A stretch of 64,000 nucleotides of DNA from Calliopum simillimum (taxonomy: Eukaryota > Arthropoda > Insecta > Diptera > Lauxaniidae), in assembly GCA_951812925.1 (NCBI GenBank), contig OX638370.1, positions 23,489,964 through 23,553,963 of the forward strand. The letters are read 5' to 3'. Every line of letters starts with the position of its first letter. Position 1 is the stretch's first letter. Positions 1-64,000 of this stretch are shown piece after piece. The notes beneath the pieces are model-generated. The model was not told where the DNA came from and did no database searches. It worked only from the letters and a program-made list of their open reading frames with translations. The position numbers and the translations under genes were made by a program.

Positions 1-129
1 TTATTTGTAGAGTCTGTAATTCTCCATTAAAAAAATTCTTACACTTTTTATCGTGTGACACACCATTTTCATCAAAAAGCCTCCTGATTGAAAAGTAATT
101 GAAACCACGCAGATTACGGAACAGGCCTG
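1..129. repeat. Right end of MITE family A (cut by window edge)
   Basis: The segment ends in GGAACAGGCCTG and matches the right halves of 25041-25371 and 26465-26752, including the shared blocks TTATTTGTAGA and GAAAAGTAATTGAAACCACG. The left half lies outside the window. It has no coding capacity. Confidence 0.6.
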
Positions 130-939
130 AATATATGCCTATGTAGAGTTGAAAAAATGGGATTTTAAAGACTTTTGGATGCAAAAATCTCAAGAATTGC
201 AGTCCAGTTTTTAATCAAGCATTCAAAATTATTTGAAAACGCAGACTGCCTAATTATGACCGTCCAGATGAAAAATGACCTTATCTTCACAAAATCGAAA
301 ACGGCTTTTTTTTACATTTTCTAAAAATATATATTATTAAAAATTGACTGAGTTATGGCGTTTAGAAATCATAAAGTGAAAAACTCAAATTTGTAGTTAT
401 CGAAGTTTGAAGTTAATCAATCATGAAGTTTAAAATGGAGGAGGTTTAGTAAGACCATTTTTATTGGTATGTATTTGTAATATGATAATCTACCTCAAAT
501 CAATTGTAAGGTGTTTAGCTCTTCCTCAAAATTTTGCCAGTGAAGATAAGGTCCCTTTTCCTGTGGTAGACCACAATTACTTACAAGCACTTTTATTTAA
601 AACTTTTTACAATCGTATTCACAGTTGGGATTTTGATATGCTCTTGGGTATATTTTATATAGGATGGATATCAAACAGAAAATGTACTTAACTTAATTAT
701 GTACCTTTATTTGTTGATCAAAAATATCCAATTGATGTTCTTATTAAATACTGCTTCTCTATGTCAGTAAAATGTAATTCCTTTTGATAAAGAAACTTAA
801 AATCACTTTTCACTTGACGTTTTTCTCATAAATTTAATATTTTATTTAATGCACTATTTTTATTAATAAATTATTTTGGGCACTTATGTATATATATTTA
901 TTTATTTTGTATTTAATTTTTTCTTTCTTTAACAATTAG
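130..939. other. AT-rich intergenic or intronic DNA
   Basis: No gene, RNA or repeat is recognised here. If the candidate exon at 940 is real, this is the 3' part of its preceding intron, ending in a pyrimidine-rich tract before the acceptor at 938-939. Confidence 0.4.
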
Positions 940-1043
940 GCACACAATGCATGCAAATGCCGATCGGCCACACTAAGTATATGCCACAAAGATCGAATGC
1001 GGCGGTAAAACGAAAAAAACAACAACTGAAAATCCACTGCTGA
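940..1043 (+). CDS. Candidate last coding exon of an upstream gene (partial)
   Basis: A T-rich tract ending in CAATTAG at 933-939 makes a reasonable splice acceptor. The DNA after it is richer in G and C than its surroundings. In phase 2 it reads about 33 residues, with a basic stretch VKRKKQQLK, and ends at the TGA at 1041-1043. A poly(A) signal AATAAA at 1127-1132 is followed by a GT-rich stretch, as expected for a 3' end. The upstream exons would lie before the window. I do not recognise the protein. The call rests only on splice-site, composition and poly(A) signals and could be chance. Confidence 0.3.
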
Positions 1044-1126
1044 TTATGCGGCTTCAATGCGACCGTATACCGAACCGTCTCACTCAACGTTAACTCCGCG
1101 AATACGGTTTATTAAATTTAATACTC

Positions 1127-1132
1127 AATAAA
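1127..1132 (+). terminator. Candidate poly(A) signal for the 940 exon
   Basis: AATAAA is followed within a few bases by TGTTTGTTTATTGTTT, a GT-rich downstream element. Its value depends on the exon at 940 being real. Confidence 0.3.
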
Positions 1133-1150
1133 ATGTTTGTTTATTGTTTA

Positions 1151-1872
1151 CAAGCAAAACATGTGAATAAAGAAGCAAAAAGAAAAAAAAAAAACAAACA
1201 TTGGATACGTTTATTATTAACGAAACAAAATAAAGAGAAAAAATAAAACAAACAACACTGGTCGATATGGCAGTCAGTGGAAATATCAACAACCACAAAG
1301 AGTCTCCAACGTTTGGTGTCAATTTTATACACAGTGCATTATACGACGATCATAAGGTTGGCTCAAAAGAGCCAAGCAAAGCCATTGGCCACATGGTGAG
1401 TGAATGGGAGAATTCAGTAATTGGAGACTTAAAATGAGAGAGCAAAGAGTTATACGACGATGCCGCGCTTACTTTATCCATGTGAATGCAAAAACGTTGG
1501 GGACTTATCTACCGCATGGTTAACTTGTGTATTACCAATAAGCCACCCATAAATTCTGTTTCCTTAGGGAAAAATGCGTTGCTTGAAGAGTTATAGATGA
1601 GTATTTGTGGCAAAGCTGTAAACCGTAAAATTCATTAATAAGCAAATCACATTACACGAGATGAACATTATCCCGTGAGTATTGAAAACCTAATCCAAAA
1701 TCATATTCCAATATTATTTTTCTTACAGTTTCTTTTGTATATACATAAATGGTTAAGTTTTTATTGATCTGTTGGTTTTGGTCAAGTTTTATATCGCACA
1801 GTATCTGTATTTGTATCTTAAAACCCAAGACGAAAAATTTGCTTGTCCCCATAGAAATTTAGAAGCACTTTC
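1151..1872. other. Unassigned intergenic DNA
   Basis: Nothing recognised. The string TATACGACGAT occurs twice (near 1341 and 1450), but no larger repeat is clear. Confidence 0.4.
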
Positions 1873-2300
1873 ACAATGATTTTTTATAAGGCTGCAGTAA
1901 GAACAACGTGAGTTCGAACCCAGCCCGGATGATTTTTTTTTTTTTACTTTTTTTTACTTTTTTCTGGGTTATTTTTTTTTTTATTATTAAAATATTTTTT
2001 ATTCAACACCTTTTATTTCACTTTTCTATTTTCCTTTCTCTTTTTTATTTACTTTCGCTTACTTGAATTAAACTGATTGCACAATGATTCCATATAAGTC
2101 TGCAGTAAGAACAACGTGAGTTCGAACCCAGCCCAAGTGATTTTTTTTTCCTTTTTTTTATTTGTTTTTGCTTTATTTTTTTTTTATTAAAATATTTTTT
2201 ATTCAACATTTTTTTAATTCACTTTTCTATTTTCCTTTCTCTTTTTTATTTACTTTTGCTTACTTGAATTAAACTGACAATGATTCTATATAAGGCTGCA
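1873..2300 (+). repeat. Tandem ~200-bp units with tRNA B-box-like motif
   Basis: Units start at 1873, 2081 and 2277 (the last one partial), each with ACAATGATT. The first two carry GAGTTCGAACCC, which fits the pol III B-box consensus, followed by a T-rich run. Both end in the same tail, CTTACTTGAATTAAACTG. No convincing A box is seen. These look like SINE-related fragments duplicated in tandem. Confidence 0.5.
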
Positions 2301-2383
2301 GGAGCATTCGTACGTCAAATTCTGTTTGGACAACATTTGCTTAATATACATATTGTGCAAATTTAACACCTCTTCATATTATC

Positions 2384-2460
2384 GGGCATTGGTATAGCGG
2401 TCTAAAGTAAAAATATCTAGCACGCGGACGGTCGTGGATTCAAATCCTGGTGCGGCCAGT
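2384..2460 (+). repeat. tRNA-like unit, probable SINE head
   Basis: TGGTATAGCGG at 2390-2400 matches the A box, and GGATTCAAATCC at 2436-2447 matches the B box, at tRNA-like spacing. A run of seven T follows at 2460, as in a pol III terminator. The arms do not form a standard cloverleaf, so this is a tRNA-derived repeat or pseudogene rather than a working tRNA. Confidence 0.6.
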
Positions 2461-3139
2461 TTTTTTCTTCTTTTTTTAAATTTTATTGAAAAAACGCTTA
2501 CCGCAGCATTACAAATAAGCGCTTTAAAAACCTCTTTTTTGGTAAGGCTGCGGTAAGCTTTTGCTCGCTTACATCCTATGACATGCAATTTTAGATAGAA
2601 AGTAAAGTTCTTACGGAGTGGAAGCGCTTATTCGTGAAAAGGATGCACTTCAGAAGGGTTTTTGAAGCACTTCTATTCCCCTTGGATAATTACCTTTATA
2701 TTTTACCAATACACTTTATCTAGCGGATATTTTCATATCTAACGGCTACTTTTATATCAGACAATTGTACATATTTCTATCTTATTTTCATTTTACTGAT
2801 ACACATTTTATAGCCAAACGTAAACTTTCAACTTTTCAGTATTAAATATCACTTTTAGTTTCTAATTGACTTTTTGTTACTACCCAAGAGATTTAATTTT
2901 TCTATACTTTTCAACCATTTTCAGTTTAATCTTGTCTTTCGATAATTTTCTACATCGCCGCGTTTCGATACTAAATGGCTTTTTGGACTTAAATCAATCT
3001 TTGCGATGTTATTCGATACTTTTCGGCTTTTTCGATACTTTCTTCCTTTCAAAACTATTTAAAACTATATAGTTCTTCTTTCAAGTTTTTAATACTTTAA
3101 TAAAATTTTTTTTCCACTGTTTCACTTTTGTTTTATGTC
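2461..3139. other. AT-rich DNA with small inverted motifs
   Basis: The motif AAGCGCTTA and near relatives recur around 2518 and 2626. A hairpin made from CTTACCGCAGC and GCTGCGGTAAGC lies near 2500-2555. This is probably repeat debris; no gene is seen. Confidence 0.35.
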
Positions 3140-3370
3140 CAGGCATGTTCTGAAATCCGATACAATTCGGAAACGGAATGACAGCAATCTTCAAGAGCAC
3201 CGCATTTCGATATATAGCACCAAATCGTATTTATGTTTCGGTAAATCGAAATGGAACCATTAGCAAATTTTTTTTGTAAAATCAGATTTCATTCCATTTT
3301 ATTTATCACAATGCAGAGCTCTTGAAGCTCATTCCGATTCCGAAGTGAATCGGATTTCAGAAAATGCCTG
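3140..3370. repeat. MITE family M1, 231 bp
   Basis: The terminal inverted repeats are CAGGCATGTTCTGAAATCC and its near-perfect complement at the right end. A second copy is nested in another MITE at 57886-58121. Both share the inner motif GTTTCGGTAAATCG. No target duplication is clear. Confidence 0.75.
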
Positions 3371-4969
3371 ATTGTTGTTCGGCATTAAATTAAATTTAAT
3401 TAACATTTCTATTAATAACTTATCCCAGTTATATGAATTTATAAAAAAATTGATATGCTTAAGTTTTTTTATTGTGAAGATTTTTATTGGAGGATTATGC
3501 CTTTACCGCCTCATACTACAATTTATATCAATTTTTTGTGTCGTTAATTACGATTTTATCTTATTCCACATTAATTACATTTATGTATTTTTTCTCCCAA
3601 TTTTTTTAGCTTTATTAAAATACTTTTTCTCTTATCTTCTCATCGAATTATTTTTATTCCCAAGATTTTATTTTTTTTTTTTTACTTCAATGTATCTCAT
3701 TGTTTCGTGTATCATATACACAGCATGAAAAATAAGCGCTTTGTTATAGTTTTTGCCGGTATTGTTTGATTAAATTTTGATTGTATTTATTAAAAAAAAA
3801 TTATTTTTCTCAATGTTTTCTCTGGTTTTTTTGCATAGTATTGAATTAATTGTGCACAACCATATTTCTACACAATTTTTAATTCTAAACACTACATACA
3901 AATGAATCGTACCCTATACTTGGTATAGAGAAGAGACGTACACTTTTTAAAAATTTTTGGTAGCTGAATATGAGAACTGATGAGTTTTTAATAAAGAAAT
4001 TTAGAAAATTACAGTTGTTTTTAAGAACTTCGGGGACATACTAAATATATGAAAATTTAATTTGAGAAAAAAAAACAAAAAAAAAATGTATACTGACTAA
4101 ATCTTTCTTTAAGGGCCTATTAAAGAGAACCTCGATATCGAAATCGTTATTACTGGTCTATACATAAGGAAAAGTGAAGGATGTATGATTTTAGTTACCA
4201 TTAATCAATACTAGAATAGCCCAGTGGTCAAAATTCAACCTCAAATGTATTAAATAATTTTGGTACTTTTTGGACACTTTTAATACTTTTTTATCTATTT
4301 GGTACAAAATAGAAAAGGTAATTTATCATCCCTGGTATAATTACAGCGAAATATAAACAAAACAAAATACATGAAGTCAGTGCTATGCTTTTTGCCTATT
4401 TCTTTGTGCTTTATCCTTTTTTCAGCTCTGTGACCTGTATTTTGTTGTTGTTAAAATTGAAAAATTTGTATTTAATTTTAGCTGGCTTAAAGTCAAAATA
4501 TTAACATAATTTTAACTTTGTGCATATCTACACACAAATACCTTTCTAACAGTGTATAATTTAAAGTCGTACTCTATTTCTTACATAGTTAAAAAAGATG
4601 GACAACTTTTTATTCTGCGTATTAATATATAGATTTCATGCAAAGTAGGTAGTTAAAAAAGTACACCATGGATTCTCTATCCATGATACATATGAACTTA
4701 TATTGAAAAAAAATGGTATGTAGAGTATTTTATAATTAAACATGGCCATTTATTTTCTTTATTGCTTTTACTTTACATTTGTTTATTGTCTTATTGTCTA
4801 CTCAGCAGATCATTTTTAAGTTTGATTATATCACTGGACACGATTTGAAGAGCTCAAAGTATAGTGACCTTTGATGTTGCTTACAAATGCATTAATAACT
4901 TTTAATTTTAATTTAAACATATGAGTATTACTATATATTGTAAAATTTTGCTCTGTAGTTGTAATAAGT
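3371..4969. other. AT-rich DNA, no feature recognised
   Basis: Long T and A runs create a few open frames here, but none has protein-like composition or a known motif. No tRNA or inverted repeat of note is seen. Confidence 0.4.
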
Positions 4970-4977
4970 CACTATAA

Positions 4978-5817
4978 CAGTGATTCTCAACCTATGTACC
5001 GCGGCACTTTAGTGTGCCGTGAGATTTTTAAAGTGTGCCGCGACTGCCAGAAAGCAAATATGCCGACATGATTTTTTTAGCTTTCTGGAAATTAAAAACT
5101 TTTTTTGATAATAGCATTTTACACCAATTTATATGATGTAATGATGTACAGACTACCTCCTACCACACCTTCTTTTCCTAACAAACTTCCAGGTGGTAGT
5201 ACCTAAAAGGTGTAGTTGAGCTATTTTAAATACGTTCTTTAAAATATACACAGATGGGTACAGGTACTGGATTAGGAAGTTTTTCCGAGTATATAAAACT
5301 AACAAAATCGTACAGACAGCCAAACGACTGTACTGTCTTTCACGCAGAGGTTTATGCTGTTCTCAAAGTCGCAATTTCTTGGAAGTGTTGTTATTTATTT
5401 ACATTGATAGCCAGGTGGCCATCAAAGCGATTTCATCAAATTTCATTATGAACTAGAAACTGTGACATAGAGAATCATTCATTTGTATACAAGCCATTTC
5501 TTTGGTCATTACAATTTCGAACCGCTTGGTTCGCTATCTGAATTGTGTCTTAAATCCATAAGGTAGTATATGTATGCATATGAACATGAATGTGGTTTTC
5601 CTAAAATTACTTTGTTAAAGCTCTCTGTGCCGGGGCCAATTCCGAGGCTTAAACTAATGATGACAACATGGTCATCCCACTTATTTTAACTAACTAAGCC
5701 TACATAAATCAATAAACTAACCAAAATTTTCTTAAAATTTTTTTTGTTGTTAGTGTGCCGCCAAATTTTGATATTATTAGAAATGTGCCGTGACGAAAAA
5801 AAGGTTGAGAATCACTG
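4978..5817. mobile_element. Non-autonomous hAT-type element, 840 bp
   Basis: Both ends carry the inverted repeat CAGTGATTCTCAACCT, close in form to Buster/SPIN-type hAT termini. An exact 8-bp target duplication, CACTATAA, flanks it at 4970-4977 and 5818-5825. The subterminal regions are rich in GTGTGCCG motifs on both sides. The interior carries no hAT transposase; instead it holds a degraded RNase H segment from a non-LTR retrotransposon. Confidence 0.88.
5244..5456 (+). pseudogene. RNase H fragment of a non-LTR retrotransposon
   Basis: Translation shows the three acidic landmarks of a retrotransposon RNase H: YTDG (from 5247), HAEVYAV, and YIDSQVAIKAIS near 5400-5435. They fall in different frames, so at least two frameshifts have occurred. 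Only part of the domain remains, and no reverse transcriptase precedes it. It sits wholly inside the hAT-type element at 4978-5817, so it was either captured by that element or inserted and later eroded. The clade is not certain; LOA, Jockey or I-like elements carry such domains. Confidence 0.7.
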
Positions 5818-5920
5818 CACTATAATTTTGAATTAAAGGGGATATTTTCTTTTGGCATTCAATGACCTTTTTACATACAAAAGTCTTTCAAATTTGATAT
5901 AATTTTATACTCGCATTATA

Positions 5921-6400
5921 CAGGGTGTATTGCATAAGGTTACAATACTTCTGGGAGGTGTTAGATTAGGTCTAGAAAAATAGAAATTTGCACATGGTAC
6001 GGGCCTAAAATGTACCCCTGAGAAGTTATAGGGTTTTTCTGACTTGTTTTAAATAAAATATTTTCTTGGGTCACCCTAACGTTTTAGAAAAAACTTTTTT
6101 ATGCAAATTTTTAGCTTATTATGTAAGCTCTTAAAAGTACATTTGGCTTGTAGAATTCAAAAGTATTTCGCAAAGTTCTGGGCCTTTAAAGTCGATATTT
6201 TAAAGTTTTTTCCAATTTTTTGAATTTGGCGGCCATTTTAGTATCAAAAAGGTCCTATTAACATATCCTTTTACAATTTTTTTTTTTGGAATTGTCGTTA
6301 AATTTCCTTTAACCCGGTAGTACATTTGTCATACCATTTTTTTTTTTAATTTGAGGTCTGAAAAAATGCTTTAGTTACACAGTCTTCAAAATCATGTTTT
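5921..6400. repeat. Fold-back family F1, copy A (left arm only)
   Basis: The copy starts CAGGGTGTATTGCATAAGG and shares ordered blocks with copies at 9180-10094 and 14835-16592: GGTCACCCTAACG, TTTGGCGGCCATTTTAG and AAAAGGTCCTATTAACATA. Only one arm is visible. The broken mariner follows directly. Confidence 0.65.
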
Positions 6401-6429
6401 TGAAGCATCAAATTTCTTAAGTTTTTGAA

Positions 6430-6905
6430 GGTAACCAGAAATCACAGCGCGCCACATTTGGGAATATGATGCTGGGCAAATTTCCCAGCATTATCATGAT
6501 GTACGAGTTCGAAGCATTGTTTTTGGTTTTCCCACAAATTTTCGAAAACTTTTGGTAAGCAGTCTTCAGTATACCATTTTGCAGTTACTATCACTCCAGT
6601 ACTCTGGGGTATATCGCCTACAATTTTTGTTCTGTTGAAGTTATTAGACACATTACTTTTGTTAACGATTTTTTTTTTTTTACGTTGCTTTATTAGGAAA
6701 ATTTGCTATTCCGTGCTCCATACCATGGGCTGTTGTTAAATTTTCGGGTTATACTTGTAAAAACCAAACTTCATCACCTATTACGATTTTATTGAAGTAG
6801 CTAAGTAGATCGTTCGTTTTCGAATTTGTTTGGGAAATATTGCGCAAAACCTACTTCAGCTTCTAGCAGATTTCTTTGAACGAAGCATATAATTACACAG
6901 TGCAA
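6430..6905 (-). pseudogene. mariner transposase fossil, C-terminal part
   Basis: On the minus strand the catalytic region of a mariner-family transposase can be read. It contains GDEVWFYKYNP (first catalytic Asp, near 6760-6790), then TAKWYTEDCLPKVFENL and HHDNA (second Asp, near 6490). Stop codons and a frame change lie between them. The third motif, usually PPYSPDLAP followed by D, is not visible, so the 3' part has gone. The matching N-terminal half is at 7640-7870, with a palindrome between them. The fossil cannot encode an active enzyme. Confidence 0.8.
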
Positions 6906-6925
6906 CATTTTTCAAGTCATTGACG

Positions 6926-7634
6926 GTGAACTAAAATCCGTTATAAGGCGTCGAAAGTACTCGCCGAAACAAGTAATTCTGCCAGAGCGTTTTGCAAAGT
7001 TGACTCATATAAGGATTTTATGGTCATTTTTGCGATTTTAAGGCACTAAATGAATTTTTTTCGGTTAAGTTCGTTCGGCATTTTTTTTCTTCTATACAAT
7101 AGCTACAACATTGCTGGAGTCATCAAAACAATATCATGGCTCGTTACCGAGATATAGCCATATGAAAAAATCGAAAAATCCTCAAAATCGCTCAAAGTTG
7201 CAATTTTCAGCTGGATAATTGTAATTATAATGCTGAAAATTGGAACTTTTTGCCTCATATGAAAAAATCGAAAAATCGCTCAAAATCCAATTTGAGGCAA
7301 AAAGTTGCAATTTTCAGCATTTTAATTATAATTATCCAGCTGAAAATTGCAACTTTTTGCCTCAAATTGGATTTTGAACGATTTTTCGATTTTTTCATAT
7401 GGCTATATCTCGGTAACGAGCCGAGATATTGTTTTGATGACTTGAGCAATGTTGTTGCTATTGAATAGAAGAAAAAAAAATGCCTAGCAAACTTAACCGA
7501 AAAAAATTCATCTAGTGCCTTAAAATCGCAAAAATGACCATTAAATCCTTATATGAGTCAACTTTGCAAAACACTCTGGCAGAATTACTTGTTTCGGCGA
7601 GTACTTCGACGTCTTATAACGGATTTTAGTTCAC
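6926..7634. repeat. 709-bp palindromic insertion in the mariner fossil
   Basis: The ends are GTGAACTAAAATCCG and its complement, and the arms match through most of their length with few differences. The left arm carries about 95 bp extra near 7155-7250, a partial repeat of the centre. The same short peptide can be read on both strands, which is why mirrored open frames occur. The RNA or single strand could form a very long hairpin. Confidence 0.8.
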
Positions 7635-7639
7635 TTTTC

Positions 7640-7870
7640 ATGTGTCGCACTGTGTTATGCAACATTCGCGACACAGCCATGACATTTAATCCAAAATCAT
7701 CAGCAATTATTTCTTGTGTCAATCGTGAATCTTCGCCAACTTTAGCATTGACCAGGTTCACATTTTCCTCATTGGTCGAATATTTTGGCCGATCTTCTTG
7801 TAGCTCGTTCTGTATAGAAAAATGTCCAGTCTGAAATTTTTGAAACAGCATTCGTGTGATGATTGGCATT
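7640..7870 (-). pseudogene. mariner transposase fossil, DNA-binding part
   Basis: The minus-strand frame reads GHFSIQNELQEDRPKYSTNE, then a second helix-turn-helix (EIIADDFGLNVMAVSRMLHN). This is the arrangement of the mariner DNA-binding region just before the catalytic core. The frame runs into the palindrome at 7634, and the catalytic part resumes at 6905. The first helix-turn-helix, expected further upstream near 7900-8050, is too decayed to recognise. Confidence 0.75.
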
Positions 7871-8050
7871 CATTGAAAATTTCTACTGGCTTGATTTGAA
7901 GCCGAAAGTCGTAACGAATCGCAAGTGTTGCTTTCGGAATTTCTTTCGAATTTTCATCAGTTATTTTACAGTTTCTCGTCTGCATTGCGATCAATCCTTC
8001 TGCAATTTTAAATGAAACATCATAAGATAATTGTGATTCGTCTTTCATTT

Positions 8051-9179
8051 TTGAATTTTTTCAAAAGAAATAAACTATAGCATCAGTGAACTTTTGTTAG
8101 TCCCACTGTATTAGTCAAAGAGAACTAATAAAATGTTATAGGTTCTGGCTGAACTACTTGAGTTTTGACCTAATCGATTTTTTTTGCCAAATGAATGAGT
8201 TTTATTTAAATGTAATAAGTCCATAAAGAAGCAAAAGTAATATCATAATATGAATTGGCTCAGATTTTGTTTCAAATGAATAAATAGAGCTCCCTTTTTA
8301 AGGACAGTTTACTTGATGATGTTGAAGATATATAGTGGAAAATATGATATTGGTCAGATAACCGATTATTATGGCGAATTATGTGTATGACATTACTTTT
8401 GCTCCTCTATGGACTTATTCCACTTTCAAAGGAACCCATTCAAACATGAAAAAATTCAATTGTTCAAATTAATAAAAAGTTATTTTCTACATTTAAACCA
8501 TATACTACTTATTTGAAATCTTGCAATTTCTTTTGTCTTAATAAGGTGAACTGCGAGAGGTGATTTTTACAATTTTTTTTTTTTTTTTTCTATTTTTGTT
8601 AGCAATATTATGTACAAATTGCATTAGTTATTTCTTGTTGCCAAGTGCAGTCATGTTAACCCCATTGGGAATTATGAAATCAGTCCGTCAGTCAGTCAGT
8701 AGTCAGTATAGCTATGTACGTATGCAGCTACATAACAAAGAAACAACAAGCAACCTCTTTAAAGAGCAAAATTTATTACCAATCTAAGTTGTGTTGTTAA
8801 CTTTCAAAAATTTAATTGACATATTGTCAGTAAATTAAATATGATTTGTGACAATTTAATGCAGTCGGAAAACGCGTGCTGTTCTGTTGTTTGTGGCATT
8901 GTTTTCATCCAACCAAACATAATTTCAGTCACTTGAGATTTTAATAAATGGTGTAACTCAGTTCAGTCATTTGTGGTATTTCTATAAACAGTCTTTTAAT
9001 GATATTTTAAGTATTTATTTAAACACTTTTCAGTTAGTTTTTCTGGCGTTTATGATATAAGTAATTTTTACGACTTAGCTCTGGTTTACGAGATATTTCA
9101 GCTTAAAAATGTATTTATTTATTGAGTGTTTACGATCTCAGAAAATGCAGAAGTGTTCACATAATTCAAACGAACAAAA
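8051..9179. other. Intergenic DNA, mostly unassigned
   Basis: No gene is recognised. Part of 7871-8100 may be a decayed mariner 5' end. A short (GTCA)n run lies near 8683-8700. Confidence 0.35.
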
Positions 9180-10094
9180 AATTGCAACTGAAAAAGAGGT
9201 CTAAAATGTATCCCTTAGGGGTTATAGAGCTAAAACTGGTTTTCTGACTTGTTGTACAAAAAAAAAAAAAAAAAATTTCTTAGGTCACCCTAACGATTCA
9301 GAGAAAATTTCTTTATAAAAAACTTTTAGCTAATTGTATGAGCTTTTTAAGAGAGTATTTGGCTTATAAAGTTTAAAAGGATTTAGCAAAGTTTTGGACC
9401 TATAAATTTGATATTTAAATTTTTTTCTAATTTTTTGAATTTGGCGGCCATTTTAGTATGAAAAAGGTCCTACTAACATACATTTTTATAATTTTTCTTT
9501 TTTTAAATTCTCGTTAAATTTATCTTAATTTGGTTGCACATTTATCATACCATTTTTTTAATATGAAGTCAGAAAAAATACTTTTATACAAATACACAGC
9601 GATGCAGCGCACGCACCATAAGTATGAAGAGCAACTTGCGTATGTTGTTACATAAGAGTATTTTTTCTGATCTTAAATCAAAAAACTGGTATTGTAAATG
9701 TACTACTGAATAAAAGGAAATTTAACGAGAACGTAAAAAAAAATTATAACAAGGTTTGTTAATAGGACCTATTTCATACTAAGAATTCAAAAAGTAGGAA
9801 ACAAAATTTAAAATATCAAATTTAGAGGTACAGAACTTTGCAAAATTTTTTTAAGCCCTATAACCCAAATACACTTTTAGAAAGCTCATACAATTAGCTA
9901 AAAGTTTTTCATAAAAAAGTTTTCTCTAACACGCTATGGTGACCAAAGAAATTTTGTTTTGTAAAACATGTCAGAAAATCAGTTTTAACACTAAACTCCT
10001 CAGGGGTTCGTTTTTACCCCCCCCCCCACCAAGAGAACATTTTTTTTAGTCTCGGCCTCCTTCATCATCTCCCAGAAGCTTCGTAACCTTATCG
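9180..10094. repeat. Fold-back family F1, copy B (both arms)
   Basis: The left arm (about 9200-9560) and the right arm (about 9660-10094) are inverted copies with a short spacer. They share the TCACCCTAACG and GGTCCTAYTAACATA blocks with copies A and C. The right end reads CCCAGAAGCTTCGTAACC, complementary to the left end of copy A. No open frame remains. The left tip is missing. Confidence 0.7.
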
Positions 10095-10275
10095 CTTAAT
10101 CTCATAAAATTATTCAGGCTTAAAGGTCGCGAACACCAGTTTTTTGCAAGTAACTCGTTACGGTAACATCTACAGAAAAACGTCCAAAGCTTTAAAGGCC
10201 ATAAAATTTCCAATAGAAAATTTGTCAGATTTGTTTTTGTATGACTTATAGCTTAGAAGTTGGACTTCCGATCGT

Positions 10276-10432
10276 AGGGGCTGTCCATAAACTCCGTGAC
10301 GCTCCTAGGGGGGGGGGTTCGAGCAAGCGTCACGCTTGGTGTATTTTATTTATTTTTTATATGAAACTACCGTCACATAGAGGTGGTTCAATATAGCGAA
10401 TTTTTGCGTCACGGAGTTTATGGACAGCCCCT
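10276..10432. repeat. MITE, 157 bp, with perfect 27-bp terminal repeats
   Basis: Both ends read AGGGGCTGTCCATAAACTCC followed by GTGACGC, in inverted orientation, without mismatch. The element is too short to code. The arms suggest a fairly recent insertion. No clear target duplication is seen. Confidence 0.8.
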
Positions 10433-10554
10433 TACCATTAAGATCATTATTTTTTTTCATCGACATAAATCGGTTTAATCGGTTTATTGTTCTAATATCA
10501 AAAACCGACATCGAGATCACATCCGCTTTAAAATTTATTCAGACTTACACTGCG

Positions 10555-10931
10555 TTTCCACTGGAGATTTATGAGGTGATTTATGGCTGTTTCTAGGTTA
10601 AGCTTTAAGGCTTGTTATAAATCATGTGATATACATACTATACAAAAATAAATCTATTTCTAATGATATTTATTTTATATCTGCATATAAATCTCAGCAG
10701 GGCTATCGATTTTAACTATTTTCGACCAAATGACGCAGCCTAACTTTGACAATTAGCATTGAATTTCATTAAGAAGAAGAACGTATGGAAGAAAATATTA
10801 AAAAGAAAAGAAATAAAAACTTAAATTTTCAAGCTAATGACATTTACTGTCAACATTAAATCGCTTTGGTCGAAACGGGAATGATTTAACGTCATTTATA
10901 AATCTCGTCACAGCTGAATCTTCGGTGAAAA
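10555..10931. repeat. MITE family M2, copy 1
   Basis: The left end is CCACTGGAGATTTATGAGG, and the right end carries ATAAATCTCGTCACAGCTG then TTCGGTG, an imperfect inverted pair. The inner blocks CATACAAAAATAAATCT and TGACATTTACTGTCAA recur in copies at 38785-39128, 57810-58300 and 62150-62445. A shorter relative lies at 13652-13772. Confidence 0.75.
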
Positions 10932-12040
10932 AAGTAGTATTACACTTCAGGTCAGGCTAAGGTGAAAGAACTTCTTTCAAAAAAGAAAAAATAAGTTTTC
11001 ACATTCACCATCCTCGCGTTAATTGCAGCATATCGCTGAACACAATCCAGACATGTTATTCGAAGTTCTTCAATGGTACTTTTTTTTTAAAAGCCAATAG
11101 TACTTTGGGTACTTTTTATTTTTTGTAGCCTTTGATACAGAAAAGAAATGTTCTAATCTCCTTAAAAATTTTGTTTTAACATTTTTATAAATAATGGAAA
11201 AAGTAAAAAACTTTTGGAAATACGACTTTTTGATTTGAAGCATTTGGAAATAAGCCCTTTTGTTTTGAACTATTTATAAATCACTATTATTTCACCATGT
11301 GGAAATTCAAGCAGCTATTTATAGGTCTGATATGTAAGTACCTACATAGCCTGGGGCATATAAAAAATATTAAAGGTTCCTTCGGCGACTATACGAAATA
11401 CGTCTTTTTGTATCAAATTCAAAAAATTTCTATGGAATTATATAGAAATAAGCCCTTTTGTACCGAAATGAGATTTTTGATCACGATTTTCTCCGGAAAA
11501 AATGAATTTTTTGTAATGGATTTTGAACTAGAGGATGCATTTTAGCAAGAAAATGGCGATGGCATGCTTAGGTTTGTTCGAGGTCGGAAGTGGAAACATG
11601 CCCTTTTGAAAAATCACTCCTCATATATTAACGGTAATTATTTACTCATTTTGTTAGTATTAATTGAATAAGTTTGTTTTCCAAAGTTTAAAAAATGGTT
11701 TGTGATCTGTACACAATTTGAAATATTTCGTAACGCTGTTTTTCGACTTAGGGCGTTCTTGTTCGCAATGCTTCAATTAGTAAGTTTTTAACTGTACTGA
11801 TGTCCTTACTTTCATCAATTACAATGGAGAAGTACTGATTATTAGCTATTGAGAATATGCACTCCGCCAGTGCAGTATTTTGCGAAATGCTATAACAAGT
11901 TCACATACCAAGTAACGCAAAAAATTACGAAATTACTTTATCGAGTCGAAAGTACTTCAGTACTTTTGTAAGTCAATAGTACCAAAAAAAAGTACGATTC
12001 CACTAGAAATATCATCCCTGAAACAATCAACAACGTTGCC
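10932..12040. other. Intergenic DNA upstream of the 12335 gene
   Basis: No gene or clear repeat is recognised. AAGTACTTTTG and related words recur in inverted form near 11080-11110 and 11940-11990, hinting at an old inverted-repeat element around this stretch. Confidence 0.3.
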
Positions 12041-12334
12041 AACTCACTGGTGAAAGCACACAAAATTCACAAAAATGGCAACAATTGACACACATAAAAA
12101 AAAGCTTACTAAACGAACTGGGAATACAAACGAAAAAAATTGTATAATTTGATTTTATTATCTAATAAAAAACAACTGCAGTTAAATATGCATATACTAA
12201 AGCATACAAGTGAAAATTGTGTTAAATAAGAATAAAGTGAAAAGATTCTTTGACTGCCCTCTGGAGAGCTCACTGTTCAAACAAAACTAAAGAAAAGTGC
12301 TGGACACCAATAAGCAAAAGGAAAACTTTAAAGG
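12041..12334 (+). promoter_or_regulatory. Probable 5' leader of the domesticated transposase gene
   Basis: This A-rich stretch lies directly before the start codon and has the look of an insect 5' UTR. An in-frame stop, TAA at 12311-12313, sits 24 bases before the ATG and supports the start. No TATA box or strong initiator can be fixed, so the transcription start is not known. Confidence 0.4.
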
Positions 12335-12433
12335 ATGGCTTTGACCGTCAAATATCGTAAAACCTCGGCTGAGACGCCAGCTGTTCCTACAATTTTGGTT
12401 AAAAGTAAAGGGAATACACCACAATTAATCAAG
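12335..12433 (+). CDS. Exon 1 of the domesticated transposase gene
   Basis: It encodes residues 1-33 (MALTVKYRKT onward). The donor is AAG|GTAAAA at 12434. The context AAAGGATGG is acceptable for initiation, and an in-frame stop lies 24 bases upstream. Confidence 0.8.
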
Positions 12434-15400
12434 GTAAAAAGATTCCTTAAAAATTCTTATTGGGAAACTTGGGGGAAAGAAGTTGACTATAATAGCGTTG
12501 CCAAATCTGTACACTTTGTATGCGTAAATATAGTGTGTTGCCAGACTTGATATTTCGGGAAGAGCTTTTTATTTGGGCACAAGTCTATTATATATGAAAA
12601 CTCAATGTTTTTAATTTATAAAAAAAATTGATTTTTTTTTTAATGGAACTTTTAGTCATATATTTGCAAAGATCGATTTACATATAAATCTATCAATGCA
12701 TTTTCTAACACATAATTATGACAAATCAAGGAACGGATTAAAAACACGGCTATAGTGACATATGTTTCGTCTTTCGGCACAAAGACTCATCAGACTATTT
12801 TTGTTGTAATATAATTATATTTATTTCACTAAATTAATTATAATTAAAAAATAGCAAGTTTGTTTTTTGGCCTGGGCGGGAGTTGAACCAAGGACCTCCC
12901 GGTTGGTAGCAGAAGTTGTTACCACTGCACCAGCCTTGCCCGGCTGCGAAGCCGACTTTTGCTAGTTTTGTTTGTGTGTTAATACGTATTGATATATCAT
13001 AATTGTTTGTGTTATTTATTGATATTTGGTATAGTTGTTCCTTTGGAACAAATTCAATACCAATTGCAGGTGTTGCCACCTTATCAGGGCGTGTTCTCCC
13101 AAATAACTTTAAGAATTGTTAAGTGTGTTACTTAATGACATTTATATATTGAAATTGATTTTTTTTTTTAATTGAACTTTCAGTCATATATTTGCAAAGA
13201 TCGATTTACATATAAATCTATCAATGCATTTTCTAACACATATTTATGACAAATCAAGGAACGACTATAGCCGTGTTTTTTATCTGTTGCAAATATAAAT
13301 TCAATTAAAAAAAAATAAATTTTCAATACATAAATGTCATTAAGTAACACACTTAAAAATTCTTAAAGTTTTTAATTTATACTAACGCTAAACTGTCAGC
13401 TGTCACACAGTTTTATTTTTGGGTTGTTAACGGCTTACCGCACAAATGGCTGCAAAATTGAATCTTGCGTGAATTATCCTTATATCTCTGTAAATAAAAA
13501 TCATTGTTTATGTTTGTGCTTGGAAATGTGCGAAATCAGTCAAAAAAATTATTTAAAACTTAATTTTATGAGCATTATAACGAAACCAAAATACTGAATG
13601 TTGGTGTTGTGTTTTAAATATATCTCATTTTTGGTAACCCTAATATCCTGTTTCCACCGGAGAATTACGAGGTGATTTACGGCTGTTTTCAGATTTTTTT
13701 GACGTTTAATACATGATGAATGAGATGAGACGTGGCTCAATCACTTCACTAATCTCCGGTGCAAACAGGTTATTAGTTGAATTTTACGTAGAATATTTTC
13801 GGAGCATACTTTTAACCATTATGACTCATTTTTTGAAAAAGGTGTCAAAAATACCCATAAGAAATGTTCTGTAAAACTGTTCTTTGCGTAATTTCTTAAT
13901 AACCTTGGTGCAACAATTTTTATCCAAAGTGTAGTTTAAGAGTTTTACAGTAGGGCAATAGTGGCCACTCAGTTGTTCCAATTTATACATAGACTTTTTC
14001 AAATTTACAATTTTGTACAACACTGACAATGTTCTGTTATACGATATTTCCACTCTTTCATGTGCGTAACTCTTTTTGCATTCGCAAAATAACAATGTGT
14101 AAGAGTGACAGCCATATTACTGGAGAAGTATTAAAAGGCCAGTACACACACTCAAATATTTCAAAATTATTTGGTGAAATCGATTTTGTTTGGCATTACT
14201 AATTTTCTCATAAAAAATTTGTGGATTTAATGAGTTTTTGATAGATATAGCGTTTTCGTTTCTCAACTAAAAATTCTGCCCTCTCAAGATGCAGAATTTT
14301 TTAAATTTTGATCTGAATTCAAAAAATGTTGACCTGTTCTAGTTTACAATAGATCAAAAAAATGCTGAATTTTTCTCAATGATGAGATGTTGTTTACTTT
14401 CGAAAGACTTTCGTTCTAAAAGTCACAAGAAATTCTTAAACTTCAGTAACAAATATTGAAACGTTATGTTTATTTTTTTAATATTTTTATTTAATTAACA
14501 TATATTGCATTTAAAAGGCAATTAAAATATGTTTTTTTCTACAGTTGGCAGCAGTTGAATGCCGAATTCTTTGAACCTTCGAATTTTATGAGTCAAAAAA
14601 TTCAAAATTTTTACTTTTTGAGTGCAGCAGTTTTTTAAAAAAACAAACACGATTTATTTAACAGGTCAGAATTTTTTTTAGAAAAAATGCAAAATTTATT
14701 TGAGAAACGAAAACGCTATTAGGACGTTCCAATTATTTGCTAAAAATTTTAATTAAAACAAAAATTTTTGATTTTTTGCTGATTTGATTGATTGAAATAA
14801 TTTTGGAAAGTCCATTAAAGTTAAAATTATAAATTTTTTAACTATTTAGCATGAAAAAGGTCCTATTAACATACTTTTATAAATCTTTTTTTTTTTTAAA
14901 CATTCTTAATTTTCCATTGATTCGGTAGTACGTTTGTTATACCAATTTTTTGGATTCACTCAAAAGAGCCAATTAATTTCTGAAGAACTTTTAAAATTTT
15001 GGAGGGGAGTAATTTTATCTAAAAAATTACTGTCGTTTTTACAAAAATCAAATTTCCAAAACATATAGGGGGTTATCGTGAATCAAGATTCCCGGGGAAT
15101 TTTCTCGGACTGCCGTGCATTATCTATTGCAGTTTAAGAAAATTCCCCGGGAATCTTGATTCACGATAACCCCCATAGATTCGTTTAGTAACTTTTTGCT
15201 GACCTCAAATCAAAAAATTAGAATGAAAAATGTGCTACCAAATTAAAAGAAATTTAACGAGGTATTCAAAATAAAAAAAAAAAAAATATAGAAGGATAAA
15301 TTAATAGAATCTTTCTCATACTAAATAACCGCCAAAATCGAAAAATAAGTAAAAAATTTAAAGTTTCAACTTTAAAGACCCAGAACTTTCCTAAATTCTT

Positions 15401-18400
15401 TTCGACCCTTTAAACCAAATCCACCATTAAAAAGTTCATACAATTGGCTTAGTTTCCTATGAAATACGTTTGCTCTAAAACGTTAGGGTGAAGCCAGAAA
15501 AAACAATTTAGAAGGTTATGTTTTCCCTACAACTTGTAAAGCAGACGGTCGCGTCGCGTCAAGCTTTTCAACTGACAGCCAAGTTGGGAATCCTGAGTTT
15601 ATATCAAGTGCGACCCAATCAGTACATGTGCGTTGATGGAACGTAAAAAAGTTGTCCAAGTTTGTCTATTTTTTTATTTTTCGAATAAAATTGGAATATA
15701 TTGGGTGTACAACTTTGCTTCCGCCGTTTTCCGATAGGTGGCTGTACCGGCTGAGGCTGGTTGAAATACATAGATGGTAATGCCTTTAAAGTGAGTGTGG
15801 ACAGTGCCTAACGAATTGTCATCGCCGTTTCAGTGACAGTTGTTCTTGTTTTTGTATTATTCACGCTCGAAAATGTCCGTTTATGTGCCCAATTCTCGCC
15901 ATTTGCGGGAAGTTTTACTTTTCTGTTACAATTCGAAAAAAAAATGCAGCTGAAGCGCATCGAATGCTCTCAGAAACTTACGCTACCGAACGCAACTGAT
16001 GCGCCTTAGTCGCGCGCTAAAAGAAAAGCGGCCACAATATCAAGAGCGACATGACAAAGTCATCCTCCAACACGACAATGCTCGGCCTCACGTCGCAACA
16101 GTGGTCAAAAGGTACCTGGAAACGCTGAAATGGGAAGTCTTGCCCCACCCGCCGTATTCCCCAGATGTCGCCCCTTCTGACTTCCACCTATTCCGTTCGA
16201 TGGCACACGGCCTGGCAGATCAACATTTTCAATCCTTCGAAGAATTGGAAAAATGAATTGCTTCATGGATAGCGTCAAAAGAGGACTCCTTTTTCGAGCC
16301 GGGATCCGAAAATTGCCGGAAAGATGGGAGAAAGTTGTCGCTAGCGACGGACAATACTTTAAATAATACATCTGTAAGCGCTTTTTCGCAATAAACCTTT
16401 TAATTTTGGAAAAAAACGGCGGAAGCAAAGTTGTACACCCAATAAACTTATTGAAGCGGTGCAAATGGAAAAATTAAAGTTTCAATACTCTATGGACCAT
16501 TGGCTTAAGGCGCACATTTTACACCTCCCACACATACAATATTTTGTTAGTCTAGGCCTCCTCCATAACTTCCTAGAAGCTTCGTAACGTTCATGCAGCT
16601 ACTGAAGAATATGATAAACAAAAGTTAAATTTTTTATAAAATAGCAATAACAATCTGTGGCAGGTAGGAAAAAACTGCTTGAGTCGATTTTTGATAAGAA
16701 AGCAAAGCAGCTTAAATTAATTTCATTTGAATAAAATTTATGTTGCTTTGCTTTGTTGTCAAATATCGACTTAAGCAGTTTTTCTTATTGGTAGATATAA
16801 TTTGTAGCAGTCTTTTCAATGGATTCAATTGATCTTTGAAAGGTGTTAACTTTGTTCTTGACGACACTTTATCTGTGTTTGTCCTAAGCACACTTATCGG
16901 TGTTCAATCAAGCATATTTGTTGTTACTTTCCCGTACGTTTTTAGAATGTGCTTACATAAGCTAACGTATATAAACTGTCGCCAAAAACCGAGTATTATC
17001 GTTATTGAGAGCATATTTCTCCAAATACAATTTATTTAATGGTATTTCAACTGTATTTTAAAATTGGTTTCCTTATTTTCATCGACGCATCAATTAACAT
17101 AGCTATTATTTGTTCGTTACTGCGATGTAACTTCAATGGCATACGCTGGAGATGCCAAAATAAGTGATGCCAAACAAATTGTAATTGATCAAATGATGTA
17201 CAAAATTTGAAATTGTGTACGGGCCTGCACAAAACTTCTGACGCGTGCATTTTATTTTTTTTTCTCCAGTTTTTGGTTTTGCTGTACGTCGCGCTACGAA
17301 ATTGTTTGAAAAAAGTTTTTTAAACGCGAAATAAAAAGTAAAAAATTACTATAAATGGCAAAAAGTCTCGAAAAACATTTAGAGAAATAAAGAAATTTAT
17401 TAAAATATTCTGAAAATAAGTGGAAAACATTTTGTGAGCGCATAAAATTCTGGCGCCCATTGGTAAATTGTGTAGGTAGTGGGTTTTTTTTTTTTCTCCG
17501 TTTTGTTGGTTATGTTTATCGTAGTAAAATGGGGAAAGATTGTATTTTAAAATTTATTTGATTTTAAATAAATTTTTGATTCTTTTTTAACTCAAACAAG
17601 TATAAAAATGAGTGGTAGATTTACGAATTGAAAGAAATGTTTTGTATTTGCAAATCGATAAACATTTTCTATAAAATTGTCCTTGAACTCATTAAACCCT
17701 TTGTTTTATTTCTCTTTTACAGAAACCAATTATTAAGTTGGATCGTAACGCTGGATTAGTTATAAACAAGATTACCAGTGGCATCAAGCCTGCCATGAAA
17801 CGGACCACTACAACAGCAGCTGGTAAATACTAAAATATGAAAAGGTTTAAGTTTACTTTAGCGACATCTAATATTCTTTTTTTAAACCTAGCTAGTTTCG
17901 TTAAGCCCTTAATTCTGTTGTAGTATATACAATCAAAAAGTGACGCTGGGGCGCTCGGGTCTAGTTTCAGAGGTACAGCCATTGCTAGATCCGGATGTAG
18001 CTTTTAGAAAAATCGGTATAAGTTGCGAAATCTTGGAAGGATTTTAAAAATGTTGGTGTCATGTAAAAGATAATTTGAGAAGCTATCAAATTTGACTACA
18101 AAAGTTTCTGATTTGAGTTATATTTTTTGAGATATGACGATTTTTAGTTGTTTTTTCCGAAACTTCCGATATATCTACGAAATATGTCAGATCAACACTT
18201 TTTGTTGGTGTAATTAATTCCGAGAATAAATAAATCGGACAGGTGTCTCTTAAGTAAACTTGTTTCTATTAACATTTGACTAGATTTAAGTTGGTTCTGA
18301 TATTAAAAGTTATTTGTAAAATAGGATAGGAAGTCATCCGAAGTAGCCTTGTCTTGGATTGTCTTAATTTTTCGCTAAATATTGAAAATTCTGAGATACC

Positions 18401-21276
18401 TCTCCAAGACCGACATTTTTTTCAGAAGACAAAATCTCATTTTTGGCAATCATTCTTAGTGTGTTAATTTGATCCACGCACTACCAATTTCCAGCTGTTT
18501 CTGTTTAGAAGCACTGGTCTATTTTTGATGGAACTGACGACATTGTATTGGGTGTACAGCTTAAAAACCGGAATTTTTTAGAGAAATTTGATGCTTTATT
18601 GTGGAAAAATTTTACAATATATTTTATTCAAAGTATTGTCCATTGGAAGCTACAACATTTCCCCATCTTTCAGGCAATTTATGAATTCCATCCCAAAAAA
18701 ATTGCGCCGGCTTGGCGGCCAAAAATGAATCTATCCAATTTTCGATATCTTGAACTTAAGTGAAGCGTATTCCTGATAGGGCATTCTGCATCGATCGGAA
18801 CAAATGGTAGTCTGATGGTGCAAGGTCTGGGCTATAAGGCGGGTGAGGAAAAATTTGTATAGATTTCCCATCCGTTGTTTTCCAGGTAATTTTTGACTGG
18901 GGCAGCAATATGTGGCCGAGCGTTATCGTGGTGGAAAATGATTGACTCATATCTGGTCGCATACGTTGGCCGCTCTGCCTGGATTTTCTGCTTTAATTGG
19001 ATCAATTGTTGACGATAGAATTGAGCATTAATGGTTTGGCCACCTGGCAACAGCTCATAATGGATCACACCTAGCTGGTCCTGACCAGGACGTTCTTTGT
19101 CTTCGACATCAAAATAACTACTTTTAAACCACTCACGACAGCTTGATTCAGCTGGAGCATAGTCCCCATAAACTTCTACAAGAATGCGATGACTTTCGGC
19201 AGCTGTTTTCTTTGCAAAAAAATGACCCAACAGAACCTCCCGCAAATGCTGTCTTTTTCTCCAATTTTCGAAGTTATTCATCGTGAAAAATAATAATGAT
19301 GCACACAAGATAAAATTGTTTTGTTGACTGATTTTGACAGCTGTCAAATGTACCTTCAAAATGACATATATATAAAGTTCGAGCTTTCACGATATTTGTT
19401 AGTACGGACATCCACCGTCAAATTCCGGTTTTTAAGTTGTACACCCAATAATGTTTTTTTTTAGAATTGGCGACAGTCGCTAAGCCTCCTTTTTTGGTTA
19501 GCACACCATGAAGCTAAACTTTCGGCAAGCGATTGCACAATTTCCGTATTAGACAATCTTTAGTTGAACTAACTAAACTCACTCGGAAGTGTATTCATAA
19601 TTGATTTATTCATGACTGATTGATACTGATATTGTCTGCTGCAAGTCGCTAGAACACTGACAACTCAGTGACATTATCAGCATATGTCATCAGTGATTTT
19701 TTGTTAGAAAAATTCATTCATGAAGTCTTACAAATGTCTCCGTTTGTCACCCATGATTTAATTTTGTCTCTATTTGTCATCGATAAATCATCGTGAATTT
19801 TTCCACAGGGTTAAAACTGAGCAAATACATACCAACATCTGTATACAATTCTTATAATTATTTGTTTTAATTCCAGAACCTGCTTTCAAATCAGCCAAAT
19901 ATGCGCTGCAAACTATCAATAGCGCTGGCACACCGCTAACATCTTTCGATGGTAAACTATATAGCATACAACAGACTGGTGGTGGCACCACCATCACTAC
20001 AGCGTCCACAACACCCACCAATAATAATACAAAAAAAGATCAACAACAACAGATTAATGCTGCCATTGGTTCATTGCCACCAAATACAATAATACAGGCA
20101 ACAAGTGCTACTGCAGCAACTGGTGGCGGCGGTACTGTTAGCAGCGGCGGTAACACTGCAGCAACAGCAGTTCCCTTTATACAATCCAATGGCACAACAT
20201 TTAGTGCCTTAAATGCGCAAACAGGCACCACAGTACAAGTGCGACGTCCTACAATCTACATAAAACGTGAGTTGCCAAAACGTACCATACGCAGTGTGAC
20301 ATTGGAGCTCATTGAAAAGAATCCCTATATACATTTGGGTGTAGCTAGCAATCGTTTACCATTACTTAAGAATATCATATGCACTACAGCAAATGTATCG
20401 TTACTTGAGCTATATATAACGCTTAAGAAATTGCGTCAAAACGAAGATTTTGCATTATTGGCTGAATATTTTGAATTAAGCGAAAGTGAAGTGCAACAAA
20501 TATTTGCACGCAGCGTTGTGAAGTTGGCACGTTATATGCGTTTTCTAGTACGTTGGCCGGATAGTAAAAAGTACTATGATCGTCATAAAAATTTGCCATT
20601 TGCTTTTCGTTCGAAATTGTCACATGTACAGTCGCTAATTGAGTGTGTCGAAACGGAGATGCAACAGCCGATGTTACAAATCGATTGTAACAATTATAAA
20701 TTTATATTGACTATATCGACAAATGGTGAGTGGAATTTATAGAAACTTTTAATATTATGTTTTTGGCAAGATATTGAATAATTTCAAGCGTTGATATATT
20801 GAATTGTTTGTGCTGGTTTTGTTAAACTTCTTAAGACTAAAATCTTTAACTCTTCTCAAGTTATGTGGTTAAACATCACTGATCTTCTGGGAGATATTGT
20901 GGGCTAAAAATTGTGTTTTACATTGAACATAAATTACGCAATCTTAATACTAGGCGTTGCTTAGCATTGGATATTGCTTAAGTATTGAATCAATTGCTTT
21001 ATTTTGTTCAATTTGAGAATATTCTGTACGTCGTTATATCGCATAAGCCATTAAATGTTGATTCGTGCAGCACACACTTGTGAGATGACTATTGACTTGA
21101 CTTCATTGTAATACATTTTTTAAGAATACACTGTTCTACGCGTTGATTTTTATTTGGAAGAAAAAAGACATTGTAGGTATTACGTTAGCAAGATTTTTAT
21201 TTGGAAGATAATAGACATTGTAGGTATTATGTCAAAGTTTTATGGGCCGTAATTTTACATCCCACTAATTTTCTAC

Positions 21277-21307
<31 letters not shown>

Positions 21308-23815
21308 AATTTAGCTTTTAAATAGTATAGCTTATTAGTTTTAAACTTTTTCTTGATGCTAAATAGTTAACTGTCATAATTTATTTATTGTGCAACCATA
21401 CAATAGCCCCAAAGTGATCAAAATCCCTGAACAGTGCTTGTCTTCAGCGACAAAAATTTAGTACGGACCAAGTTTTAGCTACTTTTTAGCTCAAAAACTA
21501 GAAAGTTTCATGAAACAAACAGGCATGCCTTTACCGTGGTATAAAATCCCTCTTCGCTCTGTTTATTTTACAAATTTATTTTACTTCAAAAAGGTGTCTT
21601 TCAAACATAAAGACATTACTTTGAGCGGAAAAAGCTTAAAATTTTATTTTGAAGGTTTGACGCTCATTTAAGTGCAAAAATCATTTGCCGTGTCACGGTT
21701 TTACCTTTGGATATTATAAAATATCTTGAAATTTACTATAAAAAATTACATGGAATATGAAAATTATGTTTATTTTTGATTTATTCAACTATTTGCGTCC
21801 TCGGAAGAAGACTTTGTTTATAGTCAAAATTAGAATCGCTCTTATAACGAAAGCCACTAGTAGTACTGCAACTCAACCTGAAAAAGTCGTCAAATAAAGG
21901 AGTTACCGGCAACTAAAAACTAACTCTTTCAAACCAATATCAATCGATACATCTATATTGACATGTATTTTTGGAAAAAAAATTTTTCTAATTTTTGCAA
22001 ACTTGGGCGTTTTGCGTTCAATTTTATTTTCACAAAATTTATTGCTAGTGAAAAAAGGTTCATTATCAAAAAACTTATTCAGTGTTAGTGAAAAATCTTT
22101 CACTGTTAAAAAATGCATTTTTGGTAGTGAAAAGTTTTTCATTATCACTAAATTTACTTATAAATTTTCAATAAACTGTGGGGGGACTTAGGAATATTTT
22201 TCGTCCGATCTTTTTTTTTAAACATGCCAATCGATAGAGCTCTTTACTACCATCAATTTATGGTTACTGACGTTCCAAAAACCAATAGTTTTGTAGAAAA
22301 AAAAAACTGTTCTGTATTTGCTTAGGCTTTTAGATTGCTATTGCTATAAAGCTTTCAACGATTTTTCTCTGAAATCTTCAAAGGAGTAATAACTGAGTTT
22401 TTACTATATACTTATGCAATTTTTACTAAAAAACCTTTGCCTGATTTTAAGCTACGTGAGGTAATAGTTGCCGTGTTTATTACACTTGAATTAATCAGAG
22501 AGAAGAGAAAAGTTACAAAAAAATTTTTTAATTTGGTGAATCAAAAGAAATATCAAATATCGACAACTAGATCACTGGCGTATAAAAAGTTATTTAGAAA
22601 ATTATAGAAAAATGTTTGCCCACAATTTTGCAGCTTAAGAAATTTCCTATGGAAAAGTCATGAGAGTTTTTTTTCATACGACTTATAATAGTTTAAAAGA
22701 GATAATCTAGCCCTTAACTGGATTTCAAAAATTACAGTCTTCAATCATTGGCTTTGGCTAAATTTAAGCACTTTAAGCAAAGATCTGATATTTGACAGTC
22801 AATAACTGAGCTACGTAAAGACAAATGCCTCAGTGTTTGCAGAGGGACGAAAATATGGTTAAAATATGGATGATTAAAGATGACTTCAAGCCATAAGAGG
22901 AGAGCAAAAGACGATAGTTTATTTAAGTTTATGTTACCAACCAGCACTATCACCATTTTCATTGTAAAGATTTAGGTCATTGAAAAATATATCATGCTCA
23001 CACCTATGAATACGAACACAAAAAGAGTGAATTTAACACCATTTATTTGACACCTAACAATTAAAAACATCACAACAACAAAAACAGTAACAGAAATGCA
23101 CACAATCAACAGCACACTGCACAAATGACGCTACAACATCAGACGCATAGTCATATTTATTTATAGCCAAGATTGTCCAGATTTCCGAATGTTGATGCTT
23201 GAAATCTCATAATTCCAAATTTTCCAATTCAATCAAACAAAATGTTGTTGTTATCTATCTCTTTCAGGCATAATCTCATATGTTTCGGATACTTATGTTG
23301 GTCACCATGATGATCTGACAATTTTTAATGCATCAAATTTCCAGAGCGTTATTCCAAAATATCTCTCCTTAGTTGCCGATCCTGGAAAAGCTATACGACG
23401 CAAAAGGAAGCCTAAACAACAAAATAACACCACAACAAAACACGCATCAATTGAAACTGATTCTACCACTGACTCTGCTGATGAATCTGGCGATGAATTA
23501 AATGGTAGCAATTCTGATGATGATGGTGGTCATTCTTTGAGTCGGTATGCTGCATCTCGAGTAGCCGCCGAATTGGTGTCACATCAAACACTTAATGTTG
23601 TCAATAGCGAACTAACATCGCGTAAAGTGAAAGATTTTAGCATTCCGACGATGAGAGTGCGTGAGTCAGTGTGCCGTTTGCAAATACGTCATATGATATA
23701 TTGCCTGCGTGAATTTAAGATTCTACAGCCTTATGCAATCCAGGAGCCACTGCTTTATCAATATTTAAATGAGATCTTAACAGTATCAGCAGCATTGACC
23801 AATCTTCAGAGATAA
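12335..23815 (+). CDS. Domesticated DDE_Tnp_4 (Harbinger/ISL2EU-like) transposase-derived protein, 4 exons, 531 aa
   Basis: The coding exons are 12335-12433, 17723-17822, 19877-20725 and 23268-23815; phases join cleanly at GT-AG introns. Residues 1-66 form a basic tail. About 90-185 is rich in Gln, Thr, Gly and Ala. A helix-turn-helix like HTH_Tnp_4 lies near 241-292, followed by the WP..K linker. The nuclease fold follows: LIECVETE (E322 where the family has D in IIDCTE), ILTISTNGIISYVSDTYVG (D357 kept), LVADPGK at 385-390, and a C-terminal helix QIRHMIYCLREFKIL in which R490 takes the place of the usual catalytic Glu. The closing LNEILTVSAALTNL is typical of the family. A basic RRKRKPK (393-399) could act as a nuclear signal; an acidic Ser/Asp linker follows. 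No terminal inverted repeats flank it, and it has host-type introns. I infer a DNA-binding host protein that no longer cuts DNA. Its cellular role is unknown. Confidence 0.85.
12626..12756 (-). repeat. Hammerhead-bearing repeat, body of copy 1
   Basis: Read on the minus strand, this begins at the first base after the predicted ribozyme cleavage site (ACTATAGCCG at 12756) and runs to an A- and T-rich end. The inner part recurs at 13151-13263 with only scattered changes, for example around GATCGATTTACATATAAATC on the plus strand. Confidence 0.7.
12752..12798 (-). ncRNA. Hammerhead ribozyme (type I)
   Basis: All invariant core positions are present, read 5' to 3' on the minus strand. Stem I 5' strand is AUAGU (12798-12794). 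The CUGAUGA box follows (12793-12787). Stem II is GUCUUU/AAAGAC (12786-12781 and 12774-12769), closed by the loop GUGCCG. Then come GAA (12768-12766), a tiny self-complementary stem III ACAUAUGU (12765-12758) and C17 at 12757. Stem I closes with ACUAU (12756-12752). Cleavage is expected between 12757 and 12756. So short a stem III is known from retroelement and satellite hammerheads, which often act as dimers. It is antisense to the host gene, within intron 1. Activity has not been shown. Confidence 0.93.
12868..12945 (-). repeat. tRNA-like unit upstream of the hammerhead
   Basis: On the minus strand TGGTGCAGTGG (12932-12922) fits the A box and GGTTCAACTCC (12889-12879) fits the B box. The T and acceptor arms do not pair well, so it is a tRNA-derived pseudogene or SINE head, not a working tRNA. 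The ribozyme starts about 80 bases downstream on the same strand. A run of six T between them (near 12850) could stop pol III before the ribozyme. Confidence 0.6.
13103..13370. repeat. Head-to-head copies of the hammerhead-bearing repeat
   Basis: The minus-strand half (13263 down to 13103) matches the body of the copy at 12626-12738. The plus-strand half begins at 13264 with ACTATAGCCGTGTTTTTT, identical to the first bases after the predicted cleavage site of copy 1. It then has an internal deletion and continues to the shared end ATGTCATTAAGTAACACAC. Together the halves form an imperfect palindrome. Confidence 0.75.
13652..13772. repeat. Short MITE related to family M2
   Basis: The ends CCTGTTTCCACCGGAGAAT and its near complement (CTCCGGTGCAAACAGG) bound about 120 bp. 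The left part GGTGATTTACGGCTGTTT matches family M2. Confidence 0.7.
14247..14719. repeat. Inverted-repeat element, 473 bp
   Basis: The ends are ATAGCGTTTTCGTTTCTCAA and its complement TTGAGAAACGAAAACGCTAT. The arms are partly conserved inwards and rich in AAAATTCTG words. There is no coding capacity. Confidence 0.7.
15068..15174. repeat. 107-bp MITE with perfect 38-bp arms
   Basis: The ends read GGGGGTTATCGTGAATCAAG in inverted orientation, and the identity continues for 38 bases per arm. About 30 bases of loop remain. ATA on each side could be a 3-bp target duplication. The lack of arm divergence suggests recent movement. Confidence 0.8.
15701..16442 (+). mobile_element. Internally deleted mariner element, 742 bp
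   Basis: Near-perfect inverted ends start TTGGGTGTACAACTTTGCTT, flanked by the TA target duplication at 15699-15700 and 16443-16444. The element keeps the start and the end of the transposase gene but lacks the middle. It sits in fold-back copy C, within intron 1 of the domesticated gene. Confidence 0.92.
15872..16255 (+). pseudogene. mariner transposase, internally deleted
   Basis: An N-terminal start, MSVYVPNSRHLREVLLF, is read at 15872, followed by KNAAEAHRMLSE and ATERN. The reading then changes frame and jumps to the catalytic end, with HDNARPHVA (second Asp) and PPYSPDVAPSDFHLF (third Asp, 34-residue spacing class). The first catalytic Asp and most of the DNA-binding domain are deleted. 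A stop follows at LEK. It encodes no active enzyme, but the intact ends mean it could once have been mobilised in trans. Confidence 0.85.
16664..16790. repeat. Hairpin MITE, ~127 bp
   Basis: The arms AAAAAACTGCTTGAGTCGAT and ATCGACTTAAGCAGTTTTTC pair with few mismatches, continuing through GCAAAGCA. There is no coding capacity. Confidence 0.65.
17723..17822 (+). CDS. Exon 2 of the domesticated transposase gene
   Basis: It encodes residues 34-66 plus one base of codon 67 (KPIIKLDRNAGLVINK onward). The acceptor is CTTTTACAG, and the donor is CTG|GTAAAT. The region is basic, with no known domain. Confidence 0.78.
18548..19448 (-). mobile_element. Internally deleted mariner element, 901 bp
   Basis: The ends TTGGGTGTACAGCTTAAAAA and TTGGGTGTACAACTTAAAAA (inverted) are flanked by TA at 18546-18547 and 19449-19450. 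The inner part of each end differs from that of the mariner at 15701, so this is a different subfamily. It lies antisense to the host gene. Confidence 0.92.
18775..19281 (-). pseudogene. mariner transposase, deleted and frameshifted
   Basis: The start MNNFENWRKRQHLREVLLGH at 19281 leads into a good DNA-binding region (AAESHRILVEVYGDYAPAES). At KERPGQ the frame is fused straight to DQLGVIHYELLPGGQTIN, so a segment covering the second helix-turn-helix is lost and the first catalytic motif is cut at its edge. HHDNARPHIA (second Asp) follows. A frameshift near 18845-18870 then separates it from PHPPYSPDLAPSDYHLF (third Asp). It is not functional. Confidence 0.88.
19540..19810. repeat. Remnant of the 29501-30978 transposon family
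   Basis: It shares AAATGTCTCCGTTTGTCAC, TTGTCTCTATTTGTCATCGAT and CACTCGGAAGTG with the left part of 29501-30978, in inverted orientation. The terminal ACCCGGTGGCG is not preserved. Confidence 0.65.
19877..20725 (+). CDS. Exon 3 of the domesticated transposase gene
   Basis: It encodes residues 67-349. It holds the low-complexity Gln/Thr/Gly/Ala stretch, the helix-turn-helix and the start of the nuclease fold with E322. The donor is ATG|GTGAGT. Confidence 0.85.
20726..23267 (+). other. Intron 3, 2542 bp
   Basis: Bounded by GTGAGT and ATCTCTTTCAG. It contains a run of about 27 A near 21279-21306 and a loose repeat of AGTGAAAAA words near 22040-22145. No gene or clear transposon is recognised. 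Confidence 0.7.
23268..23815 (+). CDS. Exon 4 (last) of the domesticated transposase gene
   Basis: It encodes residues 350-531 and the TAA stop. It carries D357, the RRKRKPK stretch, the acidic Ser/Asp linker and the C-terminal helix with R490 in place of the expected Glu. Confidence 0.85.
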
Positions 23816-24494
23816 AAAAAGTAAAGAAATGGAAATGTTATGGAACTACAGTCGTCTAATTGTCGTCGTCGTCTCACATTAAATAAGATCAAATGTGACG
23901 CTTATGACAAACTATTGTCTTGGACTTACGTATGTCGAAAAAATATGACAACGACGTCACTCGTCATCAGGTTTAAGCAGCAAAAAGTAAATTTATTAAA
24001 ACAAAAGAAAGAAATCAAAATGTTAATTTAAATATAAATGGAAGCGTTGGTTTTTCTTTAAGAAAACTTGTTTGTTATTTGCAAATAAACGAAAGTCTCT
24101 ATATAAAACACAACCATCCATCCCATCATCCTTAAGATTTCTTTTCCATAACTCTTTTTTTTAAACATTTTGTTTGCAACCAACTATTTTTTTTTTAATA
24201 ATAATTTGTACATTTATAAAATATTGGCAGATTTTGCTACATTTTGTGAACATTTGAATTTTGTTTTAACATTTATAACCTCTATTATTTTAAATTTAAA
24301 ATAATTTTAATTTCTAACGTTTAGTTTATTACTTCTATATAGAAGAAAAACAAAAAAAGAAGAACTTAAATTGAATTATGAACGCACTTGCTTAAAGTGA
24401 CAATAATTATAATTTTTCAAAAGAAAATATCACATTTTAAAATATTTATCTTTAATTGCTGTATTTTGAACATACAAATGTACGATTAAATAAA
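23816..24494 (+). terminator. 3' UTR and candidate poly(A) signals
   Basis: AATAAA occurs at 24084-24089 and again at 24489-24494, the latter followed by TTTTAGTTTGTATTG. Either could end the transcript. The stretch is AT-rich and non-coding. Confidence 0.45.
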
Positions 24495-25040
24495 CTTTTA
24501 GTTTGTATTGAAAAGTAAAAACAAAGAAATCTTATTAAAACTAAAACAAAATGAGTATTTCTCAATTAGCGTTGAATATTAGAATGTTGCAATGATACAC
24601 CAGCCTTACTAACAGAGTTACAAGCGTTCACTTACGTAGTTTTGTCCAACTAAATAAGTCTGCTCCTTGAACCGATTTTTCTATTTGGAAGACTTTAATT
24701 TATTGTTTTGATATGTCCTTAAGTAGCTAAATTATAGTTTATGGGTTATAGCTCTAATGTCTATTTTGACAACAAGGAACTTTGGCTAATAAATTGAGTC
24801 CTTTGTATAGGGCATCCAAAAATGTGAACTTAAGAACTTAACACATTAAATAGACAACTTAAGTTACGCCTTGTGGTCGAAATTCGACCATTTCAATTTG
24901 ATTTTAAAGGTATTGTAAACTAAAGAAAACGAACTCTCATTAGTGGCTATGTATTGATATTTTACGGTACTGTTCGCTATAAAGTTTTCATAGCGGATAA
25001 AGCACGAAAAATTTCCATCCTTAGGGTTCCAAATTTAATA
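24495..25040. other. Intergenic DNA, nothing recognised
   Basis: No gene, RNA or repeat is seen. Confidence 0.35.
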
Positions 25041-25371
25041 ATTATCAGGGCATGACCGCACACTAAACACGTTGAGTGCCATGTGTACCGCCGGCGGTAC
25101 ACACTTTACTAGTAGCGCTGTTATCTTTTTTGTGGGGAATTACCAGTTCTACAAATAACATTAATTGGCATTAACGAAAAAGTAACCGTTTAGGAAATAT
25201 TACTAAAAAACAGCAAAAAGTCGAAAAATTCGACTTTATCGAATATTTCCGAAACAGTTACTATTTCGTTAAAACAAATGAATATTATTTGTAGAACCTG
25301 TAATTCTACACAAAAAAGATGAAGCGAAAAGTAATCAAAACCACGCGGATTACGGAACAGGCCTGATAATA
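25041..25371. repeat. MITE family A, degenerate copy
   Basis: The right end, ATTACGGAACAGGCCTG, and the internal inverted arms (AACGAAAAAGTAACCGTTT and its partner) match the copy at 26465-26752. The left end is altered and carries GTACCGCCGGCGGTAC, a 16-bp perfect palindrome, near 25087-25102. Confidence 0.55.
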
Positions 25372-26464
25372 TCGTTCCTTAGTGTTAAGCCTATCTCCAT
25401 AATGAATTTCATAAAAATCGATTCGGCGGTGTAGCTAAGAGAGCGAATTTTCCATTTAGGGGCGTGGCACCGCCCACTTTAAAAAAAGGAATATTTTGTG
25501 CATTCCTCACAACCTCTCCAAAGAAAGAAAGAACATTTCAAGCGAATATGTTGTATTTAGGGCATATAACTGTGTCTGACGGTTATCGGTCTATTTATAC
25601 CTATGTAGATGATGAAGACGAAGCTGTATTTCGAAAAGAGGACTGCTTGTTAAGGCACTTTCGGGATCCAATATTATCAACCTTCAACCGTATGTATTGG
25701 TGTGAATCCTGAATTCATTTTCGACCATTTCTTATCGAGTAAACATGTCATGAAAGTTCTGGAGATTCCTTAAAAAATATATTTCCAAGATCATGGAAAA
25801 ATGTACCATGGAATGATTACTATACAGGAATCTTTCTTTTTTTTTAATATTTGCAAACAGCAATAGCAATATAAACAGCAACCTTTAATGAAAACGTTAT
25901 AAAACGTGAAAGGAGGAGCAGGCGATGGGGCAATAGCAGCACAACGCGCTCATCACCCAAACGCTGCATCAGCAAAAGGTTAATACAATTAATTGCGTTG
26001 CTAAAGTTCGCAAAAGTTGCTCCTTTTAATGCCATTGTTGCTGTTGTTTTTAATGATGTCGTCGCTATTAAAGTTGTCGTTGTTTTTTTTCCCTGTTGTT
26101 GCCGACACTATTGGTAACTAATTTTTGTGTCCAGTGTACAAAATGTTTGTTTTGTTTGAGTTTTGTTGTGGTATAACTTTTAATAACGGTAATTATTCCA
26201 CAACACCCAACGTATTGCATCCTTGAATGCATTTACCATCTTCCTCCGTGTTCTTGTTTCGCCGACAAAAGTTATTTTTCCGTTGTTGTTTACATTGCTG
26301 TCATCATTGATTATGTGTTCATGGAATAAAGTTTGGGCGACCTCAGGATCAACGGAGCTGCATAAGCGAATTTTATGGTTGGGCTGTGAACTCGGCAGGG
26401 GAAAAAAGTTGAATTTTGCATAAAAGTATGAATTATTTAAATAAATACAGCGGATGCTCATTAT
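25372..26464. other. Intergenic DNA, nothing firm
   Basis: A (CAA/TTG)-rich stretch near 26030-26180 resembles insect UTR or intron DNA. The 82-codon frame at 25464-25712 has no recognisable motif. Confidence 0.3.
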
Positions 26465-26752
26465 CAGGCATTTTCCGTCATTTGTGTGGTTTCAATTACT
26501 TTTCATAACGATAGATTTTTTATGGAAACGTTAAGTCGCACGATAAGAAGTGTCAGTATATTTATTATGACGTATCACTGGCTCTACAAATAATTGCGAT
26601 TTAGGTATACGAAACAATTATCGTTTAACAAATATTCTTAAGAAACTGCAACGATATGTGATATTGATTTCAACTTGTGATTTCATCGTTTTCATCAAAA
26701 AGCTATCGGAATGAAAAGTAATTTGAACCGCACGCATTACAGAACAGGCCTG
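26465..26752. repeat. MITE family A, complete copy, 288 bp
   Basis: The left end is CAGGCATTTTCCGTCATTTG and the right end complements it through AGAACAGGCCTG. Subterminal GTTTCAATTACTTTTCAT pairs with ATGAAAAGTAATTTGAA. TAT on each side could be a 3-bp target duplication. Confidence 0.75.
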
Positions 26753-27439
26753 TATAACGAACTATCTCTATTGTGAATTTACGATATATAGCTTTTGTTG
26801 CTGAAGAACAGTTCGAATTAAGAACAAAAGCATAGTTTTCCTCTTTCTTTTTTGTTTCTGGATAAGGATAGACGCGCTGTCCAACAAACAAAAGCTTATG
26901 AAAACACTTAGGCCCATAGTTGTTTCATTGTGTTCACGCTACTCCCACGCCCATTTAGATTCTTTGACCAGATTTGCTCTAGCACTTGTATGTACTTAGA
27001 AAAACAACTTGAAAAACAGCATATTGTGATTTTTTTACATCAACTTAAAATTTTAATTTATTCTCCTGAAAAATTATGAAAACATGCGGTACCTAGTTTT
27101 CCCATCTTTGCACAGATTTGTGATTCAGTGTTGTTCAGATTTCGATCATAATTACTCAATCGAACGATGCGATTACTTTTGGGATTTGTTTGGAATGTTT
27201 AAGGTACTATACAGGTAGCAAGCGGTACGCCATTCATTATGCCTCATATAATACAAGGAATGTTCTGAAATTTCTAATCAGTTTTTTTATTTCTCTCAAT
27301 ACTTCCATGCTGTAGTATACGAGTATATAGTACGGATTTTTCACTTCAAGTTAAACCATATCATATTGATATTTTTTCAAAACAAATTAAAAATACACGA
27401 AGTTTCATAACGTCAGCTGCTCTATCAATTTAAGTGTTT
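26753..27439. other. Intergenic DNA, nothing recognised
   Basis: No coding or structural signal stands out. Confidence 0.35.
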
Positions 27440-28245
27440 TTTTTACAAAGTTTCATTTGATTGGAAAAAGATTAATTTAATTTGGAAAAGGTCTAATTTG
27501 ATTTGAAATGGTTTATTTTGGTTTGGAGAAATTTTAATATGGCCTCCGCTTGAACGCTACATTAGTTTAGTTGCAATAAAGAGTCTATAGAGTAAACTCT
27601 TGAGCGAGTACACCTATTTTAAGGCGAATGCTTTCCACAGCGATGACGAAGGAGAGATCTAAGAGCTTGTGTAATGTTTCTGCGATTGTTTATAAGTCAA
27701 AAATTAAATCCAAACTTCTATTCCCCGGATTCGAGTCATGAAGTTTTAAATTAAGTCCATAAGAATGCAGATAGATTTTTAATTTTACAGAAGAAATTTT
27801 CATGGGATTAAGTAATTGCTAAATTTGTTTTCAAGCTAATTTCGAAAATTTATGACATTATCGATTCGTGATTTTGCAGGTAAATTTGTTCCACTCCAAG
27901 TTAAATCTTTTCCACATCCTATTGATCTATTTTCAAATCAAATTAAACTTTTTCCAACTCAAAATAAACCTTTTCCAAATCAAACTTGCCACTTTTCCCA
28001 ATCAAATTAACCTTTTTCCAAATCGCTTTGTCAACCCCCTCCACATTTTGGAAGAAGTTTGGTAGACACAATATTCATCCATATACCAAGTTTTTATAAC
28101 GATAGCTGCTGTAGGTACAGAGATATGATTTTAAGTGTTAAATTTGATTTGGAAAAAGTTTAATTTGATTCGGAAAATGTTCATTTTGATGTGGAAAAAT
28201 ATCAATATGTTGTGGAAAAGGTTTAACTTGGAGTGGAAAACCAGT
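27440..28245. repeat. Inverted arrays of a ~21-bp minisatellite
   Basis: About four to five imperfect units of the type TTTGATTTGGAAAAAGTTTAA lie near 27450-27540 and again near 28140-28242. The complementary form (AATTAAACTTTTTCCAA) is arrayed at 27885-28020. The facing arrays could form a long hairpin, as in fold-back elements with tandemly built arms. Confidence 0.65.
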
Positions 28246-29499
28246 CAGAACTAAAATCAATCGTACTTATGTGTTCCGCAACATATACATTGTTCCAGTT
28301 CAAACATTGAAATAACCTCTCTATCTAATACCATTTATGCTTTGAGTAAAAAAAAACTGCTACAGACAAGCTAATAAAAGTTTATAAAACTAATTAAACC
28401 GATAAGAAAACGAGAAAAGAGCGCGCACCACCACCGCGACGAGTACAACAGTTTCCGTATCCTGTGGTATTTTTTTTTTCTTTCTTGCATTCTCTTTTTC
28501 GTATACACACTTCCTATAAACGGCTACCATAAAACTCCGCTTTACTGTCCAGCTGTTACAACAGCAATGCGTTGAATATCCCACATTTTGACCAAAGTTC
28601 AGTTATTTCTGCCAAGATGTTTGAACTTTGTAAAAAAGGCGGGAAAATTTTTTTGCTTCCCTGCTTACGGCTCCAGGAACTAGAAACTTTGTTTGAACAC
28701 AACGCAGTGCAAATGCATATTTATTTACATACATATATGTACGTATTAATACAATTATAGTTGTTGGAACATGCTTGGATCAGCAGCAGCAGCAGTATAA
28801 ACTGAAAAGCTAACGCAGTATTTGCATTTGTTGTTGTTGGTTCTTGGTTGTTGATACGACGACGAGTTCGAGAAGAATATCCTTTAAATATGAACTTGAT
28901 AACCATCTGTTGAAGTTTACTATTTGCCACAATTATAGGGCAAGAAGGAAAATACACATAAAGGGTATAAAATGCTTAGTTGGTTTGCTGAAGTGTTACG
29001 TCGCGACCGGAGTGGGTCATTCTCAATTTTTGACTTGTCTCGAAATTGGCACTTGTCGCGCGATTCAAGATTAAAGTGTGTTCTGAGCCAGAAAAATTTT
29101 ATATTTAACTCGTGGCTCTCTCACGCCTCAAAAAATTAGGTAAATCGTGCAAAATGATTTTCAACAAGCAAAGATGTAATAGGTGCAATAGAGGAGTATT
29201 TTGCAGTTTTTCCGGAAAACCACTACTGTGATGAAATCAATAAATTGGAGGATCGTTGCAATAATTGTATTGAAGTTGCGAAAAGTTATACTGAAAACTA
29301 TAAATTCGTTTTTGCATTTACATTCCTCGAACTTTTTGAAGGACCGGAATCGAAGATCTTCAGATTTTGTTCCATTGAGCGAACAAGTCTTTCAACTTAA
29401 AAATTTTGCATAAACGATAAGTGCTAAAGCTGCCGATGTATTCAATTTCCTCATTACGAACTATAAAAGTGATGCCATGATTGAAATGGATTCAGGTAT
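28246..29499. other. Intergenic DNA with possible UTR-like parts
   Basis: No firm gene. 28700-28870 has CAG and TTG triplet runs of the sort found in insect non-coding exons. The short frames here lack protein-like composition. Confidence 0.3.
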
Positions 29500-29500
29500 A

Positions 29501-30978
29501 TACCCGGTGGCGAACGGCACGACGATTCATCGATGACAAATAGAGACAAAATTAGATCGTAGGTGACAAATGGAGACATTTGTTTGACTTCATGCATGAA
29601 CTTTTAGAACAAATGTCCAAAAAATCACTGATGACTTATGTTGATAATTTCATTGAGTTGTCAGTATGCTAGCGACACGTAGCAGACAATATCAGTACGA
29701 TTCGCTCATGAAGAAGTCACTAATGCGTATACTTCCGAGTGAGTTGTAGAGGAAAATGCCATCGAGTTTTCACTTATCATTTTGTCACAAACATGTCAAC
29801 ATAAATCCAGAAAAATTGTTTTTTTTTTTTTTTTGGTTTTGTCGTTGTTTTTGTTTAAATTTATTAATTAATATATTTTAGCTTACATTCATTAAATAAA
29901 CAATCTTTTAAAATATGACACTAACAACTCAAGCCTTCGGGCCTGAATAAAAATACTTATAAAAAAAAATGAAAATGACTAAATATGTCATAATATCAAA
30001 GCTTAATTTGTTTGTGGGTGTTATTCTTGTACAACTTGTGTTCTAGTCAAATTGAGCCTTGGTGAGATATTAGGTGCTAAAGGTCGAAAAAAACATTTTT
30101 AAGCAAATATCTCGCTGTTGTTTGTAAAAAAAAATTTCGGTCGACAATTTTATAGATTAGAAAATTTCCAATAAAAAAGTTATGAAGGTCGGTCGGACAG
30201 AGTTTTCTATAGAAAATTATCCGAGCTTCAAAATTGTGAACCAACATTTTTTTTTAGAAATAACTCTTTGCAAAAAACTAATTTTCTCGACCTTTACCTC
30301 ACGATATCTAACGAAAACACCACCTCTCAAGATTTGACTATAACAAAAGTTCATATCTTCTATAGGACGAATACTCAAAAAATTCAGATTCAATACTATA
30401 ACATAGGTCAGCCAGCCGCATGCAATTATTCTATTAGATAATGTATTTCTAATGTTTTTATAGTGAAACAAACCGCATCAAACTTGAAAATACAATTATT
30501 TATGAGTAGATCGACGACAGAAATCTATTGAAAAGATAAAATCCAGATTTTATAATAACTCCTCGCCACGAGACGGTTAGTCTGAGTCGGGTTTGTTATT
30601 AAATTAACAGTTATAAAATATATCTTTTTAATTAAAATTAATCACATTTTTAAGAGACACGAAATGTTTTATTTATTTATTTCAATTCGCTTGACAAACT
30701 GATAGCAAAAACAACAATCGGCTGTATCCATGACTTTTACTCTTTGATGGCGACATGTAACAGACAATGTCATGCAGCCATACACTTGTTATCGACTTTT
30801 ATCAGACAATTTCACCGATTCGGAACGTTTCTAATTTCCTGACATCTCCATTATGAGTCATCGATGGAGAAAACATTTCGGAAAATTTCATTTAGAGAGC
30901 CTTATGTCCGTGTTATTTTCTTGATGAATCATCGATGACAATATAATGGATGATGTCGCTCAAAAACGCCACCGGGTA
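29501..30978. mobile_element. Terminal-inverted-repeat transposon, ~1.48 kb, non-coding
   Basis: The ends are TACCCGGTGGCG and CGCCACCGGGTA. Subterminal GATTCATCGATGACAA pairs with its inverted form near the right end (GAATCATCGATGACAAT). No transposase can be read. A fragment of the same family lies in intron 2 at 19540-19810. No target duplication is evident, so the superfamily is not assigned. Confidence 0.7.
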
Positions 30979-32279
30979 TTTACTTTTACAATTTTTATGT
31001 ATTGTACGATCCAAAGACAACGTCTTGTAGTGATAATGATAATGACTAAATATCAGCGTAATCTAGAACCTCGATATAGTTTTATCGAATTCTTCTAAGG
31101 TAAAAAAAATGTACAAATCACTGCATTCAAATGCTTTATCGACTGGAGTCCAGTGAAATCCAAATATTTCTGGAAAGCTGTGCGAATTGTTAATAGTCCC
31201 TGTAAATTTTCTTTATATATTTTTCCAACGAATTAGCTAATCTTCTACTTAATATGGGTAGCTAAAAGATGTCCATCAGTGGCGTACCGGCTTTGTATGA
31301 CCAAAAAGAAATGGTCCCTATGACCACAATCACCTATGACATTTAATTCAATATCGGTTTCAAAAACTTATTTTGGCAGGCCTAAGAGCTCATTTGCCCC
31401 GTCCCCTGCCCCTCCTTGCTACCCTACTGAAAATGTCGGATTTTTGCTTCGACTGGCTGACTCTTTGAGTTTATTGCCTGTCGTCTTGCGAGTAATTTCA
31501 TAAGCTGTGTGAAGCAATGATAGCCATTACTATGGCATCTAAAACTTTGGCTTCGAGATTTTTGAAACTTATACTTCTTTGCTAAGTTCATTAAGCTCAC
31601 GTGATTGCTTCTTGTTTTTGCTGCTCTGCTCTTTTCCTACAATCTCCCAAATAACATCTTTCGTCCAGGCACTATTTATGTTCCGTTTTGAAAAGTCATG
31701 TGACTGATATTTTGCCAGTTACATAAGTAGATGCCATTAAGCTCTGGAGCTAAATAGCTGCTTAGTATTTAAAAATTATCAAATTTATTTATTTATTCCG
31801 AGGATGGTCATCCTAAAATTTCTTACCAGTCTGGTTGCTACTTTAAACTCTCATGCTGGGAACCCACTTAGAAGGCCACTCAAGTTGGTTTAGTTATAAT
31901 TGCTGTAATTATGAATCCACATCATAACAGACTTATTCAAAAGTTGAATTTAAAGTTTTTCTGTTCTTTTGATTTTATTAAACTGATAAGAAGAATTTAA
32001 GCTGAAGGAATTTAGAAGCATTCCACTAAGGATGGAAGGAGTAATTTAATAGTTTTTATCTGGAATGGGATGTTATGCAAGAGGAAACTCACTATTGAAA
32101 ATTTACATTGAATTTCGAGATAGAATTTTACTCAAGTAAACATGGGCAATATTAAATATTAGAAAATCTTTGGCTAAGATATTTTACATAAAAAGTACAT
32201 TTTCACTCACTTTACCGTGGATAAGTTATACGTATTTTGGGACCTCATCTTAAATATTTATTTACACTTTGCGAAACTC
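30979..32279. other. Intergenic DNA, nothing firm
   Basis: A single CAGTGGCGTACC string at 31275 resembles some transposon ends, but no partner end was found. No gene is seen. Confidence 0.3.
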
Positions 32280-32758
32280 AGTTTCCCAAACACGCTCTAG
32301 TTACCTTCTCTTGACGCTTGCTTGTTTGGGATATGCCACGCCCTCTTGTCCGAGTGGACCTAGTTTTTGCTCAGAGCTTGCAATTACTTTCCCCAGTATT
32401 TATGTGTATTCTGGTTGCGTTATCGCAAGAAATTCTCTAAATATTGCATTTTGAATGTTTTTTTGTATGGGGTGTGGGCACGTCCTTTGACCGATTTTGC
32501 TCATTTTCAATCCCACGAGATAATTTTAACAACGGAGGCAGTGTACAAAATTTCATTGAATTATCTTGCTTAGTTTTCCCGTGGAAAATATTTCCACAGA
32601 CAGCCAGCCAGAAGGCCAGACAGACGGACAAGGCTATATCGACTCAGAAGGTGACGCTGATCAAGAATATATGAACTTTTCCTTATCTACCATAATCCTT
32701 ATTCGTGTAACAAACGGAAACTCAAAGAGAATATACCTTGGGTGTACGGTATAAAAAT
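32280..32758 (-). repeat. mini-me-like repeat, minus-strand copy
   Basis: In reverse it reads the conserved core TCGATATAGCC(T)TGTCCGTCTGTC, the GGCGTGGC block and the GTACACCCAAGG end, matching 52424-53554 and 60009-60786. It is shorter than those copies and lacks the expanded tetranucleotide run. Confidence 0.7.
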
Positions 32759-35700
32759 CAAAAGGCTCGCGGCTCACATGATCAAATCTTATCGTTTGAA
32801 ACAGCTATGTATTTGGGTGATTCTTCGCAAAAATCATGTTTGAAGCTCAATTTTGATATTTAAACTATGAAATTATAGCATAAAGTTTTAAAAACTCATT
32901 CTCCTGTCTGTCACAAACCACTCGCTAGAGTACTGAACTTGCTCTTTTCGCAGATTACGTTTTTGCATGATATTTTTACAGTCGAAGTAGTACCCTTAAG
33001 TGTAGAGTAGAGTTCACGAGGAACTTTATCTTAGTACATACATGGAATGAATCATTCCACTCGGTCGCCTTTATCCTGGCTTGCATTTGTACTTTAAGGA
33101 GTAAGTGCGAAAAGTGGGGAGCGAGTGAAGCCGCATGATAAAGCTAGCTAATTTTATTAATTTTAGTTATCTTTCTATGTTTTTATGAATTGCCAAAAAT
33201 TGCAACTTTCTAAAACTTTTTATATTGCAGAAATCTTTTTACTTTAATTTTCCTATAAAATATTAAAAATTAAATCTGAAAAATTTTTAAATCCTGTTTT
33301 AAAAATCGCTTCAATAAACAATACCTTGTTGCAATTTTAATCTCATGTTGAAAGCGCGCGCTGAGTGTTTTATTCATATACGTTGACATATTTAAAGGCT
33401 TTTGCTTGTTTTTGCATGTTTAAGTGTTGCCATACTTAAATATTTGGAAGAAATAATAGCAATTTTGACCAAATTGCGGTTTGTGACGCTAAATTCTATA
33501 GTTGAACTCAATACGACAAGCGGTTGATATTGAAATACAAAATATGTGAACTATCGACTACTACTGCAAATGTTGGCTAAAAGCGTTAGGTAAAAAAATT
33601 ACATATGGCAACACTTAACTTAAAATGGATAAACAAAAACCAAATATGTAAACTATGTAGTTAAATTCACTCAATCCTTTTCCTCTTGATTATTTGTCAC
33701 TCTTATATTTCACCATTTCATTTCATTTCACTTTTTGTTTCTGTTTCTGTTTTTATTTTTGTTTTTCATTTTATTCACAAACAACATACAAAACCCAATT
33801 TTTTTTTCCTTTAGAACTTTCAGTGTTGCCATTTGCATTTTTTTACGATATCGCAGGTAATTTCCATGCGAATGCACAATTGTCGTTCGCTGCCATTCAT
33901 TGTCCGAACAAGTAATCAACTCGAAGCTCAACCAGTCAACAAACCAAACCATTATGCACCGCTACTCCCACCCACCCAATCATCTACATACATCCATCCA
34001 CTCACACTTTTAACCGAACTATTAAAAGCGTCAACACAATTCATCATCATCAAGAACAAACAGTGACATCACGTCAACATCATCATTTCCTTCATTATTA
34101 TCAACAGTAAACTGACGAACAGAGATTGTGTGTTGAAAGGACATCCTAGGGTTTTCGATCCGATAAACATTTACGTAAATGCTTCTTGATGTTATCTTTT
34201 CAAGAGATGGTTTAACTCTTAATTCTTAACTTTATACTTTGTACAATAAACTGCAAATTCTGTGAAAGTATACGGAAAAAAGATTTTGGTTTATGGAAGT
34301 AAAAAAAAGAAGTATCAGGTTCACTAATTCCTCCTTTCAACTTTCTTGGTTAACTGAAATAAACAAAGCAAATGCTGAAATAACTGCGTTTCCATTGGGT
34401 CTTTTGGTTTATTTTTTTTAGAGTTGGGTTGTTGTTAACCAAGTTAACCAAATAACAACACTATTCGAACTTTTTTCACTTATACTTTTGAATAATTTCT
34501 TTGAATAAATATGTTTTAGCAATTTATTCCGGTGATTTTTAAATGCAGCCTTCCAATGGTTAAAAAAAGTTGCTATGCGAACAGTTTAATTAGTTTGCTT
34601 TCTAGTTTATTTGAAACTAAATAAAATTTCTCATGCAAATCGAAAAACTGTCAAAATTAGTGTGAATTTTTACGATTTTATGATGTTTTCGAAGACTGCA
34701 CGTTTTGTGTATTAGCCTTGATGCTCAGAATAGAAATAAGATAAGTTATTCCGGATAATGATCAGGCCCGGATTAGATAAACCTTAACATGGTCAATCAG
34801 ATTTTAGTACAATAGGTACCATATTCATTGATACTGACATCTTAGCAGGAGCTGATCAAAGCACTGTACCACAATACCATGCTCCTTGATACAGATTGTG
34901 ATCACATTAAAGTATCGAGCTCTTATCAGTTGCTCATCACAATTTGGTATTGGTATAAAAACAAAATTGTTCGTATAGTTTTGTAAATCATGATAAAAAT
35001 AAGTAAATCAGAAAGATCGTATTAAATCAGGGCTGTCACTTTACAAAACTGGTAAAGTGAAAGCGACGCTGAACAGCACGGCCAATACCTTAATTGAACA
35101 CCTAGTTAAGCAGGAAAGTTGGTGAGGCAAATTGTTACATTATGCAGCTGCTAACAGAATATGGATATTTTCAGAAATTCCTTCACAAGATAAGGGAACA
35201 CAGATGTACCAGACTGCATCTACGGCGACTCAGAATATGAGTTCTGTAACTACGGTCCGAATCATCACATGCTTGTAAACGAAGAAAACTAGTTATTAAT
35301 GATGGATGATACGTAGAAAGCGTACTTCGCTCAAAGAAGAAAGACCTTAATTCTTATCAAGCTGCCAGAAGTCATCTATGCATATTTTTGCTAATTGCTG
35401 GCGCTCTTTATTTCTTTATTGGCGAGGGTCTCAATACAAGGCCCTGATCTCTACCAAGGCGGTTCCAGAATAGAAACACTTTCTTTCTGGCAGAGACCGT
35501 AACCGTTAGGTCCTCGCTCGCTCTCGGCTAATGCCCAAGTCCTGAAGCAGTTTCACCCCTACCGATTCCTACCCTTTTCTTAAAAAGAAAATAGAGATGT
35601 TGACAAGGCAACATTCTATATACACATCTCAAAACAGGATCTGAAAAGAAAACATGTTCCCTAGTATGTAGATCTAATAATGTGACCAGGTCCTGAAAGG

Positions 35701-36299
35701 AACTTGAGATTCGCTTAACAAATTTAGACCGCTTCATATGAGGTGTGACGTTTATTATCATATCCGAATTTGAAGGTCTCACCAGTCACTGATTACATAT
35801 GAATATTTCCGCCAATCCTCATCTGGATCGGATTCAAACTGGTACCAATTTGCAATTGGGGTGTCATTTATGATTATTGGAATTGAGAAACTCGTCTTCC
35901 TTTAGAATTTGCTAGACATTAGCAACCATCCAATATAATGAAAACTTGTCACTAGTGTAGGATAGCGCAAAAACTGCGTAATGGTAGGAAGTTTTGGGTT
36001 TGCAAAGGCTCTAAACATACGGACTGATTGTATGTACAAACATAGCCTCTTCGACCAGCAGAGACAATTGTCTCAATGGTCCCATGTTTTGTCTAGTTGT
36101 TTTGTGAGCAGTTCTAAATGAAATTACACATAAAACTAAAATCAATTCACTAAAAAAAAAACAATTGTAACAAAAATGGTCCAAATGTAATGCAAAGTCG
36201 ATCATATGTACTAAATGTGGTCAAATTGTGTATTGATTGTGTCAGTATAATTATAACGTTACTGACAAGGTGATGTTTGTCAGTTTGTCCACTGTAATG
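32759..36299. other. Intergenic DNA, no supported gene
   Basis: 33790-34100 is richer in C, and TTCCTTTAG near 33805 could be a splice acceptor, but no protein is recognisable. In reverse, 35400-35780 looks like a retroelement or transcript 3' end (AATAAAGAAATAAAG), but no coding motif confirms this. Confidence 0.3.
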
Positions 36300-36600
36300 A
36301 AGAGCAAACGATAGCATATTGGTTAAATGACTTGCGCTGCGTGAAGAGACCCGGGTGCAAAACCACCTCTTGATAATTTTCAATTCCAATTTTTCAATTT
36401 CTATTAATTAAACATAATTTGCTTGAAGAGCCTTCGAAGCGAAAAATGAACCACGGAATAATAAAATAAAACAAAACGAAATTAAATAAAATAAAGCAAA
36501 AAAATCAAAAATAATAAAAAATAATAAAAAAATTTCACCCGCACTGGGATTCGAACCCGGAACACAATGCTCATATGTATGAAATTTAAATTTCAATCAA
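36300..36600. repeat. Two weak tRNA-like fragments in opposite orientation
   Basis: A TAGCATATTGG A-box-like motif with a poor B box lies near 36314-36370 on the plus strand. A good B-box match, GGGTTCGAATCCC on the minus strand, lies near 36546-36558 without a clear A box. A-rich or T-rich runs flank both. Confidence 0.35.
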
Positions 36601-38784
36601 ATTTTGGATTGATCGTAGTTGTAGTCTATTTGCAGCGCGAACAGAGACAATTGTCCTTTTTCTGGTCTCAATTTAATGCATAGGGTTACGTCCAACGATA
36701 AGCAATGCGAAACGTCAATAGAACTTCAGATGTGATGGGACCAGAATTTGGACTTGTAGGTCGTCCTCAAGGTGTACTTAGTTTACAAACTAGTTTTGGA
36801 ATTGGTCGTGCTCCCATAGGGCAACTATTGTTGGAAAATTGGTGCTATGAGTTCAGTGCAGAAGTGATAGAAAGTCACTCAAAGTTTATTTCGAATTTAT
36901 TCTCTCGAGTGCCGAGTTCGAATTCATATTTTGTTAGCTTGTGTCATTCATTATAAACTATGCAACATATCACGTGTACAAATGCGTCGACATTGTACTG
37001 TATTGGATTGCTGGATTAATGTAAGGATTTTCGTATGACGTGATGATGATGATGATGAAAATCATTGAATTCGTCAAAGTCAAAAATATTTTTTAAATGA
37101 AAATTAAAATGAAAATACCTACAAAATACATTTGATGTGAAGCTCTTTTTAAATGCGCTTCAAGTTAAGACCACATTTATTATAAACTGTATAAGTCGTC
37201 GTCGAGGGAAGAGATCGAGAAGAGCGAGGCATATTATTCTTCTTATTTTGATGTTCGTACTTGTTGTCATGATATCAACTTAAAATTGACCAACATGAAA
37301 AAAAAAAAAAAAAATGGATGACAGACAGATGAGTTGTGTTGTGATGTGCTGTGGCGAATGGGTTGAACACCGAATTTATGTTGGGATGGTGACGTTGATG
37401 TTGGTTGACTCAACTGCCGCTGTTGCTGCTAAAAATATTATTATGGTAAAATTGTGGTGGACTGATCAGCTGTTAATTGAATTAACTGACGCAAATGTTT
37501 GAGGTGCAAAATTCATTCATTGTGAAGATTTTAATTTCCGTTCTTGCTTTTCAAAAGGGAAATTTGTACTTTCTGACTGAATGATGAAAATTATTGCAGA
37601 TAGATAATTTACAGAGTAAAAGGAATTTTTACGTGATATTGAAAATAATGTTATTTTTTTTTTGTATTTAAAGAAAAACAAAATCTTTGTTTTATTCTTT
37701 AACATATAAAAATAATCTATTAGCATGAATTTGCATTTACAGGTATCCTAATCTTTCATTTGTTTCTTTTATCACCTCCCCAACAGCAGCAGCAGTAGCA
37801 TGCATCCATCACTCATATTCAAATACGTAAAAATTTCTTTGCATATTTATAGGAGAGTAAAAGAAATTGCAATTCTCAAATTAAATGCAGCTAAAAGGCT
37901 AAACGAGCTTAAGCAAAAACTGCAAAGAAATTGAAAAGATGCAGGCAGCAAGCAACCAGAAAAAAACCCTAACGCAGGTGTTCGTTCAGCGAATTCCTTT
38001 GCATATTTACAGGCGCATTTCATTGAAAATTTTTCACTTTTCTGTTGAATTGCTTTGCTTCTACTGCTGCTTGTGCTGCTGCTGCAAAGATAATCCGCAA
38101 TGCTGAAGATAGAAAACTTTTGCGCCTGTAAACTTCTTGAAAGACTTTTTGAGCTTCTTTTAAGTTTTCTTACCATATTTTTCTATGTAAATTTTACATT
38201 TTATTTTTATTTGCTTTTATTAGAAGAATGAATTTTTTTGCAATAATCGCATTTTTCTTGCAATTTTTCGCAAAAACTTGGTGCTGCACAACGCAAAAGT
38301 TAAAGTATATGTTAAGGCGCATTTAATCCATTTCTTCTCTTTCTTGCTTCAGCATTTTATACAGTATGAAAGAGAGGGAAAGAAAGCATGTGCACGTGCA
38401 AGTGAGATAGCTTTGCCAATAAATTTAACTACTTTAGCCGATTAAGTAGAAAAGGTGAGATTAAATGAAATCTTTTGCAAAGCAATGCAATTTCGTAATT
38501 AAAAAGTGAATTGCTAAGCTCGTGCACCTAAAAGTAGACTACGTATTAGTTTTATTGCTTGTAATTGAAGGTAAAAAATACATATTTATTTCTGAATGCG
38601 CTGTAAACACTTTTTAGATAATTTCTATTTAAAGTAATGCAATTTCAAAGGTTAAATTTTCTGCAAGAGATTTCTTTCAATTTCCTTTATAAATTATTAT
38701 AAATTACACTGTATTCTACTAAACAAAATTAAGTTTACGTGTCTCGGCGTTTTGGTGTGTCAATTTCACGTAAATTTACTATGT
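36601..38784. other. Intergenic DNA, low-complexity tracts
   Basis: It contains a (GAT)n run near 37041, poly(A) near 37297-37312 and CAG/GCA triplets near 37786 and 38060. No gene is supported. Confidence 0.35.
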
Positions 38785-39128
38785 TACCACCGGAGATTTA
38801 TGCGGTTAATTACGGCTGTTTCGAGATATAGCTCTAAATCTCGTTGTAAATCGTGTAATTTACCATACAAAAATAAATCTTCTTTTGACGTGATTTATTT
38901 TTAATTTTCATATAAATCTGAAAAGGGAGATTTGCGACCAAGTGGCACCCTTCCATATTGACAATTGTCACTGGAATCAATAAAAAAAGCAAATGGAAAT
39001 AAATATTAAGGAGAAAAGTAAGAACAACTTTCATTTTCCCGCTTATAGCATTTACTGTCAAAAAATAAATCTCTTTCAGCCTGTAACAGCTAGATTTATA
39101 AATCTCGTCACAGCTAAATCTCTGGTGT
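38785..39128. repeat. MITE family M2, copy 2, 344 bp
   Basis: The left end, TACCACCGGAGATTTATG, and the right end, ATAAATCTCGTCACAGCTAA then TCTCTGGTGTA, are imperfect inverted repeats. The inner blocks match copy 1 at 10555-10931 in the same order. Confidence 0.8.
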
Positions 39129-39677
39129 AAAATTAACTATTTGTAAAATCCAAAAATTCTTTAAAAAAACATCTTGGGGAGTCGTTTGCGTACTTTTTTT
39201 GGGTATAGTTTGCGTGTTAATTTTAAAGGGTCGCTTGTGATTAATCTTGGTATGCCGTTCGCTCAGTCATCTTGGGGAGTTATATGGGGATTTGTCTCTA
39301 TGACTTGAAACTACCGGACAGTTTCTCCCGAAAAAACCATCGCCTGAGATAAAAATACAATCGATGATTCATTTGATCGCAAAAATTTCTGTAAGTTCTT
39401 TTTATCGCCTGCGACAAGTCATAAAAATATTTGGCAACCATGGGTTCGAATCCCAGTGAGGGCGATTTTTTTTTAATATTTTTATTTTGTTTTAAATTTT
39501 TTTATTATTTTCCTTTTTTTAATTTATTTACTTTTGTTTAATTGAATTGAAATTAAATAGAGTAATTTAGGGTAATGTGGTTACCTTTTTTCTTTTTTGC
39601 CAATTTCTACCAAAGTAATGGTAGTAGGTTAGCTTGATCGATTTATTTGTATTAGTAATTCTATTGTTTTTACTATT
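39129..39677 (+). repeat. B-box-bearing fragment with SINE-like tail
   Basis: GGGTTCGAATCCC near 39439-39451 fits the pol III B box and is followed by GGCGATTTTTTTTT. The T-rich tail up to about 39550 resembles that of the units at 1873-2300 (TTTACTTTTGTTTAATTGAA). No clear A box is seen. Confidence 0.45.
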
Positions 39678-39690
39678 TGATAACTTATAT

Positions 39691-40482
39691 GTATGTATGT
39701 ATGTATTCTCCTTTAACTCCTAGGAGGAGCATAGGGCCAATATGAAACATCTTTATTCGTCGCGATCCCTTGCGATGACTTTGATCTATTGCCACGACTT
39801 TCCCGATTCTTTTCCAGTTGGTTTTGGGTCTTCCACGTGCTCTACTGTCTTGTGGATTCCACTCAAGAGCCTGACGACAAACTTCGCTGTGTGGTTTCCG
39901 GAGAGTGTGACCAATCCATCCCCATTTGCGCAGCTTGACCTCGTTTGCTATCGCCCTATAATTGCATTTTTGATGTAGCTCGGCATTTGATATAGTGCGA
40001 GGCCACCAAATCTTTAGTATACGCCTTAAGCATTTGTTGACGAATACCTGCAGCTTGTCCGTTAGTTGTTCAGTAACAAGCCATGTTTCGCACCCATATA
40101 AAAAACCGATTTCACATTCAAATCAAAAATGCGCACTCTCGTTTTAGTGGATATAACGGATGAAGACCATATTTTGTTCAGTTGAGCAAACGCGCCTTTT
40201 GCTTTTGCTATTCTTGAGTTGATATCCTCTTTTGCTCCACCATCCATGGAGATAATGCTGCCTAAATACGTGAAGCTATCGACGTTTTCGATGTCATCAC
40301 TGCCAGCTCTAAACGTGATGTCATTCCTGTTTGCGTTTAACTTCAAGCTTTTAGTCTTGGATACGTTGATTTTTAGGCCGGCCATTTGTGATTCCAAGAC
40401 AAGGTCTTCAATTTTGCTTTGCATATCTGAATGTTTAGATGATAAGATGCAGATGTCGTCAGCGTAGTCGAGATCTTCCAGA
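39691..40482 (-). mobile_element. 5'-truncated non-LTR retrotransposon (RTE-like), with target duplication
   Basis: A 13-bp target duplication, TGATAACTTATAT, flanks it at 39678-39690 and 40483-40495. On the minus strand it opens in the reverse transcriptase at LDYADDICILSS, continues through the thumb-like region and C-terminal part, and ends in an (ATAC)n tail at the target junction. Truncation at the 5' end with a microsatellite tail is usual for this type of element. Confidence 0.88.
39742..40482 (-). pseudogene. Reverse transcriptase C-terminal fragment
   Basis: The frame reads YADD (catalytic Asp pair), GLKINVSKTKSLKLN, FTYLGSIISMDGG and SRIAKAKGAFAQLNKIW, all standard for the later RT motifs in RTE/Bov-B-like elements. 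After VKSVFYMG the frame shifts. Decayed C-terminal pieces follow in other frames (LRKWGWIGHTL-like, then ALEWNPQDSRA). Everything before the YADD motif is missing. It cannot be functional. Confidence 0.85.
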
Positions 40483-40495
40483 TGATAACTTATAT

Positions 40496-41245
40496 ACTAA
40501 AATATAAACATTTTCAAACGTGAGGCCAGTTAAATTGAAAGTACCTAAAAATAGCTGAAAAAGAAAAGTGTCGGGTAATGTGGATCACCCTGTCCATTTC
40601 CTAAGTAGTACCGTTATTCGCAATTTTTGTTGACTAAAAGTGTAGTAGTATTTTTTTAGATTATATTTGCTTATTAAAAAATATTTTTTAGTAAGATAAA
40701 CCAAATTCATACTAACAAGTGAATAAATAATAAGGGTTACCGAATCATACGTAAAATAGTACTCCACATTACTCAAATTTTGGTGTCCCGCACATGTAAT
40801 TAACTTTTTAAGGTGTAATAGCAATCAAAGTTGATATAAGGTGTATAATATGAGGTAATCCACATTATCCGAATACAACACTTTTTTGAAAAAATCATTG
40901 ATTATGTAAAACAAATGTAAAATCAGACTTGCTTATGCATTTTTTCGTTGAATAATAGTTCCACAATTGCATTAAAGTTTTTTGAACTTTAGAAAATAGA
41001 GTTCTAGGAAGTTATTTAGTTATTCACAGAGTACTACAAATAAGTCATCTTAACCTCACAGCATATGCTAAGGAATTGTACACGAATAATTTGCATTAAT
41101 GAAAAGCCGACGAGCGTAAAAATATGTTTTCCGCGTTTTAATGTGCACAAATTACCAGAATTGTTGTACAGTCTTTAATATGAAAAATAAAAGGAAGCAC
41201 CACATTACCCAATGATTTCTTGTAATTACGACTTTTGAAACATGT
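40496..41245. other. Intergenic DNA, nothing recognised
   Basis: AT-rich, with words such as CACATTACCC recurring (near 40790, 40865 and 41200) but no defined repeat. No gene is seen. Confidence 0.3.
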
Positions 41246-41342
41246 GGTCGAATCGACGCATCCGAAAATGTACAACTCGCATTACTAAATACATGATTTT
41301 ACGTCACGAGTTGTACGTTCACTGATGCGGCGATTCAGCCCC
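41246..41342. repeat. 97-bp hairpin MITE
   Basis: GTCGAATCGACGCATC and ATGTACAACTCGC on the left pair with GCGGCGATTCAGCC and CGAGTTGTACGTTC on the right. It is non-coding. Confidence 0.55.
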
Positions 41343-43011
41343 TAATGAAATTCTGCATATTAAAAGAAAAAATATTATTACAACTGGCCCACAGGAACCG
41401 AAGCATTTCTCTGTACCCGTCTCTCGTAAACACTAAAATCCCGCCATTTTTATGATATGGCGCACAAGTCAAGAAAACAGGTTTCGTGCAAAATAAAACA
41501 TATGTGTCCAATCAAATCGATTAAACTTAAATCATTAAAGTACCATGTCACAAATTTTTAGCGCAGTTTGTGAAATCGACCTGAAAGTTGGTTCGTACTC
41601 ACGTAGACTCTGTCATACCCGCCTGAAAGGTGTAAATACATCGAGACCTTAGAAGAACAAGGTTCTATCTGCTAAACGAGTGCATCCTGTATGTAATTAG
41701 AACCCTGTTGTTCTAAGGTTGCAGCATATTAAACATTGCAATCGTAAAGTGGAAATTTTGACTGTTTGTTATATAAATCATTTATGATGACAGCTTGTCA
41801 TTCATTGTTAATGCACCGGAGAATAAATTATTGAAAAATAACGCACTTTATCACAACATCATATATTCACTCAAAATTTGCCCAAGCTACCCTCTCACCT
41901 CCTTAAGATTGCAAATAACATTTGCAATTACCTCGTATTTCTTCGATGGAATCCTTAAGGCAGCAAACAAGTCAGCCGGCAATAACAGCAGCTGCTATTT
42001 TTGCTGCATTGTGGGGGTGGGTGGCGGTGACGACCACGGGAGGAAGCAATAAAATTTCGCTAACTTGGCAGAAGACAAATAATTAACAGATTATAAAGTT
42101 TTCGCCGACGTTTAAATAAAGAAAAAGTGGAAAATTTGCAACAACAAAGAGCGGGAAAAAGAAAGAGGTGAACGCTGCAGCAACACTCGCTAAGACATTT
42201 CTTCTTCATACAACGCCATCCAAACAACCCCTAAGATCATACACATCGCCCAAAAAAAGAAAAAAACTACCAAAAAATCGTTATAGCAGCATTATGCTGA
42301 TGCTATTTTATGGCCAACTTCCTGCCATGAATCCTTACGAGCTACGTTTGTTGGCTGGCAATTTTCTTTGCAATTTGGTAAAATTTATATTTTGATCATT
42401 TGTCTGGACTTGGAAAATTACCCTGGCAGGTGCATGAGAAGGCAGTTAGGGATGAGAGATACTGGGGGTATGTGGGAAGATGGAAATGGTAGCTTAAATT
42501 TTAAAAGTGAGAGCACATCATTGTTGTTTATCGTTGTGATATGTTGCAAAATTAATTGCTTAATAATGAAAGTTTTACGCGTCGTCTTCCTTAGGATTGA
42601 ATTTGAAATTTAAGATGCATACTTTAAGATGAATTTGCCTTGAGTTTTCTGGTTATATTGACAACAATGTACTTATATGATGTGGGTTATTAAGAATAAA
42701 AAATGATATACCGTCAGTGTGACACTCATGATATTTTGTAATCTATGTATGTTGAGAAAAATGTGGGACAGTAAATGAATTTGTGTTAATATCTAATTTA
42801 TTTTACGTACTATTAAAATATATACATATCTATCAAACGTATACTCAATATAACAATAAAATTGTTTTCTTATAAATAAACAAACGTGACATTCATGACA
42901 TTTTGCTTTTTCACAAATCGTAAAGTAATTTCATTGTGAAACATGAAATTTTGAAAGAGATCTCGATTGCTTTTATTTAAAAAAAAGCCTTATACTATTT
43001 AGTGATTTGTA
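41343..43011. other. Intergenic DNA with one small hairpin
   Basis: ACCTTAGAAGAACAAGGTTC near 41649 pairs imperfectly with GAACCCTGTTGTTCTAAGGT near 41700. 41940-42200 has CAG/GCA-rich words. No gene is supported. Confidence 0.35.
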
Positions 43012-43266
43012 AACACAGGCCAAGACCAAGACTAATGTAATCTTAGTTTTAATATTGAGTCTTGCTCATGGTCTTGGGGTTTAAGACTTGGTCTCGGTCT
43101 TAAAGAAACCTTATTTTTTCATAGCAATCAAATTTTTAAGATGCCAAATTCCAAATTGATGGACTATTTTAAGCTCGAAAAGAGAATGACACTTTTTAAT
43201 GACCAAGACCGAATAGCAGTCTTGGTCTTGAGCTCTATTGTGTCTGCTATGGTCTTGGCCTTGAAA
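43012..43266. repeat. MITE-like element built from GGTCTTGG motifs
   Basis: The ends AGGCCAAGACCAAGAC and GGTCTTGGCCTT are inverted. The motif GTCTTGGTCTTG and its complement recur at least six times inside. It is non-coding. Confidence 0.5.
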
Positions 43267-44445
43267 TTATATCATTGTTAATTTTCAATTTGCCATAACT
43301 AATGAATGGTGAATCGCACGATAAAAACTGCAATGATTTGGAGAATCACATGCTTTACAAATAACGTTAATTTTTTGTAAAAAAAAAATTATCATTAAGG
43401 AGTTATTTTGATAAAAGTCAAAAAGCGGTTTTTATTAAATAACTCCTAAACGGTAAATTCTTTTTCGTTTTGAGTTATCGCAGTTTGAAAATTGACACAA
43501 ATGTTTATGGGCTATTCTACTCAAGAAGAAAGGAAAATGCGTTATTTCCGGCAGAAATTTTTGGTTTTTTGTATCTGAACTTAGCTAAGTAGTTTAAGTT
43601 CAGCTTGGGTCTTCTAAAACGGACCAGTCAAAAACATAAGATGCACGAATTTTATGACCGTTTATAAGAAAAAATAAGCTTAGGAGGCTGATGTCTGTTA
43701 AAACCCAATTATGTTTGTTACTAAAAAACGAAAATTAGATCGTTAAGTTTCCAGGAAACTGAGGCCAGGAGGCTGAGGTTTTTTTCACTTTTCAATCAAT
43801 AACTCATCAATGCAACGCTCAACGACGAAATTACGGATTTCTACATTAAAATGTTATGGATTTAAAACCTATAAATGTAATAAAAATTTCCTACGAAATA
43901 CATTTTTAACAAAAATGCTCTCCTTGTACCTTAAGACTTGACTGGCCGTAACACAATTTCACACTCAAAACTCGGCATAACGACTAAAATATCCACAATC
44001 CGAGACAAATGAAAGGGATTCTAAGATAACTTTACTTGTTTCTTTCGTATCAATAAAGCAGTAACGCGAAAGATACGCAAAATCATCTAAATTTTATCTC
44101 ATTTGCACACTTAAAAATGAGCTTAATTTACCAATAAAACTTTAATTTCGGAAAAAAGACATGTCAGGAGGCTGAGGATTTAGCACTTTGAAGTTAAATT
44201 TTTGTATGAAATATCTTTCGAATCGAGCTTATTTTCAGCGTCATAGTAAAAACAATTTTGACGTTAAATTTTGATTATAAGTCAATGAAATATTGTTACA
44301 AAAAGTATGTTAAATAAGGTGAGCCGCAAGATATTCGCTCGTGAGTAGAATCACCCCTATACGAGTCAAAAAAAAACTATTTCTGATTAAAGGAATAAAA
44401 AAAAAAAAAATTAAAAAATAATAAAAACAAAAAAAAATTTCACAT
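43267..44445. other. Intergenic DNA with scattered repeat words
   Basis: The string GGAGGCTGAG or GGAGGCTGATG occurs near 43683, 43770 and 44167. An inverted pair around AAGGAGTTATTTTGATAAAA lies near 43397-43450. No gene is seen. Confidence 0.3.
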
Positions 44446-44517
44446 CTCCCCGACGGGGAATTGAACCCCGGTCTCCCGCGTGACAGGCGGGGATACTGAC
44501 CACTATACTATCGAGGA
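44446..44517 (-). tRNA. tRNA-Asp (GTC)
   Basis: The full 72-nt cloverleaf can be drawn: acceptor TCCTCGA/TCGGGGA, D arm TAGTATAGTGGTCAGTA, anticodon arm CCCGCCTGTCACGCGGG with anticodon GTC, and T arm CCGGGGTTCAATTCCCCG-like. The discriminator is G. A T-rich terminator follows on the minus strand near 44440. It appears functional. Confidence 0.96.
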
Positions 44518-45078
44518 TGTTGAAAGCAGCTTACAAATTCCTAAACATAACTAAGGGGTGGAGCAGTTTGAAGAGAATGCTATTTTGAGCGTTACGAAAA
44601 ATAACAACAACAACAATCAATTATACGTCAACTTCAACAACAGTGGTTGAAATAAGAGAAACAGATGAATTAAATTGAATTAGTAGTTGATTTAAAAAAT
44701 TTCGCTTTCAATGAGCAAGGGCGGACAGACGAAAGAAATCAACAAATCAGTATGATGGCGTAATTTTAAGAGTTCTACTTATTTAAAAACCATAGAAAGA
44801 ATGAAAAATGCACGGCAATCTTTCTTTATTGAAAAACGACAACGATTATTTTCGTTGAATTCATTTTTGTTTGTCGAGCCGGGGCTGCTCTTAAAATTTT
44901 TCGAATTTTCAAAATTAAAAACCGTGCAAATTTCGTTCAATCATTTAAGTAAATAAACAGGCGCACAGAAATGCGAAGAGTGTGTCTTTCTGTCGTCTTC
45001 AAAATTACATGCAACGCCTGAGTTAAATTCACACTAGTACAAAAACAAAACTAAATTAACACACCAACAAACTAAAAA

Positions 45079-45456
45079 TTGAAGAGACAGACCCGCAGCC
45101 AACAGAAAATGATGAAGAAACGTACGAATGAGTCAGCGCGTTTCAATAACAAGGCGGCATGGTATGAACAATTGAATAACGTTGTTCCACACACAGCTGA
45201 TGTTGAATTGAATGTTTTAAATATGTATTTTATGTGTAAGTCAGAGGGAGAGAGCAATGAAAAAAGCGTAAACAGTATGCGCAGCACAGTATTGCCTCAT
45301 TATAAAGGAATTTTATGCGGGCGCCGCTTTTTTAGAATTTTAAATAAAAATTTAAAGATCTCTGCTTACGCTGTATGGGCTTTGGAGAGAAAAAAGATCC
45401 CCTCTTACCAAATGCTGTGCGCCGCGTATTTGCGTGGATCAGTTTATCGATTTTAA
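45079..45456 (+). CDS. Hypothetical 125-aa open frame
   Basis: This is one of the longer single-exon frames outside the main gene. It starts MKRQTRSQQKMMKKR, has a basic N-terminus and no recognisable domain, signal peptide or membrane segment. The DNA is somewhat less AT-biased than its flanks. A minus-strand frame covers part of the same DNA. I see no splice or poly(A) support, so it may be chance. Confidence 0.15.
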   Translation: MKRQTRSQQKMMKKRTNESARFNNKAAWYEQLNNVVPHTADVELNVLNMYFMCKSEGESNEKSVNSMRSTVLPHYKGILCGRRFFRILNKNLKISAYAVWALERKKIPSYQMLCAAYLRGSVYRF

Positions 45457-45716
45457 AACTGGCAAGATCGAGAAATTGTTTATAATAAATATTACTACTA
45501 TGTACCTATACTAGTTACAAAATGGTTTTTAAAATCTTGATCGTGGATGATCACATGCATATGGCATCGATACGAAATTTTTGTAAACACCACTTCTATA
45601 TGCGATAGTTTGAAAGACTTCTGCTGTGAAAAATTGGTATGTGAAACTGTGAAAACCGCAACAACAAATAAGAATTGTCGATTTACAAATAAAAAAAAAA
45701 ACTTTCAACTTGTTTC

Positions 45717-45788
45717 TAGCAGAGCAAGGTTTCGATCCTCGGACCTCTGGGTTATGGGCCCAGCACGCTTCCACTGCGCCACTCTGCT
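45717..45788 (-). tRNA. tRNA-Met (CAT), elongator
   Basis: Acceptor AGCAGAG/CTCTGCT, D arm GGCGCAGTGGAAGCG, anticodon arm CTGGG-CCCATAA-CCCAG and T arm CGAGGATCGAAACCTTG all pair. A run of T follows on the minus strand. Sequence and arms equal those of the copy at 49998-50069. It is elongator-type rather than initiator. Confidence 0.96.
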
Positions 45789-46325
45789 TGTAACGTGTAG
45801 TTGTCAAATACGCAATTTAACCCAGCGCAACCAACGCGTCTCGTTTAACACTTTGGTATCGTTGTGAAATAAACTGGTACACATGATTGACAGCTTGATG
45901 AAATATGTACTGGAAATTGCTAAATTTTTGTAATCGAAGCAACTTTTTAGATATTTGAAATACAAAACGTGAACTCACGAATTCTATAGTTAGAACAAAA
46001 GATTTTTTTTTTTATGGACAACTCTCGATTAATGCGAATAAGCACCGTGGCATGCAAAAACTTAAATCCATCTGAAGTCCCTCCTACTGTTAAGCTCTAG
46101 TACTGTCTAGACGAAAACGGCAGGCTCATAGATCTCTACTCAAGCATCCGACAATTATTTTTTACAATTTTGGAATGGTAATCAGGCTAAAAGCACAACG
46201 TTTGTTTTTGGAAAAATGTACTTCTTTTAATACTTTCTTAGTTTTAAGATAAATAATATTCTAACCTTTATAGTCTGATTCAATACCTTTCCAAAACTGG
46301 ACAGAACTTTGAAACCGGTTAAGAA
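45789..46325. other. Intergenic DNA, nothing recognised
   Basis: No coding or structural signal is seen between the tRNA-Met and the Mutator-like element. Confidence 0.35.
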
Positions 46326-46334
46326 ATGTCGAAG

Positions 46335-47014
46335 GGAGGTACTCAAAAGCGGCCAAAAAAATAGCGGCCAAAAAATAGCAGCCAACAAAAAGGAGCCAAA
46401 AAATAGCGGCCAAATAAAAAAGGGGCCAAATACAAAAAGGGGCCAAAAAATAGCGGCCAAATAAAAAAGGGGCCAAAAATGGTTAAAGTGTTAAATTATC
46501 ATTATTTTGTTAAAAATCAAAGACATTAGGTAAAATAGTAAAGTAAATTGACAAATTGTGTAAATAATAAATGGAGAAAGTTAAGAAGTACAATGAAGTT
46601 AATTATAGTGAATGTGATTGCTGACATTAGTTAAGTATTCGTAAATTTCAGCATGAGTGAGATCTTCAGTTACCCATTTGGGTTCAAATCCAGAAACTAC
46701 AGTCTTGAGGCGAATGTTAGCATCTCGATATCGCTTGCGAGACTGTTCTGGTTCTGCACCAGCAGCATCTTGAGTAGTAGCAAGACTTACCAAAGAATGT
46801 TCCTGCTGAAGTGTAGAGATAAACTTCCACATGTTTGGATTGGCTTTGATTTTTAACAAAATAATGATAATTTAACACTTTAACCATTTTTGGCCCCTTT
46901 TTTATTTGGCCGCTATTTTTTGGCCCCTTTTTGTATTTGGCCCCTTTTTTCCTTTGACCGCTTTTTTTTGGCCGCTATTTTTTGGCCCCTTTGGCCCCGC
47001 TTTTGAGTGGAACC
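46335..47014. mobile_element. Mutator-like (MULE) deletion derivative, 680 bp
   Basis: An exact 9-bp target duplication, ATGTCGAAG, flanks it at 46326-46334 and 47015-47023. The ends GGAGGTACTCAAAAGCGGCC and GGTTCCACTCAAAAGCGGGG are inverted. Each arm is then built from repeated GGCCAAAAAATAGC and GGGGCCAAA units for about 150 bp. A fragment of a MULE-like transposase lies between the arms. Confidence 0.85.
46599..46859 (-). pseudogene. MULE-type transposase C-terminal remnant
   Basis: An 86-codon minus-strand frame reads NPNMWKFISTLQQEHSLVSL, then RKRYRDANIRLKTVVSGF and HAEIYEYLTNVSNH. This order (aromatic NPN/WxFI, a basic helix, and a closing YL) matches the region after the catalytic core in insect MULE transposases found with FLYWCH domains. 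The catalytic DDE part is absent. The remnant ends just inside the right arm. The family call rests on motif memory and should be confirmed. Confidence 0.55.
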
Positions 47015-47023
47015 ATGTCGAAG

Positions 47024-47415
47024 TTATGACTAATTTTGGGAAGCAGTATTTGTTATTTGTCAGTTTTTCCATTTTTTTCATTCTCCCAAAATTCGCCAAA
47101 AAAACTACAAACTATACTGGTTTTGGCCTGAAACGAAGCCATGCACTTAATTTCAGCGAAATTCGAGTGAAGTACTGTGCCTGTGTTGTGTCTTATTTTT
47201 TTTATTATTTTATTTCCCCGGGTCGCATTGTTGGTACAAAAACTTTTGAAAGGAACTTTTGAATTGATTCCGCATAGTGTCGCGGCCGAAAATTTAAAAC
47301 AAATATGGTTCCGGCCGAGCAAAATGGACGAATGTGAGTTTTCTTTCACGTTTATATGTCACAAAGCAATAGCAATAATGCTATAAAATTGATTAAAAAA
47401 ATTCATAAAAATCAT
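47024..47415. other. Spacer between two elements, nothing recognised
   Basis: Open frames occur on both strands, but none has a recognisable motif. Confidence 0.35.
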
Positions 47416-48597
47416 ATAGGGGAGGCTAGTGTGGACAATTTTTATATAATTACAAAATTATATATGTAAATATATCATTTTTGTAATAAAGTAATTTTTA
47501 GCGATTACTTATACCTCTTGCCTTCATAATTGCATCAATAGTTATTATTTTATATTTTCATAAATGGTTTATTAAATTATTTTAAAAAGAGCCCCCGTAT
47601 AAGGGGCTAGTGTGGACAACCATTGATTTAACTGGGGGCTAATGTGGACACCATAAGAAACTTGATAATTCATACAAAAACGTTAAGAAAGAGTTCAGAT
47701 ACATGTTAATTTAATGAAATAATGATGTAATACAAATAATAATACAAATAAAAAATTAACTGCTATCCCATGTTGTATTTGGAGATCTTTATATCAAACT
47801 TCATGTAACATGCTGATCGAGATGTTCCCGGCAGTTGTTGTGCTTGTAACAGCTTTGCCACTATTTCATTTCGGTGAATTTGGCTGGTATCTGTTATATA
47901 GGGATACGTGAATCTATCGTTCTTTCTTTTTAGAAACGTAATGTCGAAATCTTGAGAACCGTGGATCGTGATAATTTGGCCAATATAAAATACTTTTTGT
48001 CCATGTTGTTTCAAACTTCATATAACTTGCTGATCGAGATGTTTCCGACAGTTGTTGTGGTTGTGGCAGCTTTGCCATTATTTCATTTCGGTAAATTTCG
48101 CTGGCATCCGGTAAATCGGGATACGTGAATCTGTCGTTCTTTCTTTTTAGTAAATTACTATCTTGGACCGGCTTTTAGAAATAGTCTGACGATTTCTGGA
48201 GTCATTTCAGCTGCTGTGGTCATGTCCATACTAGCCCCATTACAGTTGTCCACACTAGCCCCTTCATGTCTTTTTAAACAAAAATATTTTTTTTTTTAAT
48301 CTTACGGTAAAGTTCTTCAAAAATAATTTCAATGGCTTAAATAAACACTATTTCAAGTTGTATTATCTATTAACAGTACATCAGAAGAATAATTAGTTTA
48401 AAAGTATCACTGAAATTACGAAACAACAAAAAAATTACTTTTTGCTGCGTAAAACACGTTCGGTCACGTTATCTTGGAAAGCTGAAGTGTCAACAAATAA
48501 ATTTTTTTTTGGTGATGCAACAAAAAATTCAAAAGGGCGAGAGAATTTGAATTTGTCCACACTAGCTCCCAGTCCACACTAGCCCCCCCCCTCCGCT
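47416..48597. mobile_element. Inverted-repeat element with GGGGCTAGTGTGGAC motifs
   Basis: The left side has ATAGGGGAGGCTAGTGTGGA at 47416 and further units at 47602 and 47635. The right side has the complement (GTCCACACTAGCCCC) near 48225, 48248, 48555 and 48575. Inside is a tandem duplication of about 200 bp (47795-47945 and 48004-48150) and a transposase-like tail on the minus strand. Confidence 0.7.
47763..48014 (-). pseudogene. Transposase C-terminal tail, pogo/Tigger-like
   Basis: The minus-strand frame reads VFYIGQIITI, DFDITFLKRKNDRFTYPYI, EIVAKLLQ and FDIKISKYNMG. This order (YIGxV, a KFLxRK core, PDxxDI, and a closing SKYNV) is one I associate with the C-terminal tail of insect pogo/Tigger-like DDE proteins. 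The catalytic part is missing. The same stretch is duplicated at 48004-48150. The family assignment is tentative. Confidence 0.45.
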
Positions 48598-48600
48598 ATG

Positions 48601-49570
48601 TAAATTGACCCTCCGACACGCTTTTCCATGGTGCGATTCGGTTGACATTTTGCTAGAGATTCTTATGTGCATAAATTTTAACAAATTTATGGCATGAGTA
48701 CAAAAATTTCGACAACATTTAATTTTTTCCTTACGATTTTAAGCCACAAAATGCCTTTGCACGTTTAACAAAAGACTAAATAATTTTAAATTTTATTTCT
48801 TTTAAACCATTTCTGAAATTCCTGGTTTTGCCTTCGGTGACTACAATTTTCTTAGTTGTCTTAAGCTAATTTAGCAAAAATAAAATTTATTCTTCACCTC
48901 GCAGTTAACATCCAACCAACCACAAGTACACAAGTCGCTCGAAAACCAATGTAACCAACAATCAAAAAAACCAAAAAACCAGCAGGAGCTGTTGCTACAT
49001 ATTTCATAATTAATGCTAAAACACCGTTGAAAGTAAACAAAAGAATAAAAATAAAACCAAAGTAAAATGAGAAATTTAACATTTACTAAAATAAAGAGTT
49101 ATGTAGTGTAAAAGTTTACCCATAATTTACAAGCAAACTACGTTATTCTCTACCGCGCAACCAACACTCATTGCAGACTACAATGAACGTAAGGAAAAAA
49201 CCTTTTTCCATAACTGCGATTAAAACCGCAGGCGTAACACTACGAAAAGTAGTAGAGTTTAGCGTTGCAATTATGTATTGCAATAAAACTGGTTTGAAGT
49301 TTTTAAATCTTGAACATATATTTTTTCTTTTTGCCAAATTTGTGGTTTTTTAAAGATCTTGAGTTAGTTTTAAGTACATTTTTTTTTCTAATTCTTTTAT
49401 TTAGTTTTCCTTGGGAATTGTGTATATTTGTCTATATTGGCTATCTTTTTGTCTACGAAATTCAGCCACATCTATTCAAAATGGTCATAGAAAATTTCGA
49501 CAAAAGAGTGCGTATGTCCCAGCTATCTCGTTGATGTGCTATTCCATACATAACCTTATTCTGTATAAGT
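48601..49570. other. Intergenic DNA, nothing firm
   Basis: The minus frame at 48894-49082 is hydrophobic and could be a short membrane peptide, but it has no support beyond being open. Confidence 0.25.
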
Positions 49571-49652
49571 ATATAAGCCGTATTCACAAATTTTTCAAAA
49601 AAATTTTCAAATAATTTTGCATTTGCTACGATGCAACAAGATCGTGAATACG
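49571..49652. repeat. Short hairpin repeat, ~82 bp
   Basis: GCCGTATTCACAAATTT on the left pairs with GATCGTGAATACGGG on the right. It may be a minimal MITE. Confidence 0.4.
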
Positions 49653-49997
49653 GGTATACTTTAATTTAAATCTTGCGTGAATTATGGGACACATTTGTAA
49701 CTACTTTAAATATTTAAAATAACCTTTTTTAACACAGAATTTCTCGATAATGGATAAATAAATAAAATAAAAAAAATCCACTTCACAGAAACTCTTTTTT
49801 TTTTTTTATGTGTTGTTAATATTTAAATGTTTATACTAAAGTCTGTTTTATTTTTAATGGATTCCAACGCATGGAAAATGCTTTGAGCTCATACATACAT
49901 CAATGTTTTCAACCCCTAAATACCATTAAGTGTTAAGCAACTTTGGTTGTTGTTTTCATTGTGCTTAAGTAACGCATTCAGCGCTCACTGCACAACA

Positions 49998-50069
49998 AGC
50001 AGAGTGGCGCAGTGGAAGCGTGCTGGGCCCATAACCCAGAGGTCCGAGGATCGAAACCTTGCTCTGCTA
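49998..50069 (+). tRNA. tRNA-Met (CAT), elongator
   Basis: It is identical in mature sequence to the minus-strand gene at 45717-45788, with anticodon CAT in the loop CCCATAA and all stems intact. A run of ten T follows within 12 bases. The two copies are in opposite orientation. Confidence 0.96.
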
Positions 50070-50309
50070 TGAGTGTGAAATTTTTTTTTTCAAATTAATT
50101 TTTTTTTTTTATTAAAGACAAAAATGTCGTTAAATATCAAAACTGCCTTAGTTCCGCTCTGATATGTAGGTAACATAAAATAAATTTAATTAAATTGATT
50201 TTAAATTATATTAGCTTTGTTTGACGAATTTAGATCATGCTGCTGGTGACATCTAGTGTGCAAATTGCGACCTGATTTTAAAATTGTCATTATATACGTC
50301 GAATATAAC

Positions 50310-50381
50310 GGGGATGTAGCTCAGTGGTAGAGCGTTCGCTTTGCATGTGAAAGGCCCCGGGTTCGATCCCCGGCATCTCCA
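50310..50381 (+). tRNA. tRNA-Ala (TGC)
   Basis: Acceptor GGGGATG/CATCTCC (one G-T pair), D arm TAGCTCAGTGGTAGAGC, an anticodon arm with loop TTTGCAT (anticodon TGC) and T arm CCGGGTTCGATCCCCGG all form. The discriminator is A. T-rich termination follows at 50384. Confidence 0.96.
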
Positions 50382-50473
50382 AGTTTTTTTTTAATTTTTC
50401 AGTAGTAGGTTCAATCTGGAGACTACAGCCGTTGAAAAATATTTGAAAACTAGATATCGTTATGTATGCACAT

Positions 50474-50762
50474 TAGAGTGGTCCAAAATCCGAAAGTGTT
50501 AAAAAGTCAAGGTGCGCGATTTACTTTTTGCAAATACCTTATCTGGTTAAAAAGGTATAGCGTTTGAATTAAAAGAAGTACACCAAAACTCAAAAATTCC
50601 TAAAAAAATACATTCAAGCTCGTTGCGGAATATCTAAACGCAATTTTTTTTTGGTTCCAAAGCACTTTTTGTAATCGGCAGTATCCAAGGATTCAGAAAG
50701 GTCGCGCGCACCTTGACTTTTTAACACTTTTGGTTTTTCCATACAAAATTTGGACCACTCTA
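50474..50762. repeat. hAT-like MITE, 289 bp
   Basis: The ends TAGAGTGGTCCAAA are inverted. Flanks ATGCACAT and ATACACAT make an 8-bp target duplication with one mismatch. Subterminal AGTGTTAAAAAGTCAAGG pairs with its complement on the right. It is non-coding. Confidence 0.75.
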
Positions 50763-51174
50763 ATACACATACTATACTTAATTACAATACAATAACGGGA
50801 CTGTTTTCCTTCTCTTTGCTTGAAAATATCGAAAAAGTTATTAATACCTTGTTGCAAAGCCTTTTTGCTTTATAGTGGAGTCAATAAAGCCTTTTAGATG
50901 GAAGTTCTCAAGAACAGCTCCGATTTTGATGATTTTTTTTTTAAATTTTGTTCATTTTATATAAATTTAGCAATTCTAAATCCGAATCTGGCATTTGAAT
51001 TGCTGTATCTTGTATGGTTTCTGATATATCTTTTCTTTAAATAGGGTCTGAAATTGTGAATATAAAAACTGTTGCCATGTTTTTCTTAAGAACAGCTATA
51101 GCGATTTTAATGAAACTTTGAAAAATAATGCGCACTAGCATTTGACTTAGAATTAACTCGTGAACCTTTTCGTG
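50763..51174. other. Intergenic DNA, nothing recognised
   Basis: No signal is seen apart from AT-rich words. Confidence 0.35.
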
Positions 51175-51534
51175 CGATAATTTTTCAGAACTTTCGACGT
51201 GGATTATCACGACAAGAGTGCATCGATGAACTTAAATCTTTGTATGGCGATGGAGCACCATCCTATAGCACTCTGAAGGACTGGTTTAATGCATTCAATC
51301 GTGGACGACGCTCACTCAAAGACGAATTCCGTGAAGGTCGTCCAAAAACGGCCGTTGTGCCAGAGATCACTGATGCCGTGCGTGAACTGATAATGCAAGA
51401 TCGTCATGTGACATAACGTGGGATAGAGGCATCCTTGGGTATTAGTTCCACTCCAATACATTCCATTTTGCATGAACAGTAAGTTGTAAAAAACGTTTGT
51501 TCTCGTTGGAAACCCCATAATTTATCAATCGCTT
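51175..51534 (+). pseudogene. mariner transposase fossil, DNA-binding domain
   Basis: The translation reads FQNFRRGLSRQECIDELKSL, then YGDGAPSYSTLKDWFNAFNR, DEFREGRPKTAV, and after a stop REIEASLGISSTPIHSILHE and VCSRWKPHNL. These are the two helix-turn-helix units and linker of a mariner transposase in correct order, with two in-frame stops. The frame breaks off where the palindrome at 51541 begins, and no catalytic domain follows on the other side. It belongs to a subfamily distinct from both TA-flanked mariners in this window. Confidence 0.85.
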
Positions 51535-51540
51535 AAATTA

Positions 51541-52203
51541 CACTGTGGAACAATTTCGAACTTTTTTTAAAACACATTAGAAAATCCAAAAAATTCTTAA
51601 AGTAGACGTTAAAAAAATACCCGTTTCTCGTGGTTTTTCTCCATTACGTTACATTTTTTTTTAATCGATTTTTGAAGTTTTTTTATCCACTGTATATGAA
51701 AAAACCAAAACTACCGCATTCTTGTGTTAAATCGATGAATTTACATCGATTTTTTTGGTTTCGGGCTCAAATTTCGACCTTAACGGGTTTAGAAACTAGT
51801 AGTGAAATTGTATAGCAAATATTTCTGTAGTACATACTGATTCAGTATTCCCCGGTTTTAGGTGTCATTTTTGTACCTTTTTAAGAAATGGACAAAAATG
51901 ACCCACATGTGGGGGTTGTACAGGGTTAAAATTTTCTACAAAAATATTCCCCGCAATATCCTGCATAAGTTTGCTGAACACATGATACACCTCAAATGTA
52001 AGGATTATATAGTTAAATTCATCGATTTAACACAAGAATGCGGTATTTTTGTTTTTTCATGTACAGTGGATAAAAAACTTCAAAAATCGATAAAAAAAAA
52101 TGTGACGTGCTGGGGAAAAACCACGAGACACGGGTATTTTTTTTTAACGTCTACTTTAAGAATTTTTTGGAATTTCTCATGTGTTTTTTTGTGTCGAACA
52201 GTG
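51541..52203. repeat. 663-bp palindromic element
   Basis: The left arm runs from CACTGTGGAACAATTTCG to about 51750, and the right arm from about 52018 to GTCGAACAGTG. They match inversely with modest divergence, including CGATTTAACACAAGAATGCGG. The 130-codon frame inside is a by-product of the arms. Confidence 0.7.
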
Positions 52204-52423
52204 TTATCAATGGAAAAATTGATTTTCTTAACTCACTGTAAACAAAACAAATAGCACTTGTACATCAAAACGTTGTGAGTACGTTTATGCTAAAAAATGT
52301 CAAACTTTCCAATGGAAATGTCAGATTGCACCTGGCAACACTTAGTGTTGCCTAGGCTAGAAATATATATAGCAGCCTACGTACTTATATGCTTATGAAG
52401 AGTCGTGGCACCGCCCTAATTTT

Positions 52424-52558
52424 TATACCCTACACCCAGGGTATATTCACTTTGTCCTTCCGTTTGTAACGCAGAGAAGGAGGCGTGGCAGGTATAGAAA
52501 AGTATATATATTCTTGATCAGCGTCACCTCCTGAGTCGATATAGCCATGTCCGTCTGT

Positions 52559-52618
<60 letters not shown>

Positions 52619-53554
52619 GTGGCTGGCTGGCTGGCTGTGTGTTGAAATACACTTTTTGGGAAAACTGAGCAAGATAATTCAATGAAATTTGGTACACTGC
52701 CTCCGTCGTCAAAGTTAGCTCGGGGGATTGAAAATGAGCAAAATCGGTCAACGGACACGCCTACCGCCCATACAAAAATTATATTCAAAATGCAATTTTA
52801 GGAGTATTTTTCACGACAATGCAACCACAATACATATAAGTACTACGAATTGTAAGCGCAAGCTCTGATAAAAATTTGAGCGAATTCGGACGAGAGGGCG
52901 TGGCACCTCCTATATAAGCAAAAGCTTCAAAACGCTATACTGAAAGCGTTTTTTGAGATATTCGAACCAAATTTGACTCAGACACTAAGAATCATAAATG
53001 AAAGCTTTCAACAAAAATTGGGTGAAATCGGACCAAGGGGCGTGGCACCTCCCATATGAGCAAAAGTTTCAAAATGCTATACTGAAAGAGTTTTTTGAGA
53101 TAATCCAACCAAACTTTCAAATACTAAAGACTAAAAATGCGCGCTCTAAGCTAAAACTAGAAGAACTCGGACGAGAGGGCGTGGCACCTCCTATATAAGC
53201 AAAAGCTTCAAAACGCTATACTGAAAGCGTTTTTTGAGATATTCGAACCAAATTTGACTCAGACACTAAGAATTATAAATGAAAGCTCTCAGCAAAAATT
53301 GGGTGAAATCAGACAAGGGGGCGTGGCACCTCCCATATAAGCAAAAGATTCAAAATGCTATACTGAAAGAGTTTTTTGAGATAATCCAACTAAATTTCAC
53401 TCTGACACTAAAAACTATAAATGCAAGCTCTGAACAAAAACTGGGTGTACTCGGACAAGAGGGCGTGGCACCTCCCATATAAGCAAAATTTTCAAAATAC
53501 TGCAGTGTAGGGTATTTAGTTTTTGGCCAGGCCAAAATTTACACCCTTACTAGT
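52424..53554 (+). repeat. mini-me-like repeat with expanded (GGCT)n and 141-bp tandem array
   Basis: It starts TATACCCTACACCCAGGGTA, has the core GAGTCGATATAGCCATGTCC, then GTCTGTCT leading into (GGCT)n at 52561-52637. The second half is a tandem array of five ~141-bp units, each holding GGGCGTGGCACCTCC (starting at 52896, 53038, 53179, 53319 and 53461). It ends TTTACACCCTTACTAG. The same start, core and end occur at 60009-60786. mini-me elements of Diptera have this microsatellite-seeding layout. Confidence 0.75.
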
Positions 53555-53808
53555 TTAATTTAATTTGGTCATATCTTTTGAACCGTATAAGATATTTTGA
53601 TGAAAATTGGTACACAACTCCTGACTATCAATGTTTTGTGGGCAAAAACTGGGCGAAATCGGGAAAGTGCCACGGTCACTTTTTAACCATTGAAAATTTT
53701 GATATTTTGATTTAAATATTACCAGCCAATTCTCTTCGACCCGCGTTAACATTACTTTCTGAATATCGCAACATATTGGACTGCATCCTTAGTACCTTCA
53801 TTTCGGTG

Positions 53809-53971
53809 TATTGGCCCAAATCCACTCCACTGAAAGCAACCCCAAATTATTATTGATCCGCCAGCGTGCTTTATAACGAAACGAATATGCCAAGTTGAAT
53901 TTGCTCGAAGGCATATTTTTTGGACAATAATGATTTGGGGTTGCTTTCAGTGGTGTGGGTTTGAACCAATA
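53809..53971. repeat. MITE with ~50-bp arms
   Basis: TCCACTGAAAGCAACCCC on the left pairs with GGGGTTGCTTTCAGTGG on the right. The arms extend to the outer TATTGG/CCAATA. It is non-coding. Confidence 0.75.
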
Positions 53972-54192
53972 ATGCAAAAATTTAATGGAAAATTTTTAAT
54001 GCCAAAACCATAATGCACATTAATGGAATAAGAAAGATCATAGCAAACAAAGAGAAGCAAAAAAGTCCAGTTATTGCTTTGTAATTAAGAGGTATGTGCA
54101 TATATACATTAACGTAGATATCGTTCTTAAGTATTTTTTAACGGCTGTGGTCTCCTGATTGAACCTACTACTGAAAAATTCAAAAAAAAACT

Positions 54193-54264
54193 TGGAGATG
54201 CCGGGGATCGAACCCGGGGCCTTTCACATGCAAAGCGAACGCTCTACCACTGAGCTACATCCCC
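54193..54264 (-). tRNA. tRNA-Ala (TGC)
   Basis: It has the same mature sequence as the gene at 50310-50381, in opposite orientation. All stems and anticodon TGC are intact. Flanking DNA on both sides is also shared with that copy, so the two arose by duplication of a larger block. Confidence 0.96.
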
Positions 54265-54339
54265 GTTATATTTGCCGTATATAATGACAATTTTAAAATT
54301 AATTCGCAATTTGCACACCAGATGTCACATGCGCAATTT

Positions 54340-55881
54340 CAAAATGTGCAAAATTATACAATGCGGATTTCAGAATTCTATAGCAAGTGAAGTTGCAAAG
54401 AACCTACTCAGTCAGTCAGTCACTCTGTCAAAAAAGGCAAAAAAGTATTAAACAGCAACAACATTTTTTGTTGCTAAGACTCTACCACCAACGAAATTCA
54501 CCAACACTTGCCGCTATGTGTTGGTTGGTTGCCATGCGATTGTTGTGTGTGCTTTTTCATGTAAATACCAACCGTTTAGGTTTCGCTTATTCGTTAGATA
54601 TGGGAAAATGGGAACTAAACTTAACTTTGTTTGTTTTACTGTTGATGAGATTATTTAATTGTAATTGGTGTTATTCATTATTGACTGTATGTATGATTAA
54701 CAAAGGTAATCTAAAAAGCAAATAAGATACATATTAATTTAATTAACTAGAAATACCTATGGCATTAATTTCGATACATACTTTCTTTTAAAAGATTTTT
54801 ATTCATTAAAATTTTTTTATGGAAATTTGTTTTTAAAAAATAAACCTACAAAATTAACCAACTGACTTCCAACAGTATGGCGTCAACAGCGAAACATTAT
54901 TATTGTCGTTGCTTCTACTACCGATGATGATGATGTTACCTCCTGTTGATCCTTAGGGAACAGTTCAACACTTACAACAGAAAAAGTTTTATTTCAGTGT
55001 GTGTGGTCCAGTCTGTTGATGTTGTTTTCTTCTTTGGTGGTTGTTGCAGGCGTCAGAGAAATCCTTCGTAACAACATAATGCCCAAAGGTGTTTTTGGTT
55101 TTGTATTTCATTGGTTAAAAACAGTGGGACGTAATTATTTTGTTTCTTTGTAAGTTCGAAAATAATGTTGTTTTCCTCTATTTCGTTAATTCTAAATTTG
55201 AGGCACACAAATGGGTCGATATGCCATCAGTCTCGAAAGTTTTATAGGGCATATCCGAAAATAATCTTCCCTCATATGAAACAGGTTTTTAGGAAATTTT
55301 TTCTTCACATTCTATAACCGAATGTGGCGGCATATATTCCTAGACGTGCAATATGAAATTCTCAAAAGGTGAACAAGAAAATTTTGACATGAGGGGCTGA
55401 CGGGATGTCGTTTAACCTGAAAATTTCGACTAATATACGGGAGAGCTCACATTTCAGAAGTAGTAGATATGTTACGGGCATCTTTCCAAATAATCTCCAG
55501 TAAAATTCAGAAAAATAGTGTATGGGTCACGCTGAGGGAATGGGTTAAAAAGCCTAAATCGCTCATTCCTTAATGAAAAATAAATCGACTTTGTTTAATA
55601 GGTTTTTTTGATTGAAGTACCCCATGTCGAGCAAAAAACCAAAAACAAAAAAATTCACACATCACCAAAAATCGCATTTTTTACCCAAAATTTTGCGTTT
55701 CTTACTCGGCATGGGGGGGTTTAAATTAAAAAAAAAAAACATTATAGGCAAAGTTGATTTATTTTTCATCAAGGAATTTGGGAAGAAGGGAAGATTTTCG
55801 GATAAGCCCATGTATGTTGGGATTTGCATGGAAGTTTTTCATTTGCGAAAGCCTAAATGTATATAATAGGCATCATGGAAG
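54340..55881. other. Intergenic DNA, nothing firm
   Basis: The 112-codon frame at 54387-54725 and the frames at 55612-55945 have no recognised motif. A (GAT)n run lies near 54925. Confidence 0.3.
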
Positions 55882-55889
55882 ATCTATAT

Positions 55890-57733
55890 TAGAGCGCCCA
55901 TATGTGCGTAATTCTGATTTTGCTTGCTCCCCGTCCATTTCCTGAAATTAGAGGTCAAAAAAATAAGATCTCAATAAAAAATTTGGAATCGGTAATGGAA
56001 AAAACCCAGCCGATTTTCGATCAAAGGTCGAAAAATTGACTAAAAAAAGGCAAGTCGCTTTGACTGCTCGTTACTTCAAAACTACTGATTTTTTCAAAAT
56101 ATTTTCAAGACAACTTTTGTAGAGCATGACTAGGTCAACATTATCTTCTTAAAAGTTTTCGTCCAAAAATTAAATTTGTTGCTGTTTCGGTACAAAAATT
56201 TAAATTTTTTAAGAAAATTTTCATGACTTTTTTTCTATAAATTGGTTTTTTGTAATTATTAAAGGGTGGAATATTTGTTGTGGAATTCTTATGTTGCAGG
56301 GAATTAATGTTGATTAATTTGAAAGAAGAATTATTAAAAAATATTAGTTTTTGAGAAATGGAGCCCGTTTCAAAGTTAAGAAAAAAAATTTATTTTTTTA
56401 TTTTTTTTTTCTTAGTTTTTAATTTGGTAAGTAACCATTTCGGTAGTCATATTTTCTAAACTAATTTGGGATCGCTGAACACGAAAGTAGCATTTATTTT
56501 CGTTTTAGTGAGTTTTTGGGCTGTTCCAGCAGAGATAATCGAAAATTTGAAACTTCGTGCACGTAGCCCAGAAAAATATTTAAATCAAGTTGTCGTGAAA
56601 TGCACAAAGATTTGAAATTCACGCGAGCATTTACTGAATATGAAAAAAGTTTTCAAAATCGGTTCATGGCATGGTTCATGGTCGAAAAACGGTATTTTAA
56701 AAAAACGACTACAAACCATAACCAAAATAGTCATTTTAGATGTATTTATTAATACTGAATTCGAAATTGGACGCGAAATTGCTGTATCACTTATGGTTTG
56801 TGAGATATTTCACCTCTAATGTTCAAAAAACACGATTTTTGAGGTTGTGTAGAACACGTAAAAAATTGTTTTGGTCTTTTCTATTAAATGCGTCATTTAG
56901 TACAGTTCTTCTTCTTTAAAATGAGTTACAGAATGGTCTTGTATGATTTTTCTTTAAAAAGTTATGACCATTTCAAAATAACATTATAAAAGATATAGTA
57001 ATATGGCAATTGCTATAGAGAATCCACACGTGATTTTTTAACTTTCATGGTGTAATTTTAAAATGGTCATAACTTTTTGAAAAAAAGTCGCTCAAACCCA
57101 TTTTATAGCTCATTTTGAAGGAAAAAAGCAGTTCTAAATGATGCATTTAATCACAACTAGCAATGCATTCTCTTGCATCCCATAAAGTATCGATTAAAAG
57201 AAAAAAATTAAAATACTTATTTTTTTCCAACATTGAGACCGGCTCCATACCTTAAAACTTAATATTTTTAAATTATTTTTTTTTTTGTTGAATTAATCAA
57301 CATTTAATCTCCTGCAATATAAGAATTCCAGAACATATAATCCTCCCTTTTATAATTACAAAAAACCAATTTATAGAAAAAAAGTCATGAAAATTTTCTT
57401 AAAAAATTTAAATTTTTGTACCGAAACAGCAACAAATTTAATTTTTGGACCAAAACTTTTAAGAAGATAATGTTGACCTAGTCATGCTTTACAAAAGTTG
57501 TCTTGACAATATTTTGAAAAAATCAATAGTTTTGAAGTAACGGGCAGTCAAAGCGACTTGTCTTTTTTTAGTTAATTTTTCGGCCTTTGATCGAAAACCG
57601 GCTGGGATTTTTCCACTACCGATTCCAAATCTTTTATTGAGATCTTATTTTTTTGACCTCTAATTTCAGGAAATGGACGGGGAGCAAACAAATTCACAAC
57701 TTTGCACATTTCATATATCTTGTGGGCGCTCTA
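55890..57733. mobile_element. 1844-bp palindromic element with 8-bp target duplication
   Basis: The ends are TAGAGCGCCCA and its complement. The exact flank ATCTATAT occurs at 55882-55889 and 57734-57741. The arms stay similar almost to the centre near 56810, including GGAAATGGACGGGGAGCAA and TAATGTTGACCTAGTCATGC blocks. No transposase is left. An 8-bp duplication and TAGAG end resemble the hAT-like MITE at 50474. Confidence 0.85.
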
Positions 57734-57809
57734 ATCTATATACTCTCGATATAGTACTTACAGAGGCTAACTGCTATTCGAGTTTATTTTATCAAACGTT
57801 TCCAACGGC

Positions 57810-58300
57810 AGCAAGAGATTTTTTTTGACAGTGAATGTCATAAGCGGGAAAATTAAAGTTGTTTCTTCCTTTTCTTCTTAATCACACATTTTCTGAGATC
57901 CGATTTTGATCAGAGTAAGAATTGAATCCATTTTCAGGTGCGACTTTCGATAATGAACACTAAATTCAAATGAAGTTTCGGTAAATCGGATGGAAACCGA
58001 AAGCAAATTTTACATATTTGTTGAAATACCATTTTGATTCCATTTTATTTGTCGCATTGCAGAGCACTGAAGATTGATTTAATTCCGATTCCTAAATGAT
58101 TCGGATTTCAGAACATGCCTGAATATTTTCTTCCCTTTGTTTTTGTTTTTAAATGACATTTTATGCCAATGTGCAAAGTAAATAGATCCCACTGGTTCGA
58201 AAATAACCAAAATTGGCCCTGTTGAGATTTATACGAAGATTTTAAATAAATCTCGACAGAAGTAGATTTATTTTTGTATGGCAAATAACCAATAAAGTTT
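57810..58300 (-). repeat. MITE family M2, copy 3, interrupted
   Basis: Read on the minus strand, CATACAAAAATAAATCTAC (near 58280) and ATTTTCCCGCTTATGACATT (near 57850) follow the order of copies 1 and 2. The middle is split by a family M1 MITE at 57886-58121. Confidence 0.7.
57886..58121. repeat. MITE family M1, nested copy
   Basis: The right end, TCGGATTTCAGAACATGCCTG in part, and the left end, TTCTGAGATCCGAT, are inverted. The inner GTTTCGGTAAATCGGA matches 3140-3370. It lies inside an M2 copy and is therefore the younger insertion. Confidence 0.75.
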
Positions 58301-59939
58301 ATCGTCATTCCCTTAAGCGGAAGACACAAGGAAATGTGGTAAACCAAAATAAAAGTAGAAGACGCCACTGCAGAAGGACAACTCAATAATCGGGAAAGTA
58401 TTGGACGATAATCGGAGTTACCGCAAAATAAAAAAAAAAAATACAATATGAAGATATTTTATGTATTTTGGTTTAACTCTAATAAGTTTTAGTACTTAAT
58501 CTGCAGATTTAGATAACTCGCCTCTATTTCGCGTTTGTGAATATGGGTGTAATAGTTTTACATGCTACTAATATCCAACTGCTTTGGAATGTTTGGCCAA
58601 GAACATAAGCTCTAATACAATTTCAATCCCCGATGACTTGTTGTTTTATGTTGTGTTATTTCTGTCCGATTTTTGACTCGGACAAGAAGAGAACGAAAAA
58701 CTAGGGTTGTCAATGAAATAGAATTTTGTAGTGCACACTACAACTGCTGAACTGAATTGAACTGGAACAAATCAAACATTTATGACATTTGCACGTGACA
58801 CTGAACTGAAGTATTTGATAAATAGCAAGTGGGTAAAAGACATAACATCTTGAAATGAAATGTTGGATTGCACTTTGTTGTCCCACTGTATTCGCAGTGT
58901 CGGTTATGCAAATATTTTATTTAACACAACAGATAATACATTTACATAAATACAAATACAAACAACTGTGCTGGTCCAGTGTTGGTCATAAGTTCTAGGT
59001 TAAAAAAGGATCAACTCTAAAGGGGTGATTAAAACATATAAAAATTCATATTTTAATAACCACTAAATGAGGTTAGTTTTGTTTTTTATTACATATTTAT
59101 CTACTGCTTTGGTCACATATTAAACTAATGGTTTTAAAAGTGTTTTACGAGCATTTTTAATTAAACTTATTAGCGTTAAATTTGCAAAAATATTAAGGGA
59201 GAGATTTTGTTCTGTAAATGATTTTGAAAATTTTATTAAGTACTCGTACATATCTAAATATTTAAATCATAAACTTATTATTTTATTAAAGCACCACCAA
59301 TGAACCCTTTCCTGTCCTGTCCTGTCTCTGTTATTGAACTTTCATTTTTATCTGAGAAACTCCTGTCATAAATCTTGAAAACCTTATTTCTCCCTAGGCT
59401 ATATTTTTCTTTTCACTAGCAATTATTTCCAACTTCTGCAAACTAATTGCAACCATTTTCCTTACAATATATTCATAGTCATATGCTTGGCGCCAGGCAT
59501 AAACTGGCAGTTAAGTGCGATAGAGTTGCCAAGATGTCATAACATTATTTATCCATATTCTAAGATTTTGGTTAGTTTACATGAGGCTCGTCCACTATAA
59601 CAAACTTTGAGTCTGTATCATTTGAATCAATATGACACTTTGATATTCTTAGACAATTTTTATTTCTTTAAGTTTTCGCTGAGATTTGTAGAGAAATCAA
59701 GTTTTTAAATATATATAATCTGGATTTCTCAAAATATTTCAGAGATCAAGGAACGGTTGATAATGTCGAATTTTATAGCAAAACCACTCCGTCGGGAAAT
59801 ACGATCATTACAAAAGTTTTCTGGAATACATGTGATGTACTCCATATTGATGGCAAAAAGGAAGGAATGACTATCGGCAAATATTATTAAAACCTTTTAA
59901 TGAAGTTTTGGAATAAAAGCTTTCATATTTGAGTCGTTC
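58301..59939. other. Intergenic DNA, nothing recognised
   Basis: No gene or defined repeat is seen. A short CTGTCCTGTCCTGTC run lies near 59311. Confidence 0.35.
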
Positions 59940-60951
59940 AGAAACCAATGCGGTTAAGTCCAAAAAATATTAATTGAGAAAATTTGAGTTTTCAAATATT
60001 TTTGTTTTTATACCCTACACCCAGGGTATATTCACTTTGTCCTTCCGTTTGTAACGCAGAGAAGGAAGCGAGGCAGATATGGAAAAGTATATATATTCTT
60101 GATCAGCGTCACCTCCTGAGTCGATATAGCCATGTCCGCCTGTCTGGCTGGCTGGCTGGGTGGCTGGCTGGCTGGGTAACGGGTGTGTGTGGATATACAT
60201 TTTTTGGGAAAACTAAGCAAGATAATTCAATGAAATTTGGAACACAGCCTCCGTCGTCAAAGTTAGCTCGGGGGATTGAAAATGAGCGAAATCGGTCAAC
60301 GGACACGCCTACCGCCCATACAAAAAATATCTTCAAAATGCAAATTTTGGAGTATTTCACAACAATGCAATCAAAATACACATAAATACTACGAATTGTC
60401 AGCGCAAGCTCTGAGAAAAAGCTGGTCGAATTCGAACAAGAGGGCGTGGTACCTCTCATATAAGCAAAAGCTTCAAAACGCTGTACTGAAAGCGTTTTTT
60501 GAGATAATCAAACTAGATTTGACTCGGACACTAAAAACTATAAATGCAAGCTTTAAGCTAAAACTGGGTAAAATCGGACAAGAGGGCGTGGCAAAAGCTT
60601 CAAAACGCTATTTTAAGATAATCCAACCAAATTTCACTTAAATACTAAGAACTATAAATGCAAACTCTGGGAAAAAACTGGGTGAATTTGTAGGGCGTGG
60701 CACCTCCCATATTAGCAAAATTTTCAAAATACTGCTGTGTAGGGTATTAAATGTTTGGCCAGGCCAAAGGTTACACCCTTACTAGTTAAAATTCTTCTGA
60801 AATTATATTACAAAATATTCAGAGGCTATTTAAAAAAAGGGCTGTTTGACCTAAAAAAAATTAAGGAAACGAATAAATCCTTTAATAACTGAGAGGAATA
60901 TTATTTATTCCACTATGGTATGTAAAAAATTTACTTAACCGCATTGGCTTC
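59940..60951. repeat. Inverted-repeat element carrying a mini-me-like copy
   Basis: AAACCAATGCGGTTAAGTCC on the left pairs with ACTTAACCGCATTGGCTT on the right. The mini-me-like repeat at 60009-60786 takes up most of the interior, so it appears to have inserted into this element. Confidence 0.6.
60009..60786 (+). repeat. mini-me-like repeat, second plus-strand copy
   Basis: It has the same start, core and end as 52424-53554, but the (GGCT) run is short and broken by GGGT. The GGGCGTGGCACC tandem part has fewer, partly deleted units (near 60441, 60584 and 60695). Confidence 0.75.
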
Positions 60952-61379
60952 TGGGCGACAAATTTGTCGAGATAAAAGTTTTTATAGTCGGGAAAAAAGC
61001 TTTGCGAATTTTCGTGAATACGAAAACGGAATTAAAAATTTTTAAGTCAAATTTTAAATCAGATCACATTTTGTAGTATTTAGCAATTGTTTTCGATGAA
61101 TTTGGAAAATGTGGTGGACAAAGGAACATGTCGTATGTTGAATTGCTTAAAAGATCCTATCATCGTAATGACACCGAAAAAAATACATAGGTCACGCACG
61201 GTTAAAACCATCAACGAAAGCTTGCCTCAAAACGCCTTAAAACGATACCTGAAAAAAGAAAATGTTCGAAAGAACTTAAGGCAGAATTTTGGCCCTTTTG
61301 CTAAAACAGACAATAAAACACAAATGAAAGGCGCATAAATTTAAAAATCGGCATTTTCGTCAAAAGAAATGTACACAGA
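60952..61379. other. Intergenic DNA with an 83-codon frame
   Basis: The plus frame at 61087-61338 is Lys- and Asn-rich and has no known motif. It is probably chance. Confidence 0.25.
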
Positions 61380-61965
61380 GCGAAGGAAAAACCACGTTCG
61401 TGAGTGTTTTGACTACGTTTCGTTGCTGATTTGGCTTTAACAACGCTCCAAGCTCATATTTGTATGGTGCGTTGCTAAATCACTCACAAACGTGGTTGAA
61501 ACTTATTCAACAATGCTGGTTGCCAAGCGTTGTTAAATCCAAATCAGCAACGAAACGTAGTCAAAACACCACGAAACGTAGTAAAATCCAAAACAGCTAC
61601 GAAACGTAGTTAAAACACTCACGAGACATAGTTAAATCCAAATCAGTTCATTTCAGTCAGCTTCACAATAATGATGCCCGTAGCTGAGTTGCTAACGTCC
61701 GCAGCTTTCACACGACAGGTTCCAGGTTCAAATCTCCCCAATATCAAAACAAAAAAAATTTTATTTAAAGCATATTGAAGTTAAAAAAGAAAATAATGTC
61801 ACTTTTCATTGTCGTTGACAGGAAAAAATGAATTCAAAAATTTTTTTTTCTTTTGTATTTTATTTAGCAACGCGCGTTGTTGAATCACTCACAAACGTAG
61901 TTGAAACAGATTAAGCAACGCGCGAAGTTAAAACTGCCACAAACGAGCCATGCCCAAAGTTTGGG
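61380..61965. repeat. Repeat cluster with CAACGAAACGTAGT motif and tRNA-like unit
   Basis: CCACGTTCGTGAGTGTTTTG at 61390 and its inverse near 61550 bound a hairpin. CGAAACGTAGT recurs at least three times to 61615. At 61680-61735 the plus strand has TAGCTGAGTTGC (A-box-like) and GGTTCAAATCT (B-box-like) at tRNA spacing. CACTCACAAACGT is repeated again near 61888. Confidence 0.5.
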
Positions 61966-62149
61966 TCGCCCCGTGGTTGAAATAACTACGTTTCTGCCAC
62001 TTTTTACAATGTTGTTTTCTCTGTTTATGTTTTAAGCTGAGGCCAGGCATTTATCGTACGATCCGAAACTAATATCTAAAATGCTAGATTTGATTGACTA
62101 GCTGACCGAATTAAAATCATCATCCTGTCCAAACTGTTTCTCATATAAA

Positions 62150-62445
62150 TGTGAAATGAGTGAATGTGATTTACCATACAAAAAATAAATCTACTTCTAA
62201 TGAGATTTACTTTAAATCTTTGTATGAACCTCAGCACGGCTACCGATTTTGCCTTTTTCGACCAATTTTGAAATGTCATTAAAAAAATGCCAATGAAAGA
62301 TAAATATTAAAAAGAAAAGGAAGAACAATTTTCATTTTCCCGGTTATGACATTTATTGTCAAAAATAAATCCTTTTCGGCCGGTGGAGTCCAGTAGGATT
62401 TAACAATTAGTTTTATAAATCTCGTCCCAGCTAAATTTCTGTTGA
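62150..62445. repeat. MITE family M2, copy 4
   Basis: CATACAAAAAATAAATCTAC, TTTTCATTTTCCCGGTTATG and ATAAATCTCGTCCCAGCTAA follow the order of the other copies. The left terminus is not recognisable. Confidence 0.65.
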
Positions 62446-64000
62446 AAACATAGTGTAAGAGTGTAGAAGCCGCAAGCTTGATGAATAGTTAGAGCAAGGT
62501 TGGCAACTCTGTTCGCGCCAATGATGAAAACACCGCTCGCTCTCTCTCACACGCACACACATAAAAACCGGAAGTTTTTGCAAACGCGTTGGAGTATGAA
62601 ATAAACACTTTGTGCTTTTGAGAGTAACGCGCCAAACACACAAAACCTCAAAAAACAAAAAAAAAAAACGCAAAAAACAGACGACAAAATGGGGAACAAA
62701 ACGACAATGACGATCATAAAAATGAAACTTTTTGTGCGATGCACACGCGTATGCAACACTGGCGACAGTGTGTGACTTAAGTCGCTTGGGATTTATTGTG
62801 CAATATTGTGGATGTGTGTGCTGCAGTGCACCACAAATGTGCGATTGTGTATGTGATGAGTTAGGAAAATATGCGGTTTTCCAGGGAATTTCTTTGTCTT
62901 TAACCAACAAAACAGCAACAACGACTACTTGCACAAGAAGAAAAAGGTAAAAGTTGGCGTAAAGAAAACTTTGGTGCGGAAATATGAGCAACATTTTGGT
63001 TTTTTATTGTAATTTTAATATTAAAAACAACTAAGTGCATACGTTGCTTTTTTGATTTTTATGAAAGTTAAGCCATGAAGTGTCTAAATAGTTGGACATA
63101 TAGCTAAGGGAAGACTAGAATGTTCGTATAAAGCACAATAAAACTTCTACATCACTGCAAGAAAATCGAGAAGGCTTGTACGTTCGTTGGTTTGTGTTGC
63201 CTAAACCAACGAGAATATTATAATCATCGCCGCCGGTGGGTATAGTGCTTGTTGGATTGCAGTTTAGTTATACAAGCAGTTTGATTGCAGTGCAGTAAAG
63301 TTGAAGTGTGCTTTGTTCAGTTAAGTAGAGATGATTTTGTGTTAAATACAGTGCATTGTTGTGTACTCAATTATTATTAGCTAAAATAAAGACATTTTAA
63401 TTGATAAAGATTACACTGTGTAGTAAAATTAACTTTTCGCATGTAACAAAAGTAGTAACCCATGATTTTTATAGAATTTTGCTGATGACAAATGATAAAT
63501 CACTTCCAAATTTTTGAGAAAATCGGTGTCAAAATGTAAAAATAGCTTTTTCTGTGCTTTAAAATAAGACATGCAATTCAATACACAAATTTAGATTACC
63601 GTCAACGAATATCGTCCAAGAAAATAAGTTTTTAAGTCTATTCAACCCTCAACCCTCAAACTGTTTACATTTTGATATATATGTGTACTCCGGATGTACT
63701 AAGTACTTAATCTCTTTAAAATGTTTATTAAATTCTGGCATTTTTTTGTCCAATTTAACTATATAAACTCGAAAAATAACAAAATTATCCAAAAATGCCG
63801 CAGGTTGAATATCAACAACAACAACTGCTCCGGCTCCATAACAAAAAACAAACAAATATATAGGTGACAACAAAAACAGTTTTGTTAAAAAAACAAAAAC
63901 ATTATCAGGACAGACAGGATAAAAAAAAAAAATCACAAAATCTATCGCAGCAGTAACAACAACTGCAAGCAACAAAAAAAGCAACAAAAACAAATTTACT
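62446..64000. promoter_or_regulatory. Possible promoter and 5' leader region of a gene to the right
   Basis: 62480-62960 is less AT-rich and has CGCTCGCTCTCTCTCACACG, common in insect promoters. AAGAAAAAG|GTAAAAG near 62940 could be a splice donor, and TGTTCAGTTAAG near 63316 resembles an initiator. No coding exon is visible. The 187-codon minus frame here is low-complexity and unlikely to be a gene. Orientation is a guess. Confidence 0.25.

Follow-up and report, generated by a model that had tools for sequence, protein, structure and literature searches.

The insertion described here is one copy of a non-autonomous family with 2,559 motif matches in its own genome, and the copy was likely made by a Penelope-type enzyme that primes on both strands of a cut target. 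We put the probability of this reading at roughly two in three. Double-sided target-primed reverse transcription is inferred from the division of the outer ends between two sites, E1 and E2, together with the Penelope-like anatomy of the insertions, the likeness of the two arms within an insertion and the small number of junctions at which both arms meet at the same position. The copy lies in a window of 64,000 nucleotides, the whole stretch of DNA that was analysed, and the element is larger and far more numerous than this window alone suggested. As the first-pass annotation had stated, the repeat has no reverse transcriptase of its own: the insertion (12621-13367) contains neither a reverse transcriptase nor a GIY-YIG gene. 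For this reason it is best called a Penelope-type but non-autonomous element with tRNA-like boxes and a predicted Pol III promoter.

Hammerhead motif, insertion and genomic family

On the minus strand the motif begins with ATAGT as 5' strand of stem I (12798-12794) and the core CTGATGA (12793-12787). Stem II follows with GTCTTT (12786-12781), the loop GTGCCG (12780-12775) and AAAGAC (12774-12769). GAA (12768-12766), ACATATGT (12765-12758), C 12757 and ACTAT (12756-12752) complete the motif. The arrangement is that of type I, with a CUGANGA and GAA core, surrounding stems I-III, H17 and stem I at the open end. The first-pass annotation had described the hammerhead as type I and complete, its stem III as short and self-complementary, and all pairs, core positions and coordinates that it claimed check out; the likeness to hammerheads of Penelope-type elements that it had pointed out is supported as well. 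Cleavage is predicted between C 12757 and A 12756, and a dimer is predicted to be necessary for the self-complementary stem III of only eight bases.

A structural descriptor of core plus stems finds one site in the window versus two sites in 400 dinucleotide shuffles of the window. In the centroid fold, stems I and II form and stem III does not. The folding energy is what the base composition would lead one to expect, with shuffles folding equally well (z -0.23). In the covariance search with the Rfam hammerhead models that had been suggested as a check, no model reaches its gathering score anywhere in the 64 kb, perhaps because stem III is so short, and at E<=10 the best hit within 12400-13100 is Hammerhead_3 with 25.2 bits against a gathering score of 48.5 and with a wrong stem. 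In a further copy (L038), the Rfam type I model aligns one copy of the motif correctly, with 21.5 bits where 34 are needed.

Table 1. Parts of the insertion and its flanks, in window positions
Feature	Position	Strand	Evidence or remark
Type I hammerhead ribozyme motif	12752..12798	minus	core and stems by sequence; 2,559 genome matches; four-row covariation
Stem III ACATATGT, self-complementary	12758..12765	minus	sequence; absent from centroid fold
A-box-like TGGTGCAGTGG	12922..12932	minus	43 nt before B box
B-box-like GGTTCAACTCC, one mismatch to GGTTCGANTCC	12879..12889	minus	perfect form GGTTCGACTCC in L038 and L044
TTTTTT between B box and hammerhead, possible Pol III stop in the window copy	12846..12851	minus	
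Target-site duplication, low-coordinate copy, TATAAATTAAAAAC on minus strand	12607..12620		exact 14-nt match to 13368-13381
Target-site duplication, high-coordinate copy, TATAAATTAAAAAC at 13381-13368 on minus strand	13368..13381		exact match
Whole insertion between duplications	12621..13367	minus	arm, tail copy 1, leader, boxes, hammerhead, tail copy 2
Tail copy 2, running from the predicted cleavage site as far as E1 (near unit position 141)	12621..12756	minus	
Tail copy 1, tandem partner of tail copy 2, starts at unit position 22	13102..13263	minus	
Inverted arm, unit position 1 (predicted cleavage point) to E2	13264..13367	plus	

Everything between the two 14-bp duplications is read as one insertion (Table 1). 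Stretches of at least 14 nt are shared by random window pairs in 5 of up to 3000 draws. The repeat had been delimited to 12626-12800; these boundaries are replaced by 12621-13367, the stretch between the target-site duplications, and the unit is larger than had been thought and includes the A and B boxes. The two tail copies of the window are 92% identical over 119 nt and lie 528 bp apart, and the inverted arm is missing its middle piece (unit about 26-103). The sole ORF of at least 70 aa wholly inside the insertion encodes 94 aa at 12834-13118 and has no Pfam match.

The A box TGGTGCAGTGG with a B box 43 nt further on is present in 9 of the 12 loci scanned; in the remaining three (L040, L042, L045) the arms end before they reach the A box at unit position 357. 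The pair arises in none of 4000 shuffles of the insertion; over the whole window on both strands, 200 shuffles give 5 such pairs and the real sequence has 4. One locus, L037, is a single unit with an 11-nt duplication; it extends from 29 nt upstream of the A box to E2, and judging by this position its start could be where a Pol III transcript begins. Since the box region is not recognised as a tRNA by a tRNA model or by ARAGORN, and since in the window copy a run of six T lies between the boxes and the hammerhead, use of the promoter is a prediction.

The genome-wide search that the first-pass annotation had proposed reveals a large family. The pattern CTGATGAGTC-N12-GACGAAACATATG with at most three mismatches has 1284 matches on the plus and 1275 on the minus strand of the 690,472,685 bases (334 contigs) of the same genome, and the reversed pattern, searched in the same way with at most three mismatches, has none. 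Among the matches listed, all of which lie on one contig (C1), clusters within 1.5 kb counted by eye are divergent in 11 cases, same-strand in 3 and convergent in 0. A 200-kb genome sample (L015-L034) yields one match at an edge, beside a place already listed in the C1 search, and viral contigs give no match to the hammerhead motif or to the tail. In tandem copies the unit measures about 545-568 bp (L035, L036, L038), with 545 nt in L036. In L035, three tandem hammerheads lie within one duplication, which means that this array most simply came in one event; its neighbouring units are 98.7-99.2% identical.

The same genome also contains a second, unrelated hammerhead, at 3462-3506 of locus L009 and on the minus strand near 3573 of locus L010. 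It consists of CTGATGA, a stem II of GTCCT and AGGAC and a self-complementary 8-base stem III AAACGTTT, and the 1.6-kb repeat around it is 97% identical between the two loci. Beside it, at 4594-6131, L010 has reverse-transcriptase-like ORFs with the motifs FDISNMYPSMD and WWKYIDDFFMY, recognised by eye, and no Pfam match. As a candidate for an autonomous partner, the ORF at 4594-5853 was rejected, with no Pfam match and no homolog at E<=0.001.

The intronic position antisense to a host gene that the first-pass annotation had given for the repeat is putative; the nearest host-like coding stretch to the insertion that was found lies on the plus strand near 20200. The plus-strand ORFs at 20200-23812 give weak matches to HTH_Tnp_4 and DDE_Tnp_4, a protein in a public collection shares 95% identity, and by sequence this is perhaps a domesticated transposase gene. 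Further along, the window has an inverted repeat of 406 nt that is 94% complementary with its halves 996 nt apart (55902-56307 and 57304-57709), repeats spaced by about 142 bp that recur after 7 kb (52685-53561 and 60373-60793), and two inverted duplicate pairs of tRNA genes, tRNA-Met with 100% complementarity (45717-45791 and 49995-50069) and tRNA-Ala with 95% (50246-50399 and 54175-54328).

Two-armed insertions and their outer ends

Twenty-four loci were compared, namely the window copy (W) and 23 further copies (L035-L057), all of them picked for carrying the motif. Thirteen loci (L035-L047) were chosen with preference for paired or tandem matches and ten (L048-L057) from single matches. 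Two arms placed head to head with their 3' ends outward are found in 18 of the 24 (W, L035, L036, L038, L039, L040-L049, L053, L055 and L056), and in 5 of 10 if the single-match loci are taken alone. Five loci are one-armed (L037, L050, L051, L052, L057), and L054 is ambiguous.

The tail 3' of the predicted cleavage point has two preferred outer ends, E1 at unit 124-145 and E2 at unit 168-183. All two-armed loci except one (17 of 18) end at E1 on one side and at E2 on the other, where the E2 ends of L035 and L038, which run into an A-rich stretch, were judged by eye. The exception is L049 with ends at E2 and unit 97. If each side chose its end freely, mixed pairs in 17 of 17 loci would have a P of 7.6e-6, with loci taken as independent and L049 omitted. 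The inner junctions are variable. L048 has a second arm of unit 69-124 followed by an A run and a hairpin-like junction at which the arms meet at unit 61 and 69; in each of the other 17 two-armed loci the unit positions at which the two arms meet are more than 15 nt apart.

Target-site duplications of at least 11 nt flank 21 of the 24 loci (W, L035-L049, L051, L052, L053, L055, L056), although the one in L056 is doubtful, being of low complexity and 30 nt outside the mapped arm, that in L052 is of low complexity too, and the lengths sometimes include bases common to the element's own end. L057 has a duplication of 9 nt, and L050 and L054 have none of at least 8 nt. By chance, pairs of random 90-nt windows share at least 11 nt in 30 and at least 13 nt in 7 of up to 3000 cases.

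Between the arms of a single insertion, 26 of 2525 positions differ, against 1286 of 49959 between arms from different loci. Among the loci with at least 40 shared positions, 11 of 12 fall below their own between-loci median difference; the window copy is the exception, with differences between its own arms at 6 of 50 positions. Arms are thus more alike within an insertion than between loci, which fits the copying of the same or sister RNAs.

Ribozyme conservation and mode of insertion

An old copy of the hammerhead is present at 897-944 of L054, in a stretch that is 68% identical to the unit. Its core reads CTGAAGA and is followed by one extra base, stem II is whole and stem I has four pairs. 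The covariation alignment is made of only four rows, the window copy, L038, L054 and a copy from L035 with decayed core. In these rows 94.2% of 52 cells are paired and four pairs have changed on both sides, compared with 32-58% paired in slid versions. Shuffles reach the paired share in 2 of 500, the double changes in 11 of 500 and the number of further pair types in 138 of 500. The 12 free bases of stem II and its loop carry, by eye and among the matches listed, 9 loop versus 4 stem changes, a distribution that does not show clear constraint; GTGGCG is the common form of the loop. Twelve of 100 copies listed (out of 168 matches) read CATACTTATGTC or CATAAGTATGTC; from the part that is displayed, which leaves out the upstream core, stem III seems to be lengthened in them from 8 to 12 bases that are still complementary.

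The insertion breakpoints hint weakly at cleavage. The inverted arm of the window copy starts exactly with the first base 3' of the predicted cleavage site and an arm of L056 one base later. Over 17 loci, with L048 omitted, 2 of 34 inner arm ends lie at most 2 nt from this point (P 0.039 if uniform), a number so small that templates appear mostly not to be trimmed there. The same count led us to drop the inversion boundary 13264/12756 as proof of cleavage. Many arms run straight through the hammerhead, which implies that many templates were uncut or rejoined at this position. Among the 100 matches listed, out of 168, 15 lack a hammerhead match just upstream. One of these carries a point mutation and another an internal deletion, so that 13 begin at unit position 1, for which no enrichment is claimed; a further 8 match at one upstream base and 8 at two. 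For the anole Penelope element PAc, RNA reads neither begin nor end at the hammerhead site (PMC11167929).

In the mechanism that we propose, the A and B boxes would start Pol III transcription and the transcripts would span one or more units. The multimeric RNA would be trimmed by the hammerhead, probably as a dimer held by the palindromic stem III. A Penelope-type protein would make a staggered cut in the target, each target 3' end would prime reverse transcription at a different internal site of the RNA (E1 or E2), and the two cDNAs would be joined at their meeting point. The tail may serve as a module for protein binding and priming, like the start of the reading frame in PAc. By analogy, E1 and E2 look like the pair of reverse transcription start sites of this element: in vitro, both strands of the target are cleaved by the PAc protein and then extended, reverse transcription starts inside the RNA, the genomic tail corresponds to the stretch between two start sites, and no difference between the strands was seen (PMC11167929). 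A rotifer Penelope element is described as having an inverted pLTR, a 31-bp tail that may be present at one end, and a duplication that encloses the entire structure (PMC3846280). Taken further, the family may be a Pol III-driven Penelope satellite in which two primers are behind each full insertion, the strands prime at fixed E1 and E2 sites and the templates are paired via stem III, so that inverted Penelope copies would be the normal outcome of double-sided priming. This wider proposal is tentative, and we would sooner doubt it than rely on it.

Other routes to an inverted insertion were considered. Snap-back self-priming of a single cDNA or antisense RNA, as proposed for rotifer Penelope elements, would produce inverted arms, and in these elements the head-to-head arrangement is usual and junction palindromes are seen (PMC3846280). 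Both L048, with arms meeting at unit 61 and 69, and the junction at C1:33153742, which reads as a hairpin, look as expected for such an event. However, only 1 of 18 two-armed loci has arms that meet at roughly equal unit positions, which is evidence against a general role of snap-back, and self-priming leaves unexplained why one side ends at E1 and the opposite side at E2, so we give it a slim chance. A foldback or MITE-type DNA transposon with inverted repeats that enclose a hammerhead by chance would account for inverted arms and target-site duplications, but its outer ends should not differ by the E1-E2 stretch as they do in 17 of 18 two-armed loci; with variable arm lengths and junctions, three tandem hammerheads in L035 and the existence of one-armed copies, we regard this origin as highly improbable. 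An ordinary metazoan retrozyme would have its hammerhead-trimmed circular RNA reverse transcribed repeatedly around the circle by an enzyme of LINE or Penelope origin, and the tandem cDNA would be inserted. The tandem copies of L035, L036 and L038, in which the unit recurs every 545-568 bp or so between one pair of duplications, speak for it. This cycle was proposed by Cervera and de la Pena, with Penelope elements named as a strong candidate (PMC7229834). Copying of a circle alone gives no two-armed and inverted form, as seen in 18 of 24 copies, and the unit of 545 nt in L036 is above the reported 150-450 bp (PMC7229834). We consider the retrozyme route improbable as it stands; a circular RNA could still be the template, and to this extent it overlaps with double-sided priming.

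A different question is whether the hammerhead takes part at all, or is an inherited relic without present role in an element that moves without it. Hammerhead mutants of PAc insert as well as wild type in vitro (PMC11167929), the change rates of stem and loop are similar by eye among the young copies listed, and the junction excess at the predicted cleavage point is only weak, all of which agree with a relic. On the other hand, the old L054 copy keeps core and stems through double-sided changes, some of the copies listed appear with a lengthened and still complementary stem III, and a second, unrelated hammerhead of the same layout occurs in the same genome. We judge a relic to be unlikely, while leaving it an appreciable share of the probability.

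Comparison with known systems

The insertion mode of Penelope elements, the origin of their inverted copies with optional tail and the purpose of the hammerhead can be approached by counting in a family this numerous, since whole genomes can be scored for the E1/E2 rule, for the junctions and for how many breakpoints fall at the cleavage site. Among the titles and openings of abstracts searched, in a collection with few subscription papers, none combines A/B boxes with a hammerhead and with Penelope ends.

The family shares A and B boxes at tRNA spacing with tRNA-derived SINEs, and L037 resembles them as a copy from boxes to E2 with an 11-nt duplication. In contrast to such SINEs, there is no recognisable tRNA fold, a hammerhead is present and the insertions are tandem and inverted. 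The SINE-like SMalpha elements of Schistosoma carry a Pol III promoter. Compared by description, they are likewise short non-coding retroelements with a type I hammerhead, and a two-armed insertion structure is undescribed in the available part of that report (PMC8490949). Metazoan non-LTR retrozymes have in common with this family AT-rich non-coding tandem repeats, type I hammerheads and a proposed mobilisation by Penelope elements, whereas the unit described here is larger (about 545-568 bp) and has A/B boxes, inverted two-armed insertions and two defined ends.

The likeness to Penelope-like elements (Penelope/Poseidon; D. virilis, Adineta vaga, anole PAc) extends over the whole anatomy. Both have tandem or partial-tandem hammerhead units (pLTRs), a head-to-head inverted copy with one duplication around the whole, an optional tail at one outer end, here in 17 of 18 two-armed loci, and a priming site 3' of the hammerhead. 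The AT-rich targets of PAc are matched by AT-rich duplications in this family. Duplications of A. vaga Penelope elements measure 8-9 bp compared with 11-18 nt here (PMC3846280). The single ORF for reverse transcriptase and GIY-YIG is theirs and is missing from this unit, which is thus not an autonomous Penelope-like element. What sets this family apart beyond that are the tRNA-like A/B boxes and the counted pairing of E1 with E2, and a tRNA-like promoter would join the parts that such parasites borrow.
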